31,539 nucleotides of DNA from positions 1 through 31,539 of the IMG/VR virus record IMGVR_UViG_3300030943_001853; one strand, 5' to 3'. Shown in pieces: positions 1 to 31,539 of the stretch. Source of the stretch: a virus. The notes under the pieces are model-generated. The model searched no databases. It worked only from the letters and a program-made list of their open reading frames with translations, and was not told the origin of the DNA. Numbering within the stretch: position 1 is the stretch's first letter; each line of letters begins with the position of its first letter. Both the position numbers and the translations under genes were made by a program.

Positions 1-3
1 TAC

Positions 4-2100
4 TTACTGTTTTTGTGATATTGAACACCAAATTTCCGGGGTTGCTGAATCCACGCATAAAAGCTGAATCAGGTTTATCTTTGTGCCGTCGTACGTTCCT
101 GAAACCATGCTTACACTGGTCGGAAGTATCAACGTAAAAGCCCCGGTTACCCTTAGTGTGATTGTCTTATTTATGATCAAGTTTGAAAACGTAAAGGTCG
201 TTGCACCTGTTAATGTTTTTGTCCTGATAGGCTTACCTGACCAGTCAATATCTGTTCCTGCTAATACCGCCGAACCCTCTACATTTAGGGCTGTCAAAGC
301 ACCTACTACGCTTGAAATATTATCAAAATTACGGTTCAGTTTATTTGCCAGTGCGTTTGTCATTGTGGTGGCAAAATTCGCATCATTGCCCAATGCTGCC
401 GCCAGCTCATTCAACGTGTCCAACGTTGCCGGGCTACTGGCTACCAAAGCCGCAATTGCTGCCTGCACAAATGCCGCGTTGACTACCTGTGTCGTATTCG
501 TGCCAGGTGCAGGGGTCGGGGTCGTGGGCGTTCCGGTGAACGCTGGGGAAGCCAGGTCAGCTTTTGACGCGGGATCAAAATTACCATCGTGCCAGAATTT
601 TCTCCATGCAGAGTAAACTTTACCTGATGAATAACTGGAAGCTCTCCAATATATTTCATTAGTGTTATATACCTTGCATATTTGCATATTATAATTACTG
701 CCTATTGAAGTGTTTATTAAACTAAAACCCCCAGAACCTACACCTTCAGGAAAATTAGAAAATGTTGCAGTTAAATGAACATTATCCGCTGCCTGATAAC
801 TACCATTATTTATTAAATCATTAGCATTTATATTCCCAGAATAACCGTCTGAAAAAACTGTATGACTTTCAAAATCAGAAGCATGTTTATTATCAACAGT
901 ATCAGAATTACCGCCATTTGCAGTCCTTGCATCAGTTAATCTGGCATCAGATATACCTACCTTTCCGGCCAGTGCGTTTGTCATTGTGGTGGCAAAATTC
1001 GCATCATTGCCCAATGCTGCCGCCAGCTCATTCAACGTGTCCAACGTCGCCGGGCTGCTTGATACAAGTGCCGCAACCGCAGCCTGGACAAAAGCCGTAT
1101 TTGCAAGTTGTGTAGTGTTTGTCCCTGCTGCTGCCGTCGGTGCCGTCGGTACTCCAGTCAACGCTGGACTTGCCAAATTAGCCTTCAGGTTCAATGCCGT
1201 TTGTTGTGCAGTACTTACCGGCTTATTCACATCACTCGTGTTGTCAACATTACCTAACCCAACCTGTGCTTTTGTTGTATTATGGGGATTCGTTTGTGAT
1301 GCTATGTGTGTTTGTATATTAGAATTCGCAGGCTCTTTCCCCGACAGTGCAGTGGTTATGGTCGTTGCAAAATTTGGATCATTACCAAGAGCCGTCGCCA
1401 ATTCGTTCAGGGTATCAAGTGCAGCCGGACTGCTTGACACAAGTGCCGCAACCGCAGCCTGTACAAAAGCCGTATTTGCAAGTTGTGTGGTGTTTGTACC
1501 CGGAGCAGCGGTTGGAGCGGCTGGTATTCCCGTGAATGTTGGACTATCTTTGGCGGCCAATAACAACATTGCGGTTACAATTTTTGCCATCGTGTCATAA
1601 TTAGCAGCAACACCGCCCCTAATTGTGGTAATTGCAGCCGATGCTTGAGCCGCATAGCCCGTCTTTTCTGCATCGGTAACAAATCGCCGGTTCGCAGTCT
1701 GGATAGCATCAAAAAAACGTGCCGATGTTCCATCTTGCTTCAACTGGAAGTACCCGCCTTCATCCTGATTCGATGTGCCAACCGTCCATGTTTCAGAAAC
1801 TGGCTTAACCTGGTTATCCAAATATGCCCGGGTTTCAGTAATTTTTGCAGGATATAAGTACACTGGCCATGCTACGCCCTGAATCCCTGCGAACCGACAC
1901 AAGTGGAATCCACTGCCATCAATTAAGCCAACTATCCCGGCACTAATATTGTTGCCGTTTACCGCACACCCCGACAAAATAAACTGCTGTCCGTAATCTC
2001 CGTAGAAACCATCCAGAACAGCATACATCTCATCCTGCATACTGATCCAGTCATCACCGAACCATTTCCTTACTCCTGGTTGTTGTACCTGTTTTTTCAT
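4..2100 (-). CDS. Tail fibre protein with three 70-residue repeats
   Basis: A 698-residue fibre, last gene of the tail operon, where Mu-like phages encode their host-binding fibre. The N-terminal ~180 residues are non-repetitive and presumably attach to the baseplate. Three copies of a module starting SP(T/A)xTGxPxxPT and containing GTNTTQ, AFVQAA and LDTLNELA follow at residues 186-255, 311-380 and 518-587. Between copies 1 and 2 is a tail-fibre motif with NPHNTTKAQVGLGNVDNT (271-288). Between copies 2 and 3 is an AT-richer segment (about 400-505) ending in SAWRKFWHDGNF, which resembles a pyocin-knob domain. The last ~100 residues are beta-rich and may be the tip. The start overlaps the preceding gene by 4 bases. 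No copy of the DGR variable repeat occurs here. Role as fibre is confident; receptor unknown. Confidence 0.9.
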   Translation of the reverse strand: MKKQVQQPGVRKWFGDDWISMQDEMYAVLDGFYGDYGQQFILSGCAVNGNNISAGIVGLIDGSGFHLCRFAGIQGVAWPVYLYPAKITETRAYLDNQVKPVSETWTVGTSNQDEGGYFQLKQDGTSARFFDAIQTANRRFVTDAEKTGYAAQASAAITTIRGGVAANYDTMAKIVTAMLLLAAKDSPTFTGIPAAPTAAPGTNTTQLANTAFVQAAVAALVSSSPAALDTLNELATALGNDPNFATTITTALSGKEPANSNIQTHIASQTNPHNTTKAQVGLGNVDNTSDVNKPVSTAQQTALNLKANLASPALTGVPTAPTAAAGTNTTQLANTAFVQAAVAALVSSSPATLDTLNELAAALGNDANFATTMTNALAGKVGISDARLTDARTANGGNSDTVDNKHASDFESHTVFSDGYSGNINANDLINNGSYQAADNVHLTATFSNFPEGVGSGGFSLINTSIGSNYNMQICKVYNTNEIYWRASSYSSGKVYSAWRKFWHDGNFDPASKADLASPAFTGTPTTPTPAPGTNTTQVVNAAFVQAAIAALVASSPATLDTLNELAAALGNDANFATTMTNALANKLNRNFDNISSVVGALTALNVEGSAVLAGTDIDWSGKPIRTKTLTGATTFTFSNLIINKTITLRVTGAFTLILPTSVSMVSGTYDGTKINLIQLLCVDSATPEIWCSISQKQ
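340..1545 (-). repeat. Three dispersed copies of a 210-bp fibre module
   Basis: Copies lie at about 340-549, 961-1170 and 1336-1545 within the tail fibre gene, each encoding the same 70-residue module. Copies 340-549 and 961-1170 share long identical DNA stretches (for example around 360-430 and 980-1050), suggesting recent duplication or gene conversion. The 1336-1545 copy is more diverged in its first half. Confidence 0.85.
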
Positions 2101-2579
2101 GCTTGTGTTATCTGATATCGTTTACCTGCTATTTTATAATTGTTCACCCACTTTTCAACTTCGTAAATATTGACAGTTGCGGGAATGAAAACGTAAAAAT
2201 CAATTTCCGATGATTGTAAAACCTCACCCTCAAGTGCAACTTTTACCGTATCTAAAGCCTCACTGGATAATGATGCGTTGACCCGGTATGATTCGCCGTC
2301 TTCTGAAATTAATTGCACCCAAACACCTAAGTCATTGTAACTTTTAACCAAAATATTTCCGTTTGCGCCAGTCACTTTTCTATTTAGAAGCGACTGCATT
2401 GAAAGTATCTGCCCAGTGATGTTGATCCGATAATAAACATCATCCCTCCATTCAATGAATGAATTGAAAAGTTCCTGAAGGGTAATAAATGGCCAATAAA
2501 ACAGCTTTAGCCGATTCGGTTGCCTCTTATGGAATGGAAGCTGACGTGTTAAGTATCGTTGAAAATTAATTGTTATCAT
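2097..2579 (-). CDS. Baseplate/tail protein of unknown family
   Basis: A 160-residue protein between the gpJ-like baseplate gene and the fibre gene, overlapping both by 4 bases (ATGA-type coupling). In Mu and P2 this slot holds the gp48/gpI-type protein joining baseplate wedge to fibre. I see no motif that proves that relationship. The protein has an aromatic N-terminal half (FYWPFITLQELFNSFIEWRD) and a beta-rich C-terminal half. A structural role is inferred from position only. Confidence 0.7.
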   Translation of the reverse strand: MITINFQRYLTRQLPFHKRQPNRLKLFYWPFITLQELFNSFIEWRDDVYYRINITGQILSMQSLLNRKVTGANGNILVKSYNDLGVWVQLISEDGESYRVNASLSSEALDTVKVALEGEVLQSSEIDFYVFIPATVNIYEVEKWVNNYKIAGKRYQITQA

Positions 2580-3373
2580 TGGCGGGCGTTTTGCATAGTT
2601 ATTACTGAATTTTCGTCGAAGTTGAAATAACCGGCCTCGACTAAATAGCTGACATCAATGACCTGTGTTATTACACCTTGAGTTCCGGTAAGTGAATTCA
2701 CTTTTGCAGTTTTAACACCAGGCACCTCAAGGATTGCCTTTACAAAGTCGCTGGAGTAAAACAACCCTTCAAATCCAAGTTCAAGCCTGAAAGTTTCAAG
2801 CCTGTCAATTACTGATTGCTGTACCGAATCTGGCAAATATGCCGGGTCATAATAAACCGTGATTTGGTAAGCAATTACATCGGCGGGTAAAGTTGTAATA
2901 GTGATTCCGGTACCGGCAAACTTCACATTTTCGATATATCGCTGAAATTGCAGGAACTCGCCATTAGTCAAACTCAGGGGGACAAGATTTTCAGCATCAT
3001 CGTATTTAGCAACTTTCAGAAAAACACCGCCATCTTGCTCTGTTGCTGAAGCGTGTTTGATTATCTGGGCGGCTGTATCGATTATTGCATAAGTTAGAAC
3101 GCCCTTTGTATTAACTGCCATCGAATAACCTAACTGAAAACCTTTTGCCTTATCAATATACCATTCCAATGATCCCGGCTGTTTATTCGCCAGCTTGGTT
3201 TCAACATCAACTTTTAAAATATCCATCACCAGCTCAAACAGATGAATGCTATAAGCAAAGACCCACAACCAAATTTTCCAATCAGCGGCCTCGCTAGTTG
3301 ATGAAACTTCGGGGATGTATTCCGCTCTTTTGGCGGCTAGGCCATCATATATTTCTTGTGTCGTTCTTGCCAT
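2576..3373 (-). CDS. Baseplate J-like protein
   Basis: A 265-residue homologue of the baseplate wedge protein gpJ (Mu gp47 type). The N-terminus has the usual form of this family in Bacteroidota phages (MARTTQEIYDGLAAKRAEY). Residues about 165-235 carry the C-terminal pattern of a beta stretch, a helix (DSVQQSVIDRLETF) and a segment ending EVPGVKTAKV. It follows the LysM and gp25 genes, the P2/Mu order W-J. It likely forms baseplate wedges that trigger sheath contraction. Confidence 0.85.
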   Translation of the reverse strand: MARTTQEIYDGLAAKRAEYIPEVSSTSEAADWKIWLWVFAYSIHLFELVMDILKVDVETKLANKQPGSLEWYIDKAKGFQLGYSMAVNTKGVLTYAIIDTAAQIIKHASATEQDGGVFLKVAKYDDAENLVPLSLTNGEFLQFQRYIENVKFAGTGITITTLPADVIAYQITVYYDPAYLPDSVQQSVIDRLETFRLELGFEGLFYSSDFVKAILEVPGVKTAKVNSLTGTQGVITQVIDVSYLVEAGYFNFDENSVITMQNARQ

Positions 3374-3374
3374 T

Positions 3375-3608
3375 TTATTCGCTTATTATCAGTTTTCCAT
3401 CAAGTTCTTTTAATATCCGTTTGTCCTGATCCAGTTCATCGTAATTGATAAATGAACCGGGTATCAATGATTCAGAAATTTCAAAGTCAAATTCATTCTC
3501 AATCAATTGTGGGTTGAGCGATAGCAGCTGTTCAACAGCTTCAGCCGTTCCATATAGCTGAACCGCTACATCAATTATCGTTTGGCTCTCTTTTACTTCT
3601 ATTTTCAT
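3375..3608 (-). CDS. LysM-type small tail protein (gpX-like)
   Basis: A 77-residue LysM-like protein: MKIEVKESQTIIDVAVQLYG, then a helix containing EQLLSLNP and a later ESLIPGSFI, matching the beta-alpha-alpha-beta LysM plan. Phage tail protein X and T4 gp53 relatives use this fold to help fasten wedge and hub. It sits between gp25-like and gpJ-like genes, with 1 base to the latter. Function inferred from fold and place. Confidence 0.75.
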   Translation of the reverse strand: MKIEVKESQTIIDVAVQLYGTAEAVEQLLSLNPQLIENEFDFEISESLIPGSFINYDELDQDKRILKELDGKLIISE

Positions 3609-3619
3609 TCGTTCACAAA

Positions 3620-3937
3620 TTATTGCATAAAGTGAGGCACCACCGGGTACACATCGTAATAAGCATCAACCTCCAGTTCGCGAGCAGCGTTTTGCTTCAC
3701 GCTGTTAACGGTCATTCCATCCTGTATAAACTTCCTACGAACAGTCCGGAGCATTGCTTCAGGAGCTTCATCGTTCAAAAAGTCGATAATCCCCACTCCA
3801 GTGGTTGGTGAATGCTTCAATTCACCCATACCCGTGAGGATCAGGTCGCGCTGATGAGCCACCGTACTTTCCACGTAATGCAGATCACCGCCCGTCAGAT
3901 CAATATCACCATCATATTTTTGTCGAAAATCTTTCAT
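3620..3937 (-). CDS. Baseplate wedge protein, gp25/gpW-like
   Basis: A 105-residue member of the gp25/gpW lysozyme-like baseplate family (Mu gp46 type). Visible are DIDLTGGDLHYVES near the N-terminus, a central helix with RDLILTGMGELKHSPTTGVG and a C-terminal helix-strand segment (MLRTVRRKFIQDGM). The family initiates sheath polymerisation at the baseplate. Its place beside gpX-, gpJ- and spike-like genes agrees. Confidence 0.8.
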   Translation of the reverse strand: MKDFRQKYDGDIDLTGGDLHYVESTVAHQRDLILTGMGELKHSPTTGVGIIDFLNDEAPEAMLRTVRRKFIQDGMTVNSVKQNAARELEVDAYYDVYPVVPHFMQ

Positions 3938-3941
3938 TCAT

Positions 3942-4172
3942 TTACTGGATTGTGGCTATTACCGGAACTGTTTGCGATTGTGTTGTCGGACTCCCGGCGG
4001 TAATAACACCGGAAACGGTTATCGTTTGGCTCTTTATGGCACTGATCACAGCATCAGCCAACTTATCAGCTACAGCATCAAGAGCATCTCCACGTTTATC
4101 ATCAGACTGATTCATCACAGCCTCAAATGCCGATTTTATATCACCCTTTATTGCTGCTTTTACCAATGCCAT
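3942..4172 (-). CDS. Small conserved tail/baseplate protein
   Basis: A 76-residue protein with a helical N-terminal part (VKAAIKGDIKSAFEAVMNQS, then ALDAVADKLADAVISAIKSQ) and a short polar beta-like tail. It lies between spike- and gp25-like genes with 2-4 base gaps, so it is surely a baseplate-operon gene. Similar small proteins recur at this place in related phages, but I know no established function. Confidence 0.7.
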   Translation of the reverse strand: MALVKAAIKGDIKSAFEAVMNQSDDKRGDALDAVADKLADAVISAIKSQTITVSGVITAGSPTTQSQTVPVIATIQ

Positions 4173-4174
4173 AT

Positions 4175-4771
4175 CTATCCTTCTAAAAAGTTATTTAATC
4201 GCTGTTTAATTGCCGTAAAATTTGCGGCATTGATTGGGACACCGCTCGGACCAACTCCGGTCGGAACGGTTAACTGAGTGATGGCGGTGATCAAATCAGT
4301 CAGTACTTTCTTTAAACCTTCGCCGCTCCTGGTCATGGTAAAACCTGACGCCGTTTGTTTCAATGTACTTTGGTCAGCTGTAATCAAAACCTGATCTTCT
4401 TGAATCAGCACACTTATTTTGTCGCCTTTTTTCAGTTCCGCTTTATCCTGGTCAATGGTAAGTTCCAACGATCCAGAGGACAGCAAAACTTTATCAACTT
4501 CAGAAAACATCGCAACATACAGTTCATTGCTATTGCCGATCCGGCCAACCAATACAAAACTGTCAAGCTTTGGAATAAAGCAAAACCCTTGTTTTTCGGG
4601 ATCAATAACCGAACGAAGGCGGACATCGATGTACTTAATATCAGCATTAACTTCAACTGTGCAGGTAAACTCATCTTCGTTAACCTCCTTTACAATTGAA
4701 AGAAAAACCTGTTCGTTTCCAACAGTCATTTCCCTAAGTTTCCGCCGTATTTCTTCAGTTCGTGTTGTCAT
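4175..4771 (-). CDS. Baseplate spike protein (gpV / Mu gp45-like)
   Basis: A 198-residue protein with an N-terminal region resembling the OB domain of tail spikes (residues about 15-100) followed by repetitive short beta segments (VLLSSGSLELTIDQDKAELK, then ISVLIQEDQVLITADQ) typical of a spike beta-helix. The C-terminal ~50 residues are different and contain VPTGVGPSGVPINAANF. It overlaps the hub gene by 4 bases. The likely role is the membrane-piercing tip under the hub. Confidence 0.7.
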   Translation of the reverse strand: MTTRTEEIRRKLREMTVGNEQVFLSIVKEVNEDEFTCTVEVNADIKYIDVRLRSVIDPEKQGFCFIPKLDSFVLVGRIGNSNELYVAMFSEVDKVLLSSGSLELTIDQDKAELKKGDKISVLIQEDQVLITADQSTLKQTASGFTMTRSGEGLKKVLTDLITAITQLTVPTGVGPSGVPINAANFTAIKQRLNNFLEG

Positions 4772-5739
4772 GCCTTTATCCCTAATTCAACCATCCTGCG
4801 GCCTCCATTGCGACCAAACTTCACTTCTGTACTTTCAATGAAATAATCACCGCTACGATCCGAATAAATTGGATCGGTAACCGCCGCCACCATGCCCGGT
4901 TCTGCAAACGGCACCAGGAACGTTTCAATTTTGCCACGGTATCCGTCAAAACTATACCGCTTCAGTTCCTGTTCCGCCAGTGCTTTCAATTGCCCGGCAT
5001 CCTTTACATCGTAAAACCAAAGCGTTTTTGCTTCTCCACCATCGGCGCCAACCGAAGCCTCCAATTTCGAACCATTACGGTCATAACTTTTGGCTTCAAC
5101 CTTCAGTTTATAATCATCCGCTTTGTAAAACTTCAGATCATCATCCTTGATCACATTGCCCCGGAGTTCATATTTAACCCGGTCGCCTTTTACCTGATAA
5201 GCTTTTCCGGCATATAACCGGCCTTTCAGGTCGAAATACACGGTGAGACCATAATCACTTTTCAATTTCTCAATCACCCATGCTCCGGTTTTGTTATCGA
5301 CAATGGTATTCTTCAAAGTCATGTCGATAGTTTCGGGGTGAACCGTCGCGCCTGATCCGGCCAAAACATCAGTTAACAACTGTTTAATCGTTGTTTGGGC
5401 GTAACTTTTCTTCAGGGTAATTGCCCGGAGCTTCCAGTACCAATCTTCGCATTCAATTTCGAGGGGGACTGTATAATTTAACCGCTTAACGAATCCTTTG
5501 AATTCTGTCTTTAGGTTGCCGTCGTAACCAAGCTGAATAGTTACCGCATCGCCCACATTGATCTGTTTGGCAGTTTCGATAGACGTTTTTTCCTTACCCG
5601 TTTGTTTTAACACAGCAGTAACCGGCACTTTGATCACAGCGGTTGCATTCGCGGTTTGCGTGCTACGCTTAACCACCACATCGGCCACCGCTTTGAAGCT
5701 TGCCGAGCCTATTGTAATATTGCAACCCAGTGTAAACAT
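4768..5739 (-). CDS. Tail hub protein (late-control gpD / Mu gp44-like)
   Basis: A 323-residue baseplate hub protein. It has the gpD pattern: an N-terminal beta domain including VGDAVTIQLGYDG and FKGFVKRLNY, an internal helix with IKQLLTDVLAGSGA, and a C-terminal half with EQELKRYSFDGYRGKIET, then PGMVAAVTDP and the terminal stretch RRMVELGIKA. The hub connects tail tube to spike. Order tape measure, DUF6046-like, hub, spike is as expected. Confidence 0.8.
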   Translation of the reverse strand: MFTLGCNITIGSASFKAVADVVVKRSTQTANATAVIKVPVTAVLKQTGKEKTSIETAKQINVGDAVTIQLGYDGNLKTEFKGFVKRLNYTVPLEIECEDWYWKLRAITLKKSYAQTTIKQLLTDVLAGSGATVHPETIDMTLKNTIVDNKTGAWVIEKLKSDYGLTVYFDLKGRLYAGKAYQVKGDRVKYELRGNVIKDDDLKFYKADDYKLKVEAKSYDRNGSKLEASVGADGGEAKTLWFYDVKDAGQLKALAEQELKRYSFDGYRGKIETFLVPFAEPGMVAAVTDPIYSDRSGDYFIESTEVKFGRNGGRRMVELGIKA

Positions 5740-6344
5740 TATTTTATCTCCAGTTCAAAATTCTTATCACTCAAAAGTGTTAGGATTATAACCTGCATGT
5801 CCTCATTTCCTTCCATTGCCGGAAAATCAAGGGTTTTAATTACGACTTTGTTGTCTTCCTGAAGAAAGTAATCGGTCACGGCACAATTCATATTGACACT
5901 TTCATTAATCTCCCAAAGTGTCACTAAGTCCAGGACATCATATTCTGGGTAGTCATCTCCCGAAAACACAATCATCAACTTTATTTCGTAATCATCAATA
6001 CTGATCAATTCTTTTACCGATCCTTTCCGTCCAACCAAAGGCGTTTCAACAATTGTTTTTTTTGCAGTAATCGAAATAACTGCATCATTGAACTCCCAGA
6101 TTGTACCATTGCTTTCAATGCTTACCGGCATGAAATACCATACTCCATTTTTAAACTTTCGGAGCGTGGCACCGCTAATGCTCTGTGTTGGGCGTTCAAA
6201 TTCGGTTGACTTATCGAAAGGTTCAGCTTTACTTTTGCTTTTTCTCTTTATTAGCTCTGACGGGATAAATGGCGGTGCCTCGTACCCCTTTCCCGCAGCG
6301 TAAACCGACCCGGCTTTTTGCAATATGTCGAACGTTATGCTCAT
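5739..6344 (-). CDS. DUF6046-like tail protein
   Basis: A 201-residue protein between the tape measure and the hub. Its core (VWYFMPVSIESNG, then ELISIDDYEIKLMIVF) looks like the DUF6046 family of Bacteroidota contractile-tail phages. In Mu this slot carries the gp43/DNA circularisation-type protein, so a tail-tube-to-hub adaptor role is plausible. It overlaps the tape measure stop by 4 bases and abuts the hub start. Family recognised from memory, function inferred. Confidence 0.65.
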   Translation of the reverse strand: MSITFDILQKAGSVYAAGKGYEAPPFIPSELIKRKSKSKAEPFDKSTEFERPTQSISGATLRKFKNGVWYFMPVSIESNGTIWEFNDAVISITAKKTIVETPLVGRKGSVKELISIDDYEIKLMIVFSGDDYPEYDVLDLVTLWEINESVNMNCAVTDYFLQEDNKVVIKTLDFPAMEGNEDMQVIILTLLSDKNFELEIK

Positions 6345-9300
6345 ACATTCAGTATTTCGGCCAATGCCTTTTCAACCTCATTGCGCACTTGATCTGCTGC
6401 CAACCGTGGGCTGTCAACACCCGAGACATGTATTTCAATTTTATCGGTGAAGCGGTCAAAATGCACCGTTTTACCCTGATTATTGGTAGTATGATTCTGG
6501 CTATTATCATTGTTCAAAGAGTTTGTCGAATTATCAGCAGTCAGGGAGTTTGCCGAACTGGTATAATTATTTGCCGATTCCGTGACATTCGATAACAGGT
6601 TATTTTCTTCATGATTTGCCGTATTGGTGATGTGATTAACTTTTTGGCTTAAATCGGTAATTTGCTGTGAACTCTGATACAGCCGATTATCAAAATTCGA
6701 ACTGTTTACTTTTTGGCTAAGGTCTGTAATCTGCTGATTGGCTTCATACAAACGGTTATCAGAAACATTTGTAGCTTCATTATTAACATGATTAACACTT
6801 TTGCTCAAGTCAGTTATTTGCTGTGAACTCTGATATAGCCTATTGTCGAAATCCGAACGGTTTACTTTCTGGCTAAAGTCTGTAATCTGTTGATTGGCTT
6901 CATACAAACGGTTGTCAGCAACATTTGTAGCTTCGTTATTAACATGATTAACACTTTTGCTCAAGTCAGTTATTTGATGCGAACTCTGATACAGCCTATT
7001 GTCGAAAGCGTTGTAAACCGACTCCAGTTTATTCGAATGAGATACTGGTGCATTTACCTCAGTGGTATTGATGTTATGCTGAGTATTTGCAACCGGCATT
7101 AACTTTTCAGCTTTGGAAATATTGGCGGCACCCAATGTCATCATAACCGGCAGAGCCGTTATGGCTGCTATTTTTCGCAAACTTCCGGCAATTTCTTCAA
7201 CATGGGTGGCCATACTTATTACTGGCTTTTCGGTCGCTGAGTCTATCGAAACGGTCGGAGTGCCAAATTTGCTTGCGATTACGCTGTAAGCATTTGTCTG
7301 GCTATAATTCTGTGGAATACCTAAAGCAAGGGTATCATCCTTTTGATCTTTCTTTTTATTCTTACCCTGATTTAATTTTTTGAGTAGAGCATCAATATCT
7401 GATGATGGCATTGCGGATGCTGGCATTTCGGGCATTGAAGGAATTGCCATTTCGGCTTTATTTTCAGTCTTACTTTTTACCCATTCACCGGTCTTTTCAT
7501 CTTTCACATAGCCCGCCTCTGTTTTGTCTTTTGCGAAGCCATCTATTCCTTTCTGATATCCGGACTTAAATTTATCGCCCAATTTTTTACCATTATCAAT
7601 GGCGTTTTTCATCGCGTTGGCACCGCTAAGGTTAATCAGGGCATCCTTACCCTCCTGAAGCGCACCCTTGAAATCACGCTTGAAAAGTTTGCCAATAGCC
7701 GAAGCAATTCCGCCCAAACCTTTCAATATCCCAGTAATCCGGTCTATCACAAAATCTTTAAGTATATTTCCAAATCCTTTTATTACCTCCCAAATCCCTA
7801 ATATTGCTCCCCTGAATTTTTCGGAGTAGTTCCATGCTGCGACAAAAGCAGCAATCAAGGCCATAATTCCAACTACGATCCATGTAATTGGGTTAGCCAA
7901 TAATGCGGTATTGAGTCCCCACTGCGCGGCTACCTGTGCCCATGTAGCTTGAGATAACAATAATGTTTTTGCCGCAAGTATACCATCCCATGCCACAAGT
8001 AACCCATATTGAATAGTAAGCCGGTTCGACCATGCCCAGTTAATTGCCAGTACAGCCGCCAGCCCACCAAGCAAAGTAGTTAACCCTACAATCCACGGGT
8101 TGCCCTCCTGAATCTTTGCAGTCCACCAGTTCCATGCAGTGCTTACGGCATCAACTACCACATAAATTCCCTTGAATAAACCAATGGTCATATCAAGAAT
8201 AGGATTGAGAATAGCATTGATTACGCTTCCCAATCCTAAACCAGTGCCGGTTATATTGCTCCAAATTTCTTTCAGTTTATTGGCTGGGGTGTTTGTTTGG
8301 TCAAGCGCTGACTGCAATTCACCAGTAGCATTTCCTGTAGCATTCATGGCTTCCTGCAACTTATTGGTTTCATTTGTTAAAACCGAAAAAGCTTGCTTTG
8401 CCTGTTGATCCTTTAACCCAATACTCTCGAAGAAATCAGACTTTTGTCGGTCGCTCATCGACTTGGTGAGAGAACTTAATTCTTTCATTATATCGGCCAA
8501 CCCGCGCATTTTCCCGGATTGGTCAAAAACAGCAACCCCGGCAGCTTTCAAACCTCCGGTTATTTCGCTTTTACCCAATGCACTGAAGGCATTTTGCAAC
8601 AACATAGTACTGTCAGCAGCGTTATTGCCCTGCCCGGTCATATAGGCAAAAGCGCCGGATACTTCTTTCCACGTAACACCCACATTCTTACCGGAAGCAA
8701 TCAGTCCCGGAATGTTATTGGCAAAATCAACAAACTCACCAGCCCCAACGCGCTTGGCTGCAAACAGTGTATCCATCACTTCAGCGGCGGTTGCTTTACC
8801 TTCGCCAATTGCCGAAAGCGATTGAGCAGCCGCTCCTGATACGATGTCGATGTCGGTAAAACCAGCTTTTGCACCTTTTAACGAAATGCCCAGAATGTCG
8901 GTAGATAGTTTCACATTATTGGTTTGTGAAAGTATTTTTTCGTAGGCCGTTGGCACCTTAGACAAATCAGCCCCGGCATTAACCGCTAATTTTTTGATGG
9001 TTGATCCAAGTTTGTCCAATTCATCTTCAGAAAGCCTGGCTGTTGTATTTATTTTGGCCATGCCCGTTTCCCAGCTTATACCCAGTTTGCTTACAGCAGC
9101 GACACCGGCACCAGCCAACACTAAAGGGTTGGTCAAAAGTCCTACTCCTGGTATTTGGCTAAAGGCATCCTTCGCGTAAGTTTTGAATTTACCTCCAGTC
9201 GTACTTTCAAGCCGTTGAACCTGATTGGTAAGTGAATTGATTTCGCGGTTATACTGCCTTATCTGTTGAATATTCTCAGGATTGATCAATTCACGTTCCT

Positions 9301-9496
9301 GCTGGAGTATATCAATTTTTTGCTTGAGATTACCTATGGAGTTGCCAAAATCAGCGGTCGTGCGTTTCAGCGCATCGGTTTTCTCCTGAAGCTGTACAAA
9401 TTTCTGTACGGTTTCATAAGAAGTTCCGGTAAGCTTTTGAAGCGTACCGGAAGCCCTATCCTGCATTTGAATGATATATTCGTAAACTCCAGGCAT
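6341..9496 (-). CDS. Tail tape measure protein
   Basis: A 1051-residue tape measure protein, the largest gene here. The N-terminus is heptad-rich coiled coil (residues about 20-100). A TP901/PhageMin-type region follows (Ala/Gly-rich, with LGISWETGMAKINTTARLSE near 160). Residues about 430-590 hold several hydrophobic helices (for example ALIAAFVAAWNY), as expected for the part inserted into the host membrane. The C-terminal third is polar and contains 52-residue repeats beginning DNRLYQSS. The protein sets tail length and escorts DNA. It follows the frameshifting chaperone gene, the canonical order. Confidence 0.92.
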   Translation of the reverse strand: MPGVYEYIIQMQDRASGTLQKLTGTSYETVQKFVQLQEKTDALKRTTADFGNSIGNLKQKIDILQQERELINPENIQQIRQYNREINSLTNQVQRLESTTGGKFKTYAKDAFSQIPGVGLLTNPLVLAGAGVAAVSKLGISWETGMAKINTTARLSEDELDKLGSTIKKLAVNAGADLSKVPTAYEKILSQTNNVKLSTDILGISLKGAKAGFTDIDIVSGAAAQSLSAIGEGKATAAEVMDTLFAAKRVGAGEFVDFANNIPGLIASGKNVGVTWKEVSGAFAYMTGQGNNAADSTMLLQNAFSALGKSEITGGLKAAGVAVFDQSGKMRGLADIMKELSSLTKSMSDRQKSDFFESIGLKDQQAKQAFSVLTNETNKLQEAMNATGNATGELQSALDQTNTPANKLKEIWSNITGTGLGLGSVINAILNPILDMTIGLFKGIYVVVDAVSTAWNWWTAKIQEGNPWIVGLTTLLGGLAAVLAINWAWSNRLTIQYGLLVAWDGILAAKTLLLSQATWAQVAAQWGLNTALLANPITWIVVGIMALIAAFVAAWNYSEKFRGAILGIWEVIKGFGNILKDFVIDRITGILKGLGGIASAIGKLFKRDFKGALQEGKDALINLSGANAMKNAIDNGKKLGDKFKSGYQKGIDGFAKDKTEAGYVKDEKTGEWVKSKTENKAEMAIPSMPEMPASAMPSSDIDALLKKLNQGKNKKKDQKDDTLALGIPQNYSQTNAYSVIASKFGTPTVSIDSATEKPVISMATHVEEIAGSLRKIAAITALPVMMTLGAANISKAEKLMPVANTQHNINTTEVNAPVSHSNKLESVYNAFDNRLYQSSHQITDLSKSVNHVNNEATNVADNRLYEANQQITDFSQKVNRSDFDNRLYQSSQQITDLSKSVNHVNNEATNVSDNRLYEANQQITDLSQKVNSSNFDNRLYQSSQQITDLSQKVNHITNTANHEENNLLSNVTESANNYTSSANSLTADNSTNSLNNDNSQNHTTNNQGKTVHFDRFTDKIEIHVSGVDSPRLAADQVRNEVEKALAEILNV
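6620..7003 (-). repeat. 156-bp tandem repeats in tape measure gene
   Basis: Units beginning DNRLYQSS start at 7003, 6847 and 6691 on the minus strand, an exact 156-bp (52-codon) period. There are two full units and a partial third. Each unit is itself two related halves, DNRLYQSSxQITDLS and DNRLYEANQQITD. DNA identity between units is high, so copy number may vary by slippage. Confidence 0.9.
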
Positions 9497-9501
9497 TTAT
9501 T

Positions 9502-9663
9502 TTATTTTGGATTCAAATGTTTTTCGAGCCACTCAACGTCCTTGGCCATCATCGCCCATTCGTGATCCGACAGTTTGTTTGGATCGGTGTACAAGTAGTG
9601 CCTGATAAGAGTGTTTGTTTGTCTCAGGTAATCATTGCCCACATCGGCGGTGGCCTCTAGTAG
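9502..9663 (-). CDS. Tail assembly chaperone, -1 frameshift extension
   Basis: Open -1 frame entered from the slippery site at 9663-9669. After the slip the ribosome reads CTA at 9663-9661 and continues for 53 codons to TAA at 9502-9504, bypassing the zero-frame TAG at 9657-9659. Residues begin LLEATADVGNDYLR and end VEWLEKHLNPK. The fused product would be 201 residues (148 + 53), the analogue of lambda gpGT. No start codon or leader lies at the beginning of this frame, so translation by frameshift is the simplest reading. It fills the only gap between chaperone and tape measure. Confidence 0.8.
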   Translation of the reverse strand, partial: LLEATADVGNDYLRQTNTLIRHYLYTDPNKLSDHEWAMMAKDVEWLEKHLNPK

Positions 9664-10106
9664 TTTTTTAAGGTGGCGGTTTTTATTTTAATCAGGTTTC
9701 CCAATATGGCATTTGCCGCGAGGAACAAGTCATCGTTAGTCTTAATGTGTTCATCGCCGCCGAGCCAACAGTTTTCAAGGATCAGCTCGCCAAACCGGAT
9801 CGGGTCTTTACCACCGACTGCGGTAGCCATCGAGATAACTTTGCGGCTAGGTTTTTTTAGGTAAGCCCTTACTATTGTTGCTTCAATTTTGAGCATATTG
9901 GCTTTTAACTCGACATCTTCCGGCGTGTCACCTTCAGGAACAACAAATTCAGCCACATGATCTTCAGCATCCTCTTTCTCTTCGAAAATTTGACCATCGT
10001 AAGTTTTAAAACTGGTTTCGATCTCAAGGATTTGTACTTTGCCATACAGTTTTTCCCAACCGGCAATATCCTCCGGTGTCGGATTGGTAATATTTTCTTT
10101 TTTCAT
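9657..10106 (-). CDS. Tail assembly chaperone (gpG-like, zero frame)
   Basis: A 149-residue acidic protein encoded between tail tube and tape measure, where tailed phages encode the tail assembly chaperone that coats the tape measure during tube assembly. It ends with ATLKNY, whose codons contain the slippery heptamer A AAA AAC (9669-9663). A fraction of ribosomes should slip -1 there and add 53 residues. Function rests on position, size and the frameshift; sequence resemblance was not tested. Confidence 0.8.
   Translation of the reverse strand: MKKENITNPTPEDIAGWEKLYGKVQILEIETSFKTYDGQIFEEKEDAEDHVAEFVVPEGDTPEDVELKANMLKIEATIVRAYLKKPSRKVISMATAVGGKDPIRFGELILENCWLGGDEHIKTNDDLFLAANAILGNLIKIKTATLKNY
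9663..9669 (-). promoter_or_regulatory. Slippery heptamer A AAA AAC (-1 frameshift)
   Basis: On the minus strand codons TTA AAA AAC precede TAC TAG. The last A of TTA plus the next two codons form the X XXY YYZ heptamer. Both tRNAs can re-pair after a -1 slip. A weak stem (CCAC pairing with GTGG) lies about 12-25 bases downstream. Tail-chaperone frameshifting is conserved across tailed phages. Confidence 0.8.
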
Positions 10107-10154
10107 TTAAAATGGTTTTGATTGATGGATAAATGATGATTAATTGGTATTTAA

Positions 10155-10203
10155 TGACCGGGGTTGCAGGGGCGCAAAACTCACGCCCCTGCCATTCCCG
10201 TCA
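10155..10203. other. GC-rich intergenic hairpin between tube and chaperone
   Basis: A perfect 9-bp stem GCAGGGGCG/CGCCCCTGC (10166-10174 with 10184-10192), extended by TGACCGGG (10155-10162) opposite CCCGTCA (10197-10203) with one bulge. It lies in the 138-bp gap after the tail tube gene. No T tract follows on the minus strand, so it is more likely a transcript-stabilising or processing hairpin than a full terminator. The rest of the gap shows nothing. Confidence 0.6.
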
Positions 10204-10244
10204 TCTATCAAACCAACTAAACTTAAATAAAAATGAAGTATTCT

Positions 10245-10661
10245 TTATGCTGGCACAATGTCCAGACAAATAAACGGAAGGTTGTATTCACCGTTCTGAT
10301 CGCCTTGCTTCATTGCTTCCTCACTTTCGGTGAATTCACAAATCTTGCAAATGTCAGTTTTCATCACTCCTTCGGTTGTCACGTATGAAAATACGATGTC
10401 AAAACCACGCATGTCCAGAATGTCACCTTTTGGTGCGGCATCTTTCAATGCTTCCAATTCGCTTTTCAGAATGGTAATTTCACCTTCGTACTTTTTATTC
10501 CCGCGTTTAAAACCAACAGGTTTGTTGCCACGGGCATAACGCAACTCTTTGGTCTGGCTTTTTTTGTACTTGATAGCCAAAAGCCCGGCTATGTTTTTGC
10601 CCAGGAGAATGACATTAACGTCGCTCCATGCAAATTCTTCGGAGTTAAATACTGCTGACAT
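10245..10661 (-). CDS. Tail tube protein
   Basis: A 138-residue protein directly after the sheath gene (shared base at 10661), the standard sheath-tube pair of contractile tails. It is beta-rich, with VNVILLGKNIAGLLAIKYK near the N-terminus, the basic stretch FKRGNKKYEGEITILKSEL in the middle and YNLPFICLDIVPA at the end. Many copies polymerise into the inner tube. The GC-rich hairpin just downstream may protect this abundant message. Confidence 0.82.
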   Translation of the reverse strand: MSAVFNSEEFAWSDVNVILLGKNIAGLLAIKYKKSQTKELRYARGNKPVGFKRGNKKYEGEITILKSELEALKDAAPKGDILDMRGFDIVFSYVTTEGVMKTDICKICEFTESEEAMKQGDQNGEYNLPFICLDIVPA

Positions 10662-11854
10662 TATGCGCTTGTTGCGGGGTTAGTGAATCCAAGATTAACC
10701 TGAATGGTTTTAGCGTAGCCCACCGGAACAATCGATAAGTTGACCACCAGCTTTCCGGTGCTGAGAATATTCTGTGAAGGATCGATGAAGGCACTCATGC
10801 TGCTGATTTCGCCGTTGCCGGTCATCGTATTGTTGATGGCATTGGTAATCTTGCCTTCGTAGTATTTCACCACCCCCGGATCGAGTTTTCCATCGGTATC
10901 GACAGCAATTTCGTCCATGATCTCGGTGATGTAAGTGTCGTAAGCAATCAACATGGCTTTGTCGATTACCCGGCGGTTTGCAATTGTGCTGAAATCATCA
11001 TCCGTACTGGAGCATGTATTATCAACACCCCAATAAAGTCCTGATCTTTGAGGGTAAGGGGTCATTACGATCCACCCCTTTGTATCAAGGCTATCGGCCA
11101 CACCACGGGTCACTTTCGTACCATCGCTAAAATAACCGGCTGCAATTGGAATTGCTCCCGTTTTCACCCTGCCGGGCTTACGCATCACCGGATCGGCAGC
11201 CAACCTGCCCAACAATAACCCAACACCGGCAGACTTATCTGCCTTATCGCTGCAAATCACACCAGCAACACGGTTAAAACTGAGTCCTTTCAAGTCCTCA
11301 ATATCCCCGGCATCACCTTTAAAGTCGCGACCTTCAATAATACCGACAAAAGGCTCCATAACTGAAGCCCGTGAAATGGCTAAAGCCTCCAAATTGGTAA
11401 GGGCTGCAATAACATCATCATCAATACCACCAACGTAGGTAGGTACGAATAACGCATCAGGAACACGGCAAACACCAACCAGACGGATAGTGCCACCTCC
11501 AGCATCGAGCAATAATTTAGCGTAAGCGTGAAGACTAGCTGCATCGCATATATCTTCCATTGTTTCGGTTTTGGCAACTACCATCACCCACAGTTCGGCA
11601 CCGTCACCGGCTACTTTATAGAAATCGGCCACTTGCTTGTACGCATTGGTCGTATTCGCAGTATCGTATTCAGCATTTAGCCCGGCATCTTTCACCTCGT
11701 CGATGGAAAAGAATTGCTTTGCCACGCCCAGAGCCCAGCCAGCAGACGGAGCAGCCGTGCCGCTCACGATCAGTCCGGCAATGCCGTCATTCAATGCTGT
11801 AACACCTCCGATACCGCCGTTTTTAACGACAACAATCACTTCAGGTAAACTCAT
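10661..11854 (-). CDS. Tail sheath protein (DUF2586-like)
   Basis: A 397-residue contractile sheath protein. The N-terminus MSLPEVIVVVKNGGIGG and the region ELWVMVVAK fit DUF2586-type sheaths. The C-terminal part contains GWIVMTPYPQRSGLYWG, NRRVIDKAMLIAYDTYITEI and a last domain ending KTIQVNLGFTNPATSA, the order seen in sheaths (DNTCS..., nonspecific N-terminal invader, then beta handshake). Followed at once by the tube gene. Its presence makes this a myovirus. Confidence 0.85.
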   Translation of the reverse strand: MSLPEVIVVVKNGGIGGVTALNDGIAGLIVSGTAAPSAGWALGVAKQFFSIDEVKDAGLNAEYDTANTTNAYKQVADFYKVAGDGAELWVMVVAKTETMEDICDAASLHAYAKLLLDAGGGTIRLVGVCRVPDALFVPTYVGGIDDDVIAALTNLEALAISRASVMEPFVGIIEGRDFKGDAGDIEDLKGLSFNRVAGVICSDKADKSAGVGLLLGRLAADPVMRKPGRVKTGAIPIAAGYFSDGTKVTRGVADSLDTKGWIVMTPYPQRSGLYWGVDNTCSSTDDDFSTIANRRVIDKAMLIAYDTYITEIMDEIAVDTDGKLDPGVVKYYEGKITNAINNTMTGNGEISSMSAFIDPSQNILSTGKLVVNLSIVPVGYAKTIQVNLGFTNPATSA

Positions 11855-11855
11855 G

Positions 11856-12332
11856 TTATTTGAATTTTAGAATAATCAAAATAATTAATATCAAAATTGC
11901 CCCAGTCCCAATTCCAGCAAGCCATAATAACCATGCGGGTTTCTTGACAATTACCTTTTCAACCGTATTGGTAACTTTTATTTTTTCATGCCGTTCTTTC
12001 CACTTCAAGTAAATGGAAAGGCTATCAACATGAGCCTTTACAATCCAAACACCTGAATCAAAAGTTGCGGACTGGGTAACCTTGTCCCCGGAGGCAGTCT
12101 CCATGCCAGTCATTATTACATGGTTCAGCGAGTCGCATTCGAACCAGGCTTTTAAGACCGACGAATCAGCCGGAAGAAATACAATACTATCCTTTGGGAC
12201 TTCGGTTACAACCCTTACGGTGTCTGATTGAACCAACCGTGGGCGCATGGATGCGCACCCGGTCAGGATCAGCAATAGGGACAATATGAGTACAGAGTTA
12301 CGCACTCTTCTTTTTTTGTAGATTGGGGACAA
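11856..12332 (-). CDS. Probable unimolecular spanin (u-spanin)
   Basis: A 158-residue protein with lysis-type topology. A basic N-terminus (KKRRVR) precedes a hydrophobic run and a lipobox LILTGCAS with Cys26, predicting an outer-membrane lipoprotein. The middle ~100 residues are polar. Residues about 133-155 form one strong transmembrane helix (LLWLAGIGTGAILILIILII) and the protein ends KFK. A lipidated N-terminus plus a C-terminal inner-membrane anchor is the plan of u-spanins such as T1 gp11, which fuse the two membranes at lysis. It overlaps the preceding gene by 35 bases and sits in the lysis block. No sequence homology was tested. Confidence 0.65.
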   Translation of the reverse strand: MSPIYKKRRVRNSVLILSLLLILTGCASMRPRLVQSDTVRVVTEVPKDSIVFLPADSSVLKAWFECDSLNHVIMTGMETASGDKVTQSATFDSGVWIVKAHVDSLSIYLKWKERHEKIKVTNTVEKVIVKKPAWLLWLAGIGTGAILILIILIILKFK

Positions 12333-12810
12333 GCCACGAAATCAAGCTGTCAAGCTTCCCGAATACAGTATCATCCTTTATCGTTGGCGTAAGCCTGACC
12401 AATATTTTAATGAATGCGAGTAACCCAAACAATAGCTCCGCCCAATTCGATTTTAAAATGTCGAGCCAACTGGATGTAACCTCAATTGGTTTTATCAAAT
12501 CACCGTTTGCATCTCTTAAATCACCAACAACGGTTCCGGGATCATCAGTCAAAGAAGTGGTCGAGGCATCGTTTAACTGATCAGGAATTGCATTCTGAGC
12601 ATACAAAGAAGCTCCGGCACTCTCAAGCGATTGATCAGGCAAGGCAGCGACTTCCGGCATAGTAACTAAACTGTGGGGGATATCGCCCGCCTGACTGATT
12701 TCTACTACAGCTTTTTGCTGTTCATTGGTCGCATAGACCTTCGACTGCATGGCGGTGGCTACCACAACCAACATCAGTCCGATAATAAATTTCATTTTCA
12801 AACTTTTCAT
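12298..12810 (-). CDS. Lysis-block protein with signal sequence and membrane helix
   Basis: A 170-residue protein with an N-terminal signal (KFIIGLMLVVVATAMQSKVYA) and a C-terminal hydrophobic segment (WAELLFGLLAFIKILVRLTP, about 125-145) ending in a basic tail (LQKKKSA). Between the two is a polar linker. It is encoded between the lysozyme and the spanin-like gene. Two hydrophobic segments and location suggest a holin or lysis accessory, but the signal-peptide form is atypical for a holin. Confidence 0.55.
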   Translation of the reverse strand: MKSLKMKFIIGLMLVVVATAMQSKVYATNEQQKAVVEISQAGDIPHSLVTMPEVAALPDQSLESAGASLYAQNAIPDQLNDASTTSLTDDPGTVVGDLRDANGDLIKPIEVTSSWLDILKSNWAELLFGLLAFIKILVRLTPTIKDDTVFGKLDSLISWLVPNLQKKKSA

Positions 12811-12829
12811 ATCAATTTTAAATTAAGTG

Positions 12830-13435
12830 TTAAACACGATTCATCCATCCGTAAAAAAATACCTCCTGATTTTCCGAGTTCCGGCAAATCTCAACGTATC
12901 GCTGAAACTGCAACCCGTTCATTACCTTCAGAAGTGTTTTGACAGTTCTTTCCTGCGAACGCCCAGGGTAATTAGCCGTGAGCATATAGGCATCGTAAGA
13001 CCTTAGCGTTTTATCGCCCAAGTCCCCATCATCAAGAATATTACTGTATATCTTTTGATTGTTGTTGAGCAAATTCAAAGCTTGCTGAAAGTAACGCGCT
13101 GCCGTTTTTGCCCCTTGGTTCACAGCCGTATCAAATATTTCTTCAGCAATTGCATATACCGGTATTTTATCGAGGCTTAAAGCCATCCAAAACACCTGAT
13201 AATAGAACTGGTAAACGCATTTTTTCAGATCGGAATCTCCCGACAAAACTTTTGAAAGCTGCATTTTATCCGTTTGTGCCTTGATCCGGTCGATAATCGC
13301 CCAACCTTCCCATTTCGGGAAATTGTTCCGGCTAATGCCTTTCCAGGTTTCACCGCCACGGTCGTTAGGATCGTTTGAATAGCTACCCTCAAACCCGATC
13401 AGCTTATCGAATGCACACAAGAAATACTCTGTCAT
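12830..13435 (-). CDS. Endolysin, GH108-family lysozyme
   Basis: A 201-residue N-acetylmuramidase-type endolysin of the GH108 (secretion-activator) family. The active-site block is clear at residues 14-30: GFEGSYSNDPNDRGGETWKG, with Glu16 as expected catalytic acid and the DP-D-GG-T pattern. The second half has the peptidoglycan-binding-like helix region IFDTAVNQGAKTAARYFQQA. There is no signal peptide, so export needs a holin. It overlaps the acidic-protein gene by 4 bases. About 200 residues is a usual length for the family. Confidence 0.88.
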   Translation of the reverse strand: MTEYFLCAFDKLIGFEGSYSNDPNDRGGETWKGISRNNFPKWEGWAIIDRIKAQTDKMQLSKVLSGDSDLKKCVYQFYYQVFWMALSLDKIPVYAIAEEIFDTAVNQGAKTAARYFQQALNLLNNNQKIYSNILDDGDLGDKTLRSYDAYMLTANYPGRSQERTVKTLLKVMNGLQFQRYVEICRNSENQEVFFYGWMNRV

Positions 13436-13911
13436 TTCCCAATATTTTTACGTGGTGCGTTTTTCTTTTTAGCCGATGACGATGCTTGTTCCTGTTTCTC
13501 TTCAGCGGCTTCAGCTTGTTCCGTTTCGGCTACTTTCTGAAGTTCACCGTCTTTAAGTTCAAAAACATCACCAGACTCAACATCTTCAACAGTATCGCCT
13601 TCCTGCAATTCAATTTCTTCAGCTTCTTCGACCTGAACTTCGTTATCTTCAGGTTTCCCGTCTCCACTTTCCGTCACATCGGTTTCTGAGTCAGAGATGA
13701 CCTCTTCAGGTTTCCCATCACCGGCATTCAGGCTTTCGGATTCATCATCATCATCCGGATCATCCCGGTGTTTGATTTCTACAACCGATCCAGTGTGATC
13801 TGCATAAGCTTGAGCTTCATCCAGATTAATGAAAGGAATATCGTTAACCACGTAAAGCTCCTGGGCGGCTGGCCGCCGGTCAAAATATCTTTGGATTTCT
13901 TTTTTATTCAT
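13432..13911 (-). CDS. Acidic low-complexity protein
   Basis: A 159-residue protein. Residues 1-50 look folded (RRPAAQELYVVNDIPFINLD), whereas the remainder is very acidic and low in complexity (DDPDDDDESES, repeated SGDGKPE motifs) and ends in a basic tail (KKKNAPRKNIGK). Located between an XhlA-like gene and the lysozyme with 2- and 4-base junctions. I do not recognise a family. Its highly charged make-up could suit a head- or lysis-accessory role, but this is a guess. Confidence 0.6.
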   Translation of the reverse strand: MNKKEIQRYFDRRPAAQELYVVNDIPFINLDEAQAYADHTGSVVEIKHRDDPDDDDESESLNAGDGKPEEVISDSETDVTESGDGKPEDNEVQVEEAEEIELQEGDTVEDVESGDVFELKDGELQKVAETEQAEAAEEKQEQASSSAKKKNAPRKNIGK

Positions 13912-13913
13912 GA

Positions 13914-14144
13914 TTACTTGGTTAGATTGGTGATGAACTCAACTACCAGGGCGGCGGCACCGCCTATAATTGCAGCCCATATTTTCACCTTTGTTTCAAT
14001 TACAGCTATCCTAACTTCATGCGTTTCCTGTTTGCTTCCAATCTCTTTAAGCGAGCCGGTCAACTCCTCCACTTTTCGGTAGGTAACTATCAGAAGCTCC
14101 CGTTGGCTGAGTTTTTGTAAATCAATGTTATCCTGTTCGCTCAT
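13914..14144 (-). CDS. XhlA-like small membrane protein
   Basis: A 76-residue protein with an N-terminal amphipathic coiled-coil (about 8-50) and one C-terminal transmembrane helix (VKIWAAIIGGAAALVVEFI). This is the layout of hemolysin XhlA-type proteins that assist holins in Bacillus PBSX-like phages. As first gene of the segment after the terminator at 14155-14192 it leads the lysis block. Role inferred from topology and context. Confidence 0.55.
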   Translation of the reverse strand: MSEQDNIDLQKLSQRELLIVTYRKVEELTGSLKEIGSKQETHEVRIAVIETKVKIWAAIIGGAAALVVEFITNLTK

Positions 14145-14154
14145 GGGTAAGAGT

Positions 14155-14192
14155 TAAAAAATACCGGGGCTATATTAATTTACCCCGGTATT
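14155..14192 (-). terminator. Intrinsic terminator after capsid cluster
   Basis: A perfect 10-bp stem AATACCGGGG/CCCCGGTATT (14160-14169 with 14183-14192) with a 13-base loop. On the minus strand the stem is followed directly by a T run. It separates protease, capsid and the small secreted protein from the lysis and tail genes, so it probably sets the dose of downstream transcript. Confidence 0.85.
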
Positions 14193-14226
14193 CGGGTATT
14201 TAGAAAAATGCAAAAAAGGTATCTGA

Positions 14227-14619
14227 TTAATACTCTGCCGTTCGGCTGTGTAGTACATATTTGTTTTTGACGTAAATAAACCCCCACATTCGGGTTTTAT
14301 TGGCTGCTATACTGTCGCGGTTTGCCTGCAATCCGGTACTGAAAGTGACATACCGTTTGGTTGCATCGGCACTCACTTGAAAATAAACAATATTGCAAGG
14401 GAGCGAGGTAAGGGTATTGACCTGAAAAACCTTGTTTTCAGCAACCGGTACCACGTAGGCACTGGCCGAATACTTTGGTGTAAAGATCAGGGTATCATTC
14501 GCTGGTGTTACCTCATACAAGGCTTTAGAGCCATAAGGAACAACACTGGTCAGTTTTTGAGCTTCGGTAACAAGTACCGAAGCAATCAAAACAACTAAAA
14601 TTAAAACTATCCGTCTCAT
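14227..14619 (-). CDS. Signal-peptide protein downstream of capsid
   Basis: A 130-residue protein with a clear N-terminal signal (MRRIVLILVVLIASVLVTEA, cleavage probably before QK). The mature part of about 110 residues looks beta-rich (SVVPYGSKALYEV, then RYVTFSTG). It lies 24 bases after the major capsid gene and before a strong terminator, so it is co-expressed with capsid. An exported product is odd in a head operon. It could be a surface-acting factor such as a superinfection-exclusion protein. Family not recognised. Confidence 0.65.
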   Translation of the reverse strand: MRRIVLILVVLIASVLVTEAQKLTSVVPYGSKALYEVTPANDTLIFTPKYSASAYVVPVAENKVFQVNTLTSLPCNIVYFQVSADATKRYVTFSTGLQANRDSIAANKTRMWGFIYVKNKYVLHSRTAEY

Positions 14620-14643
14620 GAAAAAAATCCTTAAATTGGTTAA

Positions 14644-15573
14644 CTAAACACGACCGTCGTAAACGACACAGTAATCTCCCCACGCAACGCAGGTGTCAGC
14701 TTTCATTTTCATTTTGAAGAAATACTTCTCACCGGCATTCGTAAGTTTGTCGATAAGAATTGCATCCTGGTCACTTGAAAGGCCAATACCAACCCACCAG
14801 TTTGACTCCTGATCCATATTTGCAATAGTGCAAATAATCAGGTTTTCAGGCCATGAGGCCAGTGTTACAAGCTTGATGCCTTTGTAAACTTTTTTGCTGA
14901 TTTCGCTTACATCAACACCCTTGGTTACGAGGGCAGTCAATGCTTCATCGTATTTGTCAAAATCTTCAATACTCATGAAGATTTTCAGGTCTGTATGATT
15001 CCTGAGTGCTTTTGGGACTTTGGCTCTGATGGCTTTCAATTTATCAAAGATGTTCTCTTTGGTAATTGCAACCGCATTGTCAAGTTCGATCTTGTCAGGA
15101 TCGTTCAATACCCGGTAAATGATACCATTGAAAAGTTCTTTTTTACCGTTACCCAAAACACCATTTACAAAATGGTCACCGAGTTCAAATTTTACAGTTT
15201 TAGCCAATTCAGCCAACATCGCATTTTGAACATTCACAGGCAATTCAAGAAACACAAGATTTCCTTTAGGCTGATATTGCCTCCACCACTTTGCGAAAAT
15301 TTTAGGGTTGAAAGTTGTAAAAGCCATAAATTCTTCTGGCTTCAAATAGCGCTCGTCCGCGCTAAAAGTCCCTTCAGCATCTTCATCGGTAGGCTGTTCA
15401 ACAACTTTCTGAAGTACTTCCCCAATACGAATGCGTGGAATTGTGGTTTTTTCAGAAATTCCGACTTCCATGTGAACGTGACCACCTTCGACCAACTCAT
15501 TGGTGGTTGATGCCCTGGTAAGTAATGCCTCTACGACCTCAGCCGTATAAATAGTCTCAATAGTAACTGGCAT
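14644..15573 (-). CDS. Major capsid protein
   Basis: A 309-residue major head protein (Mu gpT position). It follows the prohead protease/scaffold gene with 2 bases between. Typical features are an N-terminal arm (MPVTIETIYTAEVVEALLT), a central region with AKTVKFELGDHFVNGVLGNG, a helix KENIFDKLKAIRAKVPKA and a C-terminal beta region with WWVGIGLSSDQDAILIDKL. The HK97-fold assignment is an inference from size and context. Probably the most abundant product of the operon. Confidence 0.82.
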   Translation of the reverse strand: MPVTIETIYTAEVVEALLTRASTTNELVEGGHVHMEVGISEKTTIPRIRIGEVLQKVVEQPTDEDAEGTFSADERYLKPEEFMAFTTFNPKIFAKWWRQYQPKGNLVFLELPVNVQNAMLAELAKTVKFELGDHFVNGVLGNGKKELFNGIIYRVLNDPDKIELDNAVAITKENIFDKLKAIRAKVPKALRNHTDLKIFMSIEDFDKYDEALTALVTKGVDVSEISKKVYKGIKLVTLASWPENLIICTIANMDQESNWWVGIGLSSDQDAILIDKLTNAGEKYFFKMKMKADTCVAWGDYCVVYDGRV

Positions 15574-15575
15574 AA

Positions 15576-16538
15576 TTATTTGTTTTTAAGGTTGTTTCTA
15601 ATTTCTTCCTGTCTGGCATCCCAGGCACCCAATTTAATGTCACCCTTATCATCCTTGTCGCCGAGTTGAATAACCCCGGTCATTCCGTCAAGGATTTTCT
15701 TGGTACGGTCAAAATTGGCTTCAGCCAAAGCCAGATAATCTTCTTTTTGGCTGGCAGTAATCTTTTTGGCTGCAATAGCATCATCAACCAGTTTGATGCG
15801 GGTTGATTCCAAAGCTGCCGTTTCGGCATCCTTATAGGTTTTCAATTCACCTTCCAACCGTGTTTTATCGGCAGTTAAAGTGATCACTTGTCCGTTCAGG
15901 TCAGAAAGTTTAATGGCATCTTGTGCCGATTTCTGAACTGCCAACAAAATATCGGCTTCCGAAACACCGTCCTGAAGCTTTAATACCTGAGCAATCTGTT
16001 CACGTAAATTCATATCTAAATTTTGAGAATTAATGTCCCTGAGTAGTGGTAACATGTGGTTGCTGTCCCGGTCGCTAAGGTTAATGTCAGCACCGTATTC
16101 ATCCTGCAACCGCAGGGCATTCCGGTTTGAACCGATATCGACCAACGAACATTCCATAAGAAGCGATTGAACAACAGTTGGACGGGTCTGTCCTTTGATA
16201 AGCACTGACGGATCATCGCTGGTAGTAACTGCACGAAGCCCTGCGCTAACCATATTGATGATACCCTTTTCAACCTTTTTCATCAGCGAAACGGCAAACT
16301 CATCATCTTCATCAAATTCAAGGTCTGCAATCAGTTTTTTGCCATCGCGGCGAAGATTCACCCATTTACCAATTGGAAGCGGTTCGCGGTTTTTATCCCA
16401 GCCGCATGAACGGGCATGTACCCATAAGGCGATTGGGTTCTTTTCAAACAAGGTGGTATCAATGCCATCGGTCAGTACCCTGAAACCGTAGCTGTTTAAT
16501 GACTCATCTGAAAGTACGAATGTGAATGTTTTAGCCAT
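15576..16538 (-). CDS. Prohead protease with C-terminal scaffold
   Basis: A 320-residue protein combining a prohead serine protease-like N-terminal domain with a scaffold-like C-terminal half (Mu gpI/Z arrangement). The protease part (about 1-150) has FVLSDESLNSYGFRVLTDGI, then NPIALWVHAR with a candidate catalytic His, and MVSAGLRAV and LLMECSLVDIGSNRNAL, the His/Ser/Asp-containing layout of such proteases. Residues about 185-320 are helical and charged. The start at 16538 (MAKTFTF) is chosen because upstream codons fall in the divergent regulatory region. First gene of the minus late operon. Confidence 0.82.
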   Translation of the reverse strand: MAKTFTFVLSDESLNSYGFRVLTDGIDTTLFEKNPIALWVHARSCGWDKNREPLPIGKWVNLRRDGKKLIADLEFDEDDEFAVSLMKKVEKGIINMVSAGLRAVTTSDDPSVLIKGQTRPTVVQSLLMECSLVDIGSNRNALRLQDEYGADINLSDRDSNHMLPLLRDINSQNLDMNLREQIAQVLKLQDGVSEADILLAVQKSAQDAIKLSDLNGQVITLTADKTRLEGELKTYKDAETAALESTRIKLVDDAIAAKKITASQKEDYLALAEANFDRTKKILDGMTGVIQLGDKDDKGDIKLGAWDARQEEIRNNLKNK

Positions 16539-16614
16539 GCAATTCTGATTAATTTTTATCGCTTCTGCGTTGTTTGAAAGCTCAAAAGTCAATCGAAAAA
16601 ACACGCCTAACAAG

Positions 16615-16660
16615 CAAAGTTGCAACCCTTTCAAACAAAAGTGCAAGCCTTCCAAATCTA
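16615..16660. promoter_or_regulatory. Divergent control region: paired repeats and -7 box
   Basis: The 176 bases between the protease (minus) and terminase (plus) starts hold two imperfect direct repeats of 22 bases, 16615-16636 and 16636-16657 (17 of 22 identical; shared core TGCAA-N-CCTT). On the minus strand TAGATTTG at 16660-16653 fits the Bacteroidota -7 element TAnnTTTG, but no good -33 TTG is at the right distance. The repeats may be an operator for a late activator (Mor/C type). Sites are proposals. Confidence 0.4.
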
Positions 16661-16714
16661 GTTTCGAACCCGGTTTCAGATCGTGACTTTTGCTGTTTTA
16701 ACGACACAAGTATC

Positions 16715-17221
16715 ATGGCAAAAGACCGCGAGCGCAAGACCGCACGTATACTGTTTGTAGAACAGAGAAAAACCGCTAAGGAAATCTCCCAGTTGCTTAA
16801 TGTGAGTGAGAAAACGCTTTCAGGCTGGATCAATGCTGATGATGAACTTTGGAAAAAGGAGCGTGATGCGCGCAATACGTCGCCAACGCAACGCATTTCG
16901 AATATCGAAAACATCATTTCTGGTTTGGCCGAGGAACGCATCCAGTTGAGCCGTGAGTTGGTCAAATCTGAAAAAGCCGGTGACCTTGTAAATGTTTCAG
17001 AGATACGAAAGAACATCTCGAAGCTGGATGATGCTGTAAGCAAGTGGAACAAAACCCTGCGCGACATCAACAAAGAGGCTAAAATTCCGCTGGCAACTTA
17101 TCTGGAGGTCATGCAAAGTATTTTCGAAGCCCTTCAGCACTACAATCCAAAGCTTTTCATGCAAACGCTCGATTTTCAGGAAAAGCACATCCATGACGCT
17201 TCCCTAAAACTCAGCATGTAA
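16715..17221 (+). CDS. Terminase small subunit-like (Mu gp27/DUF1804-like)
   Basis: A 168-residue DNA-binding protein. An N-terminal helix-turn-helix (RKTAKEISQLLNVSEKTLSG, about 8-35) is followed by long charged helices (about 50-120) and a C-terminal domain. Mu-like phages encode such a protein immediately before the large terminase. The start at 16715 is preferred to an earlier in-frame start, because upstream sequence is the shared control region. Stop and next start overlap (TAATG), indicating translational coupling. It likely recognises DNA for packaging. Confidence 0.78.
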   Translation: MAKDRERKTARILFVEQRKTAKEISQLLNVSEKTLSGWINADDELWKKERDARNTSPTQRISNIENIISGLAEERIQLSRELVKSEKAGDLVNVSEIRKNISKLDDAVSKWNKTLRDINKEAKIPLATYLEVMQSIFEALQHYNPKLFMQTLDFQEKHIHDASLKLSM

Positions 17222-18741
17222 TGCGGATAGCAGACAAACAGGCAAAGGAGCGGTATCTTGAGCGGCTGAAGGTCATCAAAGAAGGAACGGCAATAAACCC
17301 TTTTGAAACCCCGGAAGAAAAAAAAGCAATTATTGACCGGCTCAAAAAAGACCCGGCATTCCTGTGTGAGTTCATATTTCCACACTATGCCACCTCTAAG
17401 CCTTCATGGTTTCATATTCGACTTGCAAAGGCTGTACTTAAAAATAAAAAGATTCGTCGCCTGGTACGATGGGGGCGCGGACTTGCTAAATCAGTCTGGT
17501 GCGATACAATTATTCCGATTTGGTTATGGATTAATGGAGAATCAGTTTACGAAGTTATTGTGGCCAACAACCTCGACATGGCAGAAACGCTGCTTTCTGA
17601 TGTTCAGGCTGAATTCGAAAGCAACCAACGGATCATACACTATTTTGGAGATCAGGTTTTGCGTGGCAGTTGGGAACAAGGCGATTTCCAAACAAAAGAC
17701 GGCAGATTTATTGGCAAAGCCCTTGGGATGGGTCAAAGCCCGCGCGGTTTGCGTAAAGGGGCGATAAGGCCGAATTATATTGTTTGTGATGATCTTGAAG
17801 ATGAAGAAACCGCCGTCAACCCGAAACGCCAGGATAAAGTTATTAAATGGATCGAAGGTTCATTGTTAAAGACAATGGATGGCGACACCCGCCGCTACTT
17901 ACACCCAAACAATGACCCATGGCCTCGAAGTATTCAAAACCAACTTGAGAAAAAACACCCTAACTGGGACTTAGATTTAGTTGAAGCCTACAACGAAGAG
18001 ACTTTTGAGCCTGCATGGCCGGAAAAATACGATAACAATTATTACAAGGAACTGGAAACCGATGACGGTTCTATATCATGTCAGGCAGAGTATAACCACA
18101 AAAAACTTATAAAAGGCAAAATCTTTAAAGATGAAATGATCCAGTGGGGAAAAAGACCGCGTATGGATCACTTCAAACACATCGTAGGGTTTTGGGATGT
18201 CGCCTATTCTGGTGAAAATGACTACAACGCAGTTAAATGCTGGGGGCTAGACGGTTTTAATTTTTGGTGCTTCAAAGCATTTGTACGTCAGTGTCAAATG
18301 GAGGATGCCATAAGGTTCATGTACGAATATGAAAAACTGCTTCCCCAAAAGGTTGTTATGCACTGGAGGGTTGAAGAGCAATTTTGGAACAAGCCAGTAA
18401 TTGATGCTTTAAAATTGGTTGAAATGGAATATAAACGGCCTTTAAACATTGTGGTTTCTGAAAATCCAAAGAAAGCCGGGCAAAAATACAACCGCATTAT
18501 CAGGCTCCACCCATACTATCAAAATAGGCGCATTTATTACGATGAAGCTGAGTTCGCGAATAACGATATGAATGAAGGATTGTACCAACTTAAAGGGATT
18601 GAACCGGGCTACAGTACGCACGATGACAGTCCTGATGCTGACGAACAGGCCATTTCGTACCTGTCGCAATTCGTGGTTTACGAAGGCGAAAAACGCAACG
18701 AGGTAAAAGTTCACAAAAAACGCAGAAATAACAGGATGTAA
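17221..18741 (+). CDS. Terminase large subunit (Mu gp28-like)
   Basis: A 506-residue packaging ATPase-nuclease. Visible: a Walker A-like segment WGRGLAKS (84-91), Walker B IVCDDLED (187-194), and the first nuclease aspartate in VGFWDVAYSGENDYNAVK (Asp326). The segment DGDTRRYLHPNN (220-231) sits between the domains. It powers DNA translocation and cuts the concatemer or host-junction DNA. Coupled to the small subunit by a 1-base overlap. Confidence 0.92.
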   Translation: MRIADKQAKERYLERLKVIKEGTAINPFETPEEKKAIIDRLKKDPAFLCEFIFPHYATSKPSWFHIRLAKAVLKNKKIRRLVRWGRGLAKSVWCDTIIPIWLWINGESVYEVIVANNLDMAETLLSDVQAEFESNQRIIHYFGDQVLRGSWEQGDFQTKDGRFIGKALGMGQSPRGLRKGAIRPNYIVCDDLEDEETAVNPKRQDKVIKWIEGSLLKTMDGDTRRYLHPNNDPWPRSIQNQLEKKHPNWDLDLVEAYNEETFEPAWPEKYDNNYYKELETDDGSISCQAEYNHKKLIKGKIFKDEMIQWGKRPRMDHFKHIVGFWDVAYSGENDYNAVKCWGLDGFNFWCFKAFVRQCQMEDAIRFMYEYEKLLPQKVVMHWRVEEQFWNKPVIDALKLVEMEYKRPLNIVVSENPKKAGQKYNRIIRLHPYYQNRRIYYDEAEFANNDMNEGLYQLKGIEPGYSTHDDSPDADEQAISYLSQFVVYEGEKRNEVKVHKKRRNNRM

Positions 18742-18745
18742 CGTA

Positions 18746-18769
18746 GGGGCGACCCTTTGTGGTCGCCCT
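18746..18769. other. Short GC hairpin after terminase gene
   Basis: An 8-bp perfect stem GGGCGACC/GGTCGCCC (18747-18754 with 18761-18768) and loop CTTTGT, extended by a G-T pair. No T run follows on the plus strand, so it is not a typical terminator. It lies in the 45-base gap before the gp36-like gene. Confidence 0.6.
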
Positions 18770-18786
18770 CTAAAAATAACCATAAC

Positions 18787-19206
18787 ATGCCATTCATTAC
18801 AAAAACCGACCTGTCACAGGACATTTATACCGAAATCCTTTCGGGCATCACACGTGCCGATGATACGAAGATAGCAACCGCTTGCAGCGAAGCCCAGGAC
18901 GAAATTAACGGCTACGTGTGTACCCGTTATGACAGCACCGACCTGTTCAGCAAAACCGATGAAGCGCGAAACAATACAATACTGGCCATTGCCCGCACAA
19001 TAGCCATTTACAAGCTTCACAAAGCCTGTAATACCATGCCCGAACTGATCAGGCTGGAGTACGAGGATGTAGTAAAACTCCTGGATAAAATACAATCCGG
19101 AAAATTCATTTTAGAAGGCGCTAAACTGGTAGGGCAAACCGAAACCGAAATACCAACAACCCAGATCAGCCGGTCAGGAAACACAAAAAGAAACAATTAC
19201 ATGTAA
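18787..19206 (+). CDS. Mu gp36-like protein (DUF1320)
   Basis: A 139-residue DUF1320-type protein. It starts MPFITKTDLSQDIYTEILSG and contains CSEAQDEINGYVCTRYD and the helix ARTIAIYKLHK typical of the family. The family acts in head completion. I use 18787 (ATG) as start, since the earlier in-frame TTG lies inside the preceding hairpin. In Mu this gene is downstream of capsid; here it precedes the portal. Confidence 0.8.
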   Translation: MPFITKTDLSQDIYTEILSGITRADDTKIATACSEAQDEINGYVCTRYDSTDLFSKTDEARNNTILAIARTIAIYKLHKACNTMPELIRLEYEDVVKLLDKIQSGKFILEGAKLVGQTETEIPTTQISRSGNTKRNNYM

Positions 19207-19211
19207 CCATT

Positions 19212-20432
19212 ATGGCAACCAAAGCAGCAGAATACGCAATCAAAATAGCATCGTACGACCGCACGAACAAAGATATTTCGAAGTGGAAACAAGCCCTTAA
19301 ATCGGCTGAAGACCCCGACTATCCCGACCGCTCGAAACTCATGAACCTTTATCATGACATCATGCTCGACGGTCACCTGACGGCCATTACAGAAAAACGG
19401 ATACTCAACATTTTGAATACTCCGCTGATCTTTCAGGCTAAAGGAAAAGAAAACGAGCTGGTTGCCGACCTTATCGAAACTGAAGCATTTGAAAATTTGC
19501 TCCGGTACATTATCGAATCAAAGCTGTACGGTTATTCGTTGTGTTGGGTCGATATTACCCAACCTGGAGTGAGCACGCCAAAGGTAACCCTGATTGACCG
19601 CCGCCACGTGGAGCCAACCCGGCATAAGTACAAATACAAGGAAAGTGACTCGCTGAATGCCGGAATAGATTACACCCTTCCACCTTACCCGCCATACACC
19701 CTAATCGCTGGCCGTGAAGATGATTTGGGATTGTTGCTGAAGTGTGCGCCTTATGTGATTTACAAGCGTGGAGATGTTGGTGATTGGGCAACCTTCTGTG
19801 AAATATTCGGCATCCCGCTCCGGGTCGGAAAATTCCCGGCTCATGACAGCAACGCACGGAAAGAGTTAAATGAGGCAATGGACGAGACCGGGTCGGCCAA
19901 CTCAATCACCATGCCTGACACGTGCAGCATCGACTTTGTAGAAAATAAAACTTCACAAAGCGGCAAGGGGGTGCATGAAACTTTTGCAGACTGGTGCAAC
20001 AACGAAATGAGTAAAATCATTTTGGCAAATACTATGACTGTTGATGCCCAGGGAGGAAACTACAAAGGCGAGGTACACGCCGAAAGTGAAGAAGGTATTT
20101 TTGAGGCTGACCGGCGGTTTGTCATTCGAATATTAAATACCCAAGGGTATAATCTTCTTGAATTACACGGATACAATCCGGGGGAAGGGTCATTTAAGTA
20201 CGTTGATGAAGATTCAGTCCCAATGAAAGACCGTGTTGAGATTGACACAAAACTGAATGACGTTATAGAGATTGATCCGGAATATTTCTATGACCGTTAT
20301 AATGTGCCACGCCCTAAAACAGGAGCAAAAGCACGGGAGCCAAAGGCAGCGGCAACACCGCCAAATGCAATACAAAAGCTATCGGATTCAAACGATGGCT
20401 TTTTAAAACGCCTGGCTGATTTTTTCGCCTAA
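19212..20432 (+). CDS. Portal protein (Mu gp29-like, DUF935)
   Basis: A 406-residue DUF935 portal. Diagnostic segments include MNLYHDIMLDGHLTAITEKR, LLRYIIESKLYGYSLCWVDI, VGDWATFCEIFGIPLRVGKF and the region around ANTMTVDAQGGNYKGEVHAE. It forms the DNA-entry dodecamer of the capsid. The C-terminus is a linker ending RLADFFA. The codons for its last D-F-F contain a -1 slippery heptamer followed by a hairpin, giving a predicted 838-residue fusion with the next gene. Confidence 0.9.
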   Translation: MATKAAEYAIKIASYDRTNKDISKWKQALKSAEDPDYPDRSKLMNLYHDIMLDGHLTAITEKRILNILNTPLIFQAKGKENELVADLIETEAFENLLRYIIESKLYGYSLCWVDITQPGVSTPKVTLIDRRHVEPTRHKYKYKESDSLNAGIDYTLPPYPPYTLIAGREDDLGLLLKCAPYVIYKRGDVGDWATFCEIFGIPLRVGKFPAHDSNARKELNEAMDETGSANSITMPDTCSIDFVENKTSQSGKGVHETFADWCNNEMSKIILANTMTVDAQGGNYKGEVHAESEEGIFEADRRFVIRILNTQGYNLLELHGYNPGEGSFKYVDEDSVPMKDRVEIDTKLNDVIEIDPEYFYDRYNVPRPKTGAKAREPKAAATPPNAIQKLSDSNDGFLKRLADFFA

Positions 20433-20454
20433 GCCCCGGTCGTGATCCCGGGGC
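20420..20454 (+). promoter_or_regulatory. Probable -1 frameshift signal, portal to gp30-like
   Basis: The heptamer T TTT TTC at 20420-20426 is in the right phase (codons GAT TTT TTC). It is followed by a 6-base spacer (GCCTAA, including the portal stop) and a perfect 7-bp stem GCCCCGG/CCGGGGC (20433-20439 with 20448-20454, 8-base loop). This is the standard geometry of programmed -1 frameshifting. The -1 frame is closed by TGA at 20417-20419 just before the heptamer and open from there through the next gene. No T tract follows the stem, arguing against a terminator. Confidence 0.65.
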
Positions 20455-21727
20455 GATCATAAATTTATATGATGGGCTGACTGATGATACAATTACATTA
20501 GCCGAAGGTGATTCTGATTTTATTGATTCGCTCATTGATCCGGTATTGAATGATATTTACAAAGGCGTTGCCACCACTATCCCATACGAACTATACCAGT
20601 TCACCGCTTACGGACTGTGGCAGTCATATAAAAAAGGGTACGGAAAAGAGCTATATGGCGCGGACTGGACGGTTAACGATACAGAGTTGATCAACCGTGT
20701 GCAAAACAACTTCTTTTCGTTCAGCGGGGCTAAATCGTTCGACGAAATGATGGCTTTGCGCGATGCGGTTTATCAGGACGGCAAGATTGTGCCGTTCAGC
20801 AAATTCAAAGAAAAGGCTTTCGGGATCAATAAAAAATACAACGGCCAATACCTCGAAGTTGAACGGCAGCAAGTGATGCGCGCCGGAACGATGGGAAGTC
20901 TGTGGGTTGATATTGAAGCCGATAAAGACCGGTACCCATATCTGAAGTATGTTACCCGCGAAGACAGCCGTGTGCGTGAAGCCCACCAGTCGTTGAACGG
21001 TTTGATTTACCCGGTCGATGATTCGTTTTGGAACTCATATTATCCACCAAATGGCTGGCGTTGCCGTTGCACCGTTCAAAAACTGAGCGAACGCGACTAT
21101 AACCACCAGAAACCAAAAGACCAACCCGACAGCGAACAGGCGCAAAAAATTGCAGGGAAAACCACGCCCAAAGAATTCCGCAATAATGTGGGTACTTCGG
21201 AGGTGTTTACCAAAGACGGTCACCCTTATTACAAAGCCAGTAAAGATGCCGCTGAAAAGCAACTATCGGCCACCAAGCACTACGGAATGCGCACTTCGGT
21301 TGAAGTGTATAACAATCCTTCGAAACTGGCCAGTTATCAGGGTAGCATTACCAACAGGCAGGATTACGAAAACTTGTGGAAAGAATGTCAGGGAGCGAAC
21401 GGAACGTTTACTCTGACCGACAAACGGCTAGATATTACGGCCAAATTCGACCAAGCACTTAAACAAAAGATGTTGGATAAAGACCGATACCAGTATTTTG
21501 ATGAAGCGGCCAATGTCTTCGGAAAACCTGATGAAGTGTGGGGCATTTTTAAGGGGGCAAAAACACACCTCGGAAAAGAGTTTTTCAATACTTACATCAA
21601 ATACTATGATGATAAGCCAATTGTAATGTTGGTAAACAAACAAGGTAGGGTTGATAGCTTCTATAAGCTGGAGTCAATAAAACAGGTTGAAGATTTCAGG
21701 GTGGGAGTATTAAAATACAAAAAATAA
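20420..21727 (+). CDS. Minor head protein, Mu gp30-like (MuF), probably frameshift-expressed
   Basis: The open frame encodes a MuF/gp30-type head morphogenesis protein. It has GAKSFDEMMALRDAVY, QQVMRAGTMGSLWVDI, EDSRVREAHQSLNGLIYPVD and YPPNGWRCRCTVQKLSERD, which are hallmarks of that family, then a C-terminal domain of about 170 residues ending with VEDFRVGVLKYKK. No ATG or GTG occurs in frame between the upstream stop (20417-20419) and the conserved region; the first usual alternative is TTG at 20546. Yet upstream codons read plausible protein (AIINLYDGLTDDTITLAEGD). A portal-gp30 fusion made by -1 frameshift explains this. A TTG start giving 393 residues remains possible. Confidence 0.85.
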   Translation, partial: FFRLSPGRDPGAIINLYDGLTDDTITLAEGDSDFIDSLIDPVLNDIYKGVATTIPYELYQFTAYGLWQSYKKGYGKELYGADWTVNDTELINRVQNNFFSFSGAKSFDEMMALRDAVYQDGKIVPFSKFKEKAFGINKKYNGQYLEVERQQVMRAGTMGSLWVDIEADKDRYPYLKYVTREDSRVREAHQSLNGLIYPVDDSFWNSYYPPNGWRCRCTVQKLSERDYNHQKPKDQPDSEQAQKIAGKTTPKEFRNNVGTSEVFTKDGHPYYKASKDAAEKQLSATKHYGMRTSVEVYNNPSKLASYQGSITNRQDYENLWKECQGANGTFTLTDKRLDITAKFDQALKQKMLDKDRYQYFDEAANVFGKPDEVWGIFKGAKTHLGKEFFNTYIKYYDDKPIVMLVNKQGRVDSFYKLESIKQVEDFRVGVLKYKK

Positions 21728-21786
21728 CCTTTTACGTCGCTCCCTGAGGTGTTCAGCCCCTCGCGGTTTCCAAGGTTATTTTTTTT
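21721..21786. terminator. Long structured terminator/attenuator
   Basis: An 11-bp perfect stem AAAATAACCTT/AAGGTTATTTT (21721-21731 with 21772-21782) ends in a T run on the plus strand. The 40-base loop contains further pairing (CTGA/TCAG, CGC/GCG). The gp30-like stop codon (21725-21727) lies in the left arm, so ribosomes finishing that gene would melt the structure. On the minus strand it also ends in a T-rich run. It separates gp30-like from gpG-like genes. Confidence 0.65.
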
Positions 21787-21823
21787 GATGTAACAAAGTT
21801 AAGAACTTTTAAATCAAATACAA

Positions 21824-22279
21824 ATGGCTCGCGACCTGAAATTTTTAGCCGATGATATGCGCCGTAATGCGACTGAAGTTGATAAGCTGATGCGCGATGC
21901 TCCCCGAATTATTGCCGGTGCTGCCGTCAAAATGAAAGATGCCAACTTTTCAGCCCAGGGCTTTATTGAAAATGGCAAAGTGGTTAGTAAATGGCCGGCA
22001 CGTAAAAAAGAAACAACCCGGACTGAAGGCAAACGGATTTTACATGGCATTGGCACTATGCAGGACAGCGTGAAATCGAGAATTGCGGGTAAACGCATCA
22101 GCTTAGGGGTCGATTTAGCCAAAGTGCCTTATGCCCAAATACACAACAAAGGTGGAAAAGCAGGGCGTGGGCTTAAGACCGAAATACCCGAACGCAAATA
22201 CCTTGGTTATACCATCGACATCGAAAAGATAACCGAACGCGAGTTGGCCTACCGCCTCAATAAAATTTTCAACTCATAA
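21824..22279 (+). CDS. Phage virion morphogenesis protein (Mu gpG-like)
   Basis: A 151-residue member of the gpG/tail-completion family (virion morphogenesis). It has an N-terminal helix (RDLKFLADDMRRNATEVDKL), the segment FIENGKVVSKWPARKKETTR, and the conserved core VPYAQIHNKGGKAGRG, followed by PERKYLGYT. This protein joins head and tail in Mu-like phages. It follows the terminator/attenuator at 21721-21786. Confidence 0.85.
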   Translation: MARDLKFLADDMRRNATEVDKLMRDAPRIIAGAAVKMKDANFSAQGFIENGKVVSKWPARKKETTRTEGKRILHGIGTMQDSVKSRIAGKRISLGVDLAKVPYAQIHNKGGKAGRGLKTEIPERKYLGYTIDIEKITERELAYRLNKIFNS

Positions 22280-22288
22280 CTTATAATC

Positions 22289-22828
22289 ATGTTCACCATT
22301 TACCAACAGATAGCCAACCGGCTAAGAGATAAATTAAGCGATCTTCATGCCATCGACTTCGATAACGGACAGTTGGCCGATCCGGAGAAAGCCTACCCTT
22401 TAGACTATCCTGCCGTACTGATCGATTTGGAGCAAATTGACTGGAAAGACGAGGCTCTGAAAATACAAAGCGGCAAAGCGACCATCAGCATTACCATTGC
22501 TGTGTTGCCAGTAAACCAAGGCCGTCAGGATTCGCCAACGCTGGGTAAATATGTCCAACAGATGGCAATAATTAATCAGGTTTATACAGCACTGAAGGGT
22601 TATGCCGGAGGTGATCCGCTTCCTGATCCTGAGCTAGTCGAAGGGGAACCAGTTGAAACCGGGGTGAGTTTTGCACCACTAACGCGCATCCGAACCCAGA
22701 GGCAAAAGCGGTACGATCAGCTTCAGGTATTTACACATACCTTTACAACAAGTTTTAAAGATAGTACCGCCCAGCCTGTTTATACCAAGCCACACACGAG
22801 TATTAAACCATCAATAGAATTAGAATAA
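22289..22828 (+). CDS. Tail-completion-like protein (Mu gp37 position)
   Basis: A 179-residue protein, last in the plus operon, 9 bases after the gpG-like gene. Segments such as YPLDYPAVLIDLEQIDW and ATISITIAVLPVNQG, and the C-terminal QLQVFTHTFTTSFKD, suggest a beta-rich gp37/gp17-type terminator at the head-tail interface. Family assignment is tentative. Its 3' end overlaps the convergent minus-strand gene by 9 bases. Confidence 0.65.
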   Translation: MFTIYQQIANRLRDKLSDLHAIDFDNGQLADPEKAYPLDYPAVLIDLEQIDWKDEALKIQSGKATISITIAVLPVNQGRQDSPTLGKYVQQMAIINQVYTALKGYAGGDPLPDPELVEGEPVETGVSFAPLTRIRTQRQKRYDQLQVFTHTFTTSFKDSTAQPVYTKPHTSIKPSIELE

Positions 22829-23044
22829 TGTGGGTTCCATTGCCCTTTGATGTCGCATTTTGGTTAATTCGGCCTTTGCGTTAAAGCCCAGGTATTCATT
22901 AAAAGTGCGGAAGCTGATTTTGTAGGTAGGGAATATAATGGTTTCGTAAACGTGTTTCTGGGTCACACCTTTCTCTTTGTGTTCGAGAGTAATTTTTTGA
23001 ATGTCAACCATGCGCTGAAGTATGTTGTTGCGGTTATAACTCAT
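22820..23044 (-). CDS. Small stand-alone conserved protein
   Basis: A 74-residue basic protein starting MSYNRNNILQRMVDIQKITL and containing GVTQKHVYETIIFPTYKISF. Similar small proteins are common in Bacteroidota phages and mobile elements, without assigned function. The start at 23044 is preferred to 23068 because the promoter -7 box (23066-23073) overlaps the upstream ATG. It has its own promoter and lies beyond a strong terminator, so it is monocistronic and might be expressed in the lysogen. A DNA-binding role is possible but unproven. Confidence 0.75.
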   Translation of the reverse strand: MSYNRNNILQRMVDIQKITLEHKEKGVTQKHVYETIIFPTYKISFRTFNEYLGFNAKAELTKMRHQRAMEPTLF

Positions 23045-23065
23045 TTGTTGACTTTTGGCTTTTGA

Positions 23066-23096
23066 CAAAGATAACAGCCACGTGCATATATGTCAA
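23066..23096 (-). promoter_or_regulatory. Bacteroidota-type promoter (TTG-N20-TATCTTTG)
   Basis: On the minus strand TTG (23096-23094), a 20-base spacer and TATCTTTG (23073-23066) match the Bacteroides sigma-ABfr consensus (TTG, 19-21 bases, TAnnTTTG) exactly. Transcription would start near 23059, about 15 bases before ATG 23044. Confidence 0.75.
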
Positions 23097-23098
23097 GC

Positions 23099-23137
23099 AA
23101 AAAAATAAGGGTTACCCATTGGGCAGCCCTTATTTTT
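23099..23137 (-). terminator. Strong intrinsic terminator of early operon
   Basis: An 11-bp perfect stem AAAAATAAGGG/CCCTTATTTTT (23101-23111 with 23127-23137) with inner CCC/GGG pairing. It is followed by T residues on the minus strand. It lies 20 bases after the stop of the membrane-anchored protein gene (23158) and insulates the promoter at 23066-23096. Confidence 0.88.
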
Positions 23138-23157
23138 GAGTAAGTCAATTATTAGAT

Positions 23158-23808
23158 TTACTTCGAGTTCAAAATCATAAGTGCATTGGCTAATTCATAT
23201 GTTTCTTTAAATCCTTGCTTTTCTGGTTTAGATAAACTGAAATCTACATTACCCGAATCACCTTCTAACCTAACCTTTATCTCTTTATCAGCATTCATAC
23301 CTATTAAATCAAAATTTGTAATTTCCCTTTTATAGGTCACATTTTCCAACACATAACCATCTCCAACCTTCCTTACGTTGTTTTTATCACTGATTGAAAC
23401 CACTTGCGAAGGCATTTTATTATCATTAATTAAGGTAAAAAAATGTGTGTGGTTTAGCCAATCAGAGCCAATATAAAAACTTGTCACATACTTACCTCCA
23501 TCACTATTGCAATAACAAGTAAGAATGCCTTTCTTATTCATTTTTACAATATTGTCGTTTGAGAAATTCTTATGTGTATAAAATCCAATCTTATTGAACT
23601 CATCGTATTGATAGTTAAAATGTGATTTTAAACTATCAACTCTACGAGTAGCATCTTTTTTTAGTTCATTGGCCATGTTATACTCAGGATTCACAGCAGT
23701 CTGGATACTGGTTGTAGAACTTTGTTTATCATCCATTAATGAACCAACTATTCCGAGTACAATAACAACTCCTAAAACTATTCCAACTATTTTAAAATAC
23801 TTTTTCAT
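23158..23808 (-). CDS. Membrane-anchored protein of unknown function (possible moron)
   Basis: A 216-residue protein with one N-terminal transmembrane helix (FKIVGIVLGVVIVLGIVGSL, about 5-24), a polar linker and a C-terminal domain of about 170 residues (DEFNKIGFYTHKNFSND, then GKYVTSFYIGSDWLNHTHFF) with beta-rich character. Cys-containing ILTCYCNSDG is notable. Similar domain plans occur in host membrane proteins. Its DNA looks more AT-rich than flanking genes and it lies between 63- and 20-base gaps just before a terminator, as morons do. A prophage-expressed surface or exclusion role is possible. Confidence 0.65.
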   Translation of the reverse strand: MKKYFKIVGIVLGVVIVLGIVGSLMDDKQSSTTSIQTAVNPEYNMANELKKDATRRVDSLKSHFNYQYDEFNKIGFYTHKNFSNDNIVKMNKKGILTCYCNSDGGKYVTSFYIGSDWLNHTHFFTLINDNKMPSQVVSISDKNNVRKVGDGYVLENVTYKREITNFDLIGMNADKEIKVRLEGDSGNVDFSLSKPEKQGFKETYELANALMILNSK

Positions 23809-23871
23809 TTTGATTGATTTTTGATTTTGAATAACAAGTGTTAAATATAAAAATAATTAATTATCGCCAGA

Positions 23872-24429
23872 CTATTTAATTTTCTCCATTTTATCCAACA
23901 GCTTCTTGGCGTACTTCTTTGTGAAATTACCGCCTTTGTCGTTTATTGCCTCTGTCTGGCTTATTTCGGCTGCCGTGTTGCATCTTTCTTCAAAATAAGC
24001 AGCGAACCAGGTCATTACCTTCGGAACATCGAGCGATTCATAGAATATGCCAAAATCGCCGTTGATAGCCGAGTTAAAAACAAAATTGATGTCGGCAACC
24101 GTAAGTACTGCATACTTTGAAACAACGCGCTCCGCAATTGCATCAATTTTAGCCTCGTTTAATGGGCGAACTAAATTTACCAATTTCGACATCTGGATTA
24201 AATGCTCTTTAATCAAGGCTTCGACCTTTTCGTGGCCGTATGCTGTCTTTAGTTTGCCAAGTGTCGGGTAATCACCAGCCACCTTCAGCACATCGGTAAC
24301 CGAACGTACTGCTTGCAATTCTTTATTCAGCACATTAGGCAAGCAGGTCGCGAGCGATCTGAGCGCGATAGTCGGCACTGATGCCCCCTGAGTTGACGGA
24401 ACTACGTTTGATTGATGTTGTGATTTCAT
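23872..24429 (-). CDS. DUF6633-like protein, possibly replication-related
   Basis: A 185-residue helical protein. The C-terminal half contains LTVADINFVFNSAINGDFGI, YESLDVPKVMTWFAAYFEER, a pattern I associate with DUF6633-type proteins of Bacteroidota elements. The first ~31 codons overlap the preceding gene in another frame by 95 bases, unusually long. I keep the upstream start because LATCLPNVLNKELQAVRS looks like real family sequence. Function unknown. Confidence 0.65.
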   Translation of the reverse strand: MKSQHQSNVVPSTQGASVPTIALRSLATCLPNVLNKELQAVRSVTDVLKVAGDYPTLGKLKTAYGHEKVEALIKEHLIQMSKLVNLVRPLNEAKIDAIAERVVSKYAVLTVADINFVFNSAINGDFGIFYESLDVPKVMTWFAAYFEERCNTAAEISQTEAINDKGGNFTKKYAKKLLDKMEKIK

Positions 24430-24784
24430 TGAATTTTTTATTGATTACCGTAAGTGAAAAAGCATTGTTTTTATACCAGTCGGGCAGCTTGCTGATCAAA
24501 GCTTCAAAGGTTTTTATTATCTGCTGATCAGAGTCAACCCCCAAACCTTCTATTTTTTTGATGATTGCCGCCAGAGCCACCCCGTCCTTTGCTGAAAAGG
24601 CATAAGGAAAGCCTGAGTAGTCAGAGTAGCAAAACTCAAATACTCCCTTGCATGCCGAAAAAACAGACCGTTTGTCACTTTTGCTTTCGGTTAGTTCAAC
24701 GCCCAGGGCAGTGGCCAAAGCCTCGCGCAATTGTTGCTTCGAGGCGTGTGGGTTTTTTAATATCCGGAGTAAATCTTCGCTCAT
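24335..24784 (-). CDS. Unknown early protein
   Basis: A 149-residue protein starting MSEDLLRILKNPHASKQQLR. The N-terminal helices could be a small DNA-associated domain; the rest (SACKGVFEFCYSDYSGFPYA, then EALISKLPDWYKNNAF) is not recognised. It sits 2 bases after the gp16-like gene and overlaps the DUF6633-like gene by 95 bases. In Mu-like phages this zone encodes small replication or host-control proteins. Confidence 0.6.
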   Translation of the reverse strand: MSEDLLRILKNPHASKQQLREALATALGVELTESKSDKRSVFSACKGVFEFCYSDYSGFPYAFSAKDGVALAAIIKKIEGLGVDSDQQIIKTFEALISKLPDWYKNNAFSLTVINKKFNEITTSIKRSSVNSGGISADYRAQIARDLLA

Positions 24785-24786
24785 AA

Positions 24787-25251
24787 TTAATTGTCTGATA
24801 TTTGACTAAATCCATTTGCTTTATTCCATGCCTTTGTACCTGCGTTTTCAGCCGATTTTTGGAAGTTTGCTTCCAGTCCCCTGAATTGCCTGATCAGTTC
24901 GTCGAGCTCATCAAGCGTGTATTTATTGAGCCGTTTCTTCAGGATGCTGCGGGCATCCATAAAAGCGTTAAACTTATCGAAGCTGGTGCCTTCATGTATG
25001 CCCGTGCGCTGTGCTATTGTCAGTACTATCGACCGTTTTTCCTTCAGCGCCATTTTTTCGGTTAATTGGCTCGATACATGTTCGATCTTATTTAATTGAT
25101 TGACAAGATCGGTGAGTTCAAGATCGTAAAGTTCGCGGGTGCTTTTTGTCCGGCCTTCGGTAAACGAATAGACGAGCTCGTGTCTGGAATCGGCGTCGAA
25201 TCCTTTTTTAGTGAGGATAGCCATCAGTTGGCGGTGTTTTGATTCGTTCAT
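24787..25251 (-). CDS. Mu gp16-like early protein
   Basis: A 154-residue protein starting MNESKHRQLMAILTKKGFD. The N-terminal region (KHRQLMAIL, DSRHELVYSFTEGRTKSTRE, ELTDLVNQLNKIE) has the layout of Mu gp16/DUF1018-like proteins; the C-terminal half is helical (DARSILKKRLNKYTLDELDE). The start at 25251 gives the ATGA overlap with the HAD gene stop. Function in the family is unknown, expected in the middle/early phase. I considered it as an Avd-type partner of the reverse transcriptase and found no support. Confidence 0.65.
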   Translation of the reverse strand: MNESKHRQLMAILTKKGFDADSRHELVYSFTEGRTKSTRELYDLELTDLVNQLNKIEHVSSQLTEKMALKEKRSIVLTIAQRTGIHEGTSFDKFNAFMDARSILKKRLNKYTLDELDELIRQFRGLEANFQKSAENAGTKAWNKANGFSQISDN

Positions 25252-25589
25252 ATCATTCCTCCTGCATACGCCTTCCAAAGTGGGAACTTGGCTTTATCAT
25301 CAATGTAATAATCGGCATATATCTTTCGGCAATTTGCTTTGTCTATAAAAGGAGCTTCGGGTAAATTGTCATTTATGGCATCAAACTCAATACCGTGGTT
25401 ACGGCAAAACTCAACGGCCTCGGTAAGGTATGCACGTTCTGGCAGGTCGGTTCTACATGTCCATAATATGAGTTTGTGACCGGCTTCCTGAAAGTGTGAA
25501 ATAGTATCAAAAGCCTGTGGTATCGGGTTCCCGATCTCAGGGAAACGATCTTCAGCTATCGTTCCATCAAAGTCGATTGCTAGTATCAT
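25248..25589 (-). CDS. HAD-superfamily phosphatase-like protein
   Basis: A 113-residue minimal HAD protein. Motif I is MILAIDFDGTIAED with nucleophile Asp6 and Asp8. LILWTCRTDLPER carries the motif II Thr. The acidic end is KIYADYYIDDKA. It resembles BT0820-type small hydrolases common in Bacteroidota and their phages. The substrate is unknown; nucleotide or 5'/3' phosphate processing of DNA or RNA is possible. Overlaps neighbours by 4 bases on both sides. Confidence 0.82.
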   Translation of the reverse strand: MILAIDFDGTIAEDRFPEIGNPIPQAFDTISHFQEAGHKLILWTCRTDLPERAYLTEAVEFCRNHGIEFDAINDNLPEAPFIDKANCRKIYADYYIDDKAKFPLWKAYAGGMI

Positions 25590-25993
25590 GCATTTATAAT
25601 TTTATATGGGTGAATGTCGTAATAACAGCCATTTGAGCTATTCATTAAAAGCCCAGATTCGGGACCTAAGAAGCCAAAAGAAAGCATCCATTTTGGCCGT
25701 TGATGAAATAAGTCGCCCTGGTGATGTTTCTTATTTGGTTCGGTAATCTCAAAAACGATATCCCGATCGAACCAACCTTTATATGTCATGCAACCAGATG
25801 TAAGCAGGAATGAAGTGCGATCTTTACCACTTTCAAATCCTTTAACCTGATCGCCAACGTTTAATGTATTTCCGTAGATGGTTACAGGAGCTGCATATAT
25901 CAGCGTCTCACTTCTGTTCTCAAACCCGAAATAGTGCATACCATATTGGTAGCAGCTTAAGACATTTTCGATAATTCGGTATACTTCAGCCAT
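25586..25993 (-). CDS. Unknown early protein
   Basis: A 135-residue protein, aromatic and Gly-rich, with YAAPVTIYGNTLNVGDQVKG (50-69) that looks like a small beta-barrel and a C-terminal FGFLGPESGLLMNSSNGCYY. No family recognised. Its start is 19 bases after the preceding gene; it overlaps the HAD gene by 4 bases. Confidence 0.6.
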   Translation of the reverse strand: MAEVYRIIENVLSCYQYGMHYFGFENRSETLIYAAPVTIYGNTLNVGDQVKGFESGKDRTSFLLTSGCMTYKGWFDRDIVFEITEPNKKHHQGDLFHQRPKWMLSFGFLGPESGLLMNSSNGCYYDIHPYKIINA

Positions 25994-26012
25994 GATTTTC
26001 GATGATTATTAA

Positions 26013-26279
26013 TTAAAAATCTAAGTCGTTTGTGAAAAGTAGAATCGGAGTTTCACCGATCATATTTTCACGAATTGAAACTTTGTAAGGCTCTGTTTCA
26101 AAGTCGTTATCTTCCCACATACTGATGACTTTTTTATCCCATTCCGATTCCGGTATTTCCTCTACTGAATCAATTGATGTTTCTCCCATATCATCAAACA
26201 TTGCTTCTTTTGCTTCATTTTCATCATGACCAGAGTAGCCATAATAAACATCTCCTGATGTGAATTTAAATACTTTCAT
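26013..26279 (-). CDS. Small acidic early protein
   Basis: An 88-residue acidic protein (MKVFKFTSGDVYYGYSGHDE, then DSVEEIPESEWDKKVISMWE). Alpha/beta pattern with many Asp/Glu. Similar acidic proteins mimic DNA or inhibit host enzymes in phages, but nothing here shows this. Located between the DGR-linked 100-residue gene and an unknown gene, with 11- and 19-base gaps. Confidence 0.6.
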   Translation of the reverse strand: MKVFKFTSGDVYYGYSGHDENEAKEAMFDDMGETSIDSVEEIPESEWDKKVISMWEDNDFETEPYKVSIRENMIGETPILLFTNDLDF

Positions 26280-26290
26280 TTTAATGGTTT

Positions 26291-26593
26291 TTAAGTGAAT
26301 AAGTATCTTTCGTTTTCTACTATTATCGTTGTTGTGAAAGGAAACCCGTCTTCAGGAATCTGTTGTATCATTTCCCGCAAACCGCTGGACGAGGTGAATA
26401 CGATGTGATTTTCGTCCTTAAACGATATTTGAAGTTTTAAACATTTGCTTGATGAGCCTTTAAAGCATTTTGAATCTTCAATTTTAAAATGATGAACTAC
26501 GATTTCGCGGTTAAGTATTTTCGACATTTTTATTTTGTCGCCAACAAATGATTGTGATGTGATTTTTATATTGAATTGGTCAAAGCTTTTCAT
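26291..26593 (-). CDS. Small beta-rich protein coupled to reverse transcriptase
   Basis: A 100-residue protein whose start overlaps the reverse transcriptase stop (ATGA, 26590-26593), so the two are translationally coupled. Beta strands alternate with charged loops (VGDKIKMSKILNREIVVHHF, CLKLQISFKDENHIVFTSSS, PFTTTIIVENERYLFT), compatible with a small barrel. There is no Avd-like helical bundle. The coupling makes it a candidate DGR accessory factor; an ordinary phage role is equally possible. Family not assigned. Confidence 0.65.
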   Translation of the reverse strand: MKSFDQFNIKITSQSFVGDKIKMSKILNREIVVHHFKIEDSKCFKGSSSKCLKLQISFKDENHIVFTSSSGLREMIQQIPEDGFPFTTTIIVENERYLFT

Positions 26594-27540
26594 GCAAGCA
26601 ATTTCTTTAAGAGGTTTTTACTGTTACAATGCGCTGCCCAACCGTTATAACTGGCTATCGACTTTGCATTTCTATTTTTCTTCAGCATTCGTGCAAAATT
26701 CTGTTTAATTGATTTTCGTAAAAGTGTGTGCGTATGAAAAAAGACATAGCCAACGAAGTCAATACCTCTTTTTTCGACCGGAAATACCTGATAGTTTCCC
26801 TTAACCGTCAGTTTCAAATTATCCTGAAGGTATGTCCTGATTTCAGCAAGTAAGCCGTGCAAATAAGGCTTGGAGTCGGAAAGTACCACCAGATCATCAG
26901 CATACCGGAAGTAATATTTAACCTGCTTTTCTTCCTTCAGCCAGTGATCAAAATAAGTCAGATAGAAATTAGCCAGGTATTGTGATAGGTAGTTTCCTAT
27001 AGGCAACCCTGAAGTACTATCTATAATTTCATCCAGCAACCACAATAGGTCATTGTCTTTAATCTTCCGGCGCAGCAATTGTTTTAACGTGTCGTGATCA
27101 ACCGAAGGATAAAACTTCTTTACATCCAGCTTTAAGCAATACCGGGTATTTTCAACATCGTTTAAAGCCCGTTTAACTGCCCTTGCGGCGGCATGTATGC
27201 CTTTTCCTTTTATACATGAGTAAGTGTCTGTTGTGAAAGTTGAGACAAATACAGGCTCCAAAATATTCATCACCGCGTGATGGGTGATCCTGTCAGGGAA
27301 GTATGGCAGCCGGAAGATGATTCGTTCTTTTGGCTCGAAGATCGTAAACGTTGTGTATGGCGATGTCTTGTAAGTTTTGTTCACCAACATTTCGTGCAGT
27401 TGCTGAATGTTTGCTTCGCGGTTTTTGTCGTGTTGAATCACTCCAGGTTGTTTTGCTTTTCCTTTCCGCGCAACGGCATCAGCCATCTGAAGGTTTTCGA
27501 TGCTGCTGATTATATCGTACAAATTATTGATCCGTTTCAT
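26590..27540 (-). CDS. DGR reverse transcriptase
   Basis: A 316-residue reverse transcriptase of the diversity-generating retroelement type. Motif A has CLKLDVKKFYPSVD with Asp139. The DGR-typical motif GLPIGNYLSQ is at 178-187, where group II intron and retroviral enzymes have a QG form. The catalytic YADD is at 213-216 (YFRYADDLVVLSD) and RGIDFVGYVF at 258-267 is motif E-like. No maturase or endonuclease domain exists, and the length is near that of Bordetella phage DGR enzymes (about 330). With the TR transcript it makes adenine-mutated cDNA that replaces the VRs. It lies 97 bases downstream of the TR, in the same direction. Confidence 0.95.
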   Translation of the reverse strand: MKRINNLYDIISSIENLQMADAVARKGKAKQPGVIQHDKNREANIQQLHEMLVNKTYKTSPYTTFTIFEPKERIIFRLPYFPDRITHHAVMNILEPVFVSTFTTDTYSCIKGKGIHAAARAVKRALNDVENTRYCLKLDVKKFYPSVDHDTLKQLLRRKIKDNDLLWLLDEIIDSTSGLPIGNYLSQYLANFYLTYFDHWLKEEKQVKYYFRYADDLVVLSDSKPYLHGLLAEIRTYLQDNLKLTVKGNYQVFPVEKRGIDFVGYVFFHTHTLLRKSIKQNFARMLKKNRNAKSIASYNGWAAHCNSKNLLKKLLA

Positions 27541-27616
27541 GCCTTTGCTTTTAAAAGATCGTTTTCACTTTCGTTACCAACGCTCTTGAAAATGTGTTAT
27601 TTTTTGCCATGTGGGC

Positions 27617-27744
27617 AGGGTTTATGCTGCGAACTATGCAATTGCGCGAACTGACATTCGTATTCGTGTAGTTGTAATTCGAATTCGAATTCGAGAAACT
27701 GGAACCTGAAGACAAAACTGACAGCACTTGCAGCATACAACCTT
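27617..27744 (-). ncRNA. DGR template RNA cassette with closing stem
   Basis: The TR is enclosed by an inverted repeat: TATGCTGC (27623-27630) and GCAGCATA (27730-27737) are perfect complements. After one bulged base (27738), GGTT (27619-27622) pairs with AACC (27739-27742), with two further pairs outside, 14 pairs in all. The transcript (minus strand) would form a stem holding the TR as a loop. DGR template RNAs are known to need flanking structure. A 60-residue open frame across it is only the TR read as protein. Confidence 0.6.
27638..27718 (-). repeat. DGR template repeat (TR)
   Basis: An 81-bp template repeat. On the minus strand it reads as LSSGSSFSNSNSNYNYTNTN followed by VSSRNC; 21 adenines (T on plus) lie in 14 codons. 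Aligned to VR1 (offset 195), 16 of 21 adenine sites differ and all 60 other sites match. Aligned to VR2 (offset 616, over 79 bases), 15 of 21 differ and all other sites match. This adenine-only pattern is the DGR signature. Confidence 0.97.
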
Positions 27745-27751
27745 ATTTTAT

Positions 27752-28168
27752 TTATTCGGAATACAAGAAGTAATCGACGTACTCAGCCTCAAATTGCTCT
27801 GCGATGTACCTGGCCTTTTCCGATGAATCGGTGCAAAGGCGCGAACCGACAGCCGTACGCGTGCAGTCGTAAGTCGAACCCGAACCCGAGAAACCGGAAC
27901 CCGAAGACAAAACCCCAAACCAAGGGAAGTACTTATACTGATCATCATCACTCCAATCAGGCTTCCATCCATTATTAATCGCTTTGTAAATAATCATGAG
28001 CTTGTAAGCGGCTAATAACGGTTTTCTGAACTCTTCGGGGATCATTGACAGATCAGGAACGCTTGCCTGATCGATGTTCAACTGTGTGCAAGCATCTTCG
28101 AAAGTTTTGATAGTCCTGAAATCAAATTCGACGCTGTCTTTTTCTACATTTTTTGGTGTTGTAGTCAT
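27752..28168 (-). CDS. DGR target protein 1
   Basis: A 138-residue variable protein. The conserved N-terminal part has RTIKTFEDACTQLNI (19-33) and WKPDWSDDDQYKYFPWF (68-84). The variable repeat covers residues about 86-112 (LSSGSGFSGSGSTYDCTRTA, then VGSRLC). Unusually, about 26 conserved residues follow (SSEKARYIAEQFEAEYVDYF), so the VR is not at the extreme C-terminus. DGR target proteins commonly use a C-type-lectin fold for variability; the GSRLC end recalls that, but the fold is unproven. No signal peptide or transmembrane helix. It ends 34 bases before the TR. Ligand unknown. Confidence 0.9.
   Translation of the reverse strand: MTTTPKNVEKDSVEFDFRTIKTFEDACTQLNIDQASVPDLSMIPEEFRKPLLAAYKLMIIYKAINNGWKPDWSDDDQYKYFPWFGVLSSGSGFSGSGSTYDCTRTAVGSRLCTDSSEKARYIAEQFEAEYVDYFLYSE
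27820..27831. other. Short palindrome at the 3' border of VR1
   Basis: CCGATGAATCGG forms a 4-5-bp hairpin one base beyond the VR1 end (27833). In the Bordetella phage DGR a hairpin just downstream of VR promotes retrohoming. VR2 has only a weaker, wobble-containing counterpart at the same place (about 28240-28253). Confidence 0.5.
27833..27913 (-). repeat. DGR variable repeat 1 (VR1)
   Basis: An 81-bp copy of the TR, in frame in target 1. It differs at 16 positions, each a TR adenine. Changed plus-strand TR sites are 27642, 27643, 27652, 27657, 27658, 27663, 27664, 27669, 27673, 27678, 27684, 27685, 27690, 27691, 27700 and 27707. Confidence 0.97.
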
Positions 28169-28172
28169 GTTC

Positions 28173-28637
28173 TTAGTTGTTGATAGTTAAAAATTGTTTG
28201 TATAATTCATTGAATTGCTTTGCGGCATAGTTGCTCTTTTCCTCAGACTCGAAGCAAAGGCGCGAACCGACAGTCGTAAACGCGGAGTTGTAAACCGAAG
28301 ACGAATCCGAGAAACCGGAACCCGAAGACAAATTAAACCACGGCCAGTATTTGTACTGACTTTTATTGTCCCAGTCAGGAACCCACCCCTGATTAATTGC
28401 TGTCACAACAATTTTAAGTTTCTTATAGGCGGCTTCATCAGGTGTATCATTTTCCTGAATTACAGTTTCAGGATCAATGCCCAATTCCTCACAAGCATCT
28501 TCGAATGTTTTGATGTCATCAAAGTTTCGTTTCTTGAAAAATTCCTCTCCAACTGATTCTTCTAAAACTTTCCGACCCCATTCTGTTGATTCTATGTGGA
28601 GCCTTTTTACTTCTGATCTTTTAAGTTTTAATTTCAT
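28173..28637 (-). CDS. DGR target protein 2
   Basis: A 154-residue paralogue of target 1, directly upstream with 4 bases between. It has an extra basic N-terminus (MKLKLKRSEVKRLHIES), then the shared DIKTFEDACEELGI (41-54) and WVPDWDNKSQYKYWPWF (85-101). The VR covers about 102-128 (LSSGSGFSDSSSVYNSAFTT, then VGSRLC) and a conserved helix-like tail (EEKSNYAAKQFNELYKQF) follows. Tandem duplication lets one TR diversify two proteins. Soluble by appearance; cellular or virion location cannot be read from sequence. Confidence 0.9.
   Translation of the reverse strand: MKLKLKRSEVKRLHIESTEWGRKVLEESVGEEFFKKRNFDDIKTFEDACEELGIDPETVIQENDTPDEAAYKKLKIVVTAINQGWVPDWDNKSQYKYWPWFNLSSGSGFSDSSSVYNSAFTTVGSRLCFESEEKSNYAAKQFNELYKQFLTINN
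28254..28332 (-). repeat. DGR variable repeat 2 (VR2)
   Basis: A 79-bp copy of the TR, in frame in target 2. It differs at 15 positions, all TR adenines (plus-strand TR sites 27642, 27643, 27652, 27657, 27663, 27664, 27667, 27669, 27678, 27679, 27684, 27685, 27691, 27700, 27707). The changes mostly differ in base from those in VR1. Confidence 0.97.
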
Positions 28638-28659
28638 GATTTTGAATAATTATTGATAA

Positions 28660-29058
28660 TTAATATTCGAATAGTTTGAGTTGTGATTTATCCTCTACCC
28701 TTTCAGGAGTGGGTGATTTGTCGTTTTTGTTCTTGTTTGATGAAACCGGAATGAAACATTTGAAATACCAGTCGTCATGCTCCCATGTATCAATTTCACC
28801 AATAAACTTGTCTCCAAAGTCTGGCGACCGTTTAATCTGGAAATTTGCACACTCATTTATCCTGGTAATTTCTTCGCTTATTTGCTGTCCCAGCCTGTCC
28901 GGATCAACAACTTTTAAAGTTTTCACGAAAGGGTTTAGATTATCTTCGGTGCCGCGTCGTGCGTGAACCGGCAATTTCATCGACCGTTTCTTTTTATAAT
29001 CGGGAATACCCATAGGTTTGAACCGATTAATGAGCTTGATTCTAATCGTTACTTCCAT
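28660..29058 (-). CDS. Unknown early protein upstream of DGR targets
   Basis: A 132-residue basic protein (MEVTIRIKLINRFKPMGIPD) with a central FGDKFIGEIDTWEHDDWYFK and a disordered tail (SNKNKNDKSPTPERVEDKSQ). 22 bases before the DGR target 2 start, in the same direction, and probably on one transcript. Family not recognised. Confidence 0.6.
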   Translation of the reverse strand: MEVTIRIKLINRFKPMGIPDYKKKRSMKLPVHARRGTEDNLNPFVKTLKVVDPDRLGQQISEEITRINECANFQIKRSPDFGDKFIGEIDTWEHDDWYFKCFIPVSSNKNKNDKSPTPERVEDKSQLKLFEY

Positions 29059-29353
29059 TTGAATCTGTTATTTCTGGACCAGCATAAAAATCACCGTGAA
29101 GCTTACATTCTTTGATGAATATCACCTCTTTGGTAATCTTTGGTTCTTTGGTTGAATCAAACGATTTAATAATACGTTCTATGGCTTGTTCCTTTGCTTG
29201 GGAAGGATTTCCGGCAAAAGACATTCCTCTATAAGTTACGCTTGAGTATCGTACCGTTGCTGTCGGTTTTGGTTTAACCGTGAGCGTAATAGCATAAGGT
29301 TTAATTTCGGCTTTTTTGCTCATCATCGTCGGTTTCTTCGGTTTCGTCATCAC
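29042..29353 (-). CDS. Unknown early protein
   Basis: A 103-residue protein with a KP-rich N-terminus (KPKKPTMMSKKAEIKPYAIT) and a compact middle (ATVRYSSVTYRGMSFAGNPS). It overlaps the DUF4494 gene by 53 bases if the first ATG is used; an internal ATG pair (residues 10-11) gives less overlap. No family recognised. Confidence 0.55.
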   Translation of the reverse strand: MMTKPKKPTMMSKKAEIKPYAITLTVKPKPTATVRYSSVTYRGMSFAGNPSQAKEQAIERIIKSFDSTKEPKITKEVIFIKECKLHGDFYAGPEITDSNGSND

Positions 29354-29840
29354 TCTCAGTATTTGGCCTTGCTATAGGCTTCAAATTGGATGGAATCTGT
29401 TTGTTTAGATCATCCTCGAAGTATGGAAAAACATCGACAATGCTGCTTAGCGTAATGCTTGTCACTTGGTATGGAACCAGTATATAAGCAAGTCCTTCCT
29501 CAAGACGTTGGAGAGCCTGTTTAATATCATCGGCGGCAACCAGGAAGTATTGATTGATTTTTTTCTCTTTGCCAGCTTTTTCGTCAATGGTCACGATGGC
29601 AATCTTTGCTTTGTACCACCATTCACCAGTTTCGTGCGGGAAAATTTCAATGATGTTCGATTGCGAAATCTTCTTGACCACAAATTCGCCCCTAACCATT
29701 GTGCTAACCTGCTGAATTGCCCGTGCTTCTGCATCGGTATAAGTAACGGCATCCAACAAATAAACCTCACTCACTTTTCGTTCCCGGCCATCATCATCAA
29801 TCTTGAGATAGCCAACTTTACATTCAAACCAATTTTGCAT
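29301..29840 (-). CDS. DUF4494 protein
   Basis: A 179-residue DUF4494 protein, a common Bacteroidota phage/element family. Family features: MQNWFECKVGYLKIDDDGRE start, YLLDAVTYTDAEARAIQQ, GEWWYKAKIAIVTIDEKAGK and IVDVFPYFED, with an acidic tail. The start at 29840 is chosen because it matches the family's usual N-terminus. The longer frame upstream (to 29963) runs through the tRNA-like element and is unlikely to be translated. Function unknown. Confidence 0.85.
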   Translation of the reverse strand: MQNWFECKVGYLKIDDDGRERKVSEVYLLDAVTYTDAEARAIQQVSTMVRGEFVVKKISQSNIIEIFPHETGEWWYKAKIAIVTIDEKAGKEKKINQYFLVAADDIKQALQRLEEGLAYILVPYQVTSITLSSIVDVFPYFEDDLNKQIPSNLKPIARPNTESDDETEETDDDEQKSRN

Positions 29841-29880
29841 TTTTCTAAATTTTAAGTTGTTGATGACATTTTTGTCATTG

Positions 29881-29969
29881 AGCCGAATAGGAGAATCGAA
29901 CTCCCGCCTCTCAGCCACTCCGGGAAAACACTCCGGCGGCCTAACGATCTGCCACTGATCCAATCCGGC
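29881..29969 (-). tRNA. tRNA-like element with abnormal anticodon arm
   Basis: Minus strand, 89 bases. A 7-bp acceptor GCCGGAT/ATTCGGC (29969-29963 with 29888-29882; one G-T), linker TG, D arm GATC-AGTGGCA-GATC and a T arm GGGAG-TTCGATT-CTCCT are all tRNA-like, with discriminator T. The anticodon arm is not standard. About 34 bases form a longer helix (GGCCGC with GTGGCT) topped by a CGG/CCG hairpin with loop AGTGTTTTC, with no normal 7-base anticodon loop. Reading the loop as GTGTTTT would give GTT (Asn) with a mismatched stem pair. Could be a degenerate tRNA, a split or inserted tRNA, or a tRNA mimic. Confidence 0.5.
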
Positions 29970-30037
29970 AAATTTGCCCGTCTTTCCGGGCTGTCTAAAA
30001 TGAATCTGGTTTCAATCAATCACGAAAAAACCTTTTG

Positions 30038-30730
30038 CTATTTGAAAATTTCAAAATTCGGTTCAAAGCCTTCAGGAAAATCGACCGATGTAATTGAAAG
30101 CTGTACCGATTGCTTTTTGCCTTGACCATCGAGCGTTTCGGCTTCGATAAAAATGGCCGAACGAACGGGTTTGTAACTCGCGCGGATGATCTCTACACCT
30201 TTGTAAAACTCATCGTTCTTTACTTTATCGGCCAGGTTCTGAAGGTCTAAAACCCGGTTGGGTTTCAAGTTGCCCTTTGCATCCTTTTTTAGTAGGTTGT
30301 TAATCATGTCAACCAATTGCGCGCTGTTTTGGTCAACCGCAAGGCCGGTAATGTATTCGCGAATGATCGAAATTCCCGCATCCAGGGTGTCATCAAATTT
30401 GTCGATCACACGCCACCCGATTGTGATGTTGTTTCCATCCTCGTCGGAAAACGTATGGCTCTGCTGACCCGACTTGATGCCGTATAGTTCCTGTTTCAGG
30501 CTGATGATAGCGGCAAACGAGCCGTAAACGTTGGCTTTGGCAAGGCTTAACATGTTTGATAAGCTTTGAAGTTCAATAATCTGTTCGCGAACGGTTTGGT
30601 TGACCAGCGATTTGTAGCTCGCACGCTCTGAGTTCAGTTTGTTTTGTTCGGCCAGTTTCTTGGCTGCAATTTTTTGCTCAAGGGCTTCTAGTTGCTCCGG
30701 TGATAAGTCTTCAATTTCGATGTCTTTCAT
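30038..30730 (-). CDS. DUF3164-like Mu early protein
   Basis: A 230-residue protein with an N-terminal coiled coil (EDLSPEQLEALEQKIAAKKL) and a C-terminal domain resembling DUF3164 of Mu-like phages: GWRVIDKFDDTLDAGISIIR, then LVDMINNLLKKDAKGNLKPN with NRVLDLQNLADKVK. The family occurs in the early region of Mu-like phages near the transposition genes; function unknown. It overlaps the following reading frame by 4 bases at 30727-30730. Confidence 0.75.
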   Translation of the reverse strand: MKDIEIEDLSPEQLEALEQKIAAKKLAEQNKLNSERASYKSLVNQTVREQIIELQSLSNMLSLAKANVYGSFAAIISLKQELYGIKSGQQSHTFSDEDGNNITIGWRVIDKFDDTLDAGISIIREYITGLAVDQNSAQLVDMINNLLKKDAKGNLKPNRVLDLQNLADKVKNDEFYKGVEIIRASYKPVRSAIFIEAETLDGQGKKQSVQLSITSVDFPEGFEPNFEIFK

Positions 30731-30969
30731 TTTTTGTTATTTTTAATAATGTTGATAATTGATTCATCTATAAGTTTTTCAAAAAATTCTTTGGCTGGCT
30801 TTTTCGAGCCGTCGGAGAGTACCACGTGTAAACGGGAAACTGTGACCGGCTCGCATCGGTTGTGGTATTCACTTCGCCACTCTGTCACATCAGCCATTTG
30901 GGTTTCATATCCAACTTCTTTAAGTAAATCAGCTAATTGTCCGTCGGTAAGGTGTAGTTGAAGTATCAT
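30727..30969 (-). CDS. Small unknown early protein
   Basis: An 80-residue protein (MILQLHLTDGQLADLLKEVG, then EPVTVSRLHVVLSDGSKKPA) with a mixed alpha/beta look. It overlaps both neighbours by 4 bases, so it is part of a tightly coupled early operon. No family recognised. Confidence 0.6.
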   Translation of the reverse strand: MILQLHLTDGQLADLLKEVGYETQMADVTEWRSEYHNRCEPVTVSRLHVVLSDGSKKPAKEFFEKLIDESIINIIKNNKK

Positions 30970-31223
30970 ACTCGTTGTGTTTTTGGAATTGAAAGCTCCA
31001 TTTCACACCTGTATGTATCATCAAATTTTCCATTTAACCGGTTTTCAATTACTTCCATGTGGTAACTTAAAATGTTTATTTCCCTTGCCGTTTCAGCAGA
31101 ATAATCGCCTGATAGTTGTTTTGATCTCAGTACTTTCAACTTATCAGTACACTTGCTGAGTTCTGTGTTTAACTCCGATTGACATTCCCGTTTGCTTTTT
31201 GCTGATTTTTTGGTGTTTCTCAT
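30966..31223 (-). CDS. Small helical early protein
   Basis: An 85-residue basic, helical protein (MRNTKKSAKSKRECQSELNT, then CTDKLKVLRSKQLSGDYSAE). The start at 31223 is chosen over 31241 because it shortens the overlap with the upstream gene (to 80 bases). No family recognised. An Avd-like four-helix role was considered; it is too short and lies 3.4 kb from the reverse transcriptase. Confidence 0.5.
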   Translation of the reverse strand: MRNTKKSAKSKRECQSELNTELSKCTDKLKVLRSKQLSGDYSAETAREINILSYHMEVIENRLNGKFDDTYRCEMELSIPKTQRV

Positions 31224-31539
31224 TTGCAAATATTTTTTCAAGTGTGCTTTGTGGTATAAGGCTGGTATTGAACATTAATCGGATGTATATTTCATCGTTA
31301 CTTTCATTGCTGAAGTTGTAGCATACCCTCCATAGTTGGGTACTCCACCAGCTCCAGAAATAGGGTGATGCTAATATGCTCCTGAAGGTTTCTGTTGGCG
31401 ATTGTTTCAGTGTAATACCACTCATAAGCTCACCAAATTGCGCCTTGAATACAGAGTACCGTGTGATCCGGTGTTGTAGCTGGTCGAGGTAATCAGCCCC
31501 GGAGTCGAAAAACAATGACCATACATCACGTTCTTTCAT
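31144..31539 (-). CDS. Unknown early protein, possibly truncated at window edge
   Basis: A 131-residue frame whose ATG is exactly at the last base, so the true start may lie outside. Trp/Phe-rich core (ILASPYFWSWWSTQLWRVCY, then NESNDEIYIRLMFNTS) is probably folded. In Mu-like phages of this group the genes upstream would be the transposition proteins. Family not recognised. Confidence 0.55.
   Translation of the reverse strand: MKERDVWSLFFDSGADYLDQLQHRITRYSVFKAQFGELMSGITLKQSPTETFRSILASPYFWSWWSTQLWRVCYNFSNESNDEIYIRLMFNTSLIPQSTLEKIFANEKHQKISKKQTGMSIGVKHRTQQVY

Follow-up and report, generated by a model that had tools for sequence, protein, structure and literature searches.

The portal is the ring through which DNA passes into a phage head; the head can also contain a few copies of an internal protein, and how the right ratio between the two arises is poorly understood. 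The junction of two head genes in a virus record of IMG/VR (the whole 31.5-kb stretch, called the window below) raises the question of whether such a ratio could be set during translation, one head protein being made as an occasional extension of the other. The window carries a Mu-like head module, in which profile searches identified the terminase, a gp36-like protein (PF07030), the portal (PF06074) and MuF (PF04233).

Anatomy of the portal-MuF junction

The Mu-type (gp29-like) portal gene occupies positions 19212..20432 of the plus strand, on which all features of the junction lie, and its zero-frame product is a protein of 406 aa ending in ...LADFFA*. It covers the entire Pfam profile PF06074 (Portal_Mu; positions 1-336 of 336, E 4e-72) and also matches PHROG 113 (portal). 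The 3' end of the gene reads GAT TTT TTC GCC TAA, so that a potential slippery heptamer, T TTT TTC (20420..20426), stands in phase with the portal frame and is followed by a G (20427). A spacer of 6 nt (GCCTAA, 20427..20432), which includes the portal stop codon TAA, separates the heptamer from a putative stimulatory hairpin of 7 bp with an 8-nt loop (20433..20454); its arms are GCCCCGG (20433-20439) and CCGGGGC (20448-20454), and its predicted RNA minimum free energy, -15.9 kcal/mol, lies at z = -2.3 among dinucleotide shuffles. A sequence-only reading of the window had described the heptamer, the spacer and the GC hairpin correctly to the base. The junction recurs base for base in L002 and L003, two IMG/VR contigs whose sample identifiers differ from that of the window, and an assembly error is therefore an unlikely source of it.

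The -1 frame is closed by a TGA (20417..20419) just 5' of the heptamer and is then open from 20420 through the entire gp30-like gene to the stop codon at 21725-21727, as the same reading had stated. The MuF region proper (20426..21727) encodes 433 aa beginning with RLSPG, adjoins the portal and matches PF04233 (Phage_Mu_F; E 5e-14, 53.4 bits against a cut-off of 29.6). Its C-terminal third matches the PBECR2 nuclease-like domain PF18810 (E 5e-7, 30.3 bits against a cut-off of 27.1), PBECR2 being a Barnase/EndoU/ColicinE5-D/RelE-like nuclease domain. Polymorphic toxins in which a toxin-type domain lies C-terminal to MuF have been described (PMC5576092), and a frameshift at this junction would join a putative toxin to the portal.

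The first start-like codons of the MuF frame in the window are a TTG at 20546, 40 codons in, a GTG 91 codons in and an ATG 107 codons in; neither ATG nor GTG occurs in the first 90 codons, which bears out the earlier remark that the gene lacks both near its start. Read through the heptamer in the -1 frame, the portal and MuF parts (405 + 433) add up to a predicted fusion of 838 residues, the length that had been proposed. The junction thus combines an in-phase X_XXY_YYZ heptamer, a stable structure within the range of about 5-9 nt usual for programmed -1 ribosomal frameshifting (spacer of 6), and an overlapping -1 open reading frame that encodes a known protein without a start of its own. Transcriptional slippage is typically recognized by homopolymers of about nine or more A/T, and the run in the window is T6.

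Conservation of the heptamer and hairpin among relatives

As scans with single proteins for close relatives returned near-identical contigs only, relatives were gathered from phage records and with a portal alignment searched against viral contigs and GTDB genomes. An in-phase TTTTTTC is present at 113 of the 160 readable junctions with both genes, whereas the bodies of these portal genes, 48,000 codons in total, contain it in phase 3 times. Three more loci without a clean MuF frame (L074, L105 and L146) carry TTTTTTCG, a stop codon and a hairpin or hairpin-like arms. After dereplication of the TTTTTTC sites to 90, the base following the heptamer is a G in 89, the hairpin begins 5-6 nt 3' of the heptamer in 82, and the hairpin is more stable than its own dinucleotide shuffles (p < 0.05) in 97%. 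The frequency at junctions relative to portal bodies, together with the hairpins that surpass their shuffles, excludes a chance origin of the signal. Its retention in relatives, which the sequence-only reading had put forward as a check, is accordingly found in most of them, for the hairpin as well as for the heptamer.

The stem pairs covary: in two gapless alignments CG, GC, UA and AU occupy the same positions, 100% of the cells are paired, and double changes number 13 and 9 in the respective subsets. The covariation score was reached by none of 500 shuffles in either alignment, and slid registers do not come near it. As a held-out set, 2.9 million viral contigs were searched with a pattern that took no account of homology; of the 101 sites obtained, 98 lie in phase within genes for Mu-type portals, and two of the three exceptions are near the end of their locus, with little sequence upstream.

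Sorted by the position of the portal stop codon, the loci (ARRANGEMENTS) fall into classes Ia, Ib, Ic and II. The stop lies within the spacer in class Ia (25 loci, including the window and its nearest kin L101-L103), 6-20 nt further on in class Ib (14 loci) and beyond the hairpin in class Ic (27 loci, including hankyphage); in class II (23 loci, among them those of Porphyromonas, Bacteroides clarus and Parabacteroides chinchillae) portal and MuF are fused in frame. The hairpin covaries across these arrangements, whether it follows the portal stop or forms part of the portal ORF or of the fused ORF. Its position with respect to the heptamer is kept even though MuF is encoded in different frames in classes I and II, so that protein constraint alone cannot account for the hairpin. 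In 24 of the 27 class Ic loci the short portal ends in Trp (e.g., L006, at 2541), and the -1 tail of the fused relatives also has a conserved Trp; this residue is a possible shared C-terminal docking residue.

A GC hairpin at a gene boundary might in principle be a transcription terminator or a processing site beside which the heptamer is incidental. We consider this improbable to the point of being negligible: the same hairpin persists where portal and MuF form one long in-frame ORF, and the stem is not followed by a T tract on either strand, nor does it form a terminator-like site. A comparison with Rfam gave no family at gathering level for the hairpin, the weak sRNA matches falling below the gathering score.

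MuF could instead be translated alone, by internal initiation or by termination-reinitiation at the portal stop (for instance from TTG 20546), with no fusion being made. In hankyphage and some relatives an ATG or GTG in the MuF frame does overlap the portal stop, and free MuF could be made there as well. Yet in 29 of the 66 dereplicated -1 loci the MuF frame has neither ATG nor GTG over the stretch that begins at the shift site and reaches into the part matched to MuF. Residues of MuF common to relatives lie upstream of any start: L102 and L103 have in common with L101 an N-terminal MuF segment, including a Cys-rich motif, that precedes any start-like codon. Independent translation would, moreover, leave the in-phase heptamer, the covariation of the hairpin and the existence of in-frame fused relatives unexplained, and we regard it as very unlikely to be the whole account.

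Relatives with ordinary start codons and no heptamer, which would speak against the frameshift, are confined to a few distant ones (Mu, Pseudomonas and Vibrio phages, and some Winoviridae). Separate portal and MuF genes of the ordinary kind are seen in few relatives (L009 and L013; Mu, LPB1 and martha 12B12), and in the outgroups Mu, LPB1, martha 12B12, mushu, RS1, POA1180 and QH16 the annotation shows portal and MuF as ordinary genes that adjoin or overlap.

At some loci the place of T TTT TTC is taken by T TTT TTT, or by A AAA AAG and a hairpin downstream of it, and at 19 junctions it is taken by A/T runs of at least nine (9-11, mostly exactly 10), a kind of run absent from 144,000 nt of portal body. 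Such runs are typical of slippage by RNA polymerase, and in the fused genes that carry them a slip into either of the other frames meets a stop codon within about 16 codons. The in-frame fusions with T10 or A10-A11 runs (L025-L028, L046, L067, L070, L079, L084, L090, L122 and L150) are therefore probably cases of transcriptional slippage giving a truncated portal, and this process probably applies to the A10/T10 lineages. That polymerase slippage on the T run, and not the ribosome, changes the frame at the heptamer-bearing junctions deserves very little credence: T6 is short for efficient slippage by polymerase, and the X_XXY_YYZ phase, the fixed hairpin spacing of 5-6 nt and the exchange for A AAA AAG with a hairpin are needed by tandem tRNA slippage but not by a polymerase. 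Three loci (L023 at 4226, L033 at 4126 and L038 at 4204) have a T6/T7 run and a hairpin at the end of the portal with MuF in the +1 (or -2) frame; since a -1 tandem slip does not give that frame, they count against a simple scheme, and may be read as a different shift or as slippage.

Conservation, phase, spacing, hairpin covariation and the many relatives without a MuF start together strongly support the proposal that a programmed -1 ribosomal frameshift yields a portal-MuF fusion. From the comparative sequence evidence, a widespread frameshift of this kind, producing portal and a portal-MuF fusion, is very probable. The signal sits at the portal-MuF junction of most related Bacteroidota phages examined, hankyphage included, and is common in gut Bacteroidota phages; the records that we inspected annotate the locus otherwise, as two genes (hankyphage, Elizabethkingia), with a late-starting MuF, or as one plain fusion (Porphyromonas).

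In-frame portal-MuF fusions and a predicted reversed polarity

The sequence-only reading had cast the fusion as the minority product. A fusion made by the shift is what the window predicts, but this does not hold generally: at about one quarter of the dereplicated sites the zero frame itself encodes the portal-MuF fusion, and the heptamer and hairpin are still kept. In all 23 of these class II loci the -1 frame ends after 15-30 codons, as against 22% at control positions. The -1 tail of 15 of the 23 contains the motif [WF]x[SN][PQ]H (hereafter W-x-S-P-H; shuffled mean 0.002), which is absent from the other two frames of class II and from class I, and in 14 of these 15 loci it lies 1-4 residues before the -1 stop. 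Among 14 new fused loci from the homology-blind held-out search, 11 have the tail motif.

The fused relatives might be suspected of carrying mere relics, or of owing the heptamer and hairpin to a protein motif (FFxxAPxxGA), with no shift taking place there; an FF..AP..GA stretch does recur in the zero-frame protein. We judge this improbable, if somewhat less so than the alternatives weighed above for the -1 loci, on the grounds that W-x-S-P-H is preserved by synonymous changes in the -1 frame only, lies close to the -1 stop and is replicated in previously unseen loci. The -1 codons for Ser, Pro and His vary mostly synonymously (AGC/TCA/TCT/TCG/TCC, CCN and CAT/CAC, respectively), and the zero-frame codons that overlap them change nonsynonymously. 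This codon pattern is the clearest sign that the -1 frame of class II is translated and that a short portal is wanted; in these loci the -1 shift should make a short portal with a conserved C-terminal tail.

Such a polarity resembles that of E. coli dnaX (tau/gamma), where the zero frame gives the long protein and a -1 shift gives a truncated one with a short tail. The likeness lies in the polarity predicted for the in-frame fused relatives; dnaX is, however, an unrelated gene, and here both polarities occur in one gene family. On a quick maximum-likelihood portal tree, at least six gains or losses of the fused T6C state fall on supported branches; portal and MuF may have recombined, and no direction of change was inferred from the tree. 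The two polarities thus appear to have been swapped several times within one family, which suggests a substantial shift rate, high enough to serve either polarity. What is conserved, to judge from these comparisons, is the pair of products and not which frame is the default. In the two polarities taken together, one recoding element appears to give the long product in some loci and the short one in others, which would be seldom seen in nature.

Proposed mechanism and precedents

Ribosomes translating the portal mRNA would come upon U_UUU_UUC and, about 6 nt 3' of it, a GC hairpin, and some of them would slip back by one base, presumably through tandem slippage of two Phe tRNAs. The slipped ribosomes would bypass the portal stop and continue through MuF, giving two proteins that share the portal domain, the portal itself and portal-MuF (838 aa in the window). 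Because both products share that domain, they could enter one ring, so that MuF would be built into the portal ring instead of being recruited to it, and the shift rate would fix the fraction of portal subunits bearing a MuF arm. Anchoring of MuF at the vertex and the setting of its ratio by the frameshift, both suggested by the sequence-only reading, are what we infer from this arrangement. On balance we lean towards the broader picture of a mixed portal ring in Bacteroidota Mu-like phages, in which the frameshift rate sets the number of MuF-armed, sometimes toxin-bearing, subunits, and in which lineages have repeatedly inverted the default frame and exchanged ribosomal for transcriptional slippage while keeping both products. 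The ratio would then be written into the mRNA, where it could be tuned and measured. Mass spectrometry of hankyphage virions has been matched to the annotated genome in a study whose main text mentions neither a frameshift nor the portal (PMC12135933).

Several known systems are close to this proposal. The -1 frameshift of the lambda G/GT tail assembly chaperones and their relatives likewise has its X_XXY_YYZ heptamer close to the 3' end of a gene for phage morphogenesis and yields a second, C-terminally extended product, but it concerns another gene pair with another role (tail chaperones preceding the tape measure); in the literature searched we found no description of a reversal of polarity of this kind for frameshifts of the lambda G/GT type. 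The same UUUUUUC heptamer has been reported for SPP1 gene 17.5 (PMC6316719). Capsid frameshifts of T7 (gene 10A/10B), Listeria phages and Lactobacillus phage A2 also use recoding to provide a structural capsid protein with a C-terminal extension; there, however, the major capsid protein receives a short extension, and here the portal would receive a whole second head protein. Genetic portal-MuF fusions place the same two domains in one polypeptide (Microbacterium phages EA/EB, PMC7302621, the Porphyromonas phage 'portal' and PHROG 35074). They were described as plain gene fusions, with no recoding reported; in those of Porphyromonas the recoding signal described above is present.

For RcapMu, an alphaproteobacterial Mu-like phage, the depositors of record JN190960 noted a short portal, a 'possible +1 frameshift' and a MuF without a good start. 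In this genome (L182, positions 3660-3705) the portal ends with CTACAAAAAAAAGCCTGA. It has an A run and no T TTT TTC with a hairpin, and the remark is a one-line annotation note for which we found no accompanying analysis; RcapMu may indicate that portal recoding extends beyond Bacteroidota. The earlier surmise that portal-MuF gene fusions are known and the frameshift form is not agrees with the open-licence literature, in which we found no paper on a portal-to-MuF frameshift or on its reversed form; the PRFect paper does not mention the portal. Tail-chaperone and capsid frameshifts of phages and plain portal-MuF gene fusions are thus already known, and the portal-to-MuF frameshift and its reversed form are new as far as that literature shows.

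Two other elements of the window may be mentioned. A tail-assembly-chaperone-like gene on the minus strand (9657-10106) ends in TTA AAA AAC TAC TAG, with an in-phase A AAA AAC heptamer at 9669-9663, and its -1 frame (LLEATADVGNDYLRQ...LNPK*) has no stop until shortly before the gene for the tape measure; a second -1 frameshift, resembling that of lambda G/GT, is likely here. Further along, also on the minus strand, the region 26590-28637 contains a reverse transcriptase (RVT_1) that adjoins three 120-nt repeats (27597-27716, 27792-27911 and 28213-28332) located in small paralogous ORFs, an arrangement that is possibly a diversity-generating retroelement or a retron-like cassette.

Follow-up and report, generated by a model that had tools for sequence, protein, structure and literature searches.

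Diversity-generating retroelements (DGRs) are a known type of gene cassette in which error-prone copying of a fixed template into target genes keeps the encoded proteins changing, and most of those carried by phages are explained by the switching of tail receptors. The locus analyzed here, with one reverse transcriptase (RT) gene and three related repeats, raises the question of whether it is such an element, whether its family is active, how it might work without Avd, the usual DGR helper protein, and which kind of protein it diversifies. The window comprises 31,539 nucleotides and is an entire IMG/VR contig, not an excerpt from a host genome. All elements of the cassette lie on the minus strand and are listed here in the direction of transcription, with the template repeat abbreviated as TR and the variable repeats as VR1 and VR2:

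28173..28637, minus strand: target gene 2, an ORF of 154 aa that carries VR2 (phrog_11581, E=1e-30)
28254..28332, minus strand: VR2, with 15 differences from the TR, all at A
28273-28307, minus strand: mutagenised core of VR2, placed by an offset of +616 from the TR
27752..28168, minus strand: target gene 1, an ORF of 138 aa that carries VR1, paralogue of target 2 (phrog_11581, E=5e-28)
27833..27913, minus strand: VR1, with 16 differences from the TR, all at A
27852-27886, minus strand: mutagenised core of VR1, placed by an offset of +195 from the TR
27638..27718, minus strand: TR, aligned with 34 relatives
27657..27691, minus strand: TR core, from site-by-site counts over 187 TR/VR pairs
27541..27637, minus strand: spacer RNA in the interval between TR and RT (alignment, RNAalifold, pair counts, Rfam RF03020)
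26590..27540, minus strand: DGR reverse transcriptase of 316 aa (phrog_1423, E=1.5e-128; PDB match; tree)
26291..26593, minus strand: predicted OB-like protein of 100 aa, proposed partner of the RT (conserved place, RT fusions, homologues, OB-fold neighbours)

An earlier, sequence-only reading of this DNA had counted 16 differences between TR and VR1 and 15 between TR and VR2, every one of them at an adenine of the TR. Our realignment of both VRs returned the same numbers (16/16 and 15/15) and no difference at a non-adenine TR position, each mismatch being a T on the plus strand and thus an A on the coding minus strand. As the TR holds 21 adenines among its 81 positions, the probability that mismatches placed at random would all fall on A is 6e-13 for VR1 and 1e-11 for VR2. 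These probabilities, the base-substituted control scans described below and the recurrence of the pattern in 148 loci leave practically no room for the notion that TR and VRs are simple paralogous repeats with an adenine pattern arisen by chance, which we regard as ruled out.

The RT itself points in the same direction. Its best PDB match is chain 8ub7_A, annotated as 'Reverse transcriptase' (E=2e-44 versus 1e-18 for a group II maturase), an entry that we take to be the BPP-1 RT complex. In a tree of 57 RTs, the window RT grouped with the DGR-type RTs, next to those of loci L003 and L010, while the two group II RTs split off at a support of 100/100; BPP-1 sits on a long branch in this tree, and the exact placement of such branches is uncertain. 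Both motifs named by the sequence-only reading, YADD and GLPIGNYLSQ, are present, the latter being the SQ motif of DGRs (PMC3521204). The window element is a genuine DGR with an RT, a TR and two VRs. Two observations concern other RTs of the dataset: the 63.8-kb contig of L019 encodes a second RT with 49% identity to the window RT (G013:C1:20750-21694), and the annotated RT of the crAss-like phage cr115_1 (L163, 449-1471) contains nine in-frame stops under translation table 11, presumably due to stop-codon reassignment in that phage.

The family scan included 80 viral contigs with an RT of at least 73% identity and 80 bacterial contigs. The bacterial contigs are nearly all from Bacteroidota, including Flavobacterium, Elizabethkingia and Pedobacter, and the nearest metagenome-assembled genomes belong to Prolixibacteraceae; the DGR family is widespread in phages and prophages of this phylum. 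TR and VR lie beside the RT at constant spacing in 148 of the 160 related loci, most of which have two VRs and some three. Over 252 distinct TR/VR pairs, 3631 mismatches fall on adenine and 32 on other bases. Because the scan penalises non-adenine mismatches, it was rerun on 40 loci, letting every base in turn stand for A, which gave 75 hits for A, none for C, one for T and 17 for G; most of the G hits lie at the repeats already found with A, now read from VR to TR. One third VR (L064, 606-694) lies approximately 4.2 kb upstream of its TR, away from the usual pair of targets.

Alignment of 187 TR/VR pairs on the common TR motif separated the TR adenines into two classes. At the adenines from -39 to -5 all four bases occur in the VRs, while those at -55, -54, -48, 0, +7 and +11 are replaced by G (or T at +11) in 98-100% of VRs. 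In the window, the fixed ends correspond to positions 27707 and 27700 on one side and to 27652, 27643 and 27642 on the other, with 27643 and 27642 sharing one end, where the window TR has drifted from the common form. VR1 and VR2 have 13 differing sites in common, with the same base at seven, and five of these common sites lie at the ends or where the difference between TR and VR is fixed family-wide. As five of the differences in each VR are constant throughout the family, they are no independent traces of mutagenesis. The adenine pattern that had been taken as evidence of past mutagenic homing is therefore real, but part of it consists of constant boundary differences, and the counting of adenine mismatches overstates mutagenesis at the repeat ends.

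In BPP-1, mismatches between TR and VR at the 3' end fix the direction of transfer (PMC3240598). By likeness to these, we read the fixed mismatches that flank the core of about 35 nt as probable limits of the replaced tract; alternatively, strong selection on the protein might hold these sites constant. Recent VR changes in relatives fall centrally. The TR core contains 16 adenines in 10 codons (six AAY, two TAC and two ACG), which allow 2.9e9 possible proteins and make a stop codon impossible.

To what extent the family is active can be seen from near-identical relatives whose contigs come from different metagenomes. L047 and L048 differ at 13 sites over 6.0 kb, all 13 at TR-adenine sites of one VR, and L047 and L050 differ at 13 sites over 6.9 kb, 12 of them at TR-adenine sites of another VR; between L019 and L020 the agreement is partial, as nine of 21 differences fit the pattern. 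Assembly consensus might blur variants, but it could not create such a pattern at VR adenines. Near-identical relatives that differ almost solely at these sites indicate that the family is active, and the location of the changes in different VRs indicates that the VRs have been rewritten separately and recently.

For the window itself, the sole near-identical contig, L002, showed no VR change: over 9.7 kb, both VRs included, the two sequences are the same, and this comparison gives no sign of recent activity in the window's own phage. This identity would fit a dead or dormant copy with old VR differences. However, the RT is intact with its catalytic YADD, the TR, spacer RNA and flanks match those of active relatives, and zero non-adenine differences have accumulated, all of which make dormancy improbable.

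Between TR and RT lies a strongly conserved spacer of 97 nt, for which covariation argues for a folded RNA: 96% of the alignment cells are paired and 55 double changes were counted, compared with at most 45% and 14 in slid controls. The percentage of pairing leans upward since the structure was derived from the same alignment, and the double changes are the telling part. The Rfam model RT-17 (RF03020) matches window positions 27544-27622 over its full length with E=1.3e-4 and 36.4 bits, under the gathering score of 40.4, which a relative, L059, exceeds slightly with 40.7 bits. Behind the VRs, the 40 nt following 270 of them gave no conserved folding signal (mean z -0.6), the signal in the window being weak, and no conserved hairpin or cruciform of the kind known from Avd-type, BPP-1-like DGRs was found there.

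The cassette had been described as complete and as ending at 26590. Completeness holds for the RT, the TR and the two VRs, but an Avd gene was not found and one member had been missed, as the cassette extends to 26291 and includes an ORF of 100 aa whose start overlaps the RT stop (ATGA). Pfam scans and profile searches over the whole contig gave no match to PF05635 or PF22296, while BPP-1 was detected by the same PF22296 search, and an Avd gene hidden elsewhere in the contig was thereby rejected. Among 48 family records, bAvd occurs in two, in each case next to an additional, divergent RT. In the sister clade, some DGRs have neither the OB-like protein nor, as far as looked, Avd.

The 100-aa protein is well conserved and is encoded directly behind the RT in most of the 132 loci that have it. 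In L121 and L156, both proteins form a single reading frame. Its profile also matches the C-terminus of the RTs of Hankyphage (E=2e-10) and, weakly, of BT-TP2 (E=4e-6), and a homologue follows the RT as a separate gene in the archaeal virus vir525 (E=7e-23). The AF2 model (pLDDT 86.5) predicts an OB-like protein: the nearest folds are nearly all OB folds, many of them binding ssDNA (RuvBL2 external domain, LEF-3, mitochondrial SSB, POT1 and PRD1 P12), at Z values of 4-6.5, a level that unrelated folds also reach and that by itself is no proof of the fold; Foldseek E-values were non-significant. Sequence searches gave no convincing relative of solved structure for this protein or for the targets. 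Small ORFs behind the RT of BPP-1 (Bbp4), the E. eligens plasmid, Versailles and crAss LMMB were considered as kin of the OB-like protein and dropped, as hmmsearch returned no match.

Fusion to the RT and adjacency make a role together with the RT likely, and most likely the OB-like protein takes the place of Avd, where it would hold the template RNA or the cDNA. An ordinary DNA-binding protein of the phage could also have come to lie behind the RT by chance, without any role in diversification, given that phage operons are dense and that in L139, L151 and L161 another gene stands between the RT and the retained OB-like gene. We consider this unlikely in view of an adjacency conserved over very different hosts, including that of an archaeal virus, and of RT fusions of at least two origins. 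As a separate observation, the RTs of the clade of L139, L151 and L161 are mostly accompanied by a target of lectin-like type close to tail genes. With its conservation and its occasional fusion to the RT, the partner protein offers a concrete candidate for how DGRs lacking Avd work. Our literature search, which did not extend to Wu et al. 2018, found no OB-fold protein linked to DGRs. According to a review (PMC10053308), Wu et al. 2018 suggested an additional protein associated with DGRs that has no Pfam family; this unnamed accessory may be the OB-like protein, which would limit its novelty.

Concerning the targets, the paralogues belong to phrog_11581 and are closely packed, target 1 beginning 4 bp past the end of target 2, which is itself separated by 22 bp from the gene before it on that strand. 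About 128 related loci have a target homologue upstream of the RT. The proteins have 130-155 aa and no other domains, and the VRs are internal to the coding sequence instead of C-terminal. The AF2 model of the target consists largely of helices, and the VR falls in loops of low confidence (pLDDT 59-77); fold searches gave no match in the PDB, and among viral models only uncharacterised phage proteins. The VR core can be aligned with the final 30 residues, a hairpin, of a C-type-lectin-like tail-region target from the sister RT clade (hhalign E=2e-7). The mutated module may thus be common to both, in proteins that otherwise differ.

Relatives have the cassette behind MuA-like (phrog_310), MuB-like (phrog_296) and DUF3164 genes of its own strand, with the head genes downstream of it on the opposite strand. 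Targets are present in 17/17 loci with the MuA-like cluster and in 29/29 with the MuB-like cluster. The window supports the description of its phage as Mu-like with DUF3164, a MuF-like protein and a tail sheath. It encodes no transposase, and the assignment rests partly on relatives: MuA and MuB are absent from this truncated contig, a MuB-like gene occurs in L024, which shares eight genes with the window, and a MuA-like gene was found in other family members. Elsewhere in the window lie a tail-fibre gene with several repeated modules (4-2100), in which no TR-like sequence is reported, and, three genes downstream of the cassette, a HAD-type phosphatase like BT0820 (25248-25589; NF046079, E=1e-32, below cut-off).

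Two relatives carry, beside the OB-type DGR, a second DGR with a divergent RT (31-34% identity), Avd and its own TR and VR:

G045:C1:3748-5567 and 34628-35572: the two DGRs of L079
G037:C1:366-1981 and 12783-13730: the two DGRs of L060

In L079, the target of the second DGR is a gene of 751 aa beside tail-module genes, so tail diversification appears to be served separately there. Considering this, the position in an early operon and the location of the Hankyphage DGR by the tail, we favour early, non-virion proteins as the targets, a role such as was proposed for one Quimbyvirus target (PMC8008677), at a probability of about one half. A role as receptor-binding or other virion proteins, which would switch the host range as in BPP-1 and merely be encoded early, is a less likely alternative. 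It draws on the resemblance of the VR core to the C-terminal hairpin of the sister-clade lectin-like targets, which neighbour tape-measure genes, and on the fact that phage DGR targets are mostly tail proteins (PMC8144416). In relatives, however, these genes belong to the early operon and lie at a distance from the tail module; they encode small proteins; an Avd-type DGR attends to the tail side in L079; and in Hankyphage, a Mu-like phage that shares the genome plan of these relatives, the DGR is found by the tail.

Altogether, we think it quite probable that the window belongs to a DGR family of Bacteroidota phages that replaces tracts of about 35 nt, uses an OB-like substitute for Avd and acts on early, probably non-virion targets. 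The TR and its folded 3' spacer would be transcribed together, and the RT would make cDNA with random bases opposite the TR adenines, as in the known DGR mechanism. In VR1 or VR2, independently of one another, this cDNA would replace about 35 nt at the centre, the fixed mismatches on both sides marking the ends of the tract. The OB-like protein, translationally coupled to the RT, would hold the template RNA or cDNA in Avd's stead. The hypervariable loop of the early targets could then bind a changing partner, perhaps a factor of the host or of a rival phage. The DGR is of a known type, with the paired early targets and the probable OB-type partner as new features.

More tentatively, there may be a sub-class of DGRs that have an OB-fold protein, either separate or as part of the RT, in place of Avd and that hypermutate pairs of small early proteins with a role inside the host cell, sometimes beside an Avd-type tail DGR. 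If true, such proteins might for instance counter host defences that change or phages that compete. The paired early targets, and the occurrence of both kinds of DGR in one phage, suggest a need for fast protein diversity after entry.

Among known systems, BPP-1 shares with the window the RT, a TR upstream of it, adenine-directed change and 3' mismatches between TR and VR, and 8ub7, the best PDB match of the window RT, is probably the BPP-1 RT. It differs by Avd in place of the OB-like protein and by the single tail target Mtd, whose VR is at the 3' end of the gene with a hairpin behind (PMC3240598), whereas the VRs of the window are internal with no conserved hairpin behind. The Quimbyvirus DGR (Benler et al. 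2021, PMC8008677) likewise has a target outside the structural module, for which a function in phage-host conflict was proposed; unlike in the window, one structural and one non-structural target lie far apart, they are of C-type lectin type and the RT extends over three frames. Caudoviricetes vir525 (BK063673) has the OB-like gene directly behind a DGR-type RT as in the window, but is an archaeal virus in which the neighbour upstream bears a tail-protein annotation. Hankyphage (Bacteroides phage p00, BK010646) is, like the window family, a Mu-like phage of Bacteroidota, with an RT whose C-terminal domain is homologous to the OB-like protein; its record gave no bAvd match, though one gene is labelled Avd in PMC12135933. 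In contrast to the window, the OB-like domain is within the RT chain, the DGR occupies the genome's right end, and one very large target lies at the tail end. Diversification of the Hankyphage VR was demonstrated in culture (PMC12135933), which makes the proposed accessory role of the OB-like protein testable in this phage.

Follow-up and report, generated by a model that had tools for sequence, protein, structure and literature searches.

A diversity-generating retroelement with two small paralogous targets encoded away from the tail genes in a phage of Bacteroidetes

Diversity-generating retroelements (DGRs) reverse transcribe the RNA of a template repeat (TR) with errors at adenines, and the resulting cDNA overwrites a variable region (VR) in a target gene; in Mtd of Bordetella phage BPP-1, the VR lies at the C terminus. 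Phage DGRs are understood mainly as changers of receptor binding. The DNA analysed here (the window), a virus record of 31,539 bases from a phage of Bacteroidetes bacteria, raises the question of what a DGR would achieve by rewriting two small proteins encoded away from the tail genes. The window encodes terminase, portal, sheath, tape-measure and tail-fibre proteins, and we therefore assign it to a contractile-tailed phage.

One template repeat and two tandem targets

A sequence-only reading of the window had proposed two tandem DGR targets of 138 and 154 residues. Both ORFs are present on the minus strand. Target 2 (T2, 154 aa, 28173–28637) starts 22 nt past the upstream gene and comprises an N-terminal helical extension, a core, the VR and C-terminal helices; target 1 (T1, 138 aa, 27752–28168) begins 4 nt past T2. 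TR alignment and scanning placed the VRs at 28253–28334 (T2) and 27832–27913 (T1), both on the minus strand, while the TR itself (about 27637–27718, minus strand) sits between T1 and the reverse transcriptase (RT) gene. The latter (26590–27540, minus strand) encodes a DGR RT of 316 aa (RVT_1, E = 5.1e-19; PHROG 1423 "Reverse transcriptase", E = 1.5e-128) and is accompanied by the gene of an RT-linked 100-aa protein (26291–26593, minus strand), a candidate accessory factor whose family members are encoded downstream of the RT gene in most loci.

Under symmetric match/mismatch scoring, the VR of T2 differs from the TR at 15 positions over 79 nt and that of T1 at 16 over 82 nt, every one of them a TR adenine. 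With adenines at ~27% of the TR positions in the window, the chance of obtaining 31/31 by random placement is ~1e-17 by our own arithmetic. The window thus holds an RT gene beside the repeats and TR/VR differences confined to TR adenines (31/31), and it is as good as certain that T1 and T2 are targets diversified by one DGR. Scanning with the TR at an identity of at least 75% over non-A positions revealed just the TR and these two VRs in the window and in L003, a near-copy of it, with no third VR; the tail fibre (4–2100), which matches tail-fibre PHROGs, lacks a VR at the same threshold, as the sequence-only reading had stated. That reading was also borne out on two further points: no hydrophobic N-terminal segment or membrane anchor is apparent by eye in T1 or T2, and about 25–26 residues, predicted to be helical, remain after each VR, which is therefore internal.

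L003 matches the window identically over 9704 nt at one end and then runs ~4.4 kb beyond it. On the strand of the targets, this extension carries genes for a MuA-like transposase (weak rve match), a MuB-like DNA transposition protein (ATPase) and a Sak4-like ATPase, and we therefore read the phage as Mu-like, with the targets on its transposition side. The genes upstream of T2 (28660–31539, minus strand; DUF4494, DUF3164 and others) share the strand of the targets and run on in L003 into these three genes. According to the window ORFs, the head genes (~17–22.8 kb) lie on the opposite strand, between the targets and the tail genes.

A small HAD-like protein of PHROG 1238 (labelled phosphoheptose isomerase) is encoded in the same gene block as the targets (25248–25589) and recurs in several relatives. 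Rfam and tRNA scans of the window gave no hits, and a Bacteroidetes-type promoter pattern was uninformative, with 1 match in the window against 2.07 expected and none upstream of the targets.

Recurrence, duplication and activity of the cassette

The search for homologues and their genomic context that the sequence-only reading had suggested placed both targets in the family of PHROG 11581 and showed that the cassette recurs. A profile scan of viral contigs gave 255 relatives, and the analysis continued with the best 80 loci; 79 of these were reduced to 63 non-redundant loci by removing identical target cores. Among these 63 loci from the best 80 of 255 relatives, the gene order T2, T1, TR, RT recurs, with target genes in all 63, an RT in 53 (median 1.1 kb past the start of the first target) and the 100-aa protein in 49; target copies number two in 53 loci, one in six and three in four. 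Since loci were cut at about 8 kb, a missing marker gene means little. Symmetric scoring of 104 target–template pairs placed 1508 of 1547 mismatches at adenines, which make up 2210 of the 8335 aligned positions; L044, with a degenerate TR, has 4/10 mismatches at A. When all variable adenine columns are taken together, the VRs carry A in 39%, G in 31%, T in 20% and C in 10% of cases. Five flanking template adenines face one fixed other VR base: G at -54 (53/53), -48 (71/72), 0 (101/101) and +7 (93/93), and T at +11 (82/82). Because three of them encode the near-invariant GSRLC motif, these sites are either not overwritten or strongly selected.

The position of the cassette varies. The sequence-only reading had put the targets in an early region, which holds in the lineage of the window, given its MuA-, MuB- and Sak4-like genes on the same strand, and fails as a statement about every relative; "early" is itself an inference from position within that lineage. 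Among the 63 loci (best 80 of 255 relatives), MuA- or MuB-like genes lie upstream on the strand of the targets in 16, and sigma-factor or primase genes lie near others. TerS is found within 1 kb upstream of T2 in 11/63, with TerL then within 5 kb in 9/63, a place compatible with late expression. These TerS and MuA/MuB counts were made by reading; a broader "Ter" group of 21 includes loci with only a head protease.

In six loci (L007, L033, L039, L070, L077 and L085) both target ORFs are intact and no RT is adjacent, although the TR is still present in L007, L033 and L077; the pair seems to be useful without ongoing diversification there, or the RT acts from elsewhere. Separately, a target at L062:6762–7250 has a template-like variable stretch (NYDNTNTNVSSHLC) and no RT nearby, as if a target had been joined to a template copy.

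A tree was built from the 46 T1/T2 pairs that were amenable to automatic cutting of the segments, after excision of the variable part. One branch (support 95/97, from a bootstrap that had not settled) divides 45 of the 46 T1 sequences from all 46 T2 sequences and the remaining T1. Most simply, this would mean that T1 and T2 derive from one old duplication and have kept their order since. Bacterial genomes yielded 11 further loci, in Prolixibacteraceae, a Bacteroidetes MAG, Flavobacterium, Yeosuana and Sphingobacterium. Both domains are joined in one ORF in all three Sphingobacterium loci. In the Sphingobacterium griseoflavum fusion, each domain carries a VR of one and the same TR, with 15/15 and 16/16 mismatches at A, and the surrounding block contains repressor, Erf, exonuclease VIII, PAPS reductase and methyltransferase genes; no RT was found in the other two Sphingobacterium loci.

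Evidence for activity and INDEPENDENCE came from near-identical contigs. L034 and L038 are identical over ~6.0 kb bar 13 differences, all within the T2 VR, while L037 and L038 are identical over 4.7 kb bar 12 differences, all within the T1 VR; L034 and L037 differ at 25 positions across both VRs and at none outside the targets. L024 and L029 show 9 differences in a T2 VR and 12 elsewhere. Altogether, 4 of the 18 contig pairs compared have VR differences and 14 have identical targets. Because near-identical contigs differ inside one or the other VR, the DGR is active in these relatives, with separate events rewriting T1 and T2. The sequence-only reading was thus right that one TR serves two paralogues; its proposal that both are diversified together is rejected, as relatives show single-target events. 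VR change with constant TR and flanks was seen in the relatives L034, L037 and L038; the near-copy L003 is identical to the window. L034, L037 and L038 also carry a third tandem target copy, identical in the compared contigs despite their differing T1 and T2.

The target family and its tail-side counterparts

Both proteins match the PHROG 11581 profile over the core (T1, E = 5.2e-28; T2, E = 9.5e-31), as do BI-TP1 gp84, Versailles WAK79127.1, a cr60_1 protein and the Sphingobacterium fusion. The family is annotated as of unknown function in PHROGs, and the entry as printed is silent on DGRs. Roux et al. 2021 (PMC8144416) describe more than 92% of DGR targets as falling into 24 clusters, most of which show no known domain beyond the VR, as far as the consulted part of that report goes; T1 and T2 may be among these clusters.

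Structure prediction of both targets, another suggested check, gave AF2 models with a pLDDT of 87.2 and pTM of 0.80 for T2 and of 80.9 and 0.73 for T1, the variable part being of low confidence (means of 71, 59 and 76 for ten-residue blocks from residue 101 of T2). In the T2 model, N-terminal helices lead to a predicted hairpin (strands 96–102 and 108–115), followed by the conserved GSRLC and a pair of helices. By column entropy, variability is high at 111, 113, 115, 117, 118, 120 and 122 and lower at 112, 114, 116, 119 and 121, an alternation as expected if one face of the strand pair varied. Across 106 sequences, the SRLC motif is invariant or nearly so.

Comparison with known proteins identified no named relative. 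Searching the PDB with both AF2 models gave no match at Z of 2 or more, and none for T2 at E = 0.001; good matches in BFVD were uncharacterised viral proteins; and the 106-row profile returned three chance-level hits among sequences of solved structures (best E = 0.31). T1 and T2 have no match in Pfam, neither to a recognisable virion domain nor to a lectin, none in PADLOC-DB, defence or anti-defence, and nothing in NCBIfam beyond weak T2 hits far under the cut-offs. The C-type lectin fold has no Pfam or PDB match here, yet the VR segment is common with tail-side targets of relatives and the model is weak in just that part. An extreme C-terminal VR, as in C-type lectin DGR variable proteins, is absent, residues predicted to be helical following the VR in T1 and T2.

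To locate all VRs served by each template, 23 viral records were fetched and the 21 with a called TR were scanned, leaving out G009 and G025 (no RT or called TR). The scan detects VRs at least 78% alike at non-adenine sites (75% in the window), and as a control it recovered both the tail-gene and the T-family VRs of BI-TP1. In all 21 records, whether or not they include tail genes, VRs were found only in T-family genes, two in each; G016 has an additional third T-family VR about 5 kb away.

Three Bacteroides phage isolates combine both kinds of target. BI-TP1 has one TR adjacent to the RT, and it matches the tail gene gp12 (20/22 mismatches at A) and the T-family gene gp84 (14/14), under A-lenient scoring only. 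With symmetric scoring, the TR of Versailles matches a tail protein (12/13) and a T-family gene (15/16), and that of BT-TP2 matches the large tail-side gp44 (11/11) and an unannotated T-family gene (10/10). Although the template is common with a tail-side protein, the T-family gene lies away from the tail genes in all three: in BI-TP1 among methyltransferase-annotated genes, a Holliday junction resolvase and a tRNA ligase, in Versailles beside NinB, a replisome organiser and a helicase loader, and in BT-TP2 directly after two regulators. In the deposited BT-TP2 record, this unannotated T-family gene is split between the two ends: the record opens inside it and stops where its VR starts (L161 1–700, L001 12239–12258).

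In relatives, the T1/T2-family VR segment has a match in a tail-protein PHROG, in the VR segment at its C-terminal end. Versailles WAK79127.1 (L013:8875–9456) is annotated "tail protein", and its match to tail PHROG 5302 spans just residues 114–161, the VR-containing end; the label is probably due only to this common segment. Because the match is limited to the VR end and the gene adjoins NinB and replication genes, we rejected the label as evidence of a tail location.

The 100-aa protein family resembles the C-terminal domain of the BT-TP2 RT (L001 7993–9288) and BI-TP1 gp9 (L091 4713–5297), with HMM E-values of 1.8e-8 and 8.6e-10 in a four-sequence search that left the Versailles RT unmatched. 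In BI-TP1, RT-like sequence is spread over gp11 and gp9. By its sequence relationships, the 100-aa protein is a candidate RT partner distinct from Avd.

A diversified pair inside the cell or on the virion

We propose, with a probability of about 0.6, that T1 and T2 form a paired, diversified binding module that acts in the host cell, probably in phage–host conflict, a function deduced from sequence and genomic context. TR RNA would be reverse-transcribed with adenine errors, and the cDNA would independently overwrite either VR, that of T1 or that of T2, so that alternating residues of the predicted beta-hairpin, held by a conserved helical scaffold, are redesigned. Made on the early side, the two proteins would remain intracellular and act together, as their fusion in Sphingobacterium suggests, binding some changing factor of the host or of a rival phage, most probably a defence component. 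The phage would thereby carry a self-randomising binding module for intracellular conflict, not adsorption. This explanation brings together the adenine bias, the activity and independence of the targets, VRs found only in T-family genes, the single T1/T2 split, the two-VR fusion and the entropy pattern. An intracellular role is further favoured by T genes beside transposition, recombination, replication, repressor or methyltransferase genes in the Mu-like phages, Versailles, BI-TP1, BT-TP2 and Sphingobacterium; TerS/TerL neighbours in some loci, a VR segment like that of a tail-protein PHROG, the low-confidence variable part and the lack of a defence match speak against it.

More tentatively, T1 and T2 could be likened to a two-chain, antibody-like system, in which two ancient paralogous hypervariable domains, independently diversified from one template, pair (fused in some prophages) into a combined randomised surface that counters, within the host cell, defence proteins or factors of rival phages, as a module of unrelated temperate Bacteroidetes phages.

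The chief rival, which we regard as rather doubtful, makes T1 and T2 components of the virion whose genes lie outside the tail module, such as head decoration, minor tail or host-adhesion proteins; they would diversify adsorption or environment binding as classical phage DGRs do. Known phage DGR targets are mainly tail proteins, by the accounts in PMC8144416 and PMC10743442 as far as consulted, the VR segment is common to the tail-side targets of BI-TP1, Versailles and BT-TP2, and the cassette adjoins TerS/TerL in some phages. Yet both proteins are small and devoid of recognisable virion domains, opposite-strand head genes part them from the tail genes in the window, and in the isolates that do have a tail target the T gene stands far from the tail genes, in a repressor, recombination or methyltransferase region. 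The sequence-only reading had left open whether the targets are intracellular effectors or virion proteins; location, homologues and absent tail VRs favour the former, while sequence cannot separate the two.

It is unlikely that the pair instead works in lysogeny, as a prophage-expressed exclusion or immunity protein, itself diversified, that recognises components of incoming phages. The setting is temperate, with transposase, integrase or repressor genes in many loci, the BT-TP2 T gene follows its two regulators directly, and a review of DGRs in prokaryotic immunity exists (PMC10053308); in the Mu-like group, however, the genes lie inside a transposition-side block expected to be repressed in lysogeny, and a membrane anchor is not apparent by eye. 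That the DGR is a decaying relic whose targets are no longer under selection, as the six RT-less loci and the degenerate TR of L044 might suggest, is highly improbable: fresh VR-only differences between otherwise identical contigs contradict it for the lineage, the SRLC motif is at or near invariance across 106 sequences, and the paired ORFs are intact even where the RT is gone.

The anatomy resembles that of described phage DGRs, and the targets differ. As in BPP-1, RT, TR and adenine-directed VR change follow the plan of mutagenic retrohoming set out in the consulted part of PMC6199706, where the BPP-1 target is a tail-fibre C-type lectin; here, the targets are small proteins with helices after the VR, no tail VR was found, and the RT is followed by a 100-aa candidate partner instead of an identified Avd. 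Hankyphage, in the same source, is likewise a transposable Mu-like Bacteroides phage with a DGR, but the DGR there targets the C-terminal end of a large ORF (residues 2188–2225, a C-type lectin domain) instead of a small T-family pair. One DGR serving two target genes is described for the tentaclins nd4/nd12 (PMC10743442) and Faecalibacterium phages (PMC11792537); in the parts of these reports consulted, however, the targets have C-type lectin or DUF6273 domains, several of them look like receptor-binding or decoration proteins, and none is described as a conserved paralogous pair on the early side.

The closest precedent in the open-licence PMC literature, so far as its consulted text extends, is the one phage DGR target argued to be "non-structural", in the Bacteroides phage Quimbyvirus (Benler et al. 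2021, PMC8008677), where a second target is set apart from the structural genes and has methyltransferases and a tRNA ligase as neighbours; no paired cassette is described in that literature. In the excerpts on Quimbyvirus, its RT lies in overlapping frames and both targets are called C-type lectin proteins. BI-TP1 gp84, a T1/T2 homologue, has a similar neighbourhood and a TR common with a tail gene. From context and homology, and knowing Quimbyvirus from its description, we infer that gp84 is the counterpart of its second target and that T1 and T2 belong to the same protein family. Unlike the DGR of the window, with two tandem paralogues beside the RT and no tail target found, that of Quimbyvirus also diversifies a structural-module gene. 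The present analysis extends this single non-structural target to a protein family in Mu-like, integrase-type and Bacteroides gut phages, and the paired, sometimes fused arrangement is its most novel part. A broad lineage that rewrites a conserved pair of small proteins, with no tail target detected, would imply that selection also favours continuous diversification once the phage has entered the cell. The binding partner of a non-tail DGR target is testable in the cultured phages BI-TP1, BT-TP2 and Versailles, and in the isolates Sphingobacterium griseoflavum, Flavobacterium sp. AED and Yeosuana marina.

As a minor observation, PAPS reductase and DNA methyltransferase genes lie near the T gene in both a Sphingobacterium locus (L158 14860–17524) and BI-TP1 (L002 7488–9201).
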